A stretch of 64,000 nt of DNA. It comes from Kalmusia sp. IMI 367209. Its lineage: Eukaryota; Ascomycota; Dothideomycetes; Pleosporales; Didymosphaeriaceae. Position 1 is the stretch's first letter. Every line of letters starts with the position of its first letter. The position numbers were made by a program, and so were the translations under genes. The notes under the pieces were generated by a model. The model was not told the DNA's origin, did no database searches, and saw only the letters and a program-made list of their open reading frames with translations. The DNA lies in the NCBI GenBank assembly GCA_027946365.1, contig JAPEUQ010000007.1, forward strand, positions 1,984,001 through 2,048,000, written 5' to 3'. Shown piece after piece: positions 1-64,000 of the stretch.

Positions 1-820
1 CGGAGGATCATGGTAGTGAGTAAGGTGCCAAAGGTGGGATGGGGTTGGAGCAGGCCGGTGAGGGATTAGCTCTCCTGCCACGCGTGCACGTCACGAGCTA
101 GTGTCTGCCCACGTGTCTCGGCTAGCTAAGCACGGCGTAAACTGCGATAGGGATAGTGCATGGCTGTAGTGGTGTCGGGCGGGCAGACGTGAGGGGTGAA
201 TGTTAGCGCTGTGATCGATGCAAAAGCGTGCGCTGCCTGTTAGGGTAATTTCATTGCAGAGGGTGGCCGGTCTTGCTGCCTACCCGAATGGCCATTCTCA
301 ACGCATGGGAAAGTCGCCGAAATTAGAATGGTTCGCTTACGCTCGCTCTTCAGTCTGACTGAACGATAGCGGAAGGGTTCACGACACCCGTCGAATAAGA
401 GAGAACGGCTGTGAGGCGCTCTTCATAGCCACATGGTGCCGATGCTTAAAGAAGTAGCGCACTACGTATGGTGTTTTGGAAGAACCGGGGCGGGGGGTCG
501 CACGTGCATCTCTACATGAGCGTGTGAATATCTTGTTTGACTGTTCTGGCTTCTAGAACGATAGCGTGGAAACTAGGAGCGCTTGTCTAAACATGGTCAA
601 AGGGCTTTGTGCTAAAGCCGGGCCGATTCTTCTTTGACCTGGGCCAGCTTAAAAACGCCGGATACCCAACTACCCACAAGCTTGATGGGCAGTGAACTCG
701 TCTTCACATCTTCTGGTCTTATCCACTGATCTTAACTTGATCTCTTTTGAATAGACTACGCCGCTAACACGTCTGTTTGTTCTCAACAACTGTTTTTTTG
801 GTCAGCTCTTGAAGTCTCAC
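1..820. other. Intergenic, nothing recognised
   Basis: No open frame of convincing composition on either strand. The last 150 bases or so are the likely promoter and 5' leader of the downstream phosphotransferase gene (pyrimidine-rich tracts before the ATG at 821). Confidence 0.5.
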
Positions 821-2047
821 ATGGCGTTTGAACTACCCAAGGCCGAGCAGATCCCTTTGCATAGCATACCCACGCCGAGCGACGCGCTCAAAGCATTCTA
901 TGGCGAAACTGGGTATGTTGCGTGCCACATGCTAAAGGAGGACCTAGAAAGTATGGACAAGCCCATGTGGGAACTCTCAAATGAAGCCGTCGACATGAGT
1001 CTTTTCCCATATCGGGTTGAAGGTCCCTGTGAACCACCAATTCCCACCCCCGCAGAAATAGCCGCGGCAAGGCCGAAAAAGAAACTTGGAGATAAAAATG
1101 TTTGGCGCGTAGGGCCATACATGGTAAAGGTGTCGCCTAAAATCACCCCGCTGAAGGTACACTCTCTAGGCTTGCAATTTTGCATTATTTAATTGACACA
1201 ACGTCAGGAGGCAGAAAATCTCCTTTACTTGGCAAGAGAGTCGACTGTCAGAGTTCCTAGGGTATATGCAGCATTCGCAAGCAAAGAAACCGATGTGTTT
1301 CAGGCCAACGCTCAACGGCCAGATTTCAAAGAAGGCGATGAGAATCTCGAATCCTATTATCTGATCATGGAGTATATTGACGGGGTAATGGTTGATAGTT
1401 TGGCTGAGGAGCTGGAAGATAGACCAAGACTTATAGTAGAGATTGGAAAGAAAATTGGGGAGCAGGTGCGACACCTCCGCTCTGTAGAACCTGAGGATCC
1501 TAAACATTTCGGTCGCATCGGAGGTAGAGCATATGTACACATGGCACCATTCGACCATGCTCCAGCCCCAGACTTCAGTTATGGTCCGTTTAAGAGCTAT
1601 GAAGAGTGTGTCAAAAGAATTATCCATTCGGGCAAATTGAATAGCGCCATGGGCCACAACGACTCAGAATTCACACCGCTGGACAAAGCTCTATTTCGTG
1701 ACGCTCCATCAGCCTTTCTTGATTACCCAGGACCAAGTGATCGCCGTCCTGTGTTATCCCACATGGATCTCCAACTCACCAATGTAATGGTAAAGTTGAT
1801 TCGCGACAAGAAGGGGGAAGCTATTAGTGTGGAAGAGGTTGTGATAGTTGATTGGGAAACACTATGTTGGATGCCTTCTTGGTTCGAGGCTGGAGCCATT
1901 TGTTATCTGCGTACTAACGGTCAGCACCTTGAATTTCATCGTCTCATTGGTGGATCGATATTGGAACAAATGGGTGAAACAAGCATGGTGCCGGTTGCAT
2001 TCTTTGCCCAGTGTGTGAAGCGCACACTCCACCTACACTACGGGTAG
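821..2047 (+). CDS. APH-fold phosphotransferase family protein
   Basis: Two exons, 821-1156 and 1208-2047, joined across a 51-bp intron (GTACAC donor, GTCAG acceptor, phase 0), give a protein of about 391 residues. The start is the ATG at 821, the first in frame. The catalytic-loop motif HMDLQLTN (around residues 296-303) matches the HxDxxxxN Brenner motif of the aminoglycoside phosphotransferase/choline kinase fold. VDWE at about 326-329 occupies the place of the metal-binding Asp of the DFG-like motif. Such proteins are greatly expanded in filamentous fungi and most substrates are unknown, so an antibiotic-resistance role should not be assumed. No signal peptide or membrane segment is seen; a cytosolic small-molecule or protein kinase-like role is the likely class. 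The C-terminus ends soon after the phosphate-binding lobe, which is usual for the fungal members. Confidence 0.85.
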
Positions 2048-2499
2048 TTCATATCTCCAAGGATCCTAATAGACTTTGTTCTATATGATTCTTTTGCTGG
2101 GTTGTACGTATATGTCTATGTGCCTGCTTGTTCGCCCTAGCTACTGTCCCTGGGGCTTTAAAGCAGTGTAATATCAGTCTTCTACCAAGAGTGGAAAATT
2201 CGCAGAAAATCGGAGCATCAAAAATTCTATCCATTCCTCTAAGTAGCGGCTATGACTTGATACATTCAATCCACATTCAGGTAAAGCCCCCAAATTGAAC
2301 CATCCAAACAGACGCGAAGCTCCAGTCCTTGCAATAACCTCTTGATGACAACGGCCCCATATCCAGTAACAATTAGGATGTCAGTAACCGACCAGAGAAA
2401 CTCGTGATAACTCTTCAGATAAGATCGCTAACAAACCACAACCACATAGCACAACAGCCAGCGCTCGCTATCGGAGCAGTTGCTCCTTCATCCGTCCCG
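2048..2499. other. Intergenic, nothing recognised
   Basis: Three-prime flank of the phosphotransferase gene. Only short ORFs without familiar composition. Confidence 0.5.
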
Positions 2500-2811
2500 C
2501 TAAGGCCGGACGACATCAGGATAGTTGATCGGGTCTCCTTTCAGGATTGTGATCACGCGTGAGATCCAGAGCCTTCCTCTCTCCTGATATTCTTGATTGC
2601 ACAGATCCAGCACCTCTCCTGCAAATTGTGTGCGCCACACTTCCCCGGCATCCTCCTGAATGTTGAGATTGTGTGTGCAATCGAACATGATATGGATACG
2701 CTCGTTGATCCTGTAGATCATGTCAAAGCGGTCGGGACTGCTTCCGGGAAGACGCAGGAATAAGCTCATCTCGCGGGTTACCCGGTACTGGGCAACGACT
2801 AGGGCCGGCAT
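2500..2811 (-). CDS. Small hypothetical protein (103 aa)
   Basis: One uninterrupted minus-strand frame from an ATG at 2811 to a stop at 2500. The translation has a balanced, soluble composition with alternating hydrophobic and charged residues (segments such as MIYRINERIHIMFD and WISRVITILKGDP), unlike the low-quality frames around it. No signal peptide, membrane segment or known motif is visible. It lies alone in a gene-poor stretch, so it could also be the surviving exon of a larger gene. I do not recognise the family. Confidence 0.35.
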   Translation of the reverse strand: MPALVVAQYRVTREMSLFLRLPGSSPDRFDMIYRINERIHIMFDCTHNLNIQEDAGEVWRTQFAGEVLDLCNQEYQERGRLWISRVITILKGDPINYPDVVRP

Positions 2812-4560
2812 CGCTCTTCAGATGAGGGTGACTGCGGGGTCGTGTAATCGTGAGATTTTGATTGAGGTTGAGGTTGTGTGGTTGAGAGCGTTGGATTGGG
2901 GATGTTCGATTACGAGAGGTTGGAAGGAAAGGGTCCAGTAAGTCGGTATGGGTGGGTGACTTTGGGACGTGCGGTCGAGAGTATGTTTAGGGGACTACTC
3001 GGTCGTATGAGGCTTGGAAATGTTCGATCGTAGGAGCTTTACGAGATTTGGGGCTGCTTGATCGTAGAAAGTCTGGAAGGAAAATGCCGTGATATTGGGT
3101 ATGATTGGGAGACTTGTACGGAGGCAGTTGTTGCTTGGATAAAGAATCGCATACAGGTTTCTGCAAGAATACTGTTTCTTGAAGATCCAGCGAGGTATTT
3201 AACCTCAATTATGCGGTTGTCTTGTTTCAATCTTGTTCAGAAAGAGGCAACTCAATGTTTGCAACAGAACAAACATGTTTCACCACGAAAAGTCGCACGA
3301 TCTGAATCAGGGACTACTAACGCAAGAACAAGAGTAATTTATTAAGCATCGTTCTCCACTCTTGGTCAAAATCTTGTTACTTTTGGGAGTGTCTCGGTTG
3401 TCTGCTTGGAGTGCAAAAGCTCGATCCCAGTAACGCACAATGGAAATCCAATGCATCCTGCGTCCAAAACAAACAGGGCTGACGCCTTCTCGGTTGCTTG
3501 GTAGCATTAATCGCAAGAACAGACTCTAGATAACCCGTGCACCAGAACTTCATGGTGCGTGCTTCCCTTAGCTCGACACAGGCCCTGTCCTTAGAGACGT
3601 TGAGAAGCTAGCTTTAGAGAACCATGGCCATGTAGCTGAACTTATCGACGACCTTCCACACGTGAGCTGAATCAAGTGTGACTTGCCTTATCGGACGAAA
3701 TTCCAGCTATCTGCACGACGAGCCTCGTCGACTAGGTACCTCAGACACCATGTCTTAGCCATCAAAGCCACAGCCAACCTTGTCTCATAGCTCCTCAAAT
3801 TCAGCACTACAAAGAATATCGGTCTAGTATAGCTCGTGATAGGCTCCTTCGGCAATCTTATCAGTAGTGTGGTTGATAGTACGGGTTCAATCCAGGCTTT
3901 CGCGGTGTTTGACTTCGTAGCTCGGAATCGAGTAAAGAAGAGCTTCCATGAACGTATTTAGGGATTTGTCCTCGCCCTGTGGATCTGCGCTGACTTGCAC
4001 GCAAAAGGTATCGTCAGCGATGACGGTGCCTTTATTCCGTTCAAAATGTAGCCTATAGAAGCAGACTTACTAGCATGTTCGTTCTTGTCAGCTATAATGA
4101 TTTTGCCGTCCTAACCCTTGAGGTCGCCAATAGATGCATTCAACGCGTCCATGCAAGATTGAGCTAATAATTTCGATGTGTATAACTGGTTTCTTTTATG
4201 TAGTGGTTGTGCAAATGGGGCGATGCAACAATTCCGGGTTGTGGTCGAATCAGATATAGACTGATCGTGTGGAGATCCTAGGAGGATAGACGGGCATGAT
4301 AACAACGCGTGCTTATCTTGTCAAACTGAAAGCAAGTAAAGTCTTCATTTCCCTAGCGTGCTGTCTTGAGTATCACCACTCGTGCATTTCAAGGGAATGA
4401 CCTAGCCAGCTACTTACCACAAAATGTTGTTCTCTTACGATCTATACACAATGTGAGCTGGGCATACTTATGCTTTCACTACATCGAGAGGACATGTTGA
4501 TAATAGCAAAGTGTCTTTATATACAAATTATAATGGACATTACAAGTACACAAGTTACTC
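2812..4560. other. Gene-poor region, nothing recognised
   Basis: Only short overlapping frames on both strands, none with recognisable motifs. The stretch may be decayed sequence, given the RING relic that follows. Confidence 0.45.
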
Positions 4561-5195
4561 TGTGTTCTTCTATCTCAATTACATGAGATAGACTCATTAA
4601 CATCTACTGCCTCTACATATCCAACGACACGGCTTGGCAGTACGTCTAATGCTAATAACAGCGACCGAATCCCTTCGACCGCTCTGGAGTTCCTCTCCAA
4701 TCACCTCTAGCATTACTATCAACCCGGGGGCAACGATTGTTGTGCGATCTGCCAGGAAGACTACCCCCTCCCCACATTGGTACCCGATGAGTAGTACGTC
4801 GGCTCTTCTACCCATGCTGTCCTTGTCAAGGACATCCCTGGTTGCGACGGGCACCACTTCCATCTAAAATGCGTCCTTGAGCTACTGAATTCTGACTTCG
4901 ACACGAAGCATAAGTGCCCCTTCTGCCGCGCGTGCTGGTACGGCGCACCCCAACCGACCCTGTTCGCCCCCCAAATCTGAGGCGACCGTGAAGTCGCAGA
5001 GCCGGACGGTTTCAAAGAGCTTTCGTACTGATTAGGATCTTTTCCGCCACAGTTTGGATATCCTACGATCGGAGAGCCATAGGTACGAGCACCACTTAAA
5101 TGATTTGATCGACATCATGGGAAGAGTGACTGGCCGAGCGCCATGGACGTCTAGATCTACTGGTTCGGCTGCCTCGGGATGATAATCCAGCAGAG
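4561..5195 (+). pseudogene. Relic of a RING-H2 finger protein
   Basis: Frame 1 from 4561 to 4980 reads as a coherent protein apart from TAG codons at 4708-4710 and 4792-4794. It contains a near-complete RING-H2 signature: CAIC (4741-4752), then CDGHHFHLKC and CPFCR after a spacer. This matches the C-x2-C ... C-x2-H-x2-H-x2-C ... C-x2-C zinc ligand pattern of E3 ubiquitin ligases. Both TAGs could derive from CAG (Gln) by C-to-T change in a CpA context, as RIP does. The first could instead be a splice acceptor (CTCTAG). A possible C-terminal continuation is visible after a frame change near 5048 (HSLDILRSESHRYEHH). I read this as an inactivated member of a fungal RING protein family. An alternative is a live gene with unrecognised introns. 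Confidence 0.6.
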
Positions 5196-6197
5196 TAGGC
5201 GCGTGAACCTGAAAACCTAGAGCTAGCTAATGAACACACTGATGACGAGGCAGAGCTAATGCTTGCACTCTTAGGGAAGCTTGGTGGGCATATTGCGTGA
5301 TAGGATCCACCAGGTTAGACTCTTCCACTGTTCGAATGTGAATGCGTCGTGTTCCTGCTTCCTCAATCACAGAACTTCTCTTTTCTCTGATAGAGTGTCG
5401 CTGGTATGGGATCGCTCCTTTGGATTAAGTAGCTTATCAGATTGTGAGAGCATGCTGTGATTACCTTAGTTAGTGCCCTCTATCATTTGGCGCTTGTAAG
5501 TTTGATGTTCGAATATCCTCATGTCTTGTGCGAAAATGCGGTGACCGAGTGATACTAGATTCGATGATCATGTGGAGTGCTGATTCTGCGTCCAGGGAGA
5601 AATCCGAGGCAAGAGTGTTGGCCACTCATGACATGCGTCCTGAAAGCCTCGTTGACATTATTGTGATGATGATCATGTATGTGATGCTGTCGTGCGATGG
5701 GCTAGTGCGACTATGAGGCTCTTCCGCCACGTGAAAGTGGCCCGTGCGCTGATTCGGAATTAAGAGCTAGTGGGCCGGCTATGATGACTATCACTGCGGA
5801 CGCCTGCCGGGCATTTGCTGGAGCTTGCTAGAAGCCCACCGAAATTTGGGACAATTCGAGGCATTTGTGCTCCCGCCACGCAAGCTGCTTGCTGTTGCCC
5901 TGCGCAGTCCAGCTGGTGAAGCATCGCCCTCACCGCTCATGGTGCGCTGACTTGCTCCACCTCTGCCGCAGTTGCCCTCGCATTCGCCCCAGCTTCCCTA
6001 CACAACACCGACACTCACACGATTCGCCCGTGTACAGATGGCTGTTGGTTGGCTTGCAGGGCAACCCAGCTTTCCATAGAGTGTTTTGAGCAAAAGCCGG
6101 ACGCGCCGCTCTTTATCGATCCGGAACTCCCACTGCCGTAGCCTCCCACTTCGTATATACCACGCCGTAACGCAGACGGGCTACTACGCGCCCCACC
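5196..6197. other. Intergenic; upstream region of the HECT ligase gene
   Basis: No supported gene. The last few hundred bases, which become CT/GC-rich, are the probable promoter and leader of the HECT ligase. Confidence 0.5.
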
Positions 6198-9100
6198 ATG
6201 TTCACAAGCTTCACGGGCAACACCCGCCGGCCTCGTCAGGTCAACCTCGGCGGACGCAAGACACACGCATTTGGCAGCACCGGCTCCGGAAGCGGATCGC
6301 AAGCCGCCGTTGACCGCGCCCAGCAAGATCGAGCGCTGAGACAGCGAGAGCGAGAGACACAGAAGGCAGCAAGCACGATACAAAGGGTATGGCGGGGTCA
6401 TCGAAGTAGAGGAGAGGTCGGTGATTTGTTGCGGCAGGAGTGGGATGCTACCGAGGGGCTGTCTGCTGGCTCGCCTGCTACAACGCCGTACAGCTCAGAA
6501 GAGGAGGCTCTCTCGCAGTTGCACCGGCTCTTGCGATTTGTGACTACACGTAAGGAGGACGATCTCGATCGCATACGGCATTTCCATCAGCGGCAAGTCG
6601 GGACGGTATCGACGCTGGGCTTCGCCATAACTGGCACCTGGTCGTCAGCATATCTCAGATTGGAGCGGATAGTCTTGAGAATACTAGAACGTCAAACAAA
6701 GAGCTCGCCATCGCGGTCCCAATATGGAGCTTTTCTTACTATACTTCGATTTCTAGCCGACCAGATACCCGCCGAGACGTCCAAGAATGCCCCGCAGTAC
6801 TACAGCGCACTCGCGGATATTGTTTCAACATCATTTCCAGACCATAAGGTGATCGATGAATCGCAAGTCACAGAGATACTCGAGGTCCTCTTTGCGACCA
6901 TCATCGCACCTTTGACCAAGGTGACCGGATATACGTTGAATGCATACGAAGCATTCGGTCATATATTCTTGAGCCTCCCCATACTCGGCACCGACGCAAA
7001 AGCATCAATGGCCACCAAATTCCGAGATTCGCTCGCGAACGCCGTGAACTACAAATTAATGGCTAGTGCTTTGGCTACATCTCTCAAAGAAGACGGACTG
7101 CAGTCGCGAAATGAACTGATAAGTATTGAGGGTCGCCTACGATTTTTGGGACTGTTCATATACTTCCACCGCTACGCACACAACTTTCATTCATCGGAGG
7201 CGTACGCCGTTCATAAAGATTTTGTCACAGTTGTTTCCCTTTTGCTGAACTCTTTACCTACCAACATCATTGAATCCTCGGCAGCAGAGGGTGAGAGGCC
7301 AGGAATGGAAGAGCAACCAGTGAATGGCTTCCTGAAGGAACAAATACTGTCACTAGTGAACCAGGAAGGTATCGGCAATCTGCTAGCTGGATCGTCTCAA
7401 TCACCCGATGCAACTGAGGACGAGAAAGTTGAGGAAGCGCGGCAACTTGCGAATTATGCCCTTGCTCTTCTTCGCTTCTTTCCACGCAGGGGTGACGAGA
7501 TTCGCATGTGGCTGTACATCGGCCCATCAAATGCGCAACCTAGGAAGGGATCAAGGAATCTCCCCGCCATCAAATATTTCTGGCAAGCATCAAAGCGCTC
7601 ATCCGTATTTGGGACCATTACACGCGACTCGCGAGCTGCTATCGACCTTCTTCGCCCAAAGACAACTCAGATCAATGGGGCCACGACTGCACATGCACGG
7701 GCTTCAAGCTTGACACAACATTCCTTTTGGCAAGCTCCGAGACAAGAGATTGATCGCGCTGCTATAACAGCTGATGAGTGGAGGGTCATACTGGTCTTCC
7801 TTGAGCTGTACACGTTCGTACTTAAGGTGACCGATGACGAGGAATTCTTCTCCGGTGGGCAGGACGTTTATTCCGGTCAAGTGCGGGATAATTCTTTGCC
7901 ATTGAGTGAGGTCCAGGACTTGACTACTTTTCTTAAAAATCTCGGGTTCACTCTCTATTTTAATGCTTCTGATATCAACGAGCCTGAGGAACGGGAGGCT
8001 ACCAGTAGTAGCATAAGTTTTTTCAATCCCCAAGCCATCGAAGCGCAACAACAGAAACAAGCCATCGAGCCTTCAGTAGGAGGCGTGGCAGGATTAAGTC
8101 TTGACTATGTCAAGGGTTTGGTGACTGGGCTGCTTCGCATGGTTTATGAACGTGACTCGCGCCGAAAGTTTTTGCCTGAAGATCATTGGTTGATGACCTC
8201 CAGGTTTGACATGACAGGATTCATACCCGCAGTGGTCGAGGAAGAAGAGAGTCGGCATAGGATACAAGAAGAAGACGCTGAAGATATGGACGATGAAGAG
8301 GACGACTTTGACGACACACCACAGCTTATCGGCACTGGCAGAACACAACAGCAGAGAAGACTTGAGAGGCTACAGCGTCAGCAGCGGAAAGCGTCGCGCA
8401 GAAGGTATTTGCAAGCTGTCGCACCACGCCTAGAGATCCTGCAGAACATGCCTTTCTTCATTCCATTCACAACTCGGGTGCAAATTTTCCGTGAATTTGT
8501 TAATCTCGACATGGTAAGCTACTCGGTCTTCTCTGTCGCCATGGTAGCACAGAGCTAACTCGCAACAGACCAAACGAAGAGGCAGTGCAGACCCTGAGTC
8601 CTGGCGCTGGCGCGTCATGCAGCGACCCGACGCACCACAACAGTTTGACAAGCATGCTGCACGTATCCGCCGTGGGGCGGAGTTTGAGGACGCTTTCCAA
8701 CAGTTTTATCCCCTTGGCCAGGGATTGAAAGAGCCGATCCAGATCACCTTCGTGGATCAATTTGATCAAGCTGAGGCTGGTATCGATGGTGGTGGCGTGA
8801 CAAAGGAGTTCCTTACCAGCGTCACAAATACAGCATTCACCCCGACCACGGAAGGAGTTGACATGTTCATCGAAAATGATCAGCATTTGCTGTATCCAAA
8901 TCCTACAGCTGTAGAAGAACTCAAGGAAAATTTCAAGCGGGCAGGTCTACGCGAGGGCTCCGCAGAATTCCGGCTGGAAGTGTCGGAGGCTCTCCAGCGT
9001 TATGAATTCTTAGGGCGCATTATTGGCAAGTGCCTGTACGAGGGTGAGCATTACTATATGCTAATGCAATTATGACATTCACTGATTACGCACAGGGATT

Positions 9101-9972
9101 TTGGTCGACGTAAATTTCGCACCCTTCTTCTTGCGCAAATGGGCGTTGACAGGCGGCACCGGCTCTGCACCAAATGAAACAGGTTATCGTCCGACACTGA
9201 ACGATCTCCGCGATCTGGACGAAGAGCTCTACCAAGGCTTGCACAAGCTCAAAACCTATGATGGTAAGCTACATAATCTTTAGGCCCCCATGAAAAACAT
9301 GCTCAAAATGACATAGGCGATGTAGAAGACTTTGCTCTCAACTTCACCATCACCGACACCATTACCATTGACCACGCGCACAAGAAAACTAAAACTATAA
9401 CGAAAGACCTCCGTCCCGATGGTGCCAACATTCCTGTCACTAACCAAAACCGCCTTGTCTATATCTCCTACGTCGCCCGCCACCGCCTCCAAAACCAGCC
9501 CTACCTCCAAACCGCCGCCTTCCTCCGCGGCCTCAGTGCCATGATCCAACCCTCCTGGCTCTCCATGTTCAACCACTCCGAACTCCAAACCCTCGTCGGT
9601 GGCACCTCGTCCCAGATCGACATCGACGACCTGCGTCGCAACACCATCTACGGCGGCACCTACCAGATCGGGGACGATGGGCTGGAGCACCCCACCGTAC
9701 AGCTGTTCTGGAAAACGATGCAAAATCTCGGCGACGGCGAGCGCCGCGCGGTGCTCAAGTTCGTAACCAGTACGCCGCGCGCCCCGCTACTTGGTTTCAG
9801 GACGCTGAACCCGAGGTTCAGTATCAGGGATGCGGGGAGCGACCAGGAGAGGCTGCCCAGCACGAGTACGTGTGTGAATTTGTTGAAGTTGCCCATGTAT
9901 AGGGATGAGGGGGTGTTGAAGGAGAAGCTGCTCTATAGTGTGTTTTCGGGAGCGGGGTTCGATCTAAGCTAG
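6198..9972 (+). CDS. HUL5: HECT-type E3 ubiquitin ligase, Hul5/UBE3C family
   Basis: Four exons (6198-8513, 8569-9043, 9096-9263, 9317-9972) with introns of 52-55 bp give about 1204 residues. The start is the ATG at 6198. An N-terminal IQ motif (IQRVWRGHRSR, about residues 60-70) followed by a long helical region and a C-terminal HECT domain is the Hul5/UBE3C architecture. The catalytic cysteine is in STSTCVNLLKLP, Cys about 1172, 32 residues before the C-terminus, as expected for thioester-forming HECT enzymes. An acidic patch precedes the HECT region around residues 690-710. In yeast, Hul5 associates with the proteasome, elongates ubiquitin chains and acts on misfolded proteins in nucleus and cytosol. 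The fungal protein is longer than the 910-residue yeast enzyme, which is normal for Pezizomycotina. All splice junctions restore conserved sequence (for example GKCLYEG|ILVDVNFAP). Confidence 0.93.
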
Positions 9973-10308
9973 GCGGGTGTGCGTTGGGAGGGGTGTGAAG
10001 GGGTGCTTGGGAGGAGAGCATGTTGTTTATGCATGGCATGCTTTGTGTGTAGAATTGAATAGATCGGCATCTTGAAATCAAGCATCGTGTCGTGTTATAA
10101 GCTGTGCAAGGATAAGGCTAGATTCCATGTGCTTGACTGCGGGACTTCATGAACGAGTATGAGCGAGATAAGGGAGATAGGTGATGCGGAAGTCGCACTA
10201 CAGGTAATATATCGTACATTAATAAACCATGTACAAGTCCGGGTATACAGCGCGAAAAGACAAAAGAATGAAATCGCAAACCCGCCGAAGCAAGGTTACA
10301 TAAAGTCA
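9973..10308. other. Convergent 3' flanks
   Basis: Short spacer between the HECT ligase and the minus-strand zinc-finger gene. AT-rich 3' sequence, no ORF of note. Confidence 0.5.
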
Positions 10309-11654
10309 TCAGCTTAACGCTCCCCCGGCGGTCTCCTGCTTCCCCGCTTTGCGGCCCTTCAGGTGCCTGAATATGTGGCCCCTCGATGAGCGTCGCGGCA
10401 CGGTGCCTGCCCCTGCCCCGCCGTCTACGGCTCCCGCCTGGGGATAGTAGATCTGGAACGGTTTCGGGCTCCCGCTATCCATCTGGAAAGGATCGAGGTC
10501 CAGGCCAGGCGGGATCTGCGGATCTGGCTCGTCGATTAGATTGAATGACTCGGAGTCGATGTCCATGTAGCTCACGCGGCGGTGGCTGATGGTCGGGGAG
10601 GGAATGTCGAAGGCGACAAGTTCGCCTGGATGGGGCTCTCTAAACGCGTCTCTAAACGCGATCTTGGATTCGGACGGGTGGGACGTCAGTGGAGAGCGAG
10701 GACCACCGGGGAGGGGTTGTGTGCGGCGGCCGCTGAGGATGTGGGTTAGTTCGGCGCCTGTCAGGGCGTTGAAGTGCGGAACTGAATCCTGGCTCGGCGT
10801 GCGGAAGTCGGGATCTAGGTCTACGGCGTCGTTGAACGGGCGACCTGAGCGGAGACTGAGTGCTGTGTGAAGGATCATGTCGACGCCCGGGCGCATGTCA
10901 CTGCATTCTAATTTCTGCTTTAGGACGCGCGTGTTTGAGGGGTTCCAGGTGATTTGGTAGCGGGGCTCTTTGGACTCGAGGTCCGAGAAGAGGGGATTTC
11001 CAGGCAATTCGCGTGGCGTCCTGACGGAGGAGATTGTGGATCGTGTTGGAGTATTTCCAGTCTGCGCGCCGACGACCGTCTTTCTTCATGTGTAGCGCAA
11101 CGTGATCGCAGCGCTCTCTCCAGCCAACAAGAAGCGCTTTGCAGCCGTCAAAGCCGCAGCCATACACCAATCTTGGAAGCAATCGCACTTTTATATCTGT
11201 GGGTGGAGGCACGTCTGGGTGATGCCGTTCGCAGTGCTCCTTGAAATCCAGCTCGCGATCGAATACCTGGAAGCAATTCCTTATCGGACACGGCCAATCC
11301 TCGCCCGTCTCGTGATGTCGTGTCTCATGTTTCTTCCAGTCGGCTTTCGCAGCGAAGGACTTGAGGTCCGGGCAGAAGGTGCAGAACCAGGTACCAGTGT
11401 TTGTACTACGCTTTGCGCCCGAGGAGGTGATAGATCTCGAATCATAATCGAGAGGCAGAGGAGATGCTAGAGAGACCGAGTCCGCCGGACTGAAAGCTTC
11501 CGAAATTGGCGAAGAGGTAGATGTCGGCGCAAGCGCAAGCGCAGGCGCAGGCTTCGTGGGATTGAGACCAGAGCGGTAGAGGGGGAGTCTCGCGGGGGCG
11601 TCGCGAACGAGACGAAGCTGATGATAGGAGAGAGGGCGCGTAGTCGGTGCTCAT
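10309..11654 (-). pseudogene. C2H2 zinc-finger protein gene with two frame breaks
   Basis: On the minus strand an ATG at 11654 opens a Ser/Arg/Pro-rich N-terminus. From about 11560 the coherent protein continues in the next frame, through three C2H2 fingers: CTFC with HETRH, CPIRNC with HCERH, and CGFDGC with HVALH. A conserved fungal block follows (DWKYSNTIHNLLRQ). Near 11010-11030 the frame shifts again into a 230-residue C-terminal region ending at 10309. Each shift needs one nucleotide to be skipped and neither fits an intron. The GCG/CTT repeat near 11525-11550 is a plausible slippage site. The layout resembles a fungal C2H2 transcription factor with an ordered finger array and a disordered, Pro/Ser-rich tail ending in basic residues. 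It is either a recent pseudogene or a good gene with two sequence errors; the fingers themselves are intact. Confidence 0.65.
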
Positions 11655-13550
11655 GCCTGAATATCGAGATTCGGAGGATATGTGTGAAAATCGCGAAGCT
11701 GAAGTGACTACTGAGGTTGGACCTGTGAAGTGTTAATTGAGGTAGCCACAGCATAGATTGGGAAGCAACGAACGCGATTTGGTAATGTCCAGCGCCATTC
11801 TGAGTATGTCGGGTATGTCGTGCTTCTGTAGAAGGGCGTAGATGTGTTGGAGGGACTCCTCGTCATACTTGCGTTCTCCGTCCATATTGGCTAGATTGAG
11901 GTGCTCCAGCCCTCATCCAAGGATCTAACTTATTTCCTAGTCTTTCCGTGATAAGACCGCGTTGTAGAATTAATGAATTAAAAACGAATGACGTTGAGTT
12001 TGATAAAGATGCGAAGAATGCAAGAATGGCGGTAATAAAACACGTCTGCACGAACGCTGTAAAGATGTACGAACAACGAGACGACTCGAGAAATGGATGC
12101 CTGCATCGTCATGGGCCTACCAACTATTAGAACACCAGATGAAGGCGCAGATCCCGTATCGAAGGTGGTCATAGCGTGACCGAACCCTGGGGCCTCAGCC
12201 TTCCCCAACGTAAAATTCCGCTGCCTTCTCGCGTGCGCGAACCCTTGCCAGCAGAATCCGGCAACTGTTGGCTCTTCCATGGTCGGCACAAGGGCACCCC
12301 ACGCTCGAAGGATGCGCACGCTCCCGCTCGCACAGCCGCGATTCAGTAAAGTGTTAGAAGCTGGGATTGTGTGCAGGAGAGGGTAGACTGGGTACCGGGT
12401 AAACCCTACACGAGCATCGTTCGTAGGGCCGAAAAGAAGCGTGCTGGGACATCTCGATTTGCCACATCGCTAAGCTTACAATTGACTATACATGGCTTTC
12501 TTACAATCGCAGCTGAGAACACTGCTTCGTAACCATTTTAGCTGACGGTGAGGTCCGATTCGGGTATGCGGCTCTGCGGAGAACAGTTGGATGGCCAGTT
12601 CTCGCGTGCGATTTCTGGAAAAGTTCCAGACGCACGCCGCACGGGTCTCGAGGAGTGCGTAAGTAGAGGGAGTGAGGCGGCCATACCGGTCAGACAAGCT
12701 TGAGGTCCTTGCCATCCCTCTCGCATATTGAACCAATCGGGAGTTCAGGCTTCTGTAAGTTGACCCTCTCTTTTGACTTTGCCATTGTTAGCGGCAGGAA
12801 TAGTGTGAGTAGATAGGCCTTAGATGTGTCAATCCGACCAACTGGATTAATAGGAACTAATGTATTGCGTTAGATTCGAAGATATAGTAAATGTATAAAC
12901 ATTGTTGCCTTGCTGCCTGAGCGAGACGTAACTAGCGTGAAGAGAGCATAAGATCCCATCATCGTAGAACTTCTATAATGTTAGCCTCTTAGTAAAACTT
13001 TAGTCTCAGCCCATAACCTCTGTAAGCGTATAATTTTTTGTATTCTTGGAACGAAAGGTGCAGGAATACAAGGTTGAGGTTGATGGGGAGCTAAACAACC
13101 ACCTACCTTAGTGCAGTATCGCTATGGGCTGGATTGGCTCCCAGTACCTTGCACCCTTGGAGCGTTGATACGCTACGGTAATTTTTTTAGGGCATGCATC
13201 TCCAAAATCGTGGCGGATTGCGTCCATAACAGCACCGCATTCGGCACTCAGCACTCGGCAGCGCGGCCAACAATCTTGCCCAAGCCACTCCCAACATATC
13301 ACTCGACGGCTGGGTAGAGTCCTCGGAACGATGACAGATTCACGAGCAATAAGACCCCTTGCGAGTTGCGCATACAGTACTTCCTAAAGTTTTGAATCGG
13401 TACATCTACTGCTTAACTTGTCAACTTCCAACAAACCTTAATGTGCAGGCCGCTCGTTCAACGCTCGCTAGTATATTATGATTATTATCCACATGCATTT
13501 GTTTGCCATTTGCCTGAGAATGTTTCAGCTTCCATGAAACATGTTCAGAA
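11655..13550. other. Gene-poor region, nothing recognised
   Basis: Short frames on both strands with no supported homology or splice structure. A minus frame at 12476-12736 (86 aa) has no motif I know. Confidence 0.45.
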
Positions 13551-13552
13551 TC

Positions 13553-15530
13553 TCAAATAGACGATACTAAATTGAGCCTCCAGTGTATGTAGTATATGTT
13601 TTGGAGCAAAGCCATCACCAGCATTCCTCCAAACGGCCTAAGAAATACATTATAATATAGACACTTACCATTATGGTTAAGAAATGCTGTAAATCCAGGC
13701 CCTTTCCACCATGAAAGGTTAGTACCGCACAGCTGATAACGTGTGATGAGGCGTACCGAACACCATTTCAGGTAAAGGGTCTCGGTCATGACGATCCATG
13801 CATTTCAGCAGCACCAAACTTTGATGGAGCTTAAGGCTACGGAGATCTTCATAAAATCCTTGTTGAAATCGATCTGTACTTTCATCAAATTCGTGAGAAG
13901 GTGGTCCCTCTTCATCATAGGTCTGGGACCTATACATGATAATTCCATCTAGTTAAGAAGCAAAAAAACACCAAAACAATGTCTCTGGAATGCTTCGAGT
14001 CTTCCTGATTTGGTCACAAATGATAAAATGTAACTCCGAAAGGCCGGAATCTCTGTCATTTCCACTGACATCTTTAGCATCTCAAAGGAATTGTATCTTT
14101 GGGTATTTTCAAAATAGTTTACTGCTTACGCAGTACACGGGAAGCTCATTAGGATCCTTTGTACGGCCATGGTACCAGCTCTACAAGTATTCGGGACCTT
14201 CGTGCTGCGAGCGGGTAGGAGGATTTGCGTTCGTCTACAATGAATTTATACTTTCAATATTTGTACAAACGATTCACGGATCTTCGATCAATATACCTCT
14301 TGTAGTAGTTGTATCTCTGACTAGATAACCTCTCACAATAACAAATGCAACATTTTAACTCATCAAGACTAGCCTTCTTGTCTGTTGAGAATATTTGCCT
14401 CCTCGATTTGCGTAGTTCTTCATTGACATTTGTTCCAAACACCTCGAGCGATCGAAGATTTTCCTGCTGGATGGCATCTAATTTAGCCGGGTGCATTTGC
14501 CTTCGCCAATGACCTAGCCAAAAGTTAGTGCATACCAAAAGCAAAGATGGTGTATGTCGTATATCCGATCGAGTGAGAACCAAGACAAGCTTGCCGTGTC
14601 TCTTCTCCTGCATACGTATGAAACGTGTTTTTGAACATTAAGATAGTCCTCTCTATCGCAAAATAATGATATCAGGATTTGCAGTGCAGGCTTTCCTAAG
14701 TCTAACAAAGTAGGTCCGCGCGTAAATTGTGCCTCTCGGCAAGTCGTGCCGTACAACAATCCTCAACAGCAGAACAAATGATTTGCAGGCATACTGACAA
14801 CGGGTGCAAGAACACACATGCTATGAATGGAAAAGGCCTGGGCGTCAGATGCTTGCACGAACTCGATAGATACAAGAGTGCCAGCGGCTCCATCACCCGA
14901 CTCACATATCGTTAGTATCAGATCTTGGCTTGCCTTGAGTACAGTAAAAAGTCGTCTTGCACCGCATTTGCATATATTAAGGAAATGGATTAAAATGTTA
15001 CTTACCCTCAAAGAAAGCCTTTCGGTACTAAGAAATACATTCATGAAAGAGCTCCCCGCTGCGCAGTTTCCACACACAAGAATCATCCTGTGGGCTGGGC
15101 GCTACTTGTATAGAGACTGTAGGCGGCGGCAAGCGGGTGTCCTCCAAATCGAAGCCCCGATCTTCTTCTAGCTCAAACGACAGGTATCCCTAGCGATTTG
15201 CTAAATATGAACCGCGGCGATTATTCTCAGAGCGTAGAAGAAATTGTGCAAGAGGTTGTCAGGTGAGAGAGACTTGCAGCCGGACCATCGATCGGAGAAA
15301 TCTGACAAGGTAAGAGGATTTGTCTTCCATGACCTTTCGCGGCTTTGCTCGAGGGAAGTTATTGTCCGTACCATCCATGTTTCGTATCACTTCATAATAG
15401 AATTTTAGGCCAAATAAATTAAATCCCTTCTGACCCATTGAATCATCCATATTGAAGTTAGCTAAGAGGTCTAAAATACTTTTTCTTTCTTGTTCTTGGA
15501 AAAACTTGTCGTCCTAGGTGATAATGGTAA
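13553..15530 (-). pseudogene. Fragmented unidentified minus-strand gene
   Basis: Several minus-strand pieces look like protein-coding exons separated by short introns, though no continuous model can be built. Examples are a charged block near 13800-13937 (FDESTDRFQQGFYEDLRSLK), one near 14350-14500 (NLRSLEVFGTNVNEELRKSR) and one near 15080-15170 (ELEEDRGFDLEDTRLPPP). Splice-like signals accompany them: a perfect TACTAAC branch point near 13720 followed by TTACAG, a CACTAAC then GGCTAG near 14520, and a GTAAGT near 15000. In-frame stops lie between blocks. I do not recognise the family. It may be a decayed accessory gene or an intron-rich live gene. Confidence 0.25.
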
Positions 15531-16211
15531 ATGCTTCTCGCCCGCTAAGAAAGTGGCGTACGTCGATTTATGTCTACGTTCTCGTATCTTAAATCAATAT
15601 CATTACGAATGTATATCCACTGTGTTCTCTATGAGCACGGTGCGATGCATTCACCACGTCTTGTGGGCAATTCAGAACCATCAGTTTGTGTTAATAACCC
15701 ACTATCATTCGGAACTAGTATGTAGAATAACCCGTTGTAATCCACGATGTTTGAGAGCCAGCAGGAGGCGTCAGGAAGCAGACTTCAGTGGAAAGCCATT
15801 AGTCATCGGAGGCATCGGAAGCCGTCGGCCCGAGATCTTGGCGCGAGGCAGCTTTGACTTCTCGAATATTCTCTCGCTCATCTCTCCCACTATTTCAGCT
15901 TCGCCCAGCGTTGCACCCTTATTTCTTTCGCTGTTCTTTTCGAGGAGTATCGTAGATCCCGAGTGTTTATTCTACTGCGTGTTTGGTATGTACCATCCTC
16001 CAATCTACCCTCTGTTTATATGATGAAACCACAGCTGGCACCAGTCCTAGAAGACTTGTACTCTTTTGCTGCGGACAAGCTTTGCGGGAGCAACGCTCCT
16101 AGTCCTGATAATCCTGTTCACGCGTGTCCTCTTAGCCATCTCCTTGCTTGAGCTGACGCTAATCCGACGATTTCAGATTTGCGTTCGAGCTGTGATACTC
16201 CACGCGTCACG
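15531..16211. other. Upstream region of AHA1
   Basis: Pyrimidine-rich sequence just before the AHA1 start is its likely leader. A 177-codon open frame here has no ATG start and unconvincing composition, and is not called. Confidence 0.5.
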
Positions 16212-17322
16212 ATGGTTCTTCACAACCCGAACAACTGGCACTGGGTGAACAAGGATGTTAGCGGCTGGGCGAAGGAGTATCTCAATAAGGAGCTGCTCGA
16301 CATCTCGGCTGAGGAGGACGGGGTCAGCGCCAATGTGGACAGCCTCATGAGCATGGATGGAGATGTAGATGTGAGCCAGCGCAAGGGCAAGGTCATCACC
16401 ATCTTCGACGTCAAATTGAAGCTCGAATATAAAGGTACGTTTGCCCTACAGCAGCAGGCATGTTCAGCGGCTGACGTAGTCGGCAGGCAAGAACAAGGAG
16501 GGCGAGGAGGCCAGCGGCACCATCACCGTTCCCGAAGTGGCACACGACACGGAGGAAGACGAGTATGTCGTATGTTCCCTTCGCTCCCAGAAGTTGTCGT
16601 TTTTTCGCTCCGGTGCAAGGTTGTATGCTAACTGTCACTAGTTTGAGATAGACATCTACTCCGAGGACAAGAGCAAGCAGCCTGTCAAGGACCTAGTCCG
16701 ATCGAAGATCGTCCCACAATTGCGGAAAAGCTTCGCGAAGCTTGGACCTGCTCTGATCGCGGAGCACGGCAAAGACATCCAGCACGCGCCTGGTTCCAAC
16801 CCGTCAAGCGGTTTCACAACGCCCAAGACATACTCAAACTCCGGCATTAACAAGTCAGAGTCGAGCAAGGCCTCTTCAACCACACAGACAACCGGTGGAT
16901 CATCGGTCAATACTACAACGATCAATGACAGCACCGAGTTCCGCACTACAGCTGAGGAGTTGTTCAAAACCTTCACCGAGCCGGACAGAATAGCCGCCTT
17001 CACCCGCTCTCCACCCAAGACTTTCACCGGTGCCAAACCTGGGGGCACTTTTGAGTTGTTTGGCGGCAACGTATCGGGCGAGTTTACCGAGTTGGAGAAA
17101 CCTACGCATATCGTCCAGAAATGGCGTCTTGCGCAATGGCCCGCCGGTCACTACTCCACACTTTCTATCTGGTTTGATCAGAATGATGTCGATGCGGTTA
17201 CGGTGATGAGAGTTGAATGGAAGGGGGTACCAATTGGCCAAGAGGAACCCACCAAGGGTAACTGGAGTGAGTACTACGTCCGGAGCATCAAGACCACTTT
17301 TGGTTTCGGTACGGTACTATAG
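16212..17322 (+). CDS. AHA1: Aha1, activator of Hsp90 ATPase
   Basis: Three exons (16212-16434, 16487-16569, 16642-17322) give about 328 residues, the usual Aha1 length. The start at 16212 places the conserved NPNNWHW motif at residues 5-11, the segment known to stimulate Hsp90 ATP hydrolysis. Residues about 12-150 form the Aha1 N-terminal domain that binds the Hsp90 middle domain. After a Ser/Thr-rich linker, residues about 205-325 form the AHSA1/SRPBCC C-terminal domain (ending in YYVRSIKTTFGFGTVL). The second intron carries a GCTAAC branch point shortly before its CACTAG acceptor. The product is a cytosolic co-chaperone that accelerates the Hsp90 conformational cycle. Nothing abnormal is visible. 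Confidence 0.95.
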
Positions 17323-18543
17323 CTCGGACGTGCTACCTTTCTGCCGTGGTGGGAGTCAATGGCGTTTTGGAAACCCTTAGGATGAATGCGACATGAGGAA
17401 ATGAAGTGATGGATTTTAGATACCGAAACTTGGTAGCATAGACAGTCAACGGAAACTGATCCGAGATCAATGTACACCGGCACATTATCGCTTGTTGATG
17501 CTATAGCGTGGCGATATCTTGAAGCAATCCCAAACATGCAACAAGAAACGGATTTAGAGTGGGAATAACATACACGGCATGCGGCCGGGTGCTACAACAG
17601 TGAGGCGTTCAAACACAAAATGCTAATCTCACGCGTGCACTTATTGTATGATTAGCATAGGGGTCACCATGGAGCATGCAAGGTGGGTAGGACAACGATA
17701 AAAGTAGGAGGCGAGTGCATGGTTATAATCGATAAGATCTATATTTAGGGCTGAGTGTGACGCTAAAGTGGCTTGGCGAACGGATCATCTCTCCCGCGCG
17801 AAACGAAACGTCAACACCGCTGTACAGCCCGCTACGCCTCTTTCGTGCTTTCGTTGTAGCCTTACAGCACAGAATCAGGCGCTTCTTACTGTTGCCATCC
17901 ATAATGCGGCATCATTCGGTACCGTCTACTTACTGGTCTCGAAACCGTGTAAAACAGGTACCTCTAACCCGTGCCGCGGGAGTAGCTGTTATTCCGATGC
18001 AATGATGGGGCCAAGGACTATATATACGCAACATAACATTCATGTTCTCGAAACTCGGCGGCTGTGGCCTATTCTACGCCGACCTACATGCTGACCAGCG
18101 CTTACCACCTTTCGCTGTACGGATATAGGCCTCGGAGAGAGGGCTTCCGAAGGCGATGCCACAGCGAGGTTGGTAGAATGAGATCTTGAGCCTCATCTCT
18201 TGGCGCATTATCCCCTGTTGTATACTCGGTACCGCGCTTAGGATGTGCTATGAGTGGAGATTGGACCGGTCAAGCCTCCTTTCCAGAACGCGGCCACGCG
18301 ATTCCCGAAACCCAACAGCCTGTTTTGTTTCGAGGGCTTCCAATCTTGGACCATATTCCAAACTTATTCCTGAGTCAATTCAATAAAGCCATATCAAAGG
18401 TGAATGATCATGCTAAACTAGCGTCTTTCCAGTCCTTTCTGTGTAGCCAAGCCTACTTCGTTTCGTTCCTTTACCAGCAAATAATTGCTTTGGGTTGCTT
18501 TTCTGAACGATTTTTTATTCACTCTTGACACATGATCTAAGGA
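17323..18543. other. Intergenic, nothing recognised
   Basis: Three-prime flank of AHA1 and upstream region of the first DUF3176 gene. Short frames only. Confidence 0.5.
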
Positions 18544-20943
18544 ATGGCTTACGCAAATCCGTCGCAGCAATGGCCTACGTACCCACATATACCGATTTAT
18601 CTCGAAACAAACGACGGCAATAGCACTACAAGATCGTACAGATCCATATCACCGATACCCCCGGAGATCATCCCACAGAAGTCTTCCGTCAAACACCTCG
18701 CAGCTGCCTCCGCCCGCCTCGCTAATATTCCGACGAACATTCCGGTTTCCCCAGCAGCCACACACTTCTCCAACCTTTCTCCAATTTGGCCGATACCAGA
18801 ACCGATTTCCGAAAACATTCCTTGCCAGTCTCATCGCTACGCCCCTCCATTTTCTTCTTTAGACCCACATCTGCAGTATGGAGGAAGAAGCATGCACCAT
18901 TTTCCAGATGTGAGGTCTTCATCGCCTGTCAGGACAGATTTAGGTCCAAACCTTGCAAACGGTGCGAGAGCCGTACAACCATCAATACCCTCACCCATCC
19001 CTGAGAGGGGTGAGCGTTCTTCAAACATTGCTGAAGCCATCGAACAAAAATTGTGGAGATTCAATTCCTCACGTAATGTCATCAAACGGTGGTTGTTAGA
19101 AATTATCAGCTGGTGGATAAGTGCCATCTGCATGGCTGCTATCATTGGAGTCTTGGTATTTTATCGAGACGGTAAGATCCCGAATTGGCCTGGAAAACTG
19201 ACGCTCAACGCGTTCATCTCCATACTATCCAAGATATCCGGTGCGGCGCTCATTCTTCCAGTCTCAGAAGCATTGGGGCAGCTCAAATGGAGTTGGTTCC
19301 AGGGCGATTCTAAGACCATGTGGGATTTTGAGATATTTGACAATGCCTCCCGGGGGCCGTGGGGTTCGATCCTTCTCCTTGTCCGAACCAAAGGAAGGGC
19401 ATTAGCAGCACTAGGGGCCTTGATCACGTTGCTATCCCTTGCTTTAGATCCTTTTTTCCAACAGGTTGTCGATTTCCCAGAACGATGGACACCGCAAGGA
19501 AACAGCTCGATTCCGCTTGTAATCCAATACAACCCACACTATGGTGCTGAACTTCAGTCCGGGCAGGAGATCTCCGTGAACGATCCGGAACTATCCGCTG
19601 TCGCTTCTAAATTCTTCTATGACAATGGAACACAGCCAGTGCCCTTCGGAAACGGGACCCGACCAGACATTCCATTATCATGCCCCACCAGCAAATGCAC
19701 CTGGCCGCGGTATGAAACCTTGGCAATGTGTAGTGAGTGTGTGGAAATGGATGTCGCAAACACATTGACGAGGGGATGCCGCACGATGAGGGTAGACTGG
19801 ACCTCCAACTTGACAGGTGGTCATACTCAGGACACGTACCCCAACGCCACAATGTGTGGATATTTCCTCAACTTCACAAGCGATTCACCAATCTTTATGT
19901 CTGGGTATCTGCTGGAAGGCGCAAATGCTACGAAAGGGGAGGCTTTGCTGATGCGTTCCCTTCCTCTAATAACGAACCCGGATCGTTTACCATTGTATGG
20001 AAACGGTTCCATTCATTTCAAGCACTACCGCAACCCAATCGTCGACGTTATTATCGCAAGCTCACAGGCTGGACGGGATTCAGTTTATGATGGGAAACCA
20101 CCCGTGGTACATGAGTGTGTAGTATCGTGGTGTGTTAAGACTATACAGTCTTTCTATTACGAAGGAATGTACAACGAGAAAATTCTTGATACGTTTATCA
20201 ACACCACCACTGGTCCATTATCATGGACAAGCGAGAAGTTTCAGCAGTTTAACGGTACCGATATGACCTACTCTCAGGACATCATCCTCGATGTGGATGA
20301 TAATACTACTTCGACATTCGGCATGTCCAATGTCACGATGATGAACACTGTCTTTGTTTTTGATGATGTTTTCCCATCATTTAGCACTGTTCAAAACAAG
20401 ACTGCAGATCCATATCTAAGATATAAAGTTTACAGAAAGACAATCGTCACAAGGGCCATACCGTTCAACCCATGGGCGTCGCCAAACAACGTTACGCATC
20501 ATTTCGAACGACTCGCGACAGCATTTACTAATGTTTTTCGATCCTCTTCAATCAACACTACGGTAATTGGAACAGCTTACAATACCGAGAGTTACGTATT
20601 GGTCCGATGGGAGTGGCTCACTCTACCTCTAGGACTTCTGTTTCTCACCTTGTTCTTTCTACTAGCCACGATAAGGAAAACAGCAATCGAAGAGGGCAAC
20701 GTTGGCGTATGGAAAACCTCAGCTATTGCGACGCTTCTTTATGGAGTGCCAGACGATATGCAGCAACAAATTACTAATTCTACAAAGCAAGGAACACCCC
20801 GGTCCAAGGCGAAGAAATTAAAGGTGACATTAAATCCTAGTACAGGATGGAGAGTATCAGGTACTATGTTTTCACCAATGCCAACACCAGGTGCTCCGCA
20901 ACCCATTGCCCCACGAAACCAACCTCCTCCGGGATGGATCTAG
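18544..20943 (+). CDS. DUF3176 family membrane protein (paralogue 1)
   Basis: A single uninterrupted 799-residue frame starting at the ATG at 18544. A Pro/Ser-rich cytosolic N-terminus of about 180 residues is followed by three hydrophobic segments (about 183-205, 217-240, 285-302). The hallmark block between them includes EALGQLKWSWF and a DFEIFDNASRGPWGS stretch, typical of fungal DUF3176. A region of about 380 residues follows with many N-x-S/T sequons and paired cysteines, probably extracytosolic. A last membrane segment (about 688-712) and a short tail ending PPPGWI complete it. The function of DUF3176 is not established. The second copy at 23.5 kb is a clear paralogue, sharing the core, the GVWKTSA motif after the last helix, GWRVSG and the terminal PPPGWI. 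The long N-terminal extension is specific to this copy. Confidence 0.88.
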   Translation: MAYANPSQQWPTYPHIPIYLETNDGNSTTRSYRSISPIPPEIIPQKSSVKHLAAASARLANIPTNIPVSPAATHFSNLSPIWPIPEPISENIPCQSHRYAPPFSSLDPHLQYGGRSMHHFPDVRSSSPVRTDLGPNLANGARAVQPSIPSPIPERGERSSNIAEAIEQKLWRFNSSRNVIKRWLLEIISWWISAICMAAIIGVLVFYRDGKIPNWPGKLTLNAFISILSKISGAALILPVSEALGQLKWSWFQGDSKTMWDFEIFDNASRGPWGSILLLVRTKGRALAALGALITLLSLALDPFFQQVVDFPERWTPQGNSSIPLVIQYNPHYGAELQSGQEISVNDPELSAVASKFFYDNGTQPVPFGNGTRPDIPLSCPTSKCTWPRYETLAMCSECVEMDVANTLTRGCRTMRVDWTSNLTGGHTQDTYPNATMCGYFLNFTSDSPIFMSGYLLEGANATKGEALLMRSLPLITNPDRLPLYGNGSIHFKHYRNPIVDVIIASSQAGRDSVYDGKPPVVHECVVSWCVKTIQSFYYEGMYNEKILDTFINTTTGPLSWTSEKFQQFNGTDMTYSQDIILDVDDNTTSTFGMSNVTMMNTVFVFDDVFPSFSTVQNKTADPYLRYKVYRKTIVTRAIPFNPWASPNNVTHHFERLATAFTNVFRSSSINTTVIGTAYNTESYVLVRWEWLTLPLGLLFLTLFFLLATIRKTAIEEGNVGVWKTSAIATLLYGVPDDMQQQITNSTKQGTPRSKAKKLKVTLNPSTGWRVSGTMFSPMPTPGAPQPIAPRNQPPPGWI

Positions 20944-21046
20944 AGGGAGAAGCGGGTCTCTGCTTCGATGGTAAATTCTCTATCAGGATTTATCATCGAC
21001 AAGTTGGAACCCGTTGCGCTACCCGAAGAGTAGCGCAATACCACGT

Positions 21047-21593
21047 TTATCCCTCTGGCCGAACGATTCCACGACGTTTGTCCTCTGGTCTGACGATGCC
21101 GCGACGATCCTCTGGTCGAACGATGCCGCGACGTTTGTCCTCTGGTCTGACGATGCCGCGACGATCCTCTGGTCGAACGATGCCGCGACGTTTATCTTCT
21201 GGTCGAACGATGCCGCGACGTTTATCCTCTGGTCTGACGATGCCGCGACGATCCTCTGGCCGAACAATACCGCGACGCTTGTGCTGTTCCTCAACTAGAC
21301 CGCGCTCCTCATGTGGGGTCAACAAGACGTCACTGCTAAGCTAGCGCATAATACTTACGCGGTTGATCTGTGCATATTCAGGATCACGCTCGATGAATGT
21401 TCTAGCCTCAAGTGGTGCGAAATCGGGGTCCTCGTTGATAGACCCAAGTACGGCCGCCCTATCAGGAACCTGGGAGTGATAAGTGGGTAGAGATTTACAC
21501 ATGGAACAATCGACATACTTCAACTTTCGACAAAGGTGCAGCAGCGACGACAAGCACAAGCAATACGATCGATAGCAAGGCCTTTGTATACAT
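21047..21593 (-). CDS. Putative secreted kexin-processed repeat-peptide precursor (KEP)
   Basis: Minus strand, three proposed exons: 21593-21519, 21469-21359 and 21307-21047, about 148 residues. Exon 1 encodes a textbook signal peptide (MYTKALLSIVLLVLVVAAA). Intron 1 is 49 bp (GTATGT...CCCAG, phase 0). Exon 2 is an acidic pro-region of 37 residues. Intron 2 is inferred from a perfect GTAAGT donor at 21358, a TTGAC branch-like site and an AG 51 bp away; removing it eliminates the only in-frame TAG. Exon 3 holds eight copies of the heptapeptide GIVRPED (the last is GIVRPEG, directly before TAA) separated by KRR or RR. Signal peptide, pro-region and repeats split by dibasic Kex2 sites is the layout of yeast alpha-factor, fungal KEPs and dikaritin RiPP precursors. 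The repeat lacks aromatic residues and does not resemble known pheromones. Weak point: the second acceptor is GAG rather than YAG. If it is not used, the protein stops before the repeats. Confidence 0.6.
21051..21295. repeat. Minisatellite of alternating 30- and 27-bp units
   Basis: Eight tandem units starting TCTGG, in the order 30, 27, 30, 27, 30, 30, 27, 30 bases, differing by a 3-base indel and a few substitutions. All unit lengths are multiples of three, so frames stay open through the array. On the minus strand each unit encodes GIVRPED plus KRR (30 bp) or RR (27 bp). The conservation of length modulo three supports a coding role. Confidence 0.9.
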
Positions 21594-23482
21594 ATTGGGA
21601 AGAATTTCAAAGCTCCAATTCGGATCGAAAAGTTGAAGAGGAAGAGAAAATGACCTTGTTCAGGCACTGTCCACGAAGATCATCTGGAATTTATACAGAA
21701 CGCGTCGATCTCCCGCAGAAAAAGCAGGCAAATTGCGCATGAAATTCCCAGACGAACGCGACCTCTATCACTTGAGCACGACGGGAGTGGGGGGACCTTG
21801 TGCGATGTGTCGAAACGCGGTCGGTCTCCACCTCATCTCCACCAGCACATACCAGCTCGATGAGCTCGCTGCCTGATAAGATTCGAACAGCTTACCTTAC
21901 AACCGGAAGCATATTCACACTGCCATTGGACGGAGATGAGATACAGCATAAGTGATGCAATGGATTGGGTTAAATGAAACTCGGACACCTGCGACGATGG
22001 AACGTATAGCGTTAGATCGGGTTTTGTGGAGGGCTGCACCCACATCAGAATGGACCATCGATCTTTTTCGCAATGCTCACGAGTTCAGGCGCTTTAAGTT
22101 GACCAGCCTTTCGCTGGAAATTCATTAGAATCAATAGAATGGCTTTTAGACATCCTCATTCTGTAACCCGTATCGAATTGCATCAGATTGAGAATTAATG
22201 CCAACCAATCGCAGGCTTAGCATGCATGTGATAATCCTTGGCGGCGGCTATCGTTGCGGCCACGCACCAAGAGTGATTGGCTATGCCTGTGTCTCACTTT
22301 ACGTGCAATCCGTATTGGGCGACTTGTAAAACTCCAACATGCCTCCGTTGCGCACCTGCTTTATCCATGAGCATTACGCTTGTACCTTCCACGCTGATGG
22401 AGGATGTCGAAAAATCGGGGTCTTCTCGCAGTTGAGTCGTGTAGCACTTTATTTTCGAGCGAACCCAACCTGGCGAGAAGTGATCCATTGGAGTTCAATG
22501 AGATCACTATGCCGTGCGTCAAACTTGACGGTGCTGCTCCAGCTTAAAGGGACACTTGATTGTGGCTGATACCTGCAGCCATGAGCGATGTTTGCATGCG
22601 AGCACCAAGTTTTGAGAAGCATTTGTATGGAGTCGCGTGCGGTGGTAACGAGACTAACTGCAGAGATGGCCTCTAAAGTCAGGAAAAAGGCCAAGGAGCT
22701 ACATGACAAGCCTGTACCCATGCTTACTAGAGAAACTACCCATAACGTCTAATAGCGCTTTTTGCGTCTACTACAGTATTTGACTCACAGCTAACTGGGA
22801 TAAGTAAGCCGACCCATCTCCGAAGAATCTCCGATAATGCGAAAGGTACGGCCTTGATCTCGCGCACCTACTCTAGTCTCTGAGAACTCACCGCGATACT
22901 AATCGCAAAACCTATCGCGATTTGATATTGCAATGCTTTATCCGCACATTGTGCGAATTATGTCCTTTAGTAAGGCAGCCTCCCGAAGCCTCAACAACAA
23001 CCTGTTACCATTTTTATCGATTGATGGGCTGTGCTGTAACACCGGGCGCTAACTTGCAGTTGCCCCTGCATAGAAGCAGCCTGACTTCTTTTACGAAGTG
23101 CACTCTCAGTTATGGCGACGCTTATTACTCGCTGTTCAGCCGCTGATCTCCTTGCATATTACGAATTTATCATAAAGTTGAAACATGAGGCTGACATGAT
23201 CGAATCGAGCCATGTTCCTCAAAAGAGATGCAAATACTGTCGCATTACTTCATTCCTACTCCTTTACTTCCTCTATCTCGCTTTATGGTTCTTATATGCT
23301 CTCTAGTGTCTTACAATCTTCTCTATCATACAACTACGAACCGAGTCCTGACGATTAATGAATACAATTTAAAGTTGCCTTTTTCGATTACATGTGGCAA
23401 TAAACATTCTTTGAATTGACTATTGAGCCTTAACGAGATGGGATATGTGATCCGGATACACTAATCGAGTCCTACTAAAGAG
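21594..23482. other. Intergenic between the KEP-like gene and second DUF3176 gene
   Basis: Short frames only, no recognised product. It contains the promoters of the divergently oriented KEP-like gene (left) and the DUF3176 paralogue (right). Confidence 0.5.
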
Positions 23483-25417
23483 ATGATCTTTTCTATGTCG
23501 ACAGACCGAAAACCCAAGTTGGATTTACCGCAAAGAATCGAGAGAAGCATTGCACGCTTGAACACCTCCGAGAACCCTTTACGACGCTGGTCAATCGAAC
23601 TTATAAGCTGGACAACTAGTGCTCTATGTATGGGTTCCATCATAGGCATTCTTCTCCACATAGAAAATCAACGACTATCGCAGTGGCCGCTCGGCTTGAC
23701 AATTATAACGATTCTAGCCAAAATCGCAGCAGCTACGCTAATCATCCCCACCTCAGAGGCTATTGGACAACTGAAATGGAATTGGTATAATGGAAGCAAG
23801 TCGAAAGAGATGGTTGATTTCGAAATTTTTGACAAAGCCTCCCGTGGAGGTCCGTGGGGTTCTGTTATGTTGATACTGCGTACCAAAGGCAAATCGTTGG
23901 CGGCTTTAGGGGCAGTGCTTACCATTCTGATGCTTGCTATCGATACCTTCTTCCAGCAGGTCATAGAGCTGCCGGATCGTTGGGTTCTACAAGCAAAGGC
24001 ACTCGTTCCTGTGGTGTCTCAGTACGAACCCAAAGATCCACACACCTATAGCGACGGTATGAAAGAGTTGCAGAACGATCGAAAATTGCTGGAAGTTGTT
24101 GAAAAGTTCTTCATTGATAACGGCACACAACCTATTCCAGCAGGAAACGGAACTCAGGCTGAAATTCATGTGTTGTGTCCTACCGGAAATTGTGAATGGC
24201 CTACTTATCACACGCTTGGCATCTGTAGTGCCTGTGAAGATGTCTCTTCACTGTTGAAATTCACTTGCATCTCATCGAGGATGGACTGGATACGCAACCT
24301 TACCAGAGACGAAACCAAATCCTCCTACCCCAATGGAACCATGTGCGGATATTTCATCAACACGACAAGCAACGATGCTATCATGATGACCGGCTACGCT
24401 ATGGGCTCTAACGTTACATATGCGGGACAGGCACTCGTGGCTCGTAGCCTCCCACTTGTCGATACCGTTTTCAGAACCACATTGTTCGATGGATCAATCC
24501 ATTTCGGCCATGTGCGTAACCCAATAGTCGATTTCATAGTGGCTGGAGTCCAGGACATCGAAAGCGCTTATGCCAATCAGACACCTGTCGCCCATGAATG
24601 CATGCTCTCATGGTGCATCAAAGCAATAAAATCCACATACCATCTTGGCGCTTACAATGAGGAAGTTGTCGACACTTTCTTCAATTCCACACCAGGCGTG
24701 CAACCGTGGCTATCTAACACATTCAATTACTCCGGTTCGATACAACACGATCATTATTACTTAGAAGACATCGTCATCCGGGCGCCTTGGAACCCGAAGA
24801 ACACCTACGGCCTAATGAATTCGACGATGCTCAAAATAGCCGCCACTTTTGACGATTTCTTACCATTCTTCTCCACAATGGTCAATACTTCGTCCTCAGC
24901 CCTGACACGGTCACGGTACTGGAAAACATCCCGAAGCACAGAATATTTAATGTCGTTCAACCCTTGGCTGCCCCCAAACAATATTACGCGACACCTCGAA
25001 CGAATCGCCATTATGATGACGAATCACGTTCGGTTTACGAGTAACGAGACTGCGCCGGGCGACGCTTGGGCGAAAGAAGTTTTCGTGAGCGTACAGTGGG
25101 CATGGCTTACCTTCCCAGTCGTACTACTGTTTACTAGTTTATTATTTCTTATCACGACCATTGTTCGGACTTCTAAAGACAAGAGCAAGGTTGGGATTTG
25201 GAAAACCTCAGCCATGCCGGCGCTGATCTACAGCCTACCCAAAGATGTGCAGGACTCACTGGCCTCAGGAGGCGCCACATGGACCGCCATAGGCCGAGAC
25301 AACGCGAAAAAGACACGAATCAGGCTGTTACCGAATAAGGGTTGGCGGGTATCGGGCTATAACTCTGCGCCTACGACACCGGTCTCGACACGGCACCCCC
25401 CACCAGGCTGGATATGA
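23483..25417 (+). CDS. DUF3176 family membrane protein (paralogue 2)
   Basis: A single open frame of 644 residues from the ATG at 23483. It aligns by eye with the upstream paralogue without the long Pro/Ser-rich N-terminus. Hydrophobic segments lie at about 36-58, 70-93 and 140-158, with a final one at about 538-560. The DUF3176 hallmarks are present: EAIGQLKWNWY, DFEIFDKASRGGPWGS, and a glycosylation-rich loop with conserved NGTQPIPAGNGTQ-type and CPTGNCEWP-type motifs. GIWKTSA, GWRVSG and a terminal PPPGWI match paralogue 1. The likely topology is a short cytosolic N-terminus, membrane anchors, a large non-cytosolic loop and a cytosolic tail. The biological role of the family is unknown. 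The pair probably arose by local duplication, with the KEP-like gene caught between. Confidence 0.88.
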   Translation: MIFSMSTDRKPKLDLPQRIERSIARLNTSENPLRRWSIELISWTTSALCMGSIIGILLHIENQRLSQWPLGLTIITILAKIAAATLIIPTSEAIGQLKWNWYNGSKSKEMVDFEIFDKASRGGPWGSVMLILRTKGKSLAALGAVLTILMLAIDTFFQQVIELPDRWVLQAKALVPVVSQYEPKDPHTYSDGMKELQNDRKLLEVVEKFFIDNGTQPIPAGNGTQAEIHVLCPTGNCEWPTYHTLGICSACEDVSSLLKFTCISSRMDWIRNLTRDETKSSYPNGTMCGYFINTTSNDAIMMTGYAMGSNVTYAGQALVARSLPLVDTVFRTTLFDGSIHFGHVRNPIVDFIVAGVQDIESAYANQTPVAHECMLSWCIKAIKSTYHLGAYNEEVVDTFFNSTPGVQPWLSNTFNYSGSIQHDHYYLEDIVIRAPWNPKNTYGLMNSTMLKIAATFDDFLPFFSTMVNTSSSALTRSRYWKTSRSTEYLMSFNPWLPPNNITRHLERIAIMMTNHVRFTSNETAPGDAWAKEVFVSVQWAWLTFPVVLLFTSLLFLITTIVRTSKDKSKVGIWKTSAMPALIYSLPKDVQDSLASGGATWTAIGRDNAKKTRIRLLPNKGWRVSGYNSAPTTPVSTRHPPPGWI

Positions 25418-26026
25418 TGTGCAATATGAGAGATAAGTGCTTCGCGTTGTAGTAGGTATGGGCTTGCATAGATCTCTTTCTGGATAGATAGTGATTAGAT
25501 TCGATTATAATGGGTTGTGTATACTGGCTTATAGCTTCTCTCTGGCGTACGCGTGACTTGAATGCCCCTCTCTATCCTCACGCTCGAATTATTGGTGCTG
25601 TAAGATACCCACATGGCCTCGCACATAGACAATCATTCACATCACATCAGTGATGCCGCACAGGTTCTATGGTAGCCATCTAGCACTAAGACGCGAGGAG
25701 GGGTGCTTGTTGCTTTTGGAGAGGTTAAATACGGGCAATACCAGTATTCACGTGACCGAGGAAGAATTGTAGGTCAAAAAGCGCTGCACGCATGTATCTC
25801 TGTAGATGTTTCATCGTAATTCTTTGATTGTTGTTCATTTTGTGATGCATAAAAATGCTCTCGTCCAGCAAGAAGCTCATGGAAAAGCCGTGAACCCATA
25901 ACCTCATATCCAATCCCATCCAAACCCAAACCCAGTCCCAAAAATCCACAAGTGTGAAAATCATCTCACGCGTCACGGACGCTCAGACATACCTTGAAAT
26001 CAAGAAAATCGTGCCTCGCGAAGCGC
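25418..26026. other. Convergent 3' flanks
   Basis: Spacer between the DUF3176 gene and the minus-strand tyrosinase. Nothing else recognised. Confidence 0.5.
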
Positions 26027-28347
26027 TTACTCAGTTGGCGCAGGTACGTATACCGTGACTGGCACAACGACCGTAACAATCTTCGTCACCCTCTGGCCAT
26101 CCGGCATCGTCACAACCTCCACTGCCTCACCGGGACCAGGCGTCACGCTACTAGCCGCGCTTCCCAATGTTTTGCTCTCGACTACGCGTAGGCTCACAGA
26201 GCTAGAAAGCGATGGCTGCGCAACTCCCGCGCCAACCGCACTATCCGTATTGTTCCAGTGCCACGATCCGCTCGTGGCGTTCCAGCCACCAGCGGCCCCG
26301 GCAAGGCTCGGTCCTGACCCGGTCGTATTCGGCGGGTTGCCGTGGATCTCGGGCTTGTAGTCGAATGAGCCGGTCCACTTGGGGACGTCTGTGTCGTTTT
26401 TGGGGATGTGGATGGGAACGTTGAAGACGGTTACGTTGAGGCCTTTGGGCGGGGACGAGCGCGGAATCTCGCTGTAGTCGAGGGCCTGGATGCGCCAATG
26501 AAAGTGTTTCTCGAGGTAGGCCGAGACGTCTTCGTCTTTCAAGCTTGGGAGCTCGCCGGCTTGAAACTTTTCGAAGAGTTTGGAGGTGAGGCAGATGTTG
26601 GCTGTGAAAGTTATGTTGGAGCGCATGCGGGGCGATGAGGTAGATGCCACCTGTGAAAGGGAGGTTTGATCAGCTTGGATTATGAAGGAGGGAATGTAGA
26701 GTTCTGGCTTACCTGGCCGATGTAGTTCGGGTCTATCGCCCACTTGGTAGGATCGGCGTTAGGCTCACCCAAGAAAGCCCGCACGGAATACGAGACCTGA
26801 ATATCGGCAGGCATTGTGACTGCAGCGTTCCAATCAGTCGCTTTCACGCTACTGTTGGTCGCACCAGAATAATTATCGGTAGAATTGCTATCTAGACCTT
26901 GAATCTGAGGCTTGTAGAGTTTGTTGATGGTGTTAGTGAGTGTAGTATTGGAGGGATTGGAAATCAGCTCAGGATAGGTGTAGCCGAAAGAAGTCCAGTT
27001 GCGAACAAGAGCTGAGGTCCACAAGTCGCCGTTGGCATTCATATGGAATGGTTCAAGTGGGGAGCTAGCGTTTTGGACACTGTTCGCAGCAAACGTATAT
27101 GTTCCCTTGGGCTGTGAGGCCGGCTCAACCCAGGTATCGGGATAGCGGTATTGATAGATTGCCATAATGCGGTCCATTTGACTGTGGATATCAGCTACAG
27201 CTCTGTGAAAGTTATTCCAATGGGTACTGAAATATTTACTTCGATGGTTTGAAACGTACCAGTGATGCAACCAAAATACCGGGTCAAACGCTGATGCTTC
27301 CACGATACCCATGTTCCCCAAGCCAAACATATTATGAAAGCTATTGTGTAGTGATTCTACATTGCCAATATTACCACCGTCGGCAGTGGTACTCCACTGA
27401 TTGAATGGTTGATATGTGGTCAAGAGCTTATAGAGCGTATCGCGGTTGTTCGGTTGTGCAGTGGTAGCACGCTCATTGGCGACATCATTGCGACTGGTAG
27501 CTTCAATCGAAGTTCCGTCTTCCGGTAAACGAATCGTTGTATTCCAGTACTTGAATTCGTATTCAGCCTATCAAGCGATCAATAATTGTATCATAGTATA
27601 TTCCAATGAAGAAGGGTTGACTCACAAGCGCAGAGAAATCGTCATACTTCAAAGGGTGGAAGCTGTACTGGTAGAGTGGGTTCGGAATTTCTCCCAAAGT
27701 CCCATTTGGAAAGGTGACGATAGTCGTTTGGCGGCTGAGACTCGTGGGCATCACACCCTCGCTGCTATTTCTGGGGTCGAGGGCCCAGTCCCAGTATGGT
27801 AGCCGAATCCGATCAGCCACAAAGAGAGCGTTGTCTTGAGCGTCGCCCACTGGATACTCGTTTGCGATTTCGACAGCCTTTCTCTGAAGGACCTGCTCAA
27901 ATAAAGCAAGGTATGGACGATGCCATGTCAGAAAGACATTGCTCACGTGCGGACAGTAGCCCACGGACCCGTTGCCTTTCACTCCGTCCCATTCTCTAAA
28001 TGGAGCTCCATGTATGGCTTCTCATATTAGCATAGAGTAGCTAGTGATAATTGAGGACCTTTACCCGCGACCTGGAAGTATGACACCTTGTCGCTTTGAT
28101 CCATAGCTTGAAATCGAGCAAATGCTTGCAAGAAAAGGTTCCACGTTTCCGCATCCTTTTCAAGCTCGCGCAGCTCTTGCCGTGGGTGTACTCCTGTCCC
28201 TTGGACCCCAACAACGGAGAAGTAGGTCGATTCATCGGTCTTTTGTATAGCAGCGCAGCTTTCGCCGTTGCTGAGAGGAGCAGCTTGTGTGCTGGTAAAC
28301 AAAATGAGTGAGGTAAATCCAGTAATGGTAGAAAAGAAAGACTTCAT
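26027..28347 (-). CDS. Secreted tyrosinase (type 3 copper oxidase)
   Basis: Five minus-strand exons (28347-28065, 28017-27626, 27567-27260, 27181-26713, 26650-26027) with introns of 47-78 bp give 691 residues with consistent phases. Residues 1-22 are a signal peptide (MKSFFSTITGF...). CuA ligands are His97 (IHGAPF), His118 and His127 (YCPHVSNVFLTWHRPY); Cys116-x-His118 fits the thioether bridge of this family. CuB ligands are His299 and His303 (SLHNSFHN) plus FWLHHCQMDR (His326/327); this last motif is created only by splicing across 27259-27182, which confirms the intron. A tyrosinase C-terminal domain follows (about 490-570, WRIQALDYSEIP), then a Gly/Ser-rich, glycosylatable tail. The enzyme oxidises mono- and diphenols to o-quinones, used in melanin formation and in some peptide natural-product pathways. 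It sits 5 kb from the KEP-like gene, with unknown relevance. Confidence 0.92.
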
Positions 28348-29329
28348 CGTGACCAGCCAGCCGGTAAAGATTGAACGGGATCGATCAAGACCCCAGAGAA
28401 GCGAACGTGAAGATTGCGAAAGGAAAGAATGGTAGTCTAGGAGACTAAACGAAAGGAAGGACGAAGCTGTGTCGCATCGGGCCCTATGATGAAGGACCCA
28501 TGACTTTTAATATTGCATTCAAAGTGCCAATCCACGTGAATACATGCATGCGGGCACCGCCTCGCTGTGGAATTGCCTGGAGACCTAATCGGTCCCGCAA
28601 GCATGATCATGCACGCGGGCTCGATCGGCAGACATGGAAGAACACAGCGTTTTTGGTTGAGCCCTAGCATGGGCTCACGTTCGAAACATGTTTAGTTTCT
28701 TCGAATAGATTGAGAAAGAGGATCGTTGACCAATGGTGGCCAATGTTTCAGGCTATTCGTTCATGCTTAGCTTTGAAGCGGGACCAACCGAGAAGCTACA
28801 CCTCCACAATTTAACATTGACTAGAAATTCAAAGGTAAGACGTTTCAGGATCACTCAAGTATTAGTGAGACAGAATCACGGATGAACGCATCGTTCGTTT
28901 TCATTACAGATGTCTTATGTACTGATTACGGAGTAATGTCGAAGGTATTCGAGCTACAAGGCGAGAGTTGAAAAAACAAATTCTATCTAGAGTCAGCTAA
29001 GGTTTTTTGGAAGTTCACGAATAGGTCGATGGAGTTGAGATGGGAGGGTACTAGCACGGACCACCATAAATGGCGCACGGACTTGCAGGGGTGCGGCGAG
29101 CCTTTCATACAGAATGCAGGCCACTTAAATTTCCGGTGATGTCAGGAAAGTGGTGCGAATACCCGTTGTGTGGAAGACGGGGCCGCGGTAGGTGTTTATC
29201 ACCACGTGTCGATTGCTAGCCGTGAAACGAAACAGCTTGCGTATTCCGCGAGTTCCGTGCGGCACGTCTTCTCCAGCAAGACAAAGATAATCTCTTTAAG
29301 GCTCGCACATGAGTAAGCCATTTTAATCT
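28348..29329. other. Upstream region of tyrosinase, nothing else recognised
   Basis: No coding frame with support. The stretch contains the tyrosinase promoter and the 3' flank of the next minus-strand gene. Confidence 0.5.
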
Positions 29330-30472
29330 TTAGGTAGGCTCCATGGTATCTGGTGGCAACGTTTCGTCGTGCACGTCGGTACTCCTCAGAGTTCGTTTGG
29401 GAGACCTGCTCGACCCATCGGTTGCTCGTCGTCTCCTCTTCGCGCTTCCAAGATCCGATGCAACGTGAATGTTTGCCCATTTTTTGAGTCTCGTAAACGC
29501 CGTCAATACAGGCGCAGGAAGAGCACCTAATTGACGAGTCGAGATAACGCTACCGCTCATAAGAAGCTCAATTGATGTCCGAACCCGGGTGATGGAGGGA
29601 TTCAACGACTGACCATAGACGTCGTCACGAAATGGGTTGAGGGCTATGTTTCGCAAAAGAAGGATATCCCCAACCTTTACACACTGCAAGGCCTGGTCAA
29701 GGGCATTTCGCGAATTACTACCATTCGACGGTCTCTGCCAGAACGAGATCTTAAAGCCGCTTCTAGTATCATCGGCGACAACGATCTCGCGAAGCTGCAT
29801 CTTGTAGCTACCCTTCTTGACGAACACTTCCCTAGTTTCTGGTGGCGCAGCGAGAACGCATAGGAGGTTTGGCGTAGGCGTCTGTGGATATAGAGACCGC
29901 AAATGCGCGGCATCAGGTAGCGAGCCCAGCGTGGTAAGCTTTAATGTGGTCGGTACCTGAAGAATAGGCCGACTGGTATCCGAATGCTGAAAGCTATCTG
30001 TACCTGTACTATCAAACGAGGTGCCGAGGAATGATTGGGACGACACCGTGCGATCAGCGACTTCCTCCGAGGCAATCTGTGAGGACAGAAGCGTATCATG
30101 GAGAATGAGTGACTGGTGTACGAAGTCATTGTCTTCAAAAGTTGCCTCCGGGAGTGACATAGTCGTGTCGAGAATGGTGAGGTCTTGCTGATTTCCATCT
30201 AGCGAAGCTCCTATACCGGGCACAGAGAAGGAGATATCTAAGTCGTCTCCGTGAAAGCCGCCATTTGGAAGGTACGGCTGCGACCAGTCTGAACGCAGTC
30301 GATGTTCCTTTGGCGTAATGTGCCGCCACTTGAAAGCCAAATCTTCGCCATTAGCTGTTGGAAGTGCGTCTGGACGAAGGAAGTGAGCTGCTTCGTCCGG
30401 ATGGAGGAGCGCCTCGGGACTGAAGTCCAGATCCGCGCACAGAGGCGCGCCGTTGAGCGTTTTGAGTCTCAT
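29330..30472 (-). CDS. Putative OB-fold nucleic-acid-binding protein
   Basis: Open minus-strand frame; the first ATG is at 30472, giving 380 residues (the frame stays open upstream to 30673 without an ATG). The N-terminal half is acidic and low in structure. The second half (about residues 200-330) has the alternating strand pattern of an OB fold: a PNLLCVLAAPP strand, KMQLREIVVADD, FKISFWQRP, then GDILLLRNIALNPFRD. This resembles the single-strand DNA-binding folds of fungal RPA-like or telomere-related proteins. The tail is strongly basic with KRRRRATD and SPKRTLRS, a likely nuclear localisation signal. The family is an inference from pattern, not from an identified motif. It is divergently oriented to the Aim32-like gene, about 510 bp away. 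Confidence 0.6.
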   Translation of the reverse strand: MRLKTLNGAPLCADLDFSPEALLHPDEAAHFLRPDALPTANGEDLAFKWRHITPKEHRLRSDWSQPYLPNGGFHGDDLDISFSVPGIGASLDGNQQDLTILDTTMSLPEATFEDNDFVHQSLILHDTLLSSQIASEEVADRTVSSQSFLGTSFDSTGTDSFQHSDTSRPILQVPTTLKLTTLGSLPDAAHLRSLYPQTPTPNLLCVLAAPPETREVFVKKGSYKMQLREIVVADDTRSGFKISFWQRPSNGSNSRNALDQALQCVKVGDILLLRNIALNPFRDDVYGQSLNPSITRVRTSIELLMSGSVISTRQLGALPAPVLTAFTRLKKWANIHVASDLGSAKRRRRATDGSSRSPKRTLRSTDVHDETLPPDTMEPT

Positions 30473-30982
30473 TGGCCCATTGTTGCCCGTTGACGCGTCG
30501 CGGACGGTTGACGGAGCTCCGCAAAGAGTTGGCCTTGTCGGTAGACTAGCTAGCAAACAAGCATTCGACGTCTGCAAGGTTGATAGACATGAAGCCAATG
30601 AGCGACGGGTAGAAGGCAGCAGATGCAGAGGGTGAAGTGGAGCTGCTCGGAGAAAAGCGTCGGAGCCGAGCACGGTCGTGGCTTCCCCAATTCACGGCTG
30701 ACAGCCAACGCTGCGTTTATAGTTGGCCAGGTTGCCGATGTCGACTGCGCGTACAATCGTGTCAAGGGCCGCGCAATTCGAAAGATTTATCTAGCCAGCC
30801 GCTCTCGTCTCCCGCCGTCGACATCAAGCTTCGCACATCGACCCGCTTCCAAGTGCCGCAGCGCCCAATCCCGACCCTCTAAGCTTTTCGCGTAATCGAG
30901 CGCGCCAATTCCGCCGTCGACGGCTCGGACTTAGTATCTTATCTGATCGATCTATAAATTTGGGGACACCCCAGCCGTGAAT
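30473..30982. other. Divergent promoter region
   Basis: Roughly 500 bp shared upstream region of the OB-fold-like gene (minus) and the Aim32-like gene (plus). Confidence 0.5.
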
Positions 30983-32244
30983 ATGGGCAAGGACTCGACC
31001 CACAAGCCCATAAATGCCTATAAAATGACGGCTGCGCTGAAGAATATCTACTACCGGCTGACTCCCACCTCGTCGTCGTTTTCATTGCCGACACAGAAGA
31101 ATGCGGGCGAATTCAGCAAAGCGCGGACCACTGACGCGTTGTTCCCCACCACAGACCCCGCGGTAGACGGCGACGATTGCCTGCACGACTGCGCCAGCTG
31201 CACCATCAAGTACCCCCGGAAATTCACAATTGACGAGGATGAGGAACTGTACGGGCACGTCAAAGGTTGGAGCACGCATTTGATTGTCGCGACGGGAAAG
31301 ACAGATTGGGTGCGCGATGTCGCCGACGAGAAGGGCAGCATCATGGAGGCCGTGGACAAGGGCGACGTGAAGCCGAGCAATGGCGTCCGTACATGTCCTT
31401 CTACACCCTACATTACCTGACTGATGATATCCAGAAACTGATGCTCTCCGCTTCCGACATACCTGTTCCTGAGCACTCCGACCACAGCACCGCCGTGTTG
31501 CTCCTACCTTCGTTCCAGATCATCGACAACGTCACCCCCGCGAACACGCCAGACCTCATACGAGAATTCGTGAACAAAGGCCCGACCAACACATCGCCTC
31601 TATCCCGCCCGTCACAATCCACGCCTCCGACCGAATCCTCGCCCGCAGAAGCTTCCAGTCCCGAGCCATCCTCTACCGAAACGCCCACAATCCCGTCGAC
31701 GATATCATCATCCGGGCTCAAGGCCCGGCCCTGTCCACACAAATATCTCATACTACTATGCAGCCAGAAGACGCGCGACGCACGATGCGGGCAGTCTGCA
31801 CCGCTGCTGCGGAAAGAATTTGAGCGCCATCTGCAGCCCCTCGGCCTCTACCGCGACCTGCACGACGAACGACCCGGCGGAGTCGGCATTTACTTCATAA
31901 GCCACGTCGGAGGACACAAATTCTCCGCCAACGTGATGATATACCGGTCCGCATCCGCGATAGAGCGGCCCAACCAGCTCAATGGTCACGCAAACGGTGT
32001 CGCCGAGTCGCTCGAGAAGCTGCACGTAGAAGACGACAAGGGGAAAGAAGTCGTGCTTGATGTCAACAAGGCGCAGGAGGAGGAAGGTAATGGTGAAGCG
32101 GCACAGTGCATTTGGCTCGCGAGAGTGCGGCCCGAGGACTGCGAGAATATCATTCGGTATACTGTGCTTCAGGGCAAGCTGGTGAAGCCGCAGCGCCAGC
32201 TAAGAGGGGGGTTTGACAGGAGTAAGCAGTTAACTAGTTGGTGA
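30983..32244 (+). CDS. AIM32: Aim32-like sucrase/ferredoxin-like protein
   Basis: Two exons (30983-31384 and 31435-32244) give 403 residues. The intron is 50 bp with an unusual GTCCGT donor but is supported by the conserved junction SNG|KLMLSAS. The start is the ATG at 30983. The N-terminal part carries a Cys cluster (DCLHDCASC, about residues 66-74). The C-terminal thioredoxin-like ferredoxin part has CSQKTRDARC (Cys243 and Cys252) and HVGGHKFSAN (His291 and His295), matching the Cys/His pattern proposed to hold an Fe-S cluster in the Aim32/Apd1 family. Yeast Aim32 is mitochondrial and affects redox homeostasis and protein import. A Ser/Pro-rich insertion (about 184-230) separates the halves, common in filamentous fungi. 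Apd1 is the cytosolic relative and an alternative name. Confidence 0.85.
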
Positions 32245-32587
32245 TACCCGCGTTGCCATAGTCGGATGTCTAATGTTAGATATTGCATTTAGATTATAGA
32301 CAGTTCGATGAGCTTAAGATCGGGTGTGTACCACGCACTACCGGAGTTACACAATTAACAAAGCCAAAATGTATTAGGATGCACTCATACGCTATAATAC
32401 TAACCGTTTTAGGTATTCTCAAGAATGCAATATTCACACTGGAATACCTAACAAGACCTGTGATGGCAGTCGAGATCACTTTAACGTGTGTCATCTGAGT
32501 TTTGTGGGCCTCTGAAAAGTCTGGCTGAGACTTTATGGACTCCTTGTAGCTGACACATCTCGAATTGTAGAACATCCGCCTTTGATA
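32245..32587. other. Intergenic, nothing recognised
   Basis: Three-prime flank of the Aim32-like gene; AT-rich with no supported ORF. Confidence 0.5.
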
Positions 32588-35500
32588 ATGACAGACGAGA
32601 GCCTTCGTTCAACGATCGACCAAATCGACCTGCAAGAGTTACTCGAATTCTACAAAATTCCGACCACGATACGTCACTGGAAAATCTAGAGTCCAGCAGT
32701 CGCGAGGATGCGGAGTACTACTGGATATATCGGAATGTTGATTTCGAATTGTGGCAATCCGATCCCGGCCCTCAGACCATGTGGCTCAGAAGCCCGATTA
32801 TACTCTGGAGAGAGTCTTGTTTCAGCATCGTAGAATGTGCGAAAGCAGATGCTACTACGCAAGACATTGTTCTGTACTTCTTCTGCCCATCTGATTCGGA
32901 ATCGACGTTCACTGTAACACTCATTCATACCCTATTGCGATAGATAATTAGGTCCTTGCCGGTAGAAGAGCGCGTGATCATTGTTCGTCGATTTCTTCGT
33001 ATTCTGTTAGACTCTCTGATGTATCCAGAGCAGCATGAAATGAGTCAGGAGAAGTTACCTCACAATTGTATGTCCATTAAAGCTTTTGAAGAAATCCTCA
33101 AAGGTCGTTTAGACGATCAGTTCAAATCTCTAGTAACTATTATTCTCGATCGAGAGGTTGGAAGACTACCCTTGGTTATCGATGGTCTTGTATACCTCGG
33201 AGATACTTAGCTAGAAAAAATAGTATCTATCAAGCATATTACAGCGATTGCCCAACAGATCGGTCAGCACAAGGCAAAGAAGGAATACTTCTTGGAAATC
33301 CCGCGCAGGCCGCGTCAGTCAATGTCGAGCCTGGGATGAATAGAACTCTCAAGGGTAAACATAACTTTTCAGAACAAGCGACAAACACTACGGTAGAACC
33401 ATCACCAAAATCCACGGAAGAACCCATTCTCATTCCTGGAAAGGCAGCTGCTCTTAAGTCTTGGATCTTCATCAACTACGATGAGGAGAGACAGCGTAAG
33501 TTCTGTCTTCGATGCTCGCTCTACTAAGTTAACTTTTATCAAGGCTGCTTGTCCAACCTTTCATTCCAAAACCTGCGATACGACAATATTCCAGCGGGAC
33601 ATGAGAATACATTTCAGTGGGTCTGGGCACACCGAGAATTCGAGCATTGGCGAACATCGACTGATTCTCGACTCATCTATGTCGAGGGGAAACCGGGTAG
33701 TGGCAAAAGCACGCTCACGAAATATGTCAGCGAAAGTCTTTTCAAAAAAACTAACGATAGCACAGAAACAGCGATATTCGCGAAGTATTTCTACAGCGAT
33801 GCTAAAGGCGAAATACAACGAGACCATTACCATTTACTAAGGTCATTGCTTTACGATGTACTATCTTAAGACGAGAACCTTTTCTGGTTCGGTTTCCAGA
33901 AGGAGTATAGAATACATCTTCGACCCACAGCTGTAGGCAGAAGACGAAAGTATGAATGTGTCATGCGACTCTTGAAGTCACTTAAGAATTATCAGGCGTC
34001 AAAACGAGTGTACCTCCTCATAGATGCCGTTGACGAGTCCGACAAGCAAGATAGGCGCGTCATTTTTGATCTCTTAGCCGACCTACACAATAATCACTCC
34101 AGCCGATCTACGATAAAGACGTTCGTTGCAAGTCGACCAGTGGGTGGACTGGAGAGCATAAATCTTAATTACATAAAGCTACAAGATTGCACGAGGCTAG
34201 ATATTACTATGTTCGCAAACTCTTTTCTAGATCGCTTACGGCCCCATGACTCGGCACCCTGGCGTTCTGAAGCCCTCTCAATCATGACTAGTCGCGCACA
34301 AGGTGTCTTTTTATGGGTACGCCTTGTTGGACAAGATCTACTGGAAAATTTCGACAATGGTCAAAGCCCATCAAAGATCCACCAATACCTTGAAGAGCTT
34401 CCCGAAGACATCCAGAAATACTACGACCTAATGCTCCAGAGGATCTATAACAACAAAGGATCGTTCATTGAGGAGTCGAGGATGCTTCTCCAATTTGTCC
34501 TATTCCCCAAACGTGCGCTTGCCGTTGATGAGCTATGCCACGCTCTTGGTGTCAGACAACGCCCAGACACCAGACAGAAACAGTTGGCGAGAAAAATTTA
34601 GTCTTAGTGTCCCGTCACACAAACGTGTCGTAGTCTGCGGAGGAGATTTCTTGGAAATTAAATCCAATGACGGTGAGCGCTCGTCCAGTTCTAACTACTT
34701 ATCATGTACTGAGAGACTGCAAAGGGCATGCTGTTTGTCAGGTCACGCACCAGACAGTCCGTGACTATTTCCTTAATCCCAAGAGGGAAAAAGGGAAATC
34801 AAAAAGTCGCGGAAGCTCTTTTATATTTGAAACCAGTGATCAGGCTCCCCATGCCACCATCGCGACTGTTTGCATCCATTATCTCATGGTGTGCTTTCAA
34901 GATTTAAACGTAGTCAACGAGTTACGTTCCCTCAAAGCGTGGACCGAGAATGAGATTGTAACGAAAACGCAACGCTTGCACCGATGGCCTTTGGTCAGTC
35001 ATGCAATGCGCCATCTCTTAGGTTCGTCATCCTCATATATGGGATGCTCATACCCCCCTCGGGCTTTATTAGAGCCCCTCAGCTACTTGATGTTTTCTCT
35101 CATGAGATTGCTGAGAATCAGCATGTAAAATTGCTAATATTATACTGTCGCAGACCACGTCAATGCGTCCAATAACCAGGACGTAAGGGAACAGATGTCA
35201 CAATTATTGATTTCAACGAGCGACGGACCCGGAGCGTACGTGCTGCAAGGATGGCACGCACTCTTCCACCGTGAAAAGAATAAAAAAACGGGCCGTTTTT
35301 CATATTGCTGCAAATGCTGGATGTCCGATTGTCAAAGAACTTGTGCTTGCTGCAGAATCGTATCGGGTATCAGTGAGCGATACAATTCTTCGATCAACTT
35401 TCTTGCAGAAAGTAGAACTAGCACACGACGAAATCGACAAGTTATAATTTGGCAGTCATAAATTTGGCTGCGAGCTGATTTCCACGCATAGCCTTTGGCA

Positions 35501-36121
35501 TTCAACGTCTTTGCCCAAACAAGTCGGAGACGAAAGATCTGCCCTGTCGCGTGCTGCCGAGCGTGTTGACCTCGGCAAAGTCCGTCTGTATTCAAGTGTG
35601 CCCTCGACACACCAGATCATTCGGGGAGGACGCCGCTATCTTACGCTGCGAGCCAGGGTCCGAAGGATGTTGTTCGTTTCCTTTTGGAAAGGAATGTGTT
35701 TGCAGACTATCAAGGTGGCCACAAATGTCGAACGCCACTATCGTATGCTGCAGAAAGGGGTGATGTAGGTGTTCAATTACTCTTGGATAGCAAACGTATG
35801 AACTGTGATTCCAGAGACAGCGATGGCAAAATTCCACTATCGTATGCGGCAGCGAAAGGCCATGTGGCGGTTGTGCGTCTGCTATTGGCTACGGAGCAGG
35901 TCAATGTGGTGATGGGGAATACATCACCGCTCTTGGCGGCACAGTATAGTGGTCATGAGGAAGTGATCAGACTCTTGCAAAGCTATGGTGCAGGTGCGCA
36001 TGCGCAGATGTACGACATTGGGATTAGTGCGCTTTCGTTATATCGAGGTCGCAGGTTTGAAGCTCCATCGTTGGCTATTCACGTCTTTGCCAAGTATAAT
36101 TTACTAGAAAGTGGTCGGTAG
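32588..36121 (+). pseudogene. Decayed NACHT-ankyrin NLR (STAND) gene
   Basis: A long plus-strand coding signal is broken by stops and frame changes. The 5' block (32690-33210) contains DIVLYFFCPSDS and VIIVRRFLRILLD, but has TAG at 32941 and 33208. A GTAAGT intron with a GTTAAC branch ends near 33545. The NTPase then begins: Walker A GKPGSGKST (about 33690), a TAA at 33867, and Walker B VYLLIDAVDESD (about 34010). A frame change occurs near 34600. An intron with GTGAGC donor and TTCTAAC branch lies near 34673-34715, followed by CQVTHQTVRDYFL. Ankyrin repeats (TPLSYAAERGD, IPLSYAAAKGHVAVVRLLL) lie at 35530-36010, with another frame change near 35588. All three stops would read as Gln with a single C, in a CpA context, as RIP produces. 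Intact members are fungal NLR-like STAND proteins linked to nonself recognition. Confidence 0.8.
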
Positions 36122-36123
36122 GC

Positions 36124-37098
36124 GTGGATGCAGAGCGCATAGTGAAAGTAGCATCATGCAGCTTTTGAATCAAGCGCGTTGCGAAGGTGCCGGCTTTTTT
36201 GATGGGCGTATAGGAGGCCGGATGTTCGAAACACAGGAGGTGTAAGGACGTATTGCTCATTGTAGTGTGCTGTGGTGCAGCATACGGATTACGGCATAAT
36301 CCAGCTTGATGAGAAAGGACCTGTGACGTTGCTGAGTATGAAACCGACCGCTTGCATGAAATGCAAGAGACTTTGGTGGGATAAAAGCCTTCTTTCTTCT
36401 CTTTAGAGTCTACTGGCATCTGCCGGATCGGAGTCTTTACTTGGGGGCAGGATGTTGAGTCCTACTGTGAATGGCCTACTATAGAGCTTTATTACTTGAA
36501 CGGATATTGTGTGTACTCCTCGCCTACTCCGCTGGTCGACTCACCTGTGAAAAACTCGATGAGACATGATATAGAAGGCTGGTATAAAGAAAAGGCCCAG
36601 GATGGGATGCAGGGAAACAGTGGTATTCAGACGGGTGCCTGTTTGGATCGTGTAATTACGCCACGTCGCGCATAGACCTTATACCTCTCGAATATTGTTT
36701 TTCTCACCGCACGATTGATCTTTGCAGTAATGTCTTGCCACTATCACCGACTAATCGATCAATGCTCCGAGACAAAGGCACGCTAATGCAGCTTAGTCAA
36801 AGCGGGAAAGGCTGACGAAATGCTCCGACTACTCTTTCCCTCTCCAAACCTCGTCAAGCCCAAGATCCCCGCTTTCATGGAACGCCACGCTGGAGCGCAT
36901 TCCAAGATCAATTTCCAGCCCCCAATTGTGTTCAGGTATGGGTCGCACCGTTCAGCCGCACTTTCACTACCAGCAGTATGACGTAGCCAGACCGCCGATC
37001 GCATTGGGGCCAGAATCGTATAACCATGGCCTCCACCCTCCACAAATTATACGCATCCATCTTTCCTCAGGCCGGACTATACCCATGAAAAAATCAAT
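36124..37098. other. Unassigned; may hold 5' exons of the next gene
   Basis: No recognised product. A plus-strand exon directly upstream of 37099 is possible because the frame stays open (PDYTHEKIN precedes the first ATG), preceded by a CCTCAG acceptor-like site near 37072. A minus frame of 86 codons at 36783-37043 is not supported. Confidence 0.4.
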
Positions 37099-38806
37099 AT
37101 GGTTCAACATGCCTTGTTCTGCGACAATATTGGCAATAATACAGGCGGGCTAGCATGTTGCTTTCCAAACGATCAAGGCTCCCAAGTTTGCCAAGATAAT
37201 TTCAACCCTTCTATTGGCACATTTTCCGGCGGTTGTCCCAGCGGCGACTGTCTCAAGGACTGTTCCAATGTCACCAATATCTACCAGTCGATTGCCCAAG
37301 TGGATCCCTACGATGGTAACGGACAAGGCCCGATTCGACGTTACCTGACCTGTGCGAATGTACCTAATATGGCCGGCTATTTGTCTCAGAAGGTCATCGG
37401 TGACAACATCACTTCCATTATCGCGAACAACATTTCCACGGAAGCGACAGATGACCAGTTGAAAAAAGTTACGTTTGCGGTCACCGAGTGCCTCACTTCG
37501 ACGTGTCGCAATGCAAGACACAAGGCTGAGTGTAGGGACAAGTGCTCTCCAGTAAATCTACTCATCAACAACACAACTCCTGACGTCCAGGGGCTGAACA
37601 ACTGCTTGAATTCTCTTTGCACTGGAGGGTACGATGCGCTGCCATACGCAGATGCGGATGTCGTTGGGATCGGGGTAAGACTTTCACATAACTCGGTCGT
37701 TTAGTGCAAGTGGGTCAATTCTGGCTCTGGGTTCTTTTGCTTCACATTGTCGATCAACATACTGACGACATTAGGTATTTACCTCCTACATAATGCAGTG
37801 CATGTTAGTCGTCATCCTATGGTTCGGTTTATCTGGTTTTCAAGTCTACAAATTGCGACGCCAGAAGAATCAAAATCTACAAAAAGAACGAATGACGGAA
37901 AAGTCCGAAGCAACCGCAGTAAAGAAGCGCACCCCATCCATGCTTACCGAATTGACCACCCACGAAGAGATTTTTGAGAAATGTATCGTTGAGTTTCACA
38001 AAGCGCAATGCTACTTCAGCGCTACTATCCAGATTGCTTCTCTGAGCTATGGCATCTTCGAAACCGATATGCTTATCACCTTCATGTTAACGCCACTTGC
38101 AACGAATGGCGTCCTACCTGTGGTGTTTACCTATCTCCTGCTCTTCCGATGTGGCAAAGCTACCTTCGATGCTACGCTACTGACCGCCGGCTGTTGGCTA
38201 CTAGCCTCACTGGTGTACTGGATCCTATACAGTAGCATCATTCCGATTAACCAAGACATAACCTCCGACGTCCAAAGGTATCGGGCTTATCAGCAATTCA
38301 TGTACAAGCTATCGGCCTTAGAAGCTTGCGGCGGATACTCAGCGCTAGCAGTCTGTCCCAACAATTTCAACCTGGGCAAGAAAGAGATCTTCGACGCGTC
38401 GCATAATCTTCGCATCTTAACGCCAATCATCTGGAGCTTTGCAACCGTGTGCTTGTTAGTCACGCTTGCTGGCAAAATGACAAAATGGATGCGCAGGCGC
38501 GATTCCAATCGTTTCAAAAAGAGCGATGCAGACAATGGGGAAATGGAACAGGGTTCTGGAGATAACTTTGATCATCCTCCTTTTCTGCGCTCTCGCGCAG
38601 GTGCCTCTATGGCCTATTGGCTTACCACATTGTGTTTCCTTGCAGGTATTGGTATGCAGTTATCCTTGCTATCGATCGGCACTTCCTTGCATATGATGAA
38701 CCGGAATAACTGGGGGTTTGGTCAGATTGTTGCGGTGACGATTTGGGCACCACCACTTTTGGCGTATGTCTTCAATGCGCTAAGTAAAATGCTGAAGAGA
38801 AGATAG
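37099..38806 (+). CDS. Seven-TM protein with cysteine-rich N-terminal ectodomain
   Basis: Two exons (37099-37674 and 37775-38806) joined across a 100-bp intron (GTAAGA...CATTAG, phase 0) give 535 residues from the ATG at 37099. The true start may be further upstream, since no signal peptide is included. The first 190 residues are rich in Cys and N-glycosylation sites (LACCFPND, CPSGDCLKDCSN, CLTSTCRNA, CRDKCSP), the look of an extracellular domain. Seven hydrophobic segments follow, at about residues 201-217, 271-287, 290-315, 325-348, 406-424, 470-496 and 505-528. Basic, charged stretches follow TM1 (LRRQKNQ) and TM5 (KWMRRRDSNRFKK), the latter suggesting a cytosolic loop. The topology is receptor-like, but no CFEM, Pth11 or pheromone-receptor motif is evident. 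I recognise the general fungal type, not a named family. Confidence 0.75.
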
Positions 38807-39214
38807 TAGATTGGTATGGGATCTAGCGTGGAGCCACTATCTATTTCGAAAATGAAGGCACCTTTACAAATAGATTACTATTAAATCATCTTTGAAGAAT
38901 ATTTACTTTCGAAAGTTTGCCAAAAATATGTTCGAACCGATTAAAATCACCGCACTTGCTTATCACGCACACTTTGAGACATTTTTTTTCCCGCTGGCTC
39001 TATTGAAGAATGTAGCAAAAGTGTCATCGAGGGTTTGTCACAAGTCGTTATACTAGTATTGGACGATAGCTTGGCCGGTACCTTCACTCACACCAGGCTG
39101 GTCTATGCAGCGCCTACACGTTGTAGGCCCAAAGATGTCGAACTCAGCCCAAACATTTTTAGTTGCTGTGGCCTTTAAACTAACCCTGTATCCGTGTTTG
39201 GGGTTTCAGGTGCT
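38807..39214. other. Intergenic, AT-rich
   Basis: No coding signal. It marks the start of an AT-rich stretch that continues into the CorA-like relic. Confidence 0.5.
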
Positions 39215-40240
39215 CTACCAAATCTTCTCAATCGAGCGGCACATTGCCCGTAAGGTCCGGACTCTGCTCGTTTGATTGACATTACTGGCAGAATTCGTGT
39301 CAGTTGCAGAGCCTTCGAGTACTGTAGAACCTATTACTTTGCTCTCGGCTAGTTCAGCATGAGTGTTTGCTTGACATGTGACCTTAAAGTACTCACTTTT
39401 CGAATACTCGGGGTCTCGTTCATCTGACTGGTTTCTGATTGAGTACCAAGTATATTCCAAAAGGGATACTGAACAAGACACAAGCACCGACTAAAAATCG
39501 ATACTAAGCCTCTGATCTAACTAGAGCCTGTCTCAAGTCCCTTTATACTTACAAATAATAGCGAAACTTCAGTCAGGATAGGTTTGAAACTTTTCTGCAC
39601 TCATGGCAAACGGCGAAGAGAGGAACGACACTGGTAGCTGACCGGACCTCGTTAGTAATCTGGTGTTCGGCCTCGATGGAGTACAAGACTCACAAACAGG
39701 ATAGTGGCTACGGTGAACAACATGAAAATGTGCCCTGTTCTACGGATTCTGCGCCCTGCTCTACAGATATTTCGCCTTGACTTATAGACTCTTTTTGCCT
39801 CGAAGGCTGCTATTTCATTATAGCAACGAAAGTGTCGAATTAGTCTAGAATTTTCCTCATTGGGGATTGCGTATTCAAGCCAGCTACCTGGACGACTCAC
39901 AGCTTCCTAGACTCTAGAAGCAGAAACTTCCACTCTTATAATATCACGAAATACGTAGCTTGTACCTAGGTCCTATGTCTTCGACTGGTCCCTCAGCAGT
40001 TTCTTTAGGACCACTTCTTGGCTGTTTACGATCTATTGGAGGATCTCAAGCTCATCGCGTATGTCTTTGACCTCGCTGAATAAGGCCTCTGCTTTTTCGA
40101 TGGCATCGCTGATTGGGTCACGCCAGAGTGTAGTTGTCAATTGCTGGCTTATATCTATCTCTTCCTGCTGGGCCGATGCTATCTCGTTATTCTTCGCTGA
40201 TTTTAATCCTATCAGCTAAGATCGTAGAAACATTTCCAAC
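39215..40240 (-). pseudogene. Relic of a fungal CorA-like Mg2+ transporter-domain protein
   Basis: Minus-strand pieces in order. Near 40000-40200 a helical block (ISDAIEKAEALFSEVKDIRD, then ELEILQ and, after one TAG, IVNSQEVVLKKLLRD). Near 39650-39900 a block with FEAKRVYKSRRN and GHIFMLFTVATILFVSLVL. Near 39215-39487 a hydrophilic tail. The motif order KDIRDEL.IL, then EAK.SRR, then G.I.MLFTVVTIIF-like is that of the coiled coil and first membrane helix of CorA-like domains, often found at the C-terminus of fungal ankyrin proteins. The TAG after ELEILQ would be Gln with one C-to-T reversal. Frames change between pieces and no complete ORF survives, so it is inactive. The surrounding DNA is AT-rich. 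Confidence 0.55.
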
Positions 40241-40261
40241 CAATGTCTTTTCGGTATTCTC

Positions 40262-40523
40262 TATTTCTTTTTATTTAGCATTCCTTCACTAATGACGTTT
40301 AATCAATGATACGTCAAAATAGAACACATATAATAAATATTTAAACTCTAAAAGAATATCTATAGGTTATACTTGGCCTATATTACGAAATACTATGGAT
40401 AGATAGAAGTAAATCAGTGCCTATAGGGCACCCATCTCTTGAAATCTAATAGCTACACGGCCCTATCGAGATATTCCATGCTAGAAAAGACTCTCTGTTC
40501 TACCTCCAGTCTAAATAGCTCGC
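40262..40523. other. AT-rich spacer
   Basis: Low-complexity AT-rich DNA around 40290-40400. Two near-copies of a short phrase (tagctcgctcaacg) occur at about 40517 and 40567. Confidence 0.4.
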
Positions 40524-42777
40524 TCAACGTAGACACATGGTGTCTTTTCCAGTTGCAGTCTTGATAGCTCGCTCAACGCAGCCATCTTTCATAGCTAAAG
40601 GAAGGTTAAATGTTACGTATTTACGATCTCCCACTTCTTCCTCGATTTTCCAATTAGTCTCGGCACCACAGCCCTTGATCTCATCGTGGAGCTTATTCTC
40701 ATCAGTGAAGAAAGTAACTCCAAAGCGCCAGAAAAACAAAGAAAACCATATATGGCAACCTGCGTAGATGGGTCCTGCTGGTTGCTTTGGTGGTGCCGGT
40801 GTTGATGCTTCCGGGGGACCTTCGAGGCTGTAGCTATACTTCCCGCATCCAACTTCAATAGAGCCTTTCTTGACCATGCTGTTCTGTTGTCCACCATAAT
40901 GGCCACCTAATATATGGTTAGCATTCTTTCGTTAACTGAATCAAAAAGTTCTCACAAGCGTCAGTAAATGTGTCCATGGCTTGTTCGCAAGTTTTAGCAC
41001 AGAAGCCCGAACCTTTCGGCTCCCACTCGAAATGGAACTTCCAGTCTGGGTACGCTTTGTCCGAAGGTGGAGGAGTACGCGCAAAGATTGACCGCGTTTG
41101 CAGGTCTGTGTTCTTTAGGTCTGCCTTCTTTGCGCTCTTGCCATCTCCTACTTCGTTGCAAAACTTCTTGGAAACGCCTTTCCAGAACTTATACGTGACA
41201 GGGCTAACATCGTCATCGCCTTTGGCACAGTCGGGTGACTCCTGGGCCAACTGCTTAAATGGAGGGTCGTGGTCGTTCTTTGATCTGCTGAAGGTGATCT
41301 GGTATCTGACACATCCATCTGTAAGCTCGGCGCCCTTAAATCTATCCTGTCCGATGTTGCAGTCATCAAGTTCCTCTAGCATAGTGCTAACACAATTGAT
41401 TTCAGTCACCTTCGCCTTGTCGCCACAGTTTCCGCCCAATGCTCCATCGTATCCCGCAGCGAGCCAGTAGCTGTAGTAGTCGTAGTCGAAGCGCTTGTAG
41501 ACAAAATCTGTGTCGCCTGACTTGGTGACCTCTTTGCTGTCCACGCTTTTGCACCACTCAGCGATGCTCTCCTTAAGGTCGTCCCGTTTAGCGTCATACG
41601 ATAGATCCTGACACTTGAGTGGATCGTCACCACCGTACGAATAAGAGCTAGGAGAGATTTTTGGTAGACTTTCCGGGTCAAAGTTCATGATGGACTGATC
41701 CTCTCGTGGCCACTCGACCGGATTTGGGGGCTCGTCCCAGCATTCACAGCCCATCCAGAGGTTGTTCTTATCGGCGATGCCTTTGCATTTGCCATCGCTG
41801 CCCTTGTCGCCACAGAAGTCACAGAATGGTGTGTACCGCTTTTCTGGGCAGGGATTCTCTTTACATTGGCATCTGTTGTTGTCACCAAGGGTACACTTCC
41901 CATCCTTGCCATTGCACTTCTGTTCGTCGTCACATTGAGGTTGTTGATCCCCTGTTGGGCAGCTCTTGCAGGCGCAGCCATTATGCTTACCGACCGTACA
42001 TCTGCTGTCCTGGCCCACACAGTCCGTGTCGCTACATTTGGGCATTGCTTCTCCTGTTGGACACTGTTCTTCCGGTTCGCAACCACACCCTCCGTCGGGT
42101 GCGACACAAATGTTAATTCCCGGGAGGCCGCCGCAATCCTTGCATTCATGCTTCTGAGCGGGACACTGTGGGTCGTCCTTGTTGGCCTCTGGTGGTTCTG
42201 GGGCTTGAAGAAGCGCGGCGCCGGCAGCGTCTGCGCCAGTGCCTATAAAGAGTCAGCATAAAGATCACACAGATGAGAGGGTAGGGCAAGAAAAAGTACC
42301 GAGAATCCAGGCAACACCGCCAGCCGCCACGACTGCAGCAGCCGCTGCAACAGTTTGTTTTCCGTCAGTTCCGGTTGTAGTCTGCATAAAAGTGACAGTC
42401 TGTTGCTGTCTAAGAGACTTATATTTGTCGATAGTAATTAGGTTGTAGACACCAACAATGGTAGATCCAGCAGAGTTTGTTGCTGTGACTTCGGTATTGG
42501 TAGGGGCTGGTGCGCCCGTAATACCGATTTGACACTGGCATGGGTTACCGTTACCACTATTGTTCTTGCAAATTTGAGCCGTATCAGACTTGCCACCACA
42601 AACTGGATCGTTGCAGTCCATCGGAGGATTTCCAAACTGCTCTGGACAGGATGCAGTAGGTGTTCCATCACGGCGGAGTAGAGAGTAGGACCCCGGGCGT
42701 GGGGCAAGAGTCACTTCTTGCGCAGATATAAGCTGAGCGAAGAGCCCAAGAACAAGGTGAAGATCCTTTGAATGCAT
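40524..42777 (-). CDS. Large secreted cysteine-repeat protein
   Basis: Three minus-strand exons (42777-42300, 42242-40956, 40906-40524) with introns of 57 and 49 bp give 715 residues with matching phases. An N-terminal signal peptide (MHSKDLHLVLGLFAQLISA) is followed by a first Cys motif (residues 44-82) and a Gly/Ala-rich hydrophobic stretch near 140-160 that could be a membrane helix. Four or more tandem Cys modules follow, of the type C-x2-C-G/x-G...C-x-G...G-C-x-C (for example GKCTLGDNNRCQC and SRCTVGKHNGCAC). The C-terminal half has scattered Cys and Trp/Tyr, including GGNCGDKAKV, LDDCNIGQDRFKG and DGCVRYQITFSRS. It resembles the non-catalytic tail of fungal killer-toxin-type GH18 proteins, but no glycosidase motif is present. 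Function unknown; extracellular or cell-wall location is inferred from the signal peptide and Cys content. Confidence 0.75.
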
Positions 42778-44048
42778 AATGAAGAGTTCAATGAAGATTA
42801 GAGATGAGATGATGTCGGAAACATAATGGAAACGATTGGAACTATATAAGTGTGCGTGATGGTCGTCGGATGAACTTGATGTTTGCTGCTACCCATGCAT
42901 ACGCCCCACGTAAATATAGGGTGAGCTTAGGCGGCTCAACCACAACATCAAAGTGTTGCACGCGCCACACTAGAAAAAGAAACAGGCGATGTATGATGTG
43001 ACGATGGGGAATGCCACAGATCATTGTCTTCCGTTGCTATTGGTCTAATGCAACATCCACCTTGTTTTATTTCCACATTAGGCGTGCACGTAGTAGCGTA
43101 AGCGCCGTAACACCGTTAAAACTCCTCTGCATGGCACGATCACGAAATAATTCCTCTAACGTTCTGACTGTTGACGGGTCTGCCTCGGCCGCGAACTTTG
43201 GCTGTAATATTCAAGTTCAATAACAACCAGAGAGGCTAAGGCTGTGGGATAAGCCCAAACTGTACCAACATGAACTCAGATCAAGGAAACCTTGGACGCC
43301 GTGAAGCGACTTAGGGGCTTGGCGTTGTACGGTCCACTTTCGCCCTGCTCCTCAATAGCCGTTTACTGGGCTTCTTGGCAAGGAAGGATCACATCACATC
43401 ACAATAGAGATCGAAATGCAAAAGACTCAAGAAACTATTTCGAAGGATCGAGGTCACTTGAGCAAGGCCTAGGCAACTGAGACTGTCTGGGCCTCGTTGA
43501 ATGAAAACCCTAGGTAGTTTCCATGGTCAATGACATCGTGATCCATTGTCAGAGGAGCCTGGTACAGGCCTTCAGTTACATCTCGTCAGGTGAGTCGAAA
43601 TTGATGTCGCTCAGAAGGACCTGCTCAAGCTCGCCGGGTGTTGTGATAATGATCCATAGAAGATTCTTCTCCATTGCAGTTCCCGCAGCAACAATCAGAG
43701 AGAGCAGTATAAAGTCTTGCACTACCAGAAGTAAATTAGTGACCATGACTGACAACCACCCACTGAAACCCATATCCAATTTCAGCCTCCCTGGAGCGGC
43801 GCGCCGCAAGTTGGAGCCATTATGAGATGCTGCGCAAGTCGGCTGTGTATTTTCCAATATCAGGCGTAGCATTATCTTTGAAATAGTAGCAAAATGACCA
43901 TGTGGTGTCAGTACTGGCCACCAAAGCAATTATTCTTCTATTTAAGACTGTATTGCTGCAGTGTTTACTACATCCTCATCTTCATCTTCATCTTCATCAA
44001 CATTTTGCATTTCAGCTCTACTCTACAAGCCTTCACGTATACACAGCG
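42778..44048. other. Divergent promoter region, one doubtful ORF
   Basis: Lies between the minus-strand Cys-repeat gene and the plus-strand metallopeptidase. A minus frame at 43576-43929 contains a hydrophobic helix followed by an acidic tail but has no recognised family and is not called. Confidence 0.45.
43938..43947 (+). promoter_or_regulatory. Possible TATA box of the metallopeptidase gene
   Basis: CTATTTAAGA lies 102 bp before the ATG at 44049, followed by a CT-rich tract (TCATCTTCATCTT). The spacing suits a fungal core promoter. The sequence alone is weak evidence. Confidence 0.3.
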
Positions 44049-45244
44049 ATGCGTTCTGTTATCCTTTCTTTGGCGCTGTCCATAGCCTTCGCTAGTCAGA
44101 CCATGGCTTTAACCTACTGGTTTGACGACCAGAGCTGTACTGGCGATCGTTCTCTGACTCAAGCTCTGCAAGAAACGAAGCTTATGGGAGAGAAGACTTC
44201 CGAGCGGCTGAAGTCCAGTTCAGATACAGATTATCAACACGTCTATGAATTCCTTATGAAGAGAAAGAAGTCTGACAAAGCTGAACTCGATAAAATTGAG
44301 GGTAAGAAAGCATGCTCATGAATAATGTTAGTATTGTTCGCTAATATAATCGCGACTGATCAGGCTTTATGTCTGACGTTGGGAAGATGACAGAGGTGAA
44401 AGACCGGAATACTGCAAACGTTCGCATCTATTGCGATGACGAAAAACGATGGAAAGCACGTGTTGACCCGAAAACGGGGCAAAATACTGGAGGTTGGGAG
44501 GATCCAGAGAACTGGATACAATATTCAGGAAGATTTAAATGGAGCCAACCTGGATGTCATGATAAATTTCGGGGACAACTGTTCACATATGCGCAAAGCT
44601 ACAAGGCCTACATGGCCGGCGAACCATCTCAGAAACAGGCAGAAGTGCGAGCTACGGTCACAGTAAGTTCATCGTTGAATGCATAAGCTTCACAATCTAT
44701 AAAGCTAACATTGGCTAGATATGCGAACTGGGACTGTTCACTCAGAGCAAAAGGCCGAGGAGAGTGTTGAGTCAACTTCCTGAGGATCTCGATCTTACCA
44801 AGCCTCCTGCTGGCATCGAAGTCCTTGCTCTACACCCAAGCAAAACAATTCTTCATGAAGTGAGTTTGAACCCCTTTCTGATCAAAATTATAGAACTAAT
44901 TAGAGCCTAATACTGACTATGTCTAGCTTTCGCACTTTCACGGATACGACACGAATGACCTTGGGTACTCTATCAGTAATCCTAACGCTCCCCGGAATAT
45001 CCGTTCACTCAACGCTGATGAGCTGATGCAAAATGCTGATGTGCGCGCTTATCTTGGACAATTAGCTATCCTAGCTGATCGTGGATATACCTTCCAACGA
45101 ATTCCCCTTGATAGTGCATCGAAACAGGAGAAGGCCGACTTTAACAAAAATATGGAGATTGGCAAGTTGTTCTTATACTCAAACCTAACCAGGAGAGGTC
45201 TTAGACACATTGAAAGGCTTGCAAGGAGGTATAATAAAGTCTAA
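44049..45244 (+). CDS. Secreted HExxH metallopeptidase-like protein
   Basis: Four exons (44049-44301, 44364-44662, 44719-44859, 44927-45244) with introns of 56-67 bp give 336 residues. The ATG at 44049 starts a signal peptide (MRSVILSLALSIAFASQTMA). The mature protein begins with a W-F-D-D-Q-S-C motif. HELSH at residues 230-234, formed across the third intron, is the zincin HExxH zinc-binding signature. The following GYDTNDLGYS may supply an Asp third ligand, as in aspzincins (M35), but the spacing differs, so the clan is uncertain. The Cys count is low (about four), suggesting two disulphides. Fungal secretomes hold many such putative peptidases, some acting on host or competitor proteins. 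Whether it is catalytically active cannot be told from sequence. Confidence 0.75.
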
Positions 45245-45288
45245 ATGTAGAATTAGCAAATGTAGGCAATTGTTAGAAATCAATCTTA

Positions 45289-46560
45289 TTATTGAAGCGT
45301 TATATTGGGTTTATTAGAATGGTAGATATTACCATAGTTGCACTCCTCTTTAGTGCAGCTCAGGCTAGAATTGCGAGTCACATGACGCCTCACCCATGAC
45401 CAGGTATGCTCAGAGGCATTGTTGTGAGATGAGTGGCTAGGCCGCCAAATCCTTTCAATGCGCCCAATAGTCAAATAATTTGAATAACTCGAAACTCATG
45501 GGCCGAGGCTCCATCTTTCCATAGTAAACAGCGTATTCCCTTCTTCTTGAGTGTATTGATTCATGGGGTAAGCTCCTTGAGTCCAGCCTCACGATGACCA
45601 TCTACACCACCACGCACACGTACGCCATGCTTGTAGTCATGATTTGAGGGTACATATTGCTTCTTTCTAGGGTTATATGCTTTACTAGAGTCGTTCTCTT
45701 TGAGTATTTGAAGTGCGTTGCCCTGGAGCATGTTGTTGTCTCGCTTGCGTTGTGTATTTTCTTTCTTCAACGCCTCATCTGCAGACCACTTTTGCGCATC
45801 TGTCTCTTCAAAATGAGTGTGATAAGAGCCCTTATAGTCGTATATGAAGCGCCGTAGGATTGGAGGCAATAGTCCTTTCGATTGAAGTCTTTCTTGACAA
45901 CATCATCAAAGCGTTCGTCCTCCTTACACCAGACTCTCTGCATGCCGCGTTGTTCGCCTATGCGAGCTGGCGTCTCATCAGTAGAGACCACTTCCTCGAA
46001 AGCCAAAGCCAAGGCCATCTCCATACTTGTACTCATCAGGACTGTAGGCTAATACCCCCTCCAAGCGCTCTTGTTCTTGAGCTGGAGAGAGTGGAGGCTC
46101 CCAACCAGGGCACTGGTGAGCATAGCCGGCATCTTACATGATGTATTGATGACACCTCACAAAGTCTTCATCCTTGATAGCCTGCCAGCTCATCACTTAG
46201 GAGTCGTTCCGGGCCTTTGTCTGACGGAAATTCGAAGCAGCGAGGGTCTATAATTCTTGTTTTGAGTTTAAGAGCACGTTCGTTAACTCTCTGACTGGTC
46301 CGAGTAATTATAGACTTGCTAGCGACGCCAGGGCCAAAGAGGTCGGTGCAGTCATTGTGAGAGAGGCTGCCTGCGATGCACGCACCCGCGATAAACGCAC
46401 GCCCATTAGCAGTCATTTCTAGTGCAATATGGATGCCTTTGTACTTTCTGGGCTTTCTGCGCGTAATTCGGTCTATCTTTCTTACAGATTGACAGAGTAT
46501 TGGTAGAGATAATGAGGTGGAAGCTATGGAGGTTTGACGTGATTGCCGTGAATGGGCGTA
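45289..46560 (-). mobile_element. Tc1/mariner-superfamily transposase relic
   Basis: Minus-strand fragments in several frames follow the order of a DDE transposase. An N-terminal helix-turn-helix block near 46200-46416 contains RAFIAGACIAGSLS and SIITRTSQRVNERA. A catalytic block near 45900-46030 contains VVSTDETPARIGEQRG. A connector near 45600-45760 contains NPRKKQYVPSNHDYKHGVRV. A second catalytic strand near 45500 contains CLLWKDGASAH. A C-terminal block near 45340-45470 contains NNASEHTWSWVRRHV. These match, in order, the DDE signature segments of Tc1-like fungal elements. Stops and frame changes break every block, so the element is dead. I could not define terminal inverted repeats or TA target duplications by eye. 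Confidence 0.72.
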
Positions 46561-46904
46561 TCGGCCGGCGGAGTCCTAGCTGGTGTGGTTGGAACAACTG
46601 GGCGTAATTGTTTACGGAAAGCCTCACGTGCGGCGGTGCGCCTGCTAGTCGGGCGTACATCTATATTAAACACTAAGCGCCCGACTCCACTCAGCCTCAG
46701 AGCAGCAATCACCTTTCCAATTCACATAGGCTATCTAATAACTTTCAGCGCTGAACGAACCTCTCTTGGTCGAAGCCAGAGTACATTGCGCTACTAGAAA
46801 GCACCCGCATTTTCGCTCGCCTCACCAAAACTCCAAATTAAAGGCTTGCGAGCATCACTTGGCCCCTTGCCCTGTCTTCGCTTAAATTGGCATGCTCATA
46901 CGGT
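46561..46904. other. Spacer between two relics
   Basis: No supported gene. It probably includes the transposon's 5' end. Confidence 0.4.
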
Positions 46905-47850
46905 GTCAACGACATCCCAGAATTCCACGCAGCCAAAGCTCAAGCCGCTGTTGAACAGCCCCGCCCCGTCGCAAACCAACTCTCCCGTGCCATATTGCCT
47001 TCTGCAGAACCATGCCGTCAGATCCAAAGCAACTTACTTGAGAAGCTGCCTTTACACTGTAGGCTCTTGATCTGGACGCACGTTCTTCAGGCGCCATATA
47101 CGAGGACAGAGCGTTGGCGGCCGTCCTACTATGGGGCATCAATTACTGCGTATGGAGTGGAGGCGCTTGTCGCTGACTGCCTTCCTCACCGATTAAGCAC
47201 ACCCGATACAGAGATGAATGAGGATACGAAAAAGAATTAGAAGCCATTAGCTTTACTGTTATCGTGCCGTCAACTGTAAGCTCCCCTGGCGCTACATCTA
47301 GATGATCTCATAATCTTATACCAGTATTCGCTGCTAGGTACTCTGAAGCGCTGGAAGTTCTCTACTCATCAACAATATTCGTATTCGAAAATCCAACGGA
47401 TATCTACTGCTTTCAAGTAACAGCATCACTAAAGGGCCTGATCAGTGTAAAAGGCTTGATCATTGCATTTGGGAAAATTGACTGGCCGAACAACGATCCT
47501 TTCCAACACGAGGACGGATTAAAGGAATGGGAACACGCGTTTCACAACCTCGACAGAATGTCCTCATTGCGTGAGCTGCAAGTCTGGTTCTAACACGGTG
47601 AATTCAATCAACCTAAAGAGCTTGTCTGGGCACGACGTCCTTGGGAGGAGAGAATGGAAGGCGAGGCTGTCGAGCAGAGGCACAGAAAGCTTTTTGATGT
47701 GTTCGGAAATGTGGATGTACCGGATTTTACCATCATCTAACTTGGAAACCAGAAGATCTTCTTTCGCACCGGAAGTGGCCTTTTAAGATTGATGTACAGA
47801 CGAATGATGAGATATTTCGCAGGATGATGAAGTTTCTATACCCCGTAGAG
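46905..47850 (+). pseudogene. Relic of an F-box-like / DUF7730-type protein
   Basis: Plus-strand fragments near 46990-47090 read QIQSNLLEKLPLHCRLLIW, close to the 'S.LL.LP.E.R..IW' F-box-like motif of fungal DUF7730/2EXR proteins. After a frame change, 47330-47590 reads as a continuous protein with ARYSEALEVLYSSTIFVFEN, the usual second motif (Y.EA...LY..N.F.F). TAA stops interrupt it at about 47592-47594 and again near 47742. The coding signal resumes past each stop, so these are nonsense changes in a formerly longer frame. No usable ATG is present at the start. The family is large in filamentous fungi, and its members often sit in accessory regions. Confidence 0.55.
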
Positions 47851-47969
47851 CCAGATATATACAGTTAGACCTACGTGAGCAAGAACGTACGAAAAAAGAT
47901 TAGAGCTTCCTACACTTCAAAGTCTCAGTTGGTTGTGTGAAGAAATCGATCAACTCAATCGATCGCCCT

Positions 47970-47978
47970 TATATATGA
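47970..47978 (+). promoter_or_regulatory. Possible TATA box of the carboxylesterase gene
   Basis: TATATATGA lies about 160 bp before the ATG at 48139 and is followed by a C-rich tract. Weak evidence by itself. Confidence 0.3.
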
Positions 47979-48138
47979 TACCCCACCAATCAATATCCCT
48001 GCCCCTCCACACACCTAGCACAACTAGCCTCGGCTACTTCTCCTTGTGACCTTCTCCACAACGCCACCATTGCACCATCTCCGAACTACATTAAATCAAT
48101 TCCCCTCCCACTCTCCATCTTCACATCCAGAAAATGCA

Positions 48139-49760
48139 ATGGCAATAACATCCGTCCTCTCCTGCCCCTACCCATGCAATCTCCAAGCCCGCGGCTACAT
48201 CGAAGGTCTAACCTACGTCGACTCAAAAACACACACCCCGCTCGCCCATTACATTGGCGGAATCCCCTACGCATTACCTCCTCTTGGACCTTATCGGTTC
48301 CAAAAACCGCGGGAGCTGCCACCATGTTACCGGTACGGCACGGCGTCCAATCCCGGGCGGTTTACGGGTGGCGTCGGGTTGTGTCCGCAGCCGGGGGAGG
48401 ACGAGCAAAGAAAGAGCTGGGACGAAGATTGCTTGCAAGCTAACATTTGGATTCCTCCAGGGAGGGGACCTGGCACGGGGTGGCCAGTGTTAGTGTGGTA
48501 CCACGGGGGGTTTTTGCAGGTGGGGAGTGCAAATGACCTCGATCCGAGGTCCATGCTCAACGAAACCTCCGCAAAAGCTATCATAGTTGTGCCGGGGTAT
48601 CGGCTGAACGTTTTTGGGTTCTTAGCTGCAGGTGGTTTGGTCGAAGACGAGGTAGACGGGTTCTCGGCGAACAATGGGTTTTGGGATCAGAGGCTGGCGC
48701 TCGAGTGGACGTGGAAAAATATCAGCTATTTTGGGGCGATGCGGGGAACATTACGATTGGGGGGTATTCGGCGGGGTCGCATTCTACATTCCAGCAGCTA
48801 GCATATGATCTGAACGTTCCAGACTCGAGAGCTATCGTACGGCGAGCTCTGATGTTCTCCAATGGACCAGGGATGCAGCCCAAGTCACTAGAAGATGCTC
48901 AAGACCAGTTCAGCGAGCTCTGCGACGCCCTCGAGCTCTCTGTCAAGATGAGCGCAAAGGAAAAACTAGCCGTGCTCCGCGCACTAGAACCAGAAGCCTT
49001 GATAGACGCCTCGCAGAAAATAAAACACCACCAGTTCCGCGGCGTAACAGACAATGCCTTCATTCGGGACGGACTCTTCGAACAACTCGACTCGGGCGTC
49101 CTCGCCTCACGCATGAAACAGCGCAGCGTCAAACTCATCATGGGTGAATGCAGAGACGAGCACTTCGTCTACGGCGAATGGCACCCACCGAAAGACACCT
49201 ACGAGGGCGTCTTCGAGCGCCTGCAAGCGGACTACCCGCTCGCTGCCTGCGAAGCGCTTATGGGGCTCTACTTCCCCGAGCGCAGTTTACCGACAACGTA
49301 TAACAGCTGGCAAGATGCTTTCGGACATATATACGCAGACATGCAGATCCACCACTTGGAGCGCGGAATGGCGAGCGCGCTCGTCTCGCATGGCGCGGGC
49401 GATCTGCTTTACAGGTACCGCATGGAATGGCGCGCACAATGCTGCGACAAAATTTACCCGCGGAAATGGAGCGTGACACATGGTACCGATATGGCAATTT
49501 GGTTTTGGGGTAACGGAGAAAGGCTGAGCAAGAAAGAGAAGATACTGGTGAAGAAAGCGTTCCATGACCAATTCGCGAGCTTCTTGAAGAGCGACGATGT
49601 GCAGTGGGGCACAGAGCATCCATTGCAGCTGCGAGCGCTGAAGCCCGATGGTACAATCGCGATCGAAGACGATCCTTGGCTCGCGCACGGTGTGAAGGTC
49701 TGGGATATATTGAAGAACGTAGGAGTTACAGGGCCGCCACCGCGGGGATCAAAGCTATGA
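48139..49760 (+). pseudogene. Type-B carboxylesterase with a single frameshift
   Basis: The ATG at 48139 opens an alpha/beta-hydrolase frame with the oxyanion-hole motif WYHGGFLQVGS and the NNGFWDQRLALEW block of cholinesterase-like enzymes. At the G4 run 48733-48736 the homology passes from one frame to another. One more G would join FG to GDAGNITIGGYSAGSH, which holds the nucleophile Ser (GYSAG). The remainder, to 49760, includes the acid-residue region (MGECRDEHFVYGEW) and the catalytic His region (THGTDMAIWFWG). The combined protein would be about 540 residues, normal for the family. The rest of both frames is free of damage. A homopolymer sequencing error is therefore as likely as a recent inactivating deletion. 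No signal peptide is evident, so an intracellular esterase or lipase role is likely. Confidence 0.75.
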
Positions 49761-49989
49761 GAAAAAAAACCAACACGCCATTCCGTTATCCAGGGTATCT
49801 CGGAAAAGCGCTGCAAAGCGCAGAACCTCGTCTACAAATCAAGAACGCCATTGCGCCCGTCCAAGAGGCTTCAAATGCCTCGTTTTCGCGCACTCTCCCA
49901 CCTCATGGCTTACTGGCCAACCCCACCAGCTCCCTCCATCTTCAAATTCCAAGGCAACCTCCCGACGTCTACGTCTCTGCCTCCAAATA

Positions 49990-50475
49990 TCAAATACTCC
50001 ACATCCCTGTTACACTTCTTCTCCAACCGCTCCAATTCACACCTTGCCTCTTTCCCTCCACATTCCACCCCACCAAATCCCGATGCCCCACCCCAAGCGC
50101 ACTCTCCACCAAGCGCATCAAAATCGAAATCTCGAGCACAAACCCATAGGTGCCATCTTGCACAAAATCCCACTTTTGCCACTTAGTGAGAAACTTGTTG
50201 ACGCGCGCATGTAGCGAGAGGTAGTGCATCGTCGGCGTGTTGATACCGAAATGCGAGTGCGGTGTAAACGACGCGCGCGCAAGACCAATCGTGGAGAGTA
50301 GGAGAGATTCCAGGGTCTTGTAGTTGGGCTTGTGGTGCGATTTCTGGGGAGTGTGGGATTGAGATTGGGGATGTGATTCTGGGGGGCTGTGCGACCGAGG
50401 AGAGGGCGCTGTAGATATGCTCTCCGACGAGCTGATCGATGCGCTCGAGATATCTGAGGAAAACGACATTGTCAT
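49990..50475 (-). CDS. Conserved-looking small protein (161 aa)
   Basis: One minus-strand exon from the ATG at 50475 to a stop at 49990. The first 45 residues are Ser/His/Pro-rich and low complexity. From about residue 50 there is a well-ordered helical region (YKTLESLLLSTIGLARASF, then HYLSLHARVNKFLTKWQKWD), rich in aromatic and aliphatic residues. The ordered part and clean frame suggest a real protein. No catalytic motif, membrane helix or signal peptide is seen. It lies convergent to the esterase gene. I do not recognise the family. Confidence 0.5.
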   Translation of the reverse strand: MTMSFSSDISSASISSSESISTAPSPRSHSPPESHPQSQSHTPQKSHHKPNYKTLESLLLSTIGLARASFTPHSHFGINTPTMHYLSLHARVNKFLTKWQKWDFVQDGTYGFVLEISILMRLVESALGVGHRDLVGWNVEGKRQGVNWSGWRRSVTGMWSI

Positions 50476-51011
50476 CGCTTGTGTGATGTATCGCGAAAAG
50501 TGTGGAGCGTGTGTGGGCGAATTTTGTTATTTTGGAGCGTGAGTTGATCGTCGGTGTTCGGTTCTTTCTAGCGTCGTGTAGTGTGTATAGCGTAGAGTGC
50601 AGTGCTCCGTGGTATCTTGTAAATATCGGAATTTTGCTGTTTGCTGTATGTCTAGGGTGAAAAGCAACAAGGCAGAGGGAAGGTGTGTGTATTTGATGTG
50701 TTTTGCGATGTCAGTTGCGGGAAATGACCTATTAATATTGCGGATGTTTTATGAGGGAGCGAGGAGTCACACCACAGAACCGAGCTCATCAGCTGACAGA
50801 GCCACAGCCGCACTCGTTCCGCTTTACATGGTCCCAACACGACCACAGATCCCCCAATAGCTCGAAAAGAAATCGATATGCTGCCTGAGACAAGAGACAA
50901 TACGCTGACATCCTACAACCGCTGGTGCGCTAGGCTCAACGACGCCAAGTCAAGCCTACGACCACACCACGACGTCACCCTACCGTTTTCTGTATGTTTT
51001 CGAAGCTGCGC
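50476..51011. other. Intergenic, nothing recognised
   Basis: Upstream of the small minus-strand gene and downstream of the carbonic anhydrase-like gene. Short frames only. Confidence 0.5.
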
Positions 51012-51682
51012 TTAGCCCCAGAAGGGAGCAAAGTCCTGGAATTCATGGAGGACCTGTTGACGCGCGGCTTGATCCTGGGTGCTGCGTTGGATGCTGTTGT
51101 AGTGAGAATGCTTGCTGACAATATGCGCTAGAAGAGGTGCCGACTTACTTGACTTCTTTCAATTGGCCTGTCGCAACATCAAGAACGTAACCAATAATAG
51201 GGATTTCATTCCTAACATAAGGCGAGCTCTTGAGCGTAGAAATGTCAGAGCGGACATTCGCTTCGGTGTCGCCAGGAGACCACGCGCATCCTAATGCATG
51301 TTAGATGGCTCAGACTCTTGAATCTCCACTGCCTGGCTTTTGGTATGATAAGCCAATATAAGATACGCAAAGTATGGGATTTGATTGTCTCCCACTGTAT
51401 GAGATCTCCTCACCAGAATGCTGCAGCACGACTATCATACCGATTCTAGTGGCTTGATCGACGGCATAAAGGTTATTGATGGCGCTCTCGGTGCGACCGC
51501 CCGCTGTCTTCACAACTTTGGTGTTACCACTAGCAGTAAGGTTGAAGTAACGCGAAGGGTCGATGCGGGCATCTGTCTCGTTGCAAGCAACTGCCTTAGA
51601 TTAGTCACTATTCTGTAAGGCAATAACTGTCATGAGGAGTGTGTTGGAGCAGCTCACTGATGACTAGGGTTCCGGATGGCAT
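51012..51682 (-). CDS. Beta-carbonic anhydrase-like protein
   Basis: Minus-strand exons 51682-51658, 51590-51414, 51290-51149 and 51093-51012, with introns of 67, 123 and 55 bp, give about 141 residues. The N-terminus is uncertain and probably incomplete; an upstream frame with an ATG at 51834 could belong to it. The core reads ACNETDARIDPSRYFNL, then TAGGRTESAINNLYAVDQ, MIVVLQHSGCAW and a DISTLKSSPYV...IPIIGYV...DVATG tail, which is the beta-carbonic anhydrase order. The His and second Cys ligands are in HSGC. The first ligand motif is C-x3-D-x-R instead of the usual C-x-D-x-R, so zinc geometry or activity may differ. Splicing at the perfect GTAAGT (51148) replaces a premature stop with a conserved-looking C-terminus (HEFQDFAPFWG). 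Carbonic anhydrases interconvert CO2 and bicarbonate. Confidence 0.7.
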
Positions 51683-54093
51683 GATTATCTTGCAGTCTTG
51701 TACGCAGACACACGTTCCTTCGGTATGTCGTTCACTATTCTTTGGAGGGATTGATTATCGGATGCGATATACAATCACTCAGTAGTCACCTCTGTGATCT
51801 TTATATTATCATTGCTGCCGCTTGAGTCTTGGCTCATAATCATGGTTTTTTTCTCTTTTCTTCTCGGCCGGAGCGTCCTCTCGTGTAGGATACTGCAGCT
51901 GCGTCCTTTTTTTTTCAATCTCTTGACGTCTGACCGCAGCTTTCTATCCGGATATGCCGCACCGAGTAAGAACGGTGAGAGAGAGCCCTGCTTCTCTGGA
52001 GGCAAAAGGATCTCTATTTTTGATTACGCCGAATACGCTCTAGCAACCACTCAAGGCTCTCATCGGATCTTTCGAGTAGTGGGTATCAGTAGCTTGCTTC
52101 CCCAAGGTGTGGTTGACTAATCGTTGCAGATGGAGGGTATACCTCGGTGATATCGAATATGTAAAGCTTGGGAACCGAGAGACAGGTACGTGGCGCTGCG
52201 TGGCATTTCAAACCCATGTTACATCTCGTGGTTTCCATATCGGGAAGTATCTTGGAGCGTTTCGGGAAAGAGTGCCCGCTCATTCGCTGCCGGACGATCC
52301 GATTACCAAAGCTCATGAAAAGCTCTGGTAGAGACGATTAACAAGGACTCTCCAATGTGTCTGTCTTGGCATGTCATCGAGCATGTGTGTTTGCGAATAG
52401 ATAGAAAACTGTAGGGATACGCTAGCACTAGATAGCAAAGCAAAAAATAGAAAACACAGCCGAGCGTACGAAACCATGTCCGGACATTAAGCATACTCTT
52501 GACATGCAGAACAGTACTGCTTCAGACGAGAGCTTGATTGGAAAATGGACGTGAAGTGCACTTGAATCGCCTTTCTCCAGCATCTCCGCTGGACAATTGC
52601 ATTCGTCAATCAATTGGAATACGGACGTCCGGCCTGCAAGAACATTCAGGGATCTGTATAATGATCAGCGATGCATAGAACTCCCACGTACGTTCGCTAC
52701 ATAGTCACTCTATTCACAAGCCACTTCTCTTCAATATGCAACATTATTAATCTGTCTATTTGCTTAGTTGTCGCCAAGCGATCGGTAGGCTTCAATGCCG
52801 ATGTGAACTGCACAGGTGCCGCATAGGATGAGCCGCCTCGCCGAACAGCACGCGATGCATCATATCGACACCTCGTGGCGCGACTGCACTCTAACCCGTC
52901 TAGTCTCATGGTTGGAAATTCACTTTCATCCGAGCTGCATTTATGCCACGAGATAAGCAAGTAGGCAACTTACTAATTCACCGGTACGAGTTATGACGTG
53001 AACAGGTTCGCATGCTGCCAATTCGGCCTCGGTAGGCGCTCGGGCGGCACGCGGGAGATCGCTCGGGTACTTTGCAAAAGCCGACTTTTGCTTGGTGATC
53101 TTCACATCTACCTATTGTCGGCGTGCCTATACATATTTGAAATTTTGCTAAGGCCTCGAGTTGCGGCGAACGGCTGGCAGAAGCGGCAGGCGGCAACAGC
53201 GCGACGGCTGCCGATGAATGACAGCGGCGTTCAAGAGGCCCATTTGACGAGCTCAAAAGTTCCCTTGTGTCGGCATTATGAAGTTGAAGATCCGCGCTGA
53301 AAGCCCGAGTGGCAGCATTCGAAGAGAAGACAGTGTGGCATACTGTGGATTGGTGGAGGGCAACTAGATTGTGATACCGGCATTTGATTGGTCGTAATTA
53401 AGACGCAGAGACATCATAGTGCAGTGCAAACAGAATGTAAGAAGCAAGTGCGTGACCCGGATAGTGTGCACGCAAAGATCAATGCTTACCACCCAAAAGA
53501 CCATGGATGTTGCTAAATGAAGAAATCACAAATTGCTGAGATATCATGTTTCAGCTTTGATAGCATGTTACGAGCGAAGCGGGCTTGAGCTAAGCGTTCC
53601 ACTTTCTTTACAGCGTCAATACCCAAGGGACACATAGTCCAGCTACATCGACAGCTACAGACGACCTGACATGCCCAGCATTATGCGCCAAAACTTGGAG
53701 AAGAAAAGATATAGCAGACCATGTTCACCCTGAGCTCCTGATTACCTTGATATCATGACGATAATCATCCTCCCTAAATGCGCCGTTGCTATGCAGTGAA
53801 GGTCAAGCTAAAAGACCATAACGACGGTAGAAGTGGGTATAAAGTGAAAGAAAAGTATTATCAATGTAGTCGTTGTCATTGAGGATGGGGATCCGACATA
53901 AATGCGTGTAGAAGCATGACGGGTTTTAGGAATGGCAGGAGTCGTTGATACAGATCCAAGACAAAGATTCGGCTCCGTCATCGTGCATATCGTGTATCCT
54001 ATGGGAAAGCCGCACGCGATGACTGTTGCAATGATTATCCTAGTACGGTCAATCCGTAGGCTTGAGGTGGTGGGACTTCAAGCAACGCTGAGC
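51683..54093. other. Mostly unassigned region
   Basis: Short frames on both strands. Two items stand out: a possible 5' exon of the carbonic anhydrase-like gene near 51775-51834, and a possible isolated minus-strand exon at 52984-53107 (see separate entry). Otherwise I see nothing supported. Confidence 0.4.
52984..53107 (-). other. Possible isolated coding exon
   Basis: On the minus strand a stretch bounded by an ATAG acceptor-like site and a GTAAGTT donor reads as ordered protein (KQKSAFAKYPSDLPRAARAP, then PTEAELAACEPVHVITRTG). Composition and splice edges look like a real exon. No partner exons could be found nearby, so it may be the remnant of a lost gene. Confidence 0.25.
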
Positions 54094-54954
54094 CTAGGTA
54101 GATATGTCTCGCGCATTCTGGTCCTGTATGAGGTTCATAATCGATGATCGAGCCGGTGAATCTGTAGCATCAGACCGTGCGGCATGCGATTCGGCGGTAT
54201 GAGGTCGGGTCGTAGACAATTCTCCCCGAACAATCGCCTCACGATACTCGGGTGGGCGTCCCGTATCCACCTCATCTCTTGACAATGTCCTCAGCGGAAC
54301 CGACAACCCGGTGGCGGATTCTTGCGACGATCCCTGTGCGACCGTAACATTGTCCGTTGGCTGATACGGGGGCGGAGCCTCCCCGTGCTCATTGAGCCCC
54401 TCCTCCCGCCGAACAAAAGCTCGTGTCTGGTTCGGTCTCCAAGCGCCATGAAGCCATCTACGTGTGTTCACCCACCCTTCCATATCCCTCGCGAGCGCAT
54501 TCTGTCCGCTCATACGCATTTGCTCTTTCCGTTTCCTTCGCCGACGGTGCGCCCACCACAAGAATATTGCCAGTAGAACGCCGAATGCTGCGAGAATGAG
54601 CCAATAATAGTTGAAGACACCTTCTCCAGGGCTCTTGATGCCTGGGAAGACGTCGTTTGTGTTCGGATTCGATGTGCTTGTGCTCGTGCTCGTGCTCGTG
54701 CTCGTGTTAGTCGAAGCGGTAGTATTGGAGATCGTGGCGGATGTGAAGGAGAGTGACATAGATCGTGGAGGCTCGGTTCGTGCGTGTGACGTTTGCGTGG
54801 TGGTGATGGTCGCTACGGAAGTAAGACTGGCAGTCGTGCTCTGTGCGACGGTACCCATTGGGAGTAAGGCGATGATAAGAGATAGCAAAGTCGATGGGAG
54901 GGAAAAGATGCCGGCATTGTATTTAGCAGACATGTTCGAGCGCCCATCATGCAT
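54094..54954 (-). CDS. Single-pass membrane protein with two PPxY motifs
   Basis: One exon of 286 residues from the ATG at 54954 (a second Met at residue 8 is an alternative start). A hydrophobic N-terminal segment (about 16-38) is a likely signal peptide. Residues 40-110 are Ser/Thr-rich, including a run of Thr-Ser dipeptides from a CACGAG-type microsatellite, and probably O-glycosylated. A membrane helix lies at about 116-135 and is followed by RRRRKRK, the stop-transfer and cytosolic side. The cytosolic tail contains PPPY (194-197) and PPEY (234-237). Such PPxY motifs bind WW domains of Rsp5/NEDD4-type ubiquitin ligases, so the protein may be a ligase adaptor or a substrate sorted by ubiquitin. 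The layout also resembles Wsc/Mid2-like wall sensors, but no WSC domain is present. Confidence 0.7.
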   Translation of the reverse strand: MHDGRSNMSAKYNAGIFSLPSTLLSLIIALLPMGTVAQSTTASLTSVATITTTQTSHARTEPPRSMSLSFTSATISNTTASTNTSTSTSTSTSTSNPNTNDVFPGIKSPGEGVFNYYWLILAAFGVLLAIFLWWAHRRRRKRKEQMRMSGQNALARDMEGWVNTRRWLHGAWRPNQTRAFVRREEGLNEHGEAPPPYQPTDNVTVAQGSSQESATGLSVPLRTLSRDEVDTGRPPEYREAIVRGELSTTRPHTAESHAARSDATDSPARSSIMNLIQDQNARDIST

Positions 54955-55357
54955 CGTGATATAGAAGCGTTACTCCAATACAACGTAAGACGAGCACCGA
55001 GATCGTAAGATGCGAAGGCCGTCGACGGGAACGGAAGGAACCATGCGGAAAGCACGCATAGAGCGGGGATCAAGCTGTCCGGCACTCAATCATAACTCAG
55101 GGAGTCTGCAAGAACAGAAAGGAGCAGCCCAACAAGCTCGCGAAGCCCGCAACATGCTGACCGTCGCACAGCGGCGGAGGCTCACGGAAGCTTAAAGTGC
55201 GGCCGCCACGGCCGAAAACGGAATGGGCGATTGTGTCATGCAGTGTGGCGGGCGATCAGGGTCCATGCAACTCTGGGCATTGACCCCCAGGCGTGAACAC
55301 CTACATGGGCCGCTAAACCACTGCTCTATTTCAACCTCCTCTCCCCGCTCGCTTGCC
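54955..55357. other. Divergent promoter region
   Basis: Shared upstream region of the PPxY membrane protein gene (minus) and TFB5 (plus). No other feature seen. Confidence 0.5.
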
Positions 55358-55698
55358 ATGGTCAAAGCAGTTCCCGGTATGCTCTCCACCGGCTCGTTGC
55401 CATCGTTGCTATCATGGTCGGCTCACGCGACAAATAGGAACCCTCGTCAAATGCGACCCGTCCATCAAAGCCCTCATACTGGAGATCGACCGGCGCGAAG
55501 GCAACGAATATGTGATAGAAGACCTTGGGGATGAAGAGCATTTGCTGATAAAGGATGTTAAGATCGAAAGGTTGAAGCACAGGGTACATGAGGTATACGC
55601 TCTCTACCGTGATTTGCGTCCTAGCTAACGTCGTTTCACAGGAGATCAAACTCCGTCTACACAAACCTCAAACGAACCCAGACTCGGATGTTGATTAG
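55358..55698 (+). CDS. TFB5: TFIIH subunit Tfb5 (TTDA/GTF2H5 homologue)
   Basis: Three small exons (55358-55376, 55438-55592, 55642-55698) with 61- and 49-bp introns give a 76-residue protein, matching the 72 residues of yeast Tfb5. The conserved core GTLVKCDPSIKALILEID begins right after the first intron. It is followed by HLLIKDVKIERLKHRV and a Lys/Asp-rich tail. Tfb5 is the smallest core subunit of TFIIH. It stabilises the complex by binding Tfb2/p52 and is needed for nucleotide excision repair. The first exon codes only six residues plus one base, which explains why the gene is easy to miss. Nothing is abnormal. Confidence 0.92.
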
Positions 55699-55831
55699 AT
55701 TACTCGATATTTCATTCAGTATCTAGCCGACTTCCTCTATTCTACCGTTCTCCGCGACCCACCGTCCACCGTCCACTGTCTACCGTCTACCGCCCACTGC
55801 CACCCACGACGTCCATGCCTCCGAACAGCGT

Positions 55832-56388
55832 TTACATAGCGTCCTTCTGCTCTGCGCCTGAGACAGCCTGCACCCACGGGACACGTTGCGGAGCGAACAG
55901 CTCGATAGCAGGCTTCGCATCCGCCAATGCATTGGCATCGTCGATGGTGCCGACCTGACCATGATTAGCCTTCGTGGTCAGCCTGGAGCGAGCGGCATAC
56001 ACACACCTTGACGATCTTGGCACCCTTGAAGGTAGCGGTTTCACGCCACATTGTTGAACCACAGTCACCGCTAGTATATGGTTAGCTTGAATCAAATCGT
56101 TGGCACAGAAGCCTTACCAGAAGAAGCTCGTGATGGTGTTGCCGGTGTCGGCCGTCTTGACGTGCTGCTTGGGAGTGCCCTGGGCCAGCTTGAATTGGCC
56201 ATCGGGAAAGATGGCATTGGTGCTGTAGGTGGAGCCGGTGATCTTGCGGCAGTCTTTGCAGTGGCAAAGGGCCTGTGAAGTCAGCCGAGGCTGCCGTTGG
56301 CGTTGCTTTGAATACTCACCTTGCCAGCAGGCTCGCCCTCGACGGTGTAGCGGACGTTGCCGCACATGCATCCTCCTTGTTGGGCCAT
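55832..56388 (-). CDS. GFA/CENP-V domain protein (glutathione-dependent formaldehyde-activating-like)
   Basis: Four minus-strand exons (56388-56320, 56272-56118, 56070-56007, 55954-55832) with introns of 47-52 bp give 136 residues. The zinc-binding pattern of the GFA fold is complete: GGCMCGNVRY near the N-terminus, CHCKDCRK after the first intron and FFCGDCGSTMW formed across the second. This is a beta-tent fold with two zinc sites. Named members bind glutathione or act as S-(hydroxymethyl)glutathione synthase, but most fungal paralogues have unknown substrates. No signal peptide is seen, so a cytosolic location is inferred. The three short introns leave no single long ORF. Its neighbours are housekeeping genes without an obvious pathway link. 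Confidence 0.88.
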
Positions 56389-57191
56389 GGTGAGTGATGC
56401 TTGCAAGAGTTGGGTTGTAGAAGTGCGGAGTCGTTGTGGTTGTGACGAAAGTCCAGACGCTACCAGCAGCAGCTTTTTTATATGTGACAGCTACCCCGCT
56501 ACAGCGATCCCTGAAAGTGAAAGGCAGAGAGCGGAGTGCTCCTACCGTCCGTAGGTCCATCTAGCTAGCGTCTGGCCCACCGCGCTTTCCCCTTCCGATG
56601 GTCTTAGTTTGAGGGCATGTCACGCCGCGCACACTGCAGCATTGGTCGCCGAGCAACAATACGATGCACCATCAGCCAGATACACAAGAGACATCAAGGA
56701 TCGCACGCTTTCTCCGAGGATTTACATGGCCTCCGATCCCACAGATCAGTCATCTTTCTGCTCTCTACGGTTAGCCATGTTGCCTAAACGGTATGACTGG
56801 GTAACCGAGCATCCCATTCCAAATAGCCACGGCGCACAAGAATCTCAAATACATCGATGCTGACCCTAGCATCGTTGGTCGAGTCAGCAATCGGATGGAA
56901 TGCCACAGGCCTGCGAGAAATGTATTCGTCTCCTTGCGAGTGAAACTGAGCCGTGACGTAGATAACTAAGCGGGGTAACGTAGCGGAGGGCCCTATCCCG
57001 AAACACGTGAATACGCGTCGAGACGCCCCGCCCCGCGATTTACCCTTCGCTACCACTTCACACCTGCGATGCCTGCACGTCCATCACTACGCACTATGAA
57101 TCCATACACCTAATGTCTACTATGCACCTCTATCACCTCGATTCCGCCTCGCCCCCAATCTATCCTTGACCCAGCCGCTTCAACACCCACA
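56389..57191. other. Divergent promoter region
   Basis: Upstream sequence of the GFA-domain gene (minus) and of the small Cys/charged protein gene (plus). Nothing else recognised. Confidence 0.5.
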
Positions 57192-57810
57192 ATGGCCGCT
57201 CTCAACCCACCCAACATATGGGCAAACTACGTCCCGCCGCGCGGCCAATGCAATTACAAGCCGTCCATCATGTCTCCCAGATGCCCGTGCCTGCGTTTCA
57301 TGCTGCATCCTCTCAAGGTAGATGGCCCCTCTGCTCCACACCGCCAATTCGTGGACGCGGACCTCGATTACTCAACACTTAATCATCGGGAGCTGACGAG
57401 TCTGCGCACAGAGCACATCGAGCTTCGAATGCGACGGTTGCGCGCACCACGCATCCTTCCACAGCATGGAAAACAAGGCGGAGGATGAGATTCGCAAGCG
57501 CTGGGAGCAGGAGGCCAGGGATAAGGCGCATCACGAGCAGCAGGTTTCCGACCGCCCGCGCAAGCGACTGAGGGAGATTGAATATGGTAGCGGAGATGTA
57601 GCGGCTTCTCAAGTCCGGAGTATCGAGAACGGTATGGTGACTCCGGATGAGGAGACGGGGAGCGAGGTTGGGAATACGAGGCCTGCGGCGAAGGGCAAGG
57701 GCAAGAGCGGGAAGAAGGCTGCGCCTACGGCTCTGGGTCGAGGCTCACGGGCGAAGGGAAGGATCACAGAGATACCTGAGGATGTTGAGGAGTACATTGA
57801 ATTGGATTGA
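57192..57810 (+). CDS. Small fungal protein with paired cysteines and charged tail
   Basis: Two exons (57192-57317 and 57412-57810) joined across a 94-bp intron (GTAGAT...CACAG, with a GCTGAC branch point) give 174 residues from the ATG at 57192. The N-terminal part has RCPCLRFMLHP. Just after the splice, SSFECDGCAHHASFHSM adds a further Cys pair and three His, together resembling a small zinc-binding module (C-x-C ... C-x2-C-x-H-H). The rest is helical and strongly charged, with RKRLRE, then KGKGKSGKKA and GRGSRAKGR, likely nuclear localisation or nucleic-acid contact regions, and an acidic end (EDVEEYIELD). I recognise no named family. A nuclear role is an inference from composition. Confidence 0.7.
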
Positions 57811-58196
57811 TAGCTGAGTTCAGGTGGTCTTCACGGAGCGGTGTTGGCGAATTTGGCCAAAAATGTGGATTGGATGAAATGGTAGTATGATACCCCTTAG
57901 CAACACGCACATGATTTTTTAATCGCCAATCCTGAACATCCACATACCCTAGAGTTTCCTGACATGCTGGGTGATTGACTGAAGTTAACTGTTTTCCTAC
58001 GCTATGAGAATGACAATCAATTGTTTTTGCTATGCCAAGACATGACTCGCGTGAGCTTCGAGCTTCACTGTCGCATTCAAGTGTTTACCACCAAATCTCG
58101 TACCAGACTATGAACACCCCCACGACCCATTTATCGCGGTAGCGCTACCTTCTCTCACCACACTGCGATCGCAACCCCCCAACTTCGACCGCAAAA
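57811..58196. other. Upstream region of MED1
   Basis: Three-prime flank of the preceding gene and promoter of MED1. A C-rich tract lies just before the start. Confidence 0.5.
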
Positions 58197-60230
58197 ATGG
58201 CGACACCCACACCGTCCACCAACACACCCCAAAAACATCTGCAGACCCTCTCCTCCCCGCCCGCGCAGCGTGCCCCCATGAATTTCGACTCCCCGGCCGT
58301 CCTTAACATGCTCGGCGAAGGTGGCGTCGGAATGGGCATCTCCATGAGCGGCATGGGCATGTCCTCACTTGGCCTGACCGCCAGCCAGCTCGGGCGTGCC
58401 GACGAGGACGAGCGCCGGCGGCGCCTCGAGGGCATCATATCCCTGATCAACAAGCGCAGAGGCAGGGTCAGCGAAGAAGGCATCGCGGCGCTGTGCAAGC
58501 AAGAGAACGTCGAGATCATGAGGGAGGTGCAGGGCAACGGGACGGTGGTGTTGACGCTAGTCATTGGCAACGAGGCTATGTGCGATATCAGTCTGTTGAA
58601 CGAGGATGTGACGAGCGTGAAGCTGGAGCTGGCGACGGACGATGATGATGTGTATAAGACGAGTGGGTCGAGGATATTGAAAAAGAGTCTGGTGCCGCCG
58701 CCCGGGGTCAGGAGGATTAATACTACGCTGGATCGGTTTGCGCTGAATCTCGATAAGCTGATCAAGATGGATAAGCTAAGTGCGGAGAATGGCGGTGTTG
58801 GGTGCTACAAGGCGATTTTTAGTGTGCATGCGAGCTTGAAGAAGTTATTTGAGCATGAGAAAAAGTTAGCACTGGAGCTTATTGGTGCGGATACGACGAA
58901 TGCAGTTTACAAGGCGGAGAGGGAGGTGCTTTGCAAGAAGAGCGGCCGGCCGAGGATGAATGCCGGATATTGCCTGGGCCTAAGTCTGGAGTACTGGATG
59001 GATCGACGGCATCTCATACCGAAGAAAGCGCAGAGGACAGCTTCGGCGAAAGGGAAGGAGAATGAAGATGCAGAAATACAGGCTCTGGAAGCATATCCAG
59101 AGGAAGCAGATCCAGACAACAACAAGATCTACTCACTCACCATTGAGTGTGAATCTTCGCCTTCATCCATGTACACACCTATACGCATACCGGACTCGTG
59201 GATAGCAGACACTATCGAAAAGGCACCAGATGCCGCCGATACCGCTATCAACAATCTCCTCCTCAGCACACCCACCCCGCAAATAGACTGGCTAGATCCA
59301 AAACCAACCTATCTCGACTCCTCAACCCAGGCGACTGACGACGCCATGAACATCGACCCCGCCTCCAGCCGCCTCCCCAACATCCGCTTCGTCGCCAAGT
59401 TCAACCCTCCCCTTGTTGTCCCACTCTCCCTCTACGTCACCATCATGCAATCCGTAGGTCAAGAATACAACCCGCAAGATCTCCGCGCGACAACCTTCGT
59501 CGGCCTCGCACTCCGTCCAGAGGAAACAGACCCCGGAATGTCAACCACAGCAGGCGGCCACACGGCCGAAGTAACCAGCACCACCACCGTCCTCAGCCTG
59601 TCTCCCAACGGCACAGAAAACCAATCCACACACAAGAATTCCCTCTATATCCCCAAACTAGAATACGCGCGCACCCTCGACGCCCTCCCCTTCCAGCACC
59701 CTCGCCAACTCGTCGAACTCCTCCCTACGCTCCGCCAATACGCCTTCGCCACCTCCCTCCTCCAAGACATATTCGGCTCGCACGCGCCTCACGCACCCCA
59801 GCCACCTAATCCGCCCACGCCGAAAACCGAGGACAAGGCGCCTCTGCAAGTCGACGTCGCCCTCTCCTACACCCCACCCACTCCCAGGCTAACACTGCAC
59901 ATGCCGCACCCGTCCTCGTCGGCTCCGACCGCCCTGCCAACAACGGCATCAGACCTCCTCGCGCACCTGCTGGCGAGCAACACCCTCGCTGCGTCCGGGC
60001 AGCCGCGGCCGCCGCTCAAACTCGCCGTCGACGTGCTGCCCAACGCGGAGATCTTCCTCAGCGAGCAGAACGTCGTTGTGGCGGGGGACGCGGGCAAGGA
60101 CGTCGAGATGGAGGGCGTGAGCGTCGGGCAGGCGGAGAACGTCAAGAGACTGGGGAAGGCGCTGGATGTGTGTGGGCATTTGGGCGTCTGGGCGGAGTGG
60201 GTGAGGAGGGAGGTTGGAAAGGGGGAGTAG
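58197..60230 (+). CDS. MED1: Mediator complex subunit 1
   Basis: Single exon of 677 residues from the ATG at 58197. A Pro/Thr-rich N-terminus and Met/Gly-rich stretch precede the Med1 domain (about residues 75-480). This domain is recognisable from LEGIISLINKRRGRVSEEGI, VVLTLVIGNEAMCDI, the NLDKLIKMDKL segment and the GYCLGLSLEYWMDRR motif. The C-terminal part returns to beta-rich and Pro/Ala-rich sequence. Med1 is a Middle-module subunit of Mediator, which bridges activators and RNA polymerase II in the nucleus; in fungi it lacks the LxxLL receptor boxes of the animal protein. Strong codon-position GC in the 3' half marks a conserved, well-expressed gene. It converges on the NLR gene downstream with about 290 bp between them. 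Confidence 0.88.
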   Translation: MATPTPSTNTPQKHLQTLSSPPAQRAPMNFDSPAVLNMLGEGGVGMGISMSGMGMSSLGLTASQLGRADEDERRRRLEGIISLINKRRGRVSEEGIAALCKQENVEIMREVQGNGTVVLTLVIGNEAMCDISLLNEDVTSVKLELATDDDDVYKTSGSRILKKSLVPPPGVRRINTTLDRFALNLDKLIKMDKLSAENGGVGCYKAIFSVHASLKKLFEHEKKLALELIGADTTNAVYKAEREVLCKKSGRPRMNAGYCLGLSLEYWMDRRHLIPKKAQRTASAKGKENEDAEIQALEAYPEEADPDNNKIYSLTIECESSPSSMYTPIRIPDSWIADTIEKAPDAADTAINNLLLSTPTPQIDWLDPKPTYLDSSTQATDDAMNIDPASSRLPNIRFVAKFNPPLVVPLSLYVTIMQSVGQEYNPQDLRATTFVGLALRPEETDPGMSTTAGGHTAEVTSTTTVLSLSPNGTENQSTHKNSLYIPKLEYARTLDALPFQHPRQLVELLPTLRQYAFATSLLQDIFGSHAPHAPQPPNPPTPKTEDKAPLQVDVALSYTPPTPRLTLHMPHPSSSAPTALPTTASDLLAHLLASNTLAASGQPRPPLKLAVDVLPNAEIFLSEQNVVVAGDAGKDVEMEGVSVGQAENVKRLGKALDVCGHLGVWAEWVRREVGKGE

Positions 60231-60521
60231 GGGAGCGTGTGGGATGCGGATGGAATGGGGTAGAGTGTGACAAGATATGATATACCCATGGACTAGAATA
60301 TGGAAAGGATATTGTGCAATTCTTATTGCTTATGCGTGTGTTGGCGACAAATAGGAAATGGGGCTCTACGCCAAAATTCGAAATACTAGTCTGATGCCTG
60401 AGCTTGCAACTTTGCCATCACGAGCCCTCCACCTCCATCGCCGAACGTTGATCACAATAGACACGCGTGTTGGTACTCCTCCCACCATTGATCCTCTTCA
60501 TGGAGCGCTCTCTCCTTACGC
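60231..60521. other. Convergent 3' flanks
   Basis: Short spacer holding the 3' ends of MED1 and of the NLR gene. Confidence 0.5.
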
Positions 60522-63500
60522 TCAGAAATAGTGAGGCATCTGATCAATCTCCCGCCGGTAACTTTCCGCCTCTCCCATACGCTCGCTCACATGGGCCGCA
60601 GTTGCATCTTCGATCTGAAGGCCCCACGTCTCGCTTTCCACACGACCCATCGTCACGGGCTGCACGCGTCGCATTTCCGAAACCCTACGATCGATGACGA
60701 AAGGAGCGCCACGTTTCGCCGTTTCGCCGATCGAGTACCAGGACGTCTGGGCTTGGTTGAGTATGATGCGGAGGATGTCGTGCTTCGTTGGGTGCATGCC
60801 CATGGAAGTTTTGACGGCGGCTGTGTCGGCCCAGACATCGGGTAGCTGGAGGAGTTGGACGGTTGCTGAGCGGGTCGTGCTGGATTGTCGATTGAAGAGG
60901 TGCAGTTCCACAGAGTTGTTGCTGGCGATGGCCAGTGTGGCGACGCCATTGCCTTCTGCTAGTGGCATGGCGGTTAGTTCTCCGATTTGCAGCGCAGTTG
61001 TACTCCGTACAAGCATGTCCGTATCGTTGTTTTGCATGGCTGCTCGGATGGTTGACGTGAAGGGGTCGGCGTCGTTGACGGTATTGGCTATAGCTTGTTG
61101 TGTGGACTCGCTGATACGGAAGACGTGCTTGGGGATAGGAACTATGTTGGGGTAGCATTCCGACGCAACCTTTACGACTAGGTGCTTGCCATCACTGGAG
61201 AAGCATATCGAGTCCGCATTAGTGAAGGCAGTGCCTCCTGTGTAGATGGTCCACAGCCTCCCGCTCTTGTCTTTGTGAGATTGGTCAAGTGGTGGAGGCG
61301 TGAGATAGCCTCTGGTTCTCGAAGGATCTCTGCTCTTGTATGCCCATAAGTAGACGCTAGGTCCGGAAGAGAATGCAATCAAGCACTGACTAGGATGAAA
61401 AGCTGGTCTTGTGATGTTGATCCCGGTCGAAATCTGAGTGCTTGGCGCGGAGAGAAATCCAGGGAATGCTCCGTCTTCTAATATTCCTGATCTTAATCCG
61501 CTCGAGCAGATTCGAAAATACCCAACATGTACGTATTTCTCAGAGACTCGATCCGTGAAAAGTAATGAGCTCCCTGAATCATCAAAAGCAAGCCAGTACT
61601 TGTAGATTTCTAGGGATTCTGAGGACCGAGAAGGAGCTGCAACTGTATTCGTTAGGTGGCGAGGTGCATCGATTCGCCAAGTAGCTTGGAACATAGGATG
61701 GGAGTCGAGAGGTAATTTTGCTTCGTGCAAAACAGGAGCCTTGTCCATGTCGGTGATCTCGAGTGTGTAGACCGTGCGAAGTATCGAGAACTTGTTGAGA
61801 CACGGACTAATAGCGACTGGGAATTGGAGTCTCCATTCGACCCGAGCAGCCTGAACCCTCAATGTATGGTAACCATGTTTGTGCACCACGTGAGAAAGAC
61901 TATGGCAACACTGTCGCCAGACCTCTTCTTCGGCTAGAGGCGTACGTACGCACATTATGCGCCTGGGGCTCTCGTCGAGACACCAGATCTCATAGCAAGC
62001 CATCCAACCGGAGCACGAATCGCGCACATTCGCTGGAGAAGTATTTATGTCCCGGAAAGAAGCAATCCGTTCTTCGTACGCACTGCAGTCATGTCAGCTT
62101 CCCATAGTAGCATCAACGAAACGACCCAGGCTTAAACATACCGAGAAGGCCATATCGTCAGAATCGAGACAAGATCTTGCTCTTTGTTCACCTCAGATAT
62201 TTGGGAGAGAGGTTTTGAGCTCAAGTCGGAATGTCCACCATGCTGCGAAACTAGTGGATGTAATTGAGTTTTGCTAGGTGGAATGAAACGGCAAGGCGTA
62301 AAGGCGTTGACTTCGTGCCATATTAGGCTGGGACGCAAGTGAAGTTTGGCTCCCCACTCTTGGGCGAGAAGATCAAGATAGATGGCAAAGTCGCGGACAT
62401 CGTTCAGGATGCGGAAGGTTTCAGCGCTTTGATCTCGGGAAGCGTATCGTTCCAAGGTAAGTTCGGCCCATTCTCGCATCATACACTTTCCCTGTGTCGA
62501 GTCTTCGAAGGTGTATCTAGCCTGAATGTAGGCTTGTAAAAGTTCGCCGCGAGCTAGAAAATTATCGATGATCTGCAAAAGCGCTTTTCGCGATTGTGTG
62601 GAGGGATCGGATGTCGTCGAAGGAAGCTCGATGCCTTCGGTCGCTGTTTCCGCATTGAGGAGATGGTGCGTCCAGTGTTGGGAGGCGTACGCACAAAATG
62701 GATAATCTTCATCGAAACGTAGCGCATCGAAAGACTGTCCATCAGTCGTCTCTACACATTTATTCGGCCCCAAGGAGCAAAGATATTGGAGACAGCATCT
62801 CGCAAGCACGTGATGTGCGTCGCGAGGAGACACCATGAATTGCTGTGCCTTCATCGAGAATCTTGTCTTGAAATATTCTTGGGCAGACAAATGGATAAGC
62901 CGATAACATGGAACAATCTTTTGTTGAACCGAATCGAGCATTTGACTTTTCTCTACTAGGGATGCACACGTCGAGATGACGGTGTGATCGAAGTTGGTGA
63001 AGTCGGCCGGTGCGGCTGGCTTGTCGACTTGCATGAATCTGGTCGTAACTTGTAGCTCCGTAGCGGAAAGGGGGCGCCCGGAGAAACTGAGCCACATGAG
63101 TAGCCAAACTGCTAACTGATACTCAACGGAAGTTTTTTTCAGCAGTGTCTCTACAATTCTGTCGTACATCTTGTCCAAGCCTTCTGGTAACGTGACACTC
63201 TGGATAATTTCAATGCGTTGCGAAGCTGATAATGCATATGACTGCAGGAGCTCCAGCATGAGATGAGCCCACAGAATCATGGAACCCGCACCCGTATGCA
63301 ATCTCTGGCTGAGGTGGTCTATATTTATATTGCTAGGGAGTAAGCCTTCGTCCAAGAAACATCTGAGTCGCTTCTGAATTAAGATATCGATGTCTTTGGA
63401 GGTCGAGTTGCCAATTTCAATGGCATTGCACCTGGAGAAAAGTGGGAGAGCTCGGAGATGCGGCCTGCCAAAAAGAATCAATTTACAGGAAGACTCGCAC

Positions 63501-64000
63501 AGAGCTGCAGGTAGGCCGGACGAAAGATGCATCAGTCTACCCCGGTCGATGCATTCGTCTAAACCATCCAAGAGAATGTTCTGAATATAGCCGTCGCTGG
63601 CACAGAGCTTGATCATGTCGAGAGCTTCCTGTGCGGAAATTTTCGATTGTCCGCAAGACTGCTCTTCAAGCAGAAAGGCAAGCTTGTCGAGCAGGCCTAG
63701 GTCGTGATGATGTGTTTTCAAGGTTTGGGCCAAGATGCTCCGATACGCGTTTTCGAACTTCTCATAGTCGGGATCATTGGCCCGGAAGAAGAAGTAACAG
63801 GTGTTCTTGTCCGATTCTCTTTGTAGTTTTTCTACCGTTGAAGCAGCTAAAATAGTTTTGCCGCTACCTGGGTTGCCATGAACCCACAGGACCATGTCCT
63901 TTGGCCAGTGGACGCCGCCTTCAGCGTTTTTGTTGTTCCATTGAGCGAAGGTAGGATTATCGAAAAGCCACTCCGTTGTTCCTTTCTCACGCATGTACTG
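60522..64000 (-). CDS. NACHT NLR (STAND) with propeller-like C-terminus, 5' end outside window
   Basis: Minus-strand gene with exon 60522-62082, a 59-bp intron (62083-62141, GTATGT...CTGCAG) and an exon running from 62142 past the window edge at 64000, so the N-terminus is missing. The NACHT NTPase shows Walker A HGNPGSGKT and Walker B ILLDGLDECID, and sensor-like and winged-helix segments follow (RLIHLSAQEYFKTRF). After about 620 residues the chain enters a 500-residue region of repeated beta-like motifs (WRLQFPVAISPC, CLIAFSSGPSVYLWAYKS, ICFSSDGKHLVVKV), probably a degenerate WD40-type propeller as sensor. No stop interrupts the frame. Fungal NACHT/WD40 STAND proteins act in nonself recognition and incompatibility, triggered through an N-terminal effector domain that cannot be seen here. 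Confidence 0.82.

Follow-up and report, generated by a model that had tools for sequence, protein, structure and literature searches.

A run of eight heptapeptide units separated by dibasic sites lies on the minus strand of the window (the whole 64,000-nucleotide stretch of the Kalmusia sp. IMI 367209 genome analysed here), and raised the question of whether the locus encodes a secreted repeat-peptide precursor and, if so, of which kind. It is highly likely that this gene encodes a Kex2-processed repeat protein (KEP) that is linear and UstYa-independent, and that would secrete about seven GIVRPED peptides and one GIVRPEG in unmodified or minimally modified form. The source organism, cf. Kalmusia sp. 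IMI 367209, is described in PMC10027605 as a culture-collection endophyte that was sequenced with short and long reads to give 30 contigs (42.78 Mb), with an ambiguous placement at genus level in the Didymosphaeriaceae. The genome searched in this work comprised 42,784,582 bases in 30 contigs.

Gene model on the minus strand

The following features were assigned to the gene:

21690-21695, minus strand: TATAAA, approximately 97 nt upstream of the ATG (consensus match by eye)
21519-21593, minus strand: exon 1, start codon and hydrophobic signal-type N-terminus MYTKALLSIVLLVLVVAAAPLSKVE (splice joins, hydropathy, NCBI protein start)
21470-21518, minus strand: intron 1, 49 nt, GTATGT...CAG (splice joins; the NCBI protein implies the same)
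21359-21469, minus strand: exon 2, mildly acidic pro-region VPDRAAVLGSINEDPDFAPLEARTFIERDPEYAQINR (open frames, splice joins, NCBI protein)
21284-21358, minus strand: intron 2, donor GTAAGT at 21358, candidate acceptors TGAG or ACAG
21047-21283, minus strand: minimal exon 3, HKRR, eight repeat units and a stop at 21049-21047

The precursor starts at the ATG at 21593. Mean hydropathy in 11-residue windows peaked at 3.41 in residues 7-17, and no window past residue 25 exceeded 0.87. Judged by hydropathy, the signal-peptide exon proposed in the preliminary description has a signal-type start. The pro-region, which had been called acidic, was only mildly so (9 D/E versus 5 K/R in 43 residues). Two introns had also been proposed; the first was recovered with GTATGT...CAG boundaries and the second with a GTAAGT donor, but the acceptor of the second was ambiguous. 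The frame that carries the repeats (21340-21047) has no in-frame ATG of its own, so the repeats require the splicing of intron 2. A further minus strand frame, 21294-21019, overlaps the array, is open beyond its stop and contains a KR pair within 21019-21050.

The gene is annotated at NCBI as the hypothetical protein N0V90_007628 of Kalmusia sp. IMI 367209, on the minus strand and with the same ATG at 21593. Comparison of this protein with the open frames showed that the annotated model implies an intron 2 of 18 nt (21358-21341). A length of 18 nt is considered to be below real intron size.

The likelier in-frame acceptors for intron 2 were TGAG ending at 21308 (51 nt) and ACAG ending at 21284 (75 nt); further in-frame AGs were found at 54, 69 and 81 nt, in addition to some within the array. 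A better-formed acceptor, CTAG, was present at 64 nt, and the open frame that results from its use contains no GIVRPED units. The sole branch-like motif in intron 2 was TTGAC at +36, and motif inspection of the intron revealed no clean in-frame acceptor near it. On spacing, this motif would suit the 51-nt or the 64-nt acceptor better than the 75-nt one. A motif-based, rather than transcript-based, tally of intron-like matches in the window and 16 other loci of the genome gave 12 CAG/TAG acceptors, one AAG and no GAG among 13 strict matches; GAG accounted for 4 of 33 loose matches, a set that may contain the precursor's own intron 2. By this tally a TGAG acceptor at 51 nt would be atypical. The GIVRPED frame was favoured despite the ambiguity of the acceptor because of the substitution pattern among the units.

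The repeat array

The eight heptads were located as follows:

21050-21271, minus strand: repeat array of eight heptads
21271-21251, 21244-21224, 21214-21194 and 21184-21164, minus strand: GIVRPED, units 1-4
21157-21137, 21127-21107 and 21100-21080, minus strand: GIVRPED, units 5-7
21070-21050, minus strand: GIVRPEG, unit 8, which runs into the stop

Of the eight GIVRPED copies reported in the preliminary description, seven have this sequence and the eighth is GIVRPEG. The KRR or RR separators it had described precede all eight units, and the stop that it had placed directly after the last repeat was found at 21049-21047, where GIVRPEG meets it. KRR lies ahead of unit 1, and the separators between the units are, in order, RR, KRR, KRR, RR, KRR, RR and KRR. 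This variation is by a whole codon (RR or KRR), such that the dibasic site is kept every time. Units 4-5 and 6-7, including their separators, were identical at 56 of 57 positions, which points to a recent duplication of a 57-nt dimer and suggests that the array is unstable. Tandem Repeats Finder (TRF) detected the array as five overlapping entries scoring 257-318. A single 5-mer followed [KR]R eight times in one open frame, a count that exceeded one in none of 50 Markov resamples of the window.

Substitutions among the units

Comparison of units 1-7 with their RR codons showed that all 55 pairwise codon differences were synonymous in the GIVRPED frame. In each of the five other frames between 18 and 46 differences were non-synonymous: 18 of 36 in the best of them (plus strand, SSGRTM), 36 of 36 in three and 46 of 55 in one. 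When unit 8 was included, the GIVRPED frame contained 80 synonymous and seven non-synonymous differences. Counting each distinct substitution once gave 7/7 synonymous for units 1-7 and 9/11 for all eight units, with the two non-synonymous substitutions both in the last codon of unit 8. Among the possible single changes 23 of 81 (28%) are synonymous. The probability of 9/11 was about 4e-4, or 6e-4 with transition bias, figures that rest on small counts and take the substitutions as independent. A recently grown tandem array need not keep its peptide; the GIVRPED array has done so, and this synonymous-only pattern is more telling than the comparison of repeat count with chance.

Predicted processing and product

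The preliminary description had proposed a precursor of the kexin-processed repeat type, a reading that gained support from the synonymous-only variation of units 1-7 in the frame it had given and from the presence of a Kex2 gene. The genome contains one Kex2-like gene, an 865-aa frame with Peptidase_S8 and P_proprotein domains (P domain at C11:432549-432809). We infer the splicing, processing, secretion and target of the precursor alike, and the processing route, which is established for the KEP class, would carry over to GIVRPED by analogy. The N-terminal signal would take the precursor into the endoplasmic reticulum, Kex2 would cleave after each RR or KRR in the Golgi and a putative Kex1-type carboxypeptidase would trim the basic residues. 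Each precursor would then yield the seven or so GIVRPED peptides and the one GIVRPEG for secretion with little or no modification. By analogy, the peptide would most likely act outside the cell, either on organisms that share the niche of the endophyte or on members of its own kind.

Searches for relatives and paralogues

When 5.77 billion proteins were searched with the full-length precursor (E up to 1), the 7995 candidates with the most words in common were scored and the record of the gene itself was the only one returned; the same held for residues 1-76 (E up to 10; 26 candidates). Both searches depend on 5-residue words in common and on the relative having an annotated or predicted protein, and would miss diverged or unannotated relatives. 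As a control, the 146-residue frame of a UstYa-linked KEP from the same genome (locus L015) was searched, which matched eight proteins with E values from 1.8e-36 to 6.4e-5. Three of the eight matches had a named organism: Paraphaeosphaeria minitans, Byssothecium circinans and Lophium mytilinum. P. minitans belongs to the same family as Kalmusia. Because the L015 control reached matches, the lack of relatives for the GIVRPED precursor carries meaning, and with no relative in the protein database there is no cross-species conservation to be claimed for the precursor. It is most likely a lineage-specific linear secreted peptide, the function of which we infer.

A Pfam scan of the precursor protein identified no families, and a PDB scan gave one match at chance level (E 0.56). 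The existence of a paralogue family was considered and rejected, as a genome search with the precursor (E up to 10) recovered, apart from its own locus, a single weak match (E 0.453, 24%) that lay within the L015 UstYa-linked KEP, the cores of which are unrelated. This second repeat-peptide precursor (L015:4282-5173, plus strand, on G000:C27) has the cores TEFAPWYRATNILPASDD between K/R runs, and a UstYa gene (L015:2701-3396, minus strand) is located approximately 0.9 kb away. The repeats of this precursor are spread over two overlapping open frames, and its gene structure is provisional.

Genes surrounding the locus

The GIVRPED gene and a DUF3176 gene (frame 18541-20943, plus strand) converge, with 103 bp between them, and a second DUF3176 gene (frame 23465-25417, plus strand) lies on the other side of the GIVRPED gene. 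DUF3176 is a family of unknown function according to Pfam and was rarely mentioned in the literature searched. A tyrosinase gene on the minus strand (matches in 26680-27567 and 27563-28021) is approximately 5 kb away, beyond one of the DUF3176 genes. The nearest UstYa match on the contig, at 1915195-1915476, is 89,571 bases from the GIVRPED gene. The tyrosinase is probably a bystander, because UstYa partners sit close and, in the sections of PMC7329392 consulted, tyrosinases do not accumulate beside KEPs without UstYa.

Across the genome there were 102 exon-level matches to UstYa, which makes for many potential RiPP loci in a single endophyte. The sole Rfam match in the window was the C/D-box snoRNA Afu_190 (RF01498, 61.3 bits) at 16018-16109, just upstream of an Aha1 gene.

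Alternative explanations

It is improbable that the array is a minisatellite or a decayed gene without a working product, be it a pseudogene or a gene with an intron 2 junction that leaves the repeats out of frame. The awkward intron 2 acceptor, the departure of the last unit from the pattern at the point where the frame stops, the apparently recent dimer duplication in an unstable array and the protein searches that found no relatives are all in line with decay; against this, units 1-7 are all-synonymous in the GIVRPED frame alone, and the exons at the N-terminus are free of stops and begin with a signal-type stretch. Scarcely credible is a product read from the plus strand, in which frame 20841-21344 would supply [L]SSG[R/L]TMP-type units between RR pairs. 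This frame does contain nine RR pairs with seven short units between them, for example SSGRTMP and LSSGLTMP, and its distinct substitutions (5/9 synonymous for all units, 4/6 for units 1-7) are the best after the GIVRPED frame. The RR-separated repeats arise on the plus strand because the RR codons of the array read RR on both strands. Against a plus strand product, the units vary in sequence and length, and 18 of the 36 codon differences among units 1-7 are non-synonymous. Moreover, the frame opens within the terminal part of the DUF3176 gene, which is read in a different frame, its highest 11-residue hydropathy is 0.84 compared to 3.41 at the minus strand start, and the public annotation sits on the minus strand. 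The plus strand array was set aside as coding sequence, given that half of its repeat differences are non-synonymous and that it has no signal-type stretch; it was kept as a minor rival, and its RR-separated repeats slightly lower confidence in the GIVRPED reading.

The layout of the GIVRPED precursor is also that of an alpha-factor precursor, and a STE2 receptor gene is present (G000:C1:3183042-3183928, the best match lying in a 441-aa open frame with no stops), so that a strongly diverged alpha-type mating pheromone precursor of Kalmusia sp. has to be considered. In addition, genome pattern searches, which are a weak test for a true pheromone, revealed neither Dothideomycete pheromone type as a repeat. 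PYG[L/M]P[I/V]G had no exact matches in the genome, and with one mismatch there were 19 single matches compared to 29 for the reversed control. Inspection of 14 of these 19 loci showed the motif in 13 and a repeated unit in none; one of them (L034) has RR ahead of a single, unrepeated copy. The pattern W-C-x3-G-[QE]-x-C gave 11 matches compared to nine for its control. According to PMC6339444, alpha pheromones have cores of 9-24 residues with a conserved PYG[L/M]P[I/V]G (Pleosporales) or two Cys. GIVRPED, in contrast, falls below this range at seven residues and lacks an aromatic residue, Cys and PYGxPxG; nor is there a STE13 dipeptide (XA or XP) after the kexin site, because the units start with GI straight after RR. 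An alpha-type pheromone is thus distinctly improbable. A reading that is unlikely, while keeping a small chance, is that GIVRPED is a recently arisen peptide signal confined to this lineage, which either serves the STE2-type receptor of the fungus itself as ligand, in place of a PYGxPxG pheromone, or is a linear peptide that the host plant perceives during endophytic growth. A dikaritin (ustiloxin/phomopsin-type) or other cyclised RiPP precursor is very improbable and was rejected, with UstYa and Tyr both missing. The shared precursor layout, the tyrosinase gene approximately 5 kb away and the many UstYa genes in the genome would suit such a product. Against it, the core has no Tyr or other aromatic residue, whereas Tyr occurs in 65.6% of the repeats of UstYa-linked KEPs in PMC7329392, and the nearest UstYa match is approximately 89 kb away, whereas the known partners are on average 3.09 genes away in the same survey; the L015 locus provides the contrast of a UstYa-linked KEP in this genome. 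The lack of Tyr in the core and the distance to UstYa agree with the earlier view that a Tyr-crosslinked dikaritin is unlikely, and a linear KEP is the reading that we retain.

Comparison with known repeat precursors

PMC6339444 defines KEPs by at least three similar motifs freed by KR/RR cuts, a repeated motif that covers no less than 15% of the protein, a signal peptide by SignalP with no membrane domain by TMHMM, and a host that encodes Kex2. The GIVRPED precursor has eight units, each after RR, and its repeats make up 8 x 7 = 56 of 148 residues (38%). Hydropathy alone placed a stretch reaching 3.41 at the N-terminus and none above 0.87 after residue 25, and the host has its one Peptidase_S8 and P_proprotein gene. 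The survey in PMC7329392 (Umemura 2020) requires at least three repeats of at least eight residues between kexin sites, so a core of seven residues is left out if strictly counted; the third basic residue of KRR is a case that the consulted part of the survey leaves unaddressed. In that survey 2560 of 7878 KEPs had no homologs, 6120 of 7878 had no DUF3328/UstYa neighbour, and ascomycete strains averaged 5.25 KEPs each.

Linear KEP-derived peptides were detected by mass spectrometry in several mushrooms (PMC9769878). Six kep gene knockouts in the same study gave no phenotype in axenic culture, and its authors suggested a role towards the biotic environment. Coprinopsis KEPs were also expressed in the yeast Pichia pastoris in that work. 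A literature search found no occurrence of the string GIVRPED in the texts covered. The KEP kind is already known and common; the GIVRPED peptide is new to the sources searched. If real, it adds one more peptide and one more precursor without detectable relatives, and leaves knowledge of the class unchanged. It is also a clean case that lends itself to testing, in which the repeat units of a simple linear peptide vary almost only synonymously, in a sequenced culture-collection endophyte.

The precursor resembles the linear KEPs of Le Marquer et al. 2019 (PMC6339444) in its signal-type N-terminus and in having at least three near-identical, KR/RR-separated repeats in a compact region. It had been noted from the outset that the unit matched no known pheromone or KEP, and none was found among the published motifs checked: GIVRPED differs from DADAATXYV[A/V]D, YVW[G/A][G/S], SPPHKT, QKLKVD, EDYXI and XSDW, the conserved motifs given in the main text of PMC6339444. 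At seven residues the core is also outside the 9-24 residue class that, according to the same paper, is the most abundant in most Dikarya. The dikaritin precursors of the UstA/PhomA type share kexin-separated repeats after a signal peptide, whereas the GIVRPED precursor has no core Tyr for an ether cross-link and no UstYa gene nearby. Ascomycete alpha-type pheromone precursors are likewise secreted with tandem cores between dibasic sites, but GIVRPED is shorter and lacks STE13 dipeptides, PYGxPxG, a Cys pair and an aromatic residue. With the stand-alone KEPs of PMC7329392 it has in common that it is an orphan ascomycete repeat precursor with no DUF3328/UstYa neighbour.
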